Shown: positions 1 through 7,233 of the stretch, one piece after another
Layout of the letters: the number at the start of each line of letters is the position of its first letter
How positions within the stretch are numbered: the first letter of the stretch is position 1
Assembly (NCBI GenBank): GCA_016841005.1
Contig: JAEORG010000453.1
Coordinates: forward strand, 1 to 7,233
Direction of reading: 5' to 3'
Length of the DNA: 7,233 nucleotides
Source of the DNA: Candidatus Thorarchaeota archaeon
GTDB lineage: Archaea; Asgardarchaeota; Thorarchaeia; Thorarchaeales; Thorarchaeaceae
Notes under the pieces: generated by a model
Database searches by the model: none
Seen by the model: the letters and a program-made list of their open reading frames with translations, nothing else
What the model was told of the DNA's origin: nothing
Position numbers and translations under genes: made by a program

Positions 1-1116
1 AAAACCATGACACAAATACATATCAGAAAGCCATAGTTCAGCACCTGATTCGATTATTAGTTTACTTCCTTTTTCCAAGTGCGAAGATGCATCCTCAATT
101 TTACCCTGTAATGCATATGAGCTTGCTAAGCATATATTCGCCAATGCTTGGCGACCATGAGTGTGCCAGAAAGCAAATGTAGCCTTTGATTCCAGACCTG
201 TCTTGGCCCATTCAATAGATTCATTTTGCTGGTCCATCCTTCTAAATATCCTTGACAAGGCTTGAGGTAATAATCTTAGAGAACTATCTGGATAGATTTT
301 CTCTCGGTGTGAAAGACCTTCTAAGTATAATTCACATGCTCGGTTGTATTCACCTCTAGTGTCATGAACAACAGCAGTAATGTTAATCCATCCATACCTC
401 CTGTCTAGATACCCCATCTCAGACCATATTCGTTTTGCATGATTTATTGTTTCGAGTGCTCGTGGATCACATATTCTTGCAAGAATGTAAGCTTCTGCGA
501 TTTTAATATCGCCAATAATATCTATATCATCATACTTAATCGCTTCTTCGTACGCTAAGCGGTACGAGTCCAATGCATCGGAATATCGATTTTCACGTGT
601 TTCTCGATCAGCATTAATATCGTGAATTATGCTCTGAAGAAATTTGATCTCAGTGTTGTTGTCAATTAGCTCCTGCATCCTCTGAACAATTCTTTCTTCA
701 TCCAAACTAGATGGATTTGTAGCAATTGTAGCCATCCATTTTGTACCATAAAGGTCTATTCTGATGAATAGATTATCGGTGCAGAATATAGCATGATCTA
801 CCTCTTCCAAAATACGAGACCAATCCCGCTCGATGCCACTTGAACTCTCATCTATAACATGTAGAGGACGAAAAATGGGAGAATCAGAAAACTTCGTTAC
901 AATCTCAGTTTGTTTTTGATAATAGTTTACACGGTCTGCATGATATAGGGCGATATACGCCAACTGGTCTGAAACATCATTGGATAATACATAGTCGCAT
1001 AATTTCTCCGAAAAATCTGCATAGTTTATCGATTCATCAATCAGCGCTTCAATATCAGGAACGTATTTCGATTCAATGAAGGGGAGGGTGTTTGTTATCG
1101 AACCAAAGGGTTTCAT
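1..1116 (-). CDS. TPR-repeat protein, paralogue 1 (partial, C-terminus beyond left edge)
   Basis: An open frame runs from an ATG at 1116 to the window edge, giving 372 residues without a stop. I translated it by hand: it begins MKPFGSITNTLPFIESKY. It aligns without a single gap to residues 1-372 of the product of 3050-4588, with 224 identities by hand count (about 60%), so some 140 residues at the C-terminus are probably missing. TPR-like helical hairpins are visible around residues 253-271 (TRGEYNRACELYLEGLSHRE), 294-311 and 337-353. The first 45 residues form a conserved block ending in a NYADF segment. There is no signal peptide or membrane helix, so a cytoplasmic scaffold or protein-protein interaction role is likely. 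No catalytic motif is seen and the function is unknown. No Shine-Dalgarno sequence precedes the ATG. The start is supported by the identical MKPxG start in both neighbours. Confidence 0.88.
   Translation of the reverse strand, partial: MKPFGSITNTLPFIESKYVPDIEALIDESINYADFSEKLCDYVLSNDVSDQLAYIALYHADRVNYYQKQTEIVTKFSDSPIFRPLHVIDESSSGIERDWSRILEEVDHAIFCTDNLFIRIDLYGTKWMATIATNPSSLDEERIVQRMQELIDNNTEIKFLQSIIHDINADRETRENRYSDALDSYRLAYEEAIKYDDIDIIGDIKIAEAYILARICDPRALETINHAKRIWSEMGYLDRRYGWINITAVVHDTRGEYNRACELYLEGLSHREKIYPDSSLRLLPQALSRIFRRMDQQNESIEWAKTGLESKATFAFWHTHGRQALANICLASSYALQGKIEDASSHLEKGSKLIIESGAELWLSDMYLCHGF
335..361. repeat. 27-nt exact direct repeat within TPR paralogue 1 (matches 3807-3833)
   Basis: Twenty-seven bases starting catgctcggttg are identical at 335-361 and 3807-3833, encoding the TRGEYNRAC helix of both TPR proteins. 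The 3472-base separation equals the distance between the two start codons, so this is the same codon position in two paralogues. Synonymous sites are also conserved, although overall protein identity is only about 60%. Confidence 0.85.
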
Positions 1117-1140
1117 GTCACAAGAGCGTATGTAAGTTGT

Positions 1141-1158
1141 AGTGAAAACTGCTTCGAT
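1141..1158 (-). promoter_or_regulatory. Conserved leader element, copy A
   Basis: The minus-strand 18-mer ATCGAAGCAGTTTTCACT ends 24 nt before the ATG of the partial TPR gene. An identical 18-mer lies exactly 24 nt before the ATG of the TPR gene at 3050-4588, while the sequence between element and ATG is less conserved. The element falls downstream of the TATA-like box and so is probably in the 5' UTR. It may be a regulatory or translation-initiation element, or simply recent common ancestry of the two leaders. Confidence 0.5.
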
Positions 1159-1194
1159 TTTGAGGACTATCTTGTTCAAATGTCTAATTTCTGA

Positions 1195-1204
1195 AATCTA
1201 AAAA
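1195..1204 (-). promoter_or_regulatory. TATA-like element upstream of TPR paralogue 1
   Basis: Minus-strand TTTTTAGATT lies about 80 nt upstream of the ATG at 1116. The paralogous gene has TTTTTATATT at nearly the same distance (about 83 nt). If transcription starts about 25 nt downstream, as usual for archaeal TATA boxes, the leader would be about 50 nt and would include the shared 18-mer. The rest of the 134-nt gap between genes holds nothing else I recognise. Confidence 0.35.
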
Positions 1205-1250
1205 TCAATTCCTCCATTGACTACAACAACCACAGCATTGACTCTATGTT

Positions 1251-2744
1251 TTACTTTGCTTTAAGTAAGAGAGAAGCTGCCATATCGTATAGATAATTCA
1301 AACCCGGAGTTTGTGCAAGCATTTTTACCTCGTTCAATACATCTCTGGCTTCACTTATCCTCCCTTGTTTCAGTCGAAATTCTGCTGTTAGTACTAATAG
1401 AATACCATGAATTCCTGGGAGTTCTTTTCGGATAACTTCAGATTTCATGAGACGCATCCATGGACCTGATGTGTCAAGCGAATCAAAAGATGCATCAGAT
1501 TCATGTAATGCAATCTCCGCTCTGACCAGACCAATCATGCATGAATTGATTCGGTTTTGAAATCCAATTCGTTCCGCAATTTCAAGTCCTCTCTCAAATT
1601 GAAAGATTGCTGCTTCATAATCGCCTTCTGCTATTTCGATATAGCCAGCAACAATATGATTCTCAGCGGTTATACTCTCAGATGCGATTTTCAAGACTTC
1701 AGTTTCACTCTTCTCTAGAAATTGTTCTGCTTTTTCGAAATCACCAACGAGTACTAAAGCTCTTGCCATACGTGTTAATGCAATTGGCATAAATAATGGG
1801 CCACCAGTAAGAAATTGACGAGATGATAAAGCCATCTTAGCCCACTCAAGAGCACTTTCCCCGTCCCCCAACTCTGCGTATATGTAAGACAAATTCAAAG
1901 GTAGAAAACGGAGTGTCTGATGAGGCGATTGGGATTCCTTTCGTTGAATAGCATCTTCATAGAGTTCTAGTGAGAAAGAATATTCACCACGGGCGTTGTG
2001 AACACTAGCTCGAATGTTATGATAACCCCATTCCTTATCAATGTCAAGACCAAGCTTCTCACTCGTCGCTTTTGCTTTATCTAGGAATTCATGTGCTTTT
2101 TTTGTATCAGAGTTTCGCAGTAAATAGGCATGTTGTATGTATGACCCACTTAGCCAATAGAGATCGTCACAGGATAGGGCTTTTGAAATTTCTCTTTCTG
2201 AATATTCTAAAATCCCAAGAGTTGTGCTGTCTCCGATTACCCTATCCTTTAGGTGTCTAAGGTATTTATGCTCAAAGCATCTCATCTGTGGATCAGAGTG
2301 TATGAGGGTCTCTATATTACTCAAAGAATCATCTATCGTGATATCCGCAGATGATTCTGTGGTTTGACATAGCAAGCGTAGGTTGTACATTTCAAGTTTT
2401 ATCCAGGGGTTGTCCGTATCCTCTATGACCTCATTTGTTGAAATTATTACATCTGTGATTGTCGCTTCATCTTGAGCAAGTTCGAATGACCTGATATATG
2501 GTTGGATTATTGAGAGTTCATGATACTTTCTGAGAATCAATTCAATAGACTTGAAATTGACATGCAATTGCACAACTGCATAGAAAACCATCAATGGCGG
2601 GGATTCGACGGCCAATACATGATCAGTCAGTCTAGTGAGAAAGTCTGCATAGTTGTATGAGTTGTCCATAATAGTTTCAAGAGTATTCCTAGTTTCTTCA
2701 TCTAAGAATGGAAGGTAAATTGTAATTGTTCCAAGAGGTTTCAT
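1251..2744 (-). CDS. TPR-repeat protein, paralogue 2
   Basis: A 497-residue protein starting MKPLGTITIYLPFLDEETRN, the same N-terminal block as its two neighbours. It is the most diverged of the three: similarity is clear at the N-terminus and in the C-terminal half. TPR-type helix pairs are visible at about residues 250-268 (NARGEYSFSLELYEDAIQR), 291-307 (ELGDGESALEWAKMALS), 333-349, 372-391 (AEGDYEAAIFQFERGLEIAE) and 457-476. A KELPGxxG segment near residue 440 is shared with the gene at 3050-4588. There is no signal peptide, transmembrane stretch or enzyme motif. A soluble helical scaffold is likely and the partner is unknown. Only a weak purine stretch (GGGAAAG) precedes the start, so initiation probably does not depend on a strong Shine-Dalgarno. 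The stop is TAA. The 305-nt upstream gap carries its own TATA-like element, suggesting separate transcription. Confidence 0.9.
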   Translation of the reverse strand: MKPLGTITIYLPFLDEETRNTLETIMDNSYNYADFLTRLTDHVLAVESPPLMVFYAVVQLHVNFKSIELILRKYHELSIIQPYIRSFELAQDEATITDVIISTNEVIEDTDNPWIKLEMYNLRLLCQTTESSADITIDDSLSNIETLIHSDPQMRCFEHKYLRHLKDRVIGDSTTLGILEYSEREISKALSCDDLYWLSGSYIQHAYLLRNSDTKKAHEFLDKAKATSEKLGLDIDKEWGYHNIRASVHNARGEYSFSLELYEDAIQRKESQSPHQTLRFLPLNLSYIYAELGDGESALEWAKMALSSRQFLTGGPLFMPIALTRMARALVLVGDFEKAEQFLEKSETEVLKIASESITAENHIVAGYIEIAEGDYEAAIFQFERGLEIAERIGFQNRINSCMIGLVRAEIALHESDASFDSLDTSGPWMRLMKSEVIRKELPGIHGILLVLTAEFRLKQGRISEARDVLNEVKMLAQTPGLNYLYDMAASLLLKAK

Positions 2745-3049
2745 CTTTCAGCTTTCCCTACACAACCTAAACCTAAATCATTGCTTAACTTGGAGATTAG
2801 TGTTTTGCTATTAAAAATAAAGAATGAAGGAGAGTGTGACCTTTGTGCCATATATTCAAAATATCATCTATTATTTTTATTTTATAGCTTATTAAAATCG
2901 AACCTATTTCCAATCTTAGCTATTTCGGGAGAGATTTATGTAAATCAATTGTCACATGATATGTACAGCTTTCCAACCTTTACCTTCACTCGCTTCAGAT
3001 TGCCAAAATATATGGAATTGATTAGAGAATACTGCTTCGGTAGCTTGAC
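2745..3049. other. AT-rich intergenic region between TPR paralogues 2 and 3
   Basis: This stretch separates the stop of the 3050-4588 gene from the start of the 1251-2744 gene. It is strongly AT-rich, especially 2850-2900, where minus-strand T and A runs could serve termination or promoter opening. A plus-strand open frame crosses it, but its product is low-complexity and overlaps the TPR gene, so I do not call it. The one clear signal is the promoter-like block at 2808-2836. Confidence 0.6.
2808..2836 (-). promoter_or_regulatory. Promoter-like block upstream of TPR paralogue 2
   Basis: On the minus strand a CT-rich 13-mer, CACTCTCCTTCAT (2836-2824), is followed by CTTTA and then TTTTTAATAG, a TATA-like element ending about 64 nt before the ATG at 2744. 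The same 13-mer followed by CTTAC and TTTTTATATT lies upstream of the TPR gene at 3050-4588. The shared arrangement points to a conserved promoter with an upstream CT-rich element. Common descent without function is the alternative. Confidence 0.4.
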
Positions 3050-4588
3050 TCATGTTAACGAATCACTATTTGAATCAACAACTATTTCTTGGTACAACGG
3101 GAGAGTATCCAAGTAATTCAGGAGGAATTGTGTTTCTGGATTAATGGCTAAATCCCTCACGCGGAGCAGATATTTTTTGGCCTCTTCGGATTTATTCTGA
3201 TACATCAAAATTTGAGCCTTGAGGAAATAAGCAAGACCAAGAACACCAGGGAGTTCCTTGGATATTGCCATCTCCTCAAATTGCTGATTCCATGATTTAA
3301 CATTTCCATTGTGAAGCTCTGCAATACCATCAGCATGAAGTAAGATCTCAGTTTCTGCTAGTCGGAAATGAACTTCATTTATACGATCTTGTCGTTGCAT
3401 CCTTGAAACAATATCATAAGCCTTCTCAAAATAGTTCATCGCATCGAAGAGGTTTCCTTCTTGTCGTTCGATAAACCCATGACACAAATATAAATCAGAG
3501 AGCCATAGCTCCCCACCTGAGTCCATTATCAACTTACTTGCTTCATTCAAATGAGGTAATGCTTTCTCAGTCTTTCCAAGTAATGCATATGCGCTTGCTA
3601 TGTATACATTAGAAAGAGCTTTGCGTCCATGATGATGAGTATAAGACAGCATAGGTTTAGACTCTAAACCTATTTTTCCCCATTCGATAGATTCGTTGAA
3701 TTGATGCATTCTCCTATATATTCGAGAGAGTGCAGCTGGGATAAGCCTTAGAGATAAATCGGGATTTAATTCCTCACGTTTTGAGAGTAATTCCAAATAC
3801 AAATCGCATGCTCGGTTGTATTCACCTCTAGTGCTATGAACGATTGCAGAGATACCTATCCAATCTAATCTGCTATCTAATAATCCCAGTTCTGAAGTAA
3901 TTTGATTTGCATAGTTGATTGTTCCTAGTGCTCTTGGATCACCTATTCTTGCTTGCAGATAGGCTTCACCATATTTTGTTAATCCATGAAAATCGATTTC
4001 ATCATGTTTTAGAGTTTCTTCATGTATCAGATTGTAGAAATCTTGTGCTTCAGACCACCTTGCTTCACGAGTGAATTGGTCAGCATGAATGTTGTAAATC
4101 CTAGGTTGAAGGAATTTTATACTGCTGTTATTATCTATTAGCTCTTGCATCTCCTGCACGATTCTTTCTTCATCCATACTTGATGGAGAGATTCCTCTGA
4201 TACATATCCAACTCAAGTCATAGAGGTCGAATTTAATCAGTAGATTATCAGTACAAAAAAGGGCATGAGTCACCTCTTCCAATATGCGATTCCAGTCCCA
4301 GTTGTCGTTCTTTGTCATCTCCCACATCGAATATTTCGGACGTAGAATTGGAGAATTTGGATATTTTTCTATTATATCTTCGAATTTCTTTATGTAATCC
4401 GTACGGTCAGCATGCAAATATGCAATGTAAACTAATTCGTCTTGAGCATCAATCGATAACACATAATCTACTAACTTCTGTACGAACTCTGCATAGTTAT
4501 TTGATTCTTGTATGAATGATTCTATCTCCTTATGATACTTGGAGTCAACGAATGGAAGTGTATTTGTTATTGTACCGATTGGTTTCAT
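3050..4588 (-). CDS. TPR-repeat protein, paralogue 3
   Basis: A 512-residue protein starting MKPIGTITNTLPFVDSKY and ending in a short polar tail (DSNSDSLT). It aligns without gaps to the partial gene at 1-1116 over 372 residues at about 60% identity. TPR-like helical hairpins are seen at about residues 253-271 (TRGEYNRACDLYLELLSKR), 294-311, 337-353, 376-395 (QEGNLFDAMNYFEKAYDIVS) and 463-481. The region 100-175 contains a conserved FCTDNL and a DEERIVQ.MQELIDNN segment. There is no signal peptide, membrane helix or catalytic motif. It is likely a cytosolic scaffold or regulatory adaptor, and the function is unknown. No Shine-Dalgarno sequence precedes the ATG. The stop is TGA, and the frame beyond it shows no family-like sequence, so UGA acts as an ordinary stop here. 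The gene lies about 80 nt downstream of the vhuU 3' UTR structure. Confidence 0.92.
   Translation of the reverse strand: MKPIGTITNTLPFVDSKYHKEIESFIQESNNYAEFVQKLVDYVLSIDAQDELVYIAYLHADRTDYIKKFEDIIEKYPNSPILRPKYSMWEMTKNDNWDWNRILEEVTHALFCTDNLLIKFDLYDLSWICIRGISPSSMDEERIVQEMQELIDNNSSIKFLQPRIYNIHADQFTREARWSEAQDFYNLIHEETLKHDEIDFHGLTKYGEAYLQARIGDPRALGTINYANQITSELGLLDSRLDWIGISAIVHSTRGEYNRACDLYLELLSKREELNPDLSLRLIPAALSRIYRRMHQFNESIEWGKIGLESKPMLSYTHHHGRKALSNVYIASAYALLGKTEKALPHLNEASKLIMDSGGELWLSDLYLCHGFIERQEGNLFDAMNYFEKAYDIVSRMQRQDRINEVHFRLAETEILLHADGIAELHNGNVKSWNQQFEEMAISKELPGVLGLAYFLKAQILMYQNKSEEAKKYLLRVRDLAINPETQFLLNYLDTLPLYQEIVVDSNSDSLT
3807..3833. repeat. 27-nt exact direct repeat within TPR paralogue 3 (matches 335-361)
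   Basis: Second copy of the repeat at 335-361, inside the gene at 3050-4588. It reflects gene duplication, with possible local gene conversion or strong constraint on this TPR helix. Confidence 0.85.
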
Positions 4589-4612
4589 ATTGGCGTAACA
4601 TATGATGTATTC

Positions 4613-4630
4613 AGTGAAAACTGCTTCGAT
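4613..4630 (-). promoter_or_regulatory. Conserved leader element, copy B
   Basis: Identical to the 18-mer at 1141-1158 and at the same 24-nt distance from its start codon (ATG at 4588). It lies between the TATA-like box and the ATG, so it is probably transcribed. No equivalent is seen before the TPR gene at 1251-2744. Confidence 0.5.
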
Positions 4631-4670
4631 GCAGTTGGCTTGAATTAATGTTCAGATTGAAGTGAAATTG

Positions 4671-4680
4671 AATATAAAAA
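4671..4680 (-). promoter_or_regulatory. TATA-like element / T-run between the vhuU 3' UTR and TPR paralogue 3
   Basis: Minus-strand TTTTTATATT resembles the archaeal TATA consensus and lies about 83 nt upstream of the TPR start, as in the neighbouring paralogue. It also directly follows the structured 3' UTR of vhuU, so the same T-run could contribute to archaeal (oligo-T dependent) termination of the hydrogenase operon. The two roles cannot be separated from sequence alone. Confidence 0.4.
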
Positions 4681-4684
4681 GTAA

Positions 4685-4757
4685 GGATGAAGGAGAGTGC
4701 GGGCGGACCCTTGCGGGGCCGTCCAGCCCAACCCAAGTTTTGGTTGAGCGTTCATCC
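4685..4757 (-). promoter_or_regulatory. Candidate SECIS element in the vhuU 3' UTR
   Basis: Archaeal Sec genes normally carry their SECIS in the 3' UTR, and a strongly structured, GC-rich segment follows the vhuU stop. Three pairings are visible in the RNA. (1) GGAUGAA (4757-4751) pairs with UUCAUCC (4691-4685), a perfect 7-bp closing stem that contains the UGA stop. (2) GCUCAACC (4749-4742) pairs with GGUUGGGC (4733-4726), 8 bp with one G-U. (3) CGG-C-CCC, a GCAA tetraloop, then GGG-U-CCG (4722-4703), two 3-bp GC helices around a C/U mismatch, with UGGA on its 5' side. An alternative outer helix, GGGC/GCCC (4729-4726 with 4704-4701), competes with hairpin 2. I do not see a textbook GAA/A internal loop, so location and stability are the main evidence. 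A plain terminator hairpin is the alternative. Confidence 0.6.
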
Positions 4758-4904
4758 ACCGCCCAGCACTAGTTCCTTCCTGACAATCTCGCGCCCCTCT
4801 TCGTCAACGACGACCATATGAGCGGCGCATGATAGTCAGCAGTCATAACAGCGTACGACCATCTCAATGATGTTCAGTACGCCTTCCGGTATTTCTTCAG
4901 TCAT
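4752..4904 (-). CDS. vhuU: VhuU-type selenocysteine peptide carrying the C-terminal Ni-binding motif of the hydrogenase large subunit
   Basis: Fifty codons from an ATG at 4904 to a TGA at 4754-4752, with an in-frame TGA at codon 23. With that codon as Sec (U), residues 18-29 read RCYDCULSCAAH, matching the end of [NiFe]-hydrogenase large subunits (typically RAYDPCLSCAxH) with U in place of the first Ni-ligand Cys. MvhA, immediately upstream, lacks this motif, so the two chains complement each other. In related hydrogenases a maturation endopeptidase cleaves after the motif His. Here that would leave a 29-residue peptide and remove a 21-residue tail that begins MVVVDEEGRE. A separate VhuU is known from Methanococcus and has been reported in Lokiarchaeota. 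The start is 13 nt after mvhA, and a GGAG overlapping the mvhA stop lies 10 nt before the ATG. Cys replaces Ala at position 19 and Pro at 22, which is unusual. Ordinary ORF calling would miss the gene or truncate it to 22 codons. Confidence 0.9.
4836..4838 (-). other. vhuU: In-frame UGA read as selenocysteine (VhuU Sec23)
   Basis: The codon is TGA in the frame that encodes the hydrogenase motif on both sides (RCYDC before, LSCAAH after). It falls at the position of the first cysteine of DPCxxCxxH, a Ni ligand known to be Sec in [NiFeSe] enzymes. UGA also serves as a stop in this window (vhuU itself and the TPR gene at 3050-4588), so decoding here must depend on context. Confidence 0.88.
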
Positions 4905-4914
4905 CTTGATACTG

Positions 4915-4918
4915 CTCC
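4915..4918 (-). promoter_or_regulatory. Ribosome binding site of vhuU
   Basis: Minus-strand GGAG, whose first G is the last base of the mvhA TAG stop, lies 10 nt before the ATG at 4904. It supports this start for a gene that is too short and too interrupted to be found by length, and suggests translational coupling to mvhA. Confidence 0.65.
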
Positions 4919-6234
4919 TATGTCTTGACCAGAGGTTCTGGTAGTTCCAGACTCTCGAGCGCATTGTCCTCGAAGATCTGTTTCGCTGCGGTCATGAGTG
5001 ATTTCTCAATTCCAGCAATATTGTGGTTTGTCGCAATCATGAGGTTAGCATGTACGAGGATTCCATCATCATCACTTGTGTAGTGATGCATGCAAGTTCC
5101 ACGAGGCGCCTCAACAACACCGACTCCCTCACCAGCCTTTGGCTCAACATCACTCAGTTTGATATCTGTACTAACAATCTGTGGGTCTTCAAGTAGTGTC
5201 TTGACCCACTCAGCTGCCTGAACCAGCTCGACTATCCTTGCATAATGATAGGCGAACGTGTGGTGTGAAGGTCTACCCACGAGCTCGCGCATTTCCTTTA
5301 GAGCTGCATCAGCTAGCGGAGTCGCCATCTTATCTGCAACGTTACATCTTGCAAGTGTATTCGCACGCCAGATTCCATCAGGGTATCCAGCAGGCTTGTA
5401 GTACATATGTGTGGCGTAGGAATGCTTTGGTATGTGTTCACCGACATATTTGATGTAATTTTTCGGCTCAAAGTCAGCGACAATCTTTCCATCAGGATCC
5501 ATCACGCGCAGATTACCATCGTAGATATCAAGGACACCATTGTTCGTCAACCCAAAGTAGTACGTAGGTGTTACTGCAACCTTGGTAATGACATCAATAT
5601 AGGAATTCACGACTATCTTCGCGAGATCAACTGTTTTGTTGATATTCTCAAGCATCTCGGGAACTTTCTTCAGCCATGCATCACGTGCTTCCTCACTCAA
5701 TGGATTTAACATTCCTCCAGCAATTGCTGTTACTGGATGAACAGATTTGGCACCTACTTCTCTACAAAGCTCCTGACCAAACTCCATTAGTTTGATTGCT
5801 TGCACAGCAACATCTGGAAGATGTTTCAACACTGCTGCAACGTTTCTGACTGCAGGATCTGCCATGGGTCCAAATACGAAGTCTGGTGCAGCTAGGGCAT
5901 AGAAGTGAATTGCATGGCTTGAGAGCTGTTTAGCCTCAATGAGCAACCGTCTTAGCTTGATTGCTGCAGGTGGAGGTGTTACGTCCCACGCAGCCTCAAC
6001 CGCCTTAGTGGATGCTAGATGATGAGGTTCTGGGCAGATCCCACAAATTCTCGGTGCAATCCGGGGAGCTTCCTCCATCGGACGACCTACAAGGAACTGT
6101 TCAAAGAATCTAGTTGATCCAACATTGAATTGAATGTCCTTTACTTTATTCCCAGGACCTAATTTTATTGTGAGCGCTCCATGTCCTTCGAGCCGGGTTA
6201 TTGGATCGATTCGAATTGTTTTCTCGTCAGCCAT
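4918..6234 (-). CDS. mvhA: F420-non-reducing [NiFe]-hydrogenase large (catalytic) subunit, C-terminally split
   Basis: A 438-residue group 3 [NiFe]-hydrogenase large subunit (MvhA/VhuA type), which oxidises H2 at a NiFe(CN)2CO site in the cytoplasm. Visible motifs: RLEGHG at 14-19 (Glu16, conserved near the active site); RICGICPEPHH at 62-72 with Ni/Fe ligands Cys64 and Cys67 and His71; HPVTAIAGG around 166-174; and the family segment EAPRGT at 375-380. The usual C-terminal DPCxxCxxH is absent: the chain ends FEDNALESLELPEPLVKT. The missing segment is encoded next door in vhuU, and 438 plus 50 residues roughly equals an unsplit family member. The protein alone could not ligate Ni fully, so it should depend on VhuU. 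The ATG overlaps the mvhG stop (TAATG) and follows AGGAGGT at 8 nt. The stop is TAG. Electrons should pass to MvhG and, by analogy with methanogens, on to MvhD and heterodisulfide reductase-like HdrABC, which are not in the window. Confidence 0.94.
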   Translation of the reverse strand: MADEKTIRIDPITRLEGHGALTIKLGPGNKVKDIQFNVGSTRFFEQFLVGRPMEEAPRIAPRICGICPEPHHLASTKAVEAAWDVTPPPAAIKLRRLLIEAKQLSSHAIHFYALAAPDFVFGPMADPAVRNVAAVLKHLPDVAVQAIKLMEFGQELCREVGAKSVHPVTAIAGGMLNPLSEEARDAWLKKVPEMLENINKTVDLAKIVVNSYIDVITKVAVTPTYYFGLTNNGVLDIYDGNLRVMDPDGKIVADFEPKNYIKYVGEHIPKHSYATHMYYKPAGYPDGIWRANTLARCNVADKMATPLADAALKEMRELVGRPSHHTFAYHYARIVELVQAAEWVKTLLEDPQIVSTDIKLSDVEPKAGEGVGVVEAPRGTCMHHYTSDDDGILVHANLMIATNHNIAGIEKSLMTAAKQIFEDNALESLELPEPLVKT

Positions 6235-7166
6235 TACAGTTTACCTCCTTTGAGGTCCTCTCGTTTGATACGCATTCTGTTGAGATGGCTAGTTGCATAG
6301 TCAAATCTGTAGAAGGTCCCAAGAGGGTCTTTCACCTGTTCCACCAGTTCTGCTGGTTCAATTGGGGCATAGGTTCCAAGCATGGAGATTGATGCCGCTC
6401 CATGGTCCGACATTATCGGTGGAGGGGGACCAAAACACCCACGGCAGGTTGCTCCTTGATTGACACATTGACCCTCACAGATTCCCCATGTTGAAGAGCC
6501 AACACAGATGTAACCCTGTTCTAACAAGCATCTATCTGGGTCAGCATGACCTGTAAAGGGTCTTAGAACCTTATCAATCGGGGTCTCCTTCTTCTCTCGA
6601 TTACAGTAGTGACAGACAGTGTGTGGCGGAAGGTCTAGTGGAGACCCTGTAAGGAGATGCATCACTGCTGCAGTAATCAACTTAGGTGTTGGTGGGCAAC
6701 CAGGAAGATAAACATCAAACTCAACGTAATCAGAGTTTGGTCGTACAACAGGTTCAAGTCCGGGTACATTCTCAGTTGGTAGTTTTCCACCACTAAAGGT
6801 CTTGTTCTCTACGAACTTCGTATTAATACACTCCTCGATATCATAGAGATTAGCAAGACCAGCTACACTACCAAAACAAGAACATGAGCCTAATGAAACA
6901 AGGATCTGACACTTCTGGCGCATGACTTTCAGGAGATGGACATCCTCTTCGGTTCTTGCCATACCCTCATAGAATCCTGCAACGATGGACTTGTCTTCAT
7001 AACTTTCTAAGTGATGAAGCTTGAAATCCGCAACTGCTTGCCAATATTTGATATCGATTAACGGTAGCACGTCTGCAAGAGCAAGATGAATGTCTACAAG
7101 ACTCTGGTAACATCCCCAGCATGATGAACCTTGCCCGAAGGCGACAGGTATAGGATCAACCATCAT
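6234..7166 (-). CDS. mvhG: F420-non-reducing [NiFe]-hydrogenase small subunit (three Fe-S clusters)
   Basis: A 310-residue MvhG/VhuG-type small subunit of usual length, relaying electrons from the NiFe site. Cysteine pattern: SSCWGC (Cys16, Cys19), GSCSCFG (Cys95, Cys97) and PGCPPTP (Cys157) include the ligands of the proximal [4Fe-4S] cluster. CHYC (Cys185, Cys188), Cys213, Cys221, Cys230, Cys234, Cys241 and Cys244 (CRGCFGPP) can supply two further [4Fe-4S] clusters, as in group 3 enzymes. There is no twin-arginine signal, so the enzyme is cytoplasmic. The 3' end overlaps the mvhA start by one base (TAATG). Two adjacent ATGs exist, at 7166 and 7163. The first overlaps the upstream stop, mirroring the mvhG-mvhA junction, but it leaves only 3 nt after AGGAGGT. 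The second leaves 6 nt and would give MVDPIPVAFGQG, so it may be the true start. Confidence 0.94.
   Translation of the reverse strand: MMVDPIPVAFGQGSSCWGCYQSLVDIHLALADVLPLIDIKYWQAVADFKLHHLESYEDKSIVAGFYEGMARTEEDVHLLKVMRQKCQILVSLGSCSCFGSVAGLANLYDIEECINTKFVENKTFSGGKLPTENVPGLEPVVRPNSDYVEFDVYLPGCPPTPKLITAAVMHLLTGSPLDLPPHTVCHYCNREKKETPIDKVLRPFTGHADPDRCLLEQGYICVGSSTWGICEGQCVNQGATCRGCFGPPPPIMSDHGAASISMLGTYAPIEPAELVEQVKDPLGTFYRFDYATSHLNRMRIKREDLKGGKL
6243..6249 (-). promoter_or_regulatory. Ribosome binding site of mvhA
   Basis: Minus-strand AGGAGGT, 8 nt before the mvhA ATG and inside the last codons of mvhG. It fixes the start at 6234. Confidence 0.8.
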
Positions 7167-7233
7167 TAGACCTCCTTTAACGCGTACATCACTTCATGAT
7201 GCTCATGACCTGTGACTTCCAATTCGCCCCATT
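7166..7233 (-). CDS. 3' end of the gene upstream of mvhG (partial, unidentified; possibly mvhD)
   Basis: The only frame that stays open from the right edge to the mvhG start encodes 21 residues, WGELEVTGHEHHEV followed by MYALKEV, and ends in a TAA whose last base is the A of the mvhG ATG at 7166. The other two frames stop earlier (TGA codons). The one-base TAATG overlap repeats the mvhG-mvhA arrangement, which supports a real, translationally coupled gene. In methanogens mvhD commonly precedes mvhG, so mvhD/vhuD is the positional guess, but the visible tail has no Fe-S motif and I cannot identify it. Another Hdr- or hydrogenase-related gene is equally possible. Confidence 0.6.
   Translation of the reverse strand, partial: WGELEVTGHEHHEVMYALKEV
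7170..7176 (-). promoter_or_regulatory. Ribosome binding site of mvhG
   Basis: Minus-strand AGGAGGT, 3 nt before the ATG at 7166 and 6 nt before the ATG at 7163. The spacing favours the second ATG. The site lies inside the last codons of the upstream gene. Confidence 0.75.

Follow-up and report, generated by a model that had tools for sequence, protein, structure and literature searches.

Contig JAEORG010000453.1 of a Thorarchaeota archaeon raises a question about a single codon. Between a hydrogenase large-subunit gene and a row of TPR genes lies a 50-codon frame interrupted by one TGA. Is this TGA a true stop, or is it read as selenocysteine (Sec), and what in the mRNA would mark it for such reading? 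To answer this, we analyzed the whole 7,233-nucleotide stretch (the window) together with related loci and genomes. We conclude with high confidence that the frame is a working selenoprotein gene, vhuU, in a vhuG-vhuA-vhuU operon, and that its UGA at 4838-4836 is read as Sec by way of a SECIS element.

The vhuG-vhuA-vhuU genes

The genes and motifs of the window are as follows.

6234..7166, minus strand: vhuG, small (FeS) subunit (NCBIfam VhuG, E 4.5e-62, below the cut-off)
4918..6234, minus strand: vhuA, large subunit lacking the C-terminal L2 motif (NCBIfam VhuA, E 4.2e-149, below the equivalog cut-off)
6022..6051, minus strand: L1 motif R-I-C-G-I-C-P-E-P-H of VhuA, from the sequence
4915..4919, minus strand: AGGAG, a possible ribosome-binding site predicted from the sequence, overlapping the vhuA stop codon
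4752..4904, minus strand: vhuU, 50-codon selenoprotein gene, start ATG 4904-4902, real stop TGA 4754-4752
4836..4838, minus strand: UGA predicted to be read as selenocysteine, residue 23 of VhuU (TGA in 66 of 66 vhuU frames, window included)
4818..4844, minus strand: metal-binding motif D-C-U-L-S-C-A-A-H of VhuU (sequence and alignment to solved hydrogenases)
4755..4817, minus strand: C-terminal extension of VhuU past the motif His, its last codons doubling as the helix I strand of the SECIS
1-1179, 1251-2744 and 3050-4588, minus strand: three TPR-protein-like genes in a row downstream of vhuU

A sequence-only reading of this DNA had placed the frame at 4904-4752, broken only by the TGA at 4838-4836. 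These coordinates proved exact to the base, and that TGA is the sole internal stop. The frame starts 13 bases past the end of vhuA, on the same strand, and with TGA as U its product is MTEEIPEGVLNIIEMVVRCYDCULSCAAHMVVVDEEGREIVRKELVLGGG. We take D-C-U-L-S-C-A-A-H to be the L2 motif of hydrogenases. Against the NCBIfam VhuU model (NF041786), with U scored as C, the 50 residues gave E 1.7e-16 and 59.7 bits; the curated cut-off is 70, so the protein is filed as a homologue only and not under the equivalog. The C-termini of full-length FrhA and HydA were weaker family matches to the frame. In alignments with solved Mvh/Frh large subunits, U falls on the first Cys of D-P-C-x-x-C-x-x-H, and the separate 27-residue chain 9sfi_M has a non-standard residue, X, opposite U. 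The earlier placement of U on a Ni-ligand Cys in DCULSCAAH is thus upheld by the family model (below its cut-off), by the alignment to solved structures and by the conservation of the TGA. These comparisons support the view that vhuU is the split-off C-terminus of the VhuA large subunit, with U on a metal-ligand cysteine. In [NiFe] hydrogenases the C-terminal tail is clipped by a maturation protease; by analogy, the VhuU tail past His29 is presumably removed in the same way.

The gene upstream of vhuU had been called mvhA. It does encode a hydrogenase large subunit, but vhuA is the name that fits better. The protein ends before the C-terminal motif and vhuU supplies that motif, making a two-piece large subunit of the VhuA/VhuU type. 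Its R-I-C-G-I-C-P-E-P-H is presumably the L1 motif of [NiFe] hydrogenases, bearing the other two metal-ligand cysteines. The closest solved relative of VhuA is 9sfi_g (418 residues). VhuU, VhuA and VhuG all score under their NCBIfam curated cut-offs, as diverged relatives would. As in a Vhu-type [NiFeSe] hydrogenase, vhuG and vhuA lie beside vhuU, and vhuA carries the RxCGxC L1 motif. As in Asgard VhuU, the vhuU frame is a short ORF of its own immediately behind vhuA, and its product is homologous to the C-terminus of the large subunit; the in-frame UGA takes the place of the first Cys in the C-terminal CxxC motif.

Upstream of vhuG, what had been taken for a partial mvhD is actually the end of a small ORF (WGELEVTGHEHHEVMYALKEV), which also precedes vhuG in L001, L003, L004 and L012. 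Sec in a vhuD beside vhuG was considered and rejected. A frame that we take to be vhuD-like precedes vhuG in L004 and L012 and has no internal UGA, and the window fragment is a different small ORF. The TPR genes downstream of vhuU were confirmed by domain matches, with TPR detected in both complete genes of the row (497 and 512 aa). Between the outer two TPR-like genes, some parts share 73-76% DNA identity and are always 3472 bases apart.

vhuU and Sec machinery in related genomes

Scanning genome contigs with VhuA yielded 71 related loci. Their titles read Thorarchaeota, Lokiarchaeota, Lokiarchaeia, Helarchaeota or simply archaeon, and among complete VhuA proteins the nearest, from L001, is 85% identical. 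Loci were grouped by similarity. The Thor group comprises L001-L028, L066, L068, L071 and the window, and takes in some loci with other titles ('Lokiarchaeota' for L011 and L014, 'archaeon' for L002 and L022); the Loki group comprises the rest, including the Helarchaeota locus L053. A vhuU frame was found in 65 of the 71 loci, and with a search pattern that allowed TGA or Cys the codon was TGA in all 65. The frame directly follows vhuA in 61 loci and lies 1.5-1.6 kb downstream in four of the Loki group (L031, L037, L039 and L069). In these four, a cysteine-rich frame that we take to resemble HdrC sits right behind vhuA, and the SECIS is still at the vhuU stop codon.

Three loci (L025, L055 and L068) reached a contig edge, and no vhuU frame was counted for them. 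In three others (L024, L026 and L027), a search of the 71 loci found the vhuU motif absent from the entire locus; the vhuA of these three is 69% identical to that of the window. By accession prefix, L026 and L027 belong to the same MAGs as L023 and L019, both of which have vhuU. Because the same MAG has a second vhuA with vhuU in these two cases, VhuU may be supplied in trans.

Across 47 genomes of the class, 43 strong VhuU matches (E ≤ 3e-14) were spread over 33 genomes, and 14 genomes had none. One in-frame TGA, its position not checked singly, was present in 42 of the 43. The remaining match, the sole one with a Cys codon, is the same sequence as P0002 and has Cys for Sec. P0002, a natural Cys version from a Thorarchaeota MAG, was also the one match in a search of 5.8 billion proteins, the reach of which was proteins of roughly 28-87 residues with common short words. 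That automatic annotation usually loses vhuU, as the sequence-only reading had supposed, agrees with this single, Cys-containing relative. In several relatives, weak matches fell inside open frames of about 430-510 codons; these are probably full-length Cys large subunits, which could supply an intact C-terminus.

We then estimated dN/dS on either side of the TGA over all pairs, excluding L054, which has a frame break. For the 21 codons before the TGA, values were 0.073 (27 Thor-group sequences) and 0.123 (38 Loki-group sequences). After the TGA, they were 0.204 (24 Thor-group sequences of equal length) and 0.136 (36 Loki-group sequences), and the +1 and +2 frames of this part gave 1.2 to 4.0. 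Purifying selection on both sides of the TGA indicates that translation passes it. A UGA-permissive ORF scan of six loci was too noisy for use.

These data bear directly on whether vhuU is a pseudogene, its TGA a true stop left by recent decay. Decay would fit a frame that is broken under table 11, vhuA paralogs without vhuU in their loci (L024, L026 and L027), and relatives that may carry full-length Cys large subunits. Yet the TGA is kept in 66 of 66 frames, dN/dS behind it is only 0.20 and 0.14, the window frame contains no other stop, the SECIS is conserved, and the machinery to read it is present in relatives. Conservation largely refutes the pseudogene, and we consider it very improbable.

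Sec machinery was surveyed in 15 Thor-group genomes, reached via the loci, and in 14 control genomes. All five of SelB, SepSecS, tRNA-Sec, a PSTK-like kinase and SelD were present in 13 of the 15. SelB exceeded its cut-off in 14 of the 15 (controls, 2/14), SelD in all 15 (controls, 2/14) and SepSecS in 13 (controls, 1/14, Methanocaldococcus jannaschii). tRNA-Sec exceeded the gathering score in 13 of the 15 Thor-group genomes and 5 of the 14 controls. PSTK-like matches at E ≤ 3e-32 occurred in 14 of the 15, none above the family cut-off, which one control passed. The best SelD copy itself contains an in-frame TGA in 14 of the 15, and in 12 genomes a single contig has SelB, SepSecS, tRNA-Sec and PSTK clustered within a few kilobases. 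Two genomes, G008 and G015, had no SepSecS above the cut-off and no tRNA-Sec above the gathering score, yet have vhuU with TGA; G008 also had no SelB above the cut-off and no strong PSTK-like match, with SelD present. These gaps are likely due to genome incompleteness. The sequence-only reading required Sec machinery in this organism and would have fallen with its absence; in these relatives the outcome is the opposite. Judged by them, the organism of the window would have Sec machinery as well.

A conserved in-frame TGA is by itself silent on which residue is inserted, and the codon might be read in some other way, such as UGA as Trp under a changed code or by plain readthrough. But TGA ends 83 of the 188 long mechanical ORFs in Thor-group loci and so serves there as a normal stop. 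Moreover, Cys occupies the position in solved relatives and in the sole non-TGA copy, and the SECIS accompanies UGA copies only. We give a non-Sec reading of this codon hardly any chance.

An RNA element at the vhuU stop codon

The signal for Sec appears to lie at the end of the gene. Neither the SECIS, nor the stop codon inside it, nor the Cys/Sec contrast described below was part of the sequence-only reading. The parts of the element in the window are as follows.

4697..4769, minus strand: SECIS element, a three-way junction of helix I, helix II and hairpin III (folding, covariation and covariance model)
4769-4759 with 4706-4697, minus strand: helix I, U4765 unpaired or weak
4752..4755, minus strand: core AUGA, whose UGA is the real stop codon of vhuU; 3' partner GA at 4723-4722
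4726..4749, minus strand: helix II, GCUCAACC (4749-4742) with GGUUGGGC (4733-4726), apical loop AAAACUUG
4707..4719, minus strand: hairpin III, GCCC-CGCAA-GGGU, which folds and has the same position in Loki-group vhuU

Helix I is formed by the last vhuU sense codons paired with the 3'-UTR. With its 8-bp helix II and 8-nt loop, the window element falls within the type I eSECIS-like model for Asgard archaea, as given in PMC11227280 (GA_GA core, 7-15 bp upper stem, 8-20 nt apical loop). Rfam models run on window positions 4550-4950 returned no SECIS and a single chance snoRNA match (E 7), and folding alone outdid shuffles by a modest margin (z -1.85 and -2.51).

Position and letters of the core are nearly invariant. 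The core coincides with the stop codon in 63 of the 66 vhuU frames; it reads ATGA in 65 and TTGA in one, and it lies 83 bases from the Sec codon in 61. In L036 and L067 the stop has shifted to a TAG five bases upstream and the core is retained, a sign that the core is maintained independently of its role as a stop. Use of TGA at the end of vhuU also stands apart from stop codon usage nearby. In the Loki group TGA ends 36 of 39 vhuU frames versus 21 of 331 mechanical ORFs of at least 200 codons from the same loci; in the Thor group the figures are 27 of 27 versus 83 of 188.

We aligned the 3' regions of 27 Thor-group and 35 Loki-group sequences (62 unique, four duplicates dropped) and folded them. 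Unconstrained pooled folds (RNAalifold) gave three helices in each group, with hairpin III (CCC..GC..GGG) between the strands of helices I and II in both. Paired cells amounted to 88.6% in the Thor group (20 pairs) and 93.8% in the Loki group (21 pairs), versus at most 48.7% and 48.1%, respectively, when the structure was slid by one to three columns. Changes on both sides of a pair, tallied as sequences and not as independent events, were seen in 49 cells in the Thor group versus 15.7 ± 3.8 in shuffles, and in 37 versus 11.8 ± 2.7 in the Loki group. One of the five covariation measures, the number of pair types, was not unusual, being reached by 18 and 54 of 500 shuffles. In each group, the energy of helix I with its own partner beat every one of 5000 permutations.

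In the Loki group, third positions of the coding tail covary with the 3'-UTR: column 6 is T-A in 28 sequences and A-T in 5, and column 9 is C-G in 19 and T-A in 13. These are mostly synonymous choices (GTT/GTA, GGC/GGT), which are hard to explain without helix I. Covariation in hairpin III is thin, with one pair showing both-sided changes per group, and its support comes mostly from conservation and position. When sequences were folded singly with the core held open, the three-way junction formed in all 35 Loki-group and 17 of 27 Thor-group vhuU ends; two of the rows kept here depart from the frame set only in the longer stretch used. The window is not one of these 17: an additional 2-bp helix spans the core in its fold, with helices I, II and III all present.

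Covariance models built from one group recognize the other. On the window, a Loki-only model (R1) gave its best match at 4770-4694 with 32.2 bits, the next best scoring 14.3. Among the 27 Thor-group vhuU ends it found 19 at E ≤ 1, ten of them at E ≤ 0.01, and missed eight (L003, L004, L018, L020, L021, L022, L028 and L071); its only extra matches in 379 kb were two further copies of the vhuU end in L013. Conversely, with a Thor-only model every one of the 39 Loki-group vhuU ends passed E ≤ 1, 38 of them also E ≤ 0.015, and the rest of the 559 kb gave no match at E ≤ 1. Covariation and homology with other Asgard elements, the marks of an Asgard eSECIS-like element, are both present here.

One genome provides a natural comparison of UGA and Cys. 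Of the three vhuU copies in G020, L116 and L117 have TGA, L117 being cut at its contig start, and L115 has a Cys codon. The two TGA copies, which were not among the 27 sequences behind the Thor model, have the element at the stop codon, with 70.3 and 75.6 bits. At the Cys copy no SECIS was found; over the surrounding 2.5 kb the highest score was 6.5 bits, from the opposite strand. The similarity of L116 and L117 would also fit strain variants within a single MAG. The motif of L115 (G020:C68) is DCCLSCSAF, with F for the motif His.

A related layout is seen at selD. All 13 Thor-group selD genes, located by a pattern for that end, finish with Phe-Pro and then TGA. In a pooled fold of 12 of the 13 (the truncated L087 was excluded), the coding tail contributes to helix I, the core bears a stem, and a third hairpin occupies the position that hairpin III has in vhuU; one more helix, of 3 bp, lies beneath the core. 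In single folds, judged by eye, the three-way layout appeared in 7 of the 12 complete sequences and not in 5. The Loki-trained vhuU model found 0 of 13 elements at the selD loci, indicating that the vhuU and selD elements have a common layout and share too little sequence for the model.

Could the hairpins at the gene end be a mere terminator or mRNA stabilizer, with the true SECIS elsewhere? They are GC-rich and followed by a pyrimidine-rich tract, resembling a 3' end, and copies of the 3' half of the element recur behind other genes at the locus. However, the AUGA/GA core matches the Asgard SECIS elements published in PMC11227280, the core is invariant, the element is absent at the Cys copy, and a similar arrangement is found at selD of the Thor group. 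We therefore see next to no likelihood in a terminator or stabilizer, and retain the SECIS.

The copies just mentioned were examined in the Thor and Loki groups. A same-strand copy of the vhuU 3' end was found 0.1-2.1 kb downstream in 10 of 25 Thor-group loci (two more were too short) and in 0 of 36 Loki-group loci (three too short). Control queries, the vhuA 3' end and a reversed query, gave 0 and 0 of 25 in the Thor group and 2 and 2 of 36 in the Loki group. Copies were located as follows.

4675-4699 and 2812-2836 (window): copies of the vhuU 3' end
L013:9866-9997 and L013:10432-10564: copies of the vhuU 3' end
L001:4863-4900: copy of the vhuU 3' end
L010:9239-9290: copy of the vhuU 3' end
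L018:10346-10430: copy of the vhuU 3' end

Often only the last 20-50 bases are copied; L013 has the coding tail and the whole SECIS, twice. The copy in the window is weak (25 bases, E 1e-4), with a TPR gene in between. Among ten proteins examined, genes between copies include a DUF6036-type nucleotidyltransferase and a Polbeta/HepT pair, with a DUF5615/PIN-like protein on the other strand; these are toxin-antitoxin-like modules. The L012 element was also searched as DNA against six Thor-group genomes, namely that of L017 and five in which copies occur. Each genome gave one or two matches, nine in total, none farther than about 1.6 kb from vhuU; this search missed several known shorter copies. 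At L018:10346-10349 the copied SECIS core provides, with its UGA, the stop codon of a nucleotidyltransferase gene; a SECIS-like element thus closes a gene that has no internal UGA. The vhuU 3' end looks like an insertion hotspot that duplicates its target, possibly a new one.

Proposed mechanism and known systems

How might one mRNA use UGA in two ways? We propose that the SECIS at the end of the gene would bring Sec-tRNA via SelB to the UGA at 4838-4836. VhuU would then pair with VhuA, the Sec and a Cys of VhuU and the two VhuA L1 cysteines together holding the Ni-Fe centre. The terminal UGA lies inside the SECIS core, and the last sense codons form the lower helix. Because the frame runs through one strand of helix I and finishes in the core, a ribosome arriving at the stop would have unfolded the SECIS, and the UGA there would terminate. 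More tentatively, and with somewhat less than even confidence, we suggest that the SECIS of Asgard vhuU, and probably of selD, is in general a three-way junction and not one bent stem, with a coding helix I, the stop codon in its kink-turn core, and hairpin III, whose loop has a conserved GC, as an additional site for SelB or another factor.

If so, signal and reading frame would be one object, and the finishing ribosome would erase the signal. This would explain how UGA is Sec once and a stop 28 codons later in the same mRNA. The gene itself is a further example of a published family and shows how easily such genes are lost from annotation. Its RNA architecture is the more useful part and is worth testing. 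With the coding side and hairpin III defined, concrete constructs can be made for the question of the archaeal SECIS-binding factor, and these would also bear on the proposed archaea-to-eukaryote SECIS transition. Covariation and the natural UGA/Cys contrast within one genome back this architecture.

The VhuU family was, as the sequence-only reading held, already known. PMC11227280 (Huang et al. 2024) reports FrhA, MvhA and VhuU selenoproteins with eSECIS-like elements in Thorarchaeia, and VhuU and FrhA selenoproteins with such elements in Lokiarchaeia. Citing Mariotti et al. 2016, it states that the stop UGA in Lokiarchaeia often overlaps the AUGA. The window protein shares family and lineage with those described there, and its element shares the AUGA_GA core, A-rich apical loop and 3'-end position. 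The model in that paper consists of a core, an upper stem and an apical loop, with an internal loop and a lower stem described around these parts. Our element differs from that description in its third hairpin, in a sense-codon helix I with synonymous covariation, and in the Cys copy that has no element. The main text of PMC11227280 never uses the word 'hairpin', and the third hairpin that makes the three-way junction is possibly new.

Like the window protein, VhuU of Methanococcales (NF041786; methanogen vhuU) is a small split-off C-terminal subunit encoded beside vhuA, with Sec at a metal-ligand position; the window VhuU differs in scoring below the curated cut-off of that family. The hydrogenase of PDB 9sfi/9t1s, whose large chain is the best match of the window VhuA, likewise has a separate 27-residue subunit, which aligns to VhuU residues 5-30 with X at U. 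That small chain ends one residue past the His and has no counterpart of the C-terminal extension of the window VhuU.

The RNA signals of methanogens are of another kind. PMC11881835 describes a methanogen SECIS with a GAA_A (KTL) motif, where the window SECIS has AUGA_GA; the euryarchaeal eaSECIS combines a GAA_A bulge with consecutive G-C pairs, again unlike the core seen here. PMC11881835 also reports that a Lokiarchaeal vhuU SECIS placed in a reporter 3'-UTR was nonfunctional in Methanococcus maripaludis. The architecture proposed above could explain this failure, provided that the construct lacked the coding part. The introduction of PMC11227280 gives the eukaryotic SECIS (kink-turn, AUGA_GA) the same core and upper stem, and that paper also reports that no SBP2 gene was found in Asgard archaea. 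Two things set the vhuU SECIS apart from the eukaryotic element: the overlap of its core with the stop codon, and its third hairpin.
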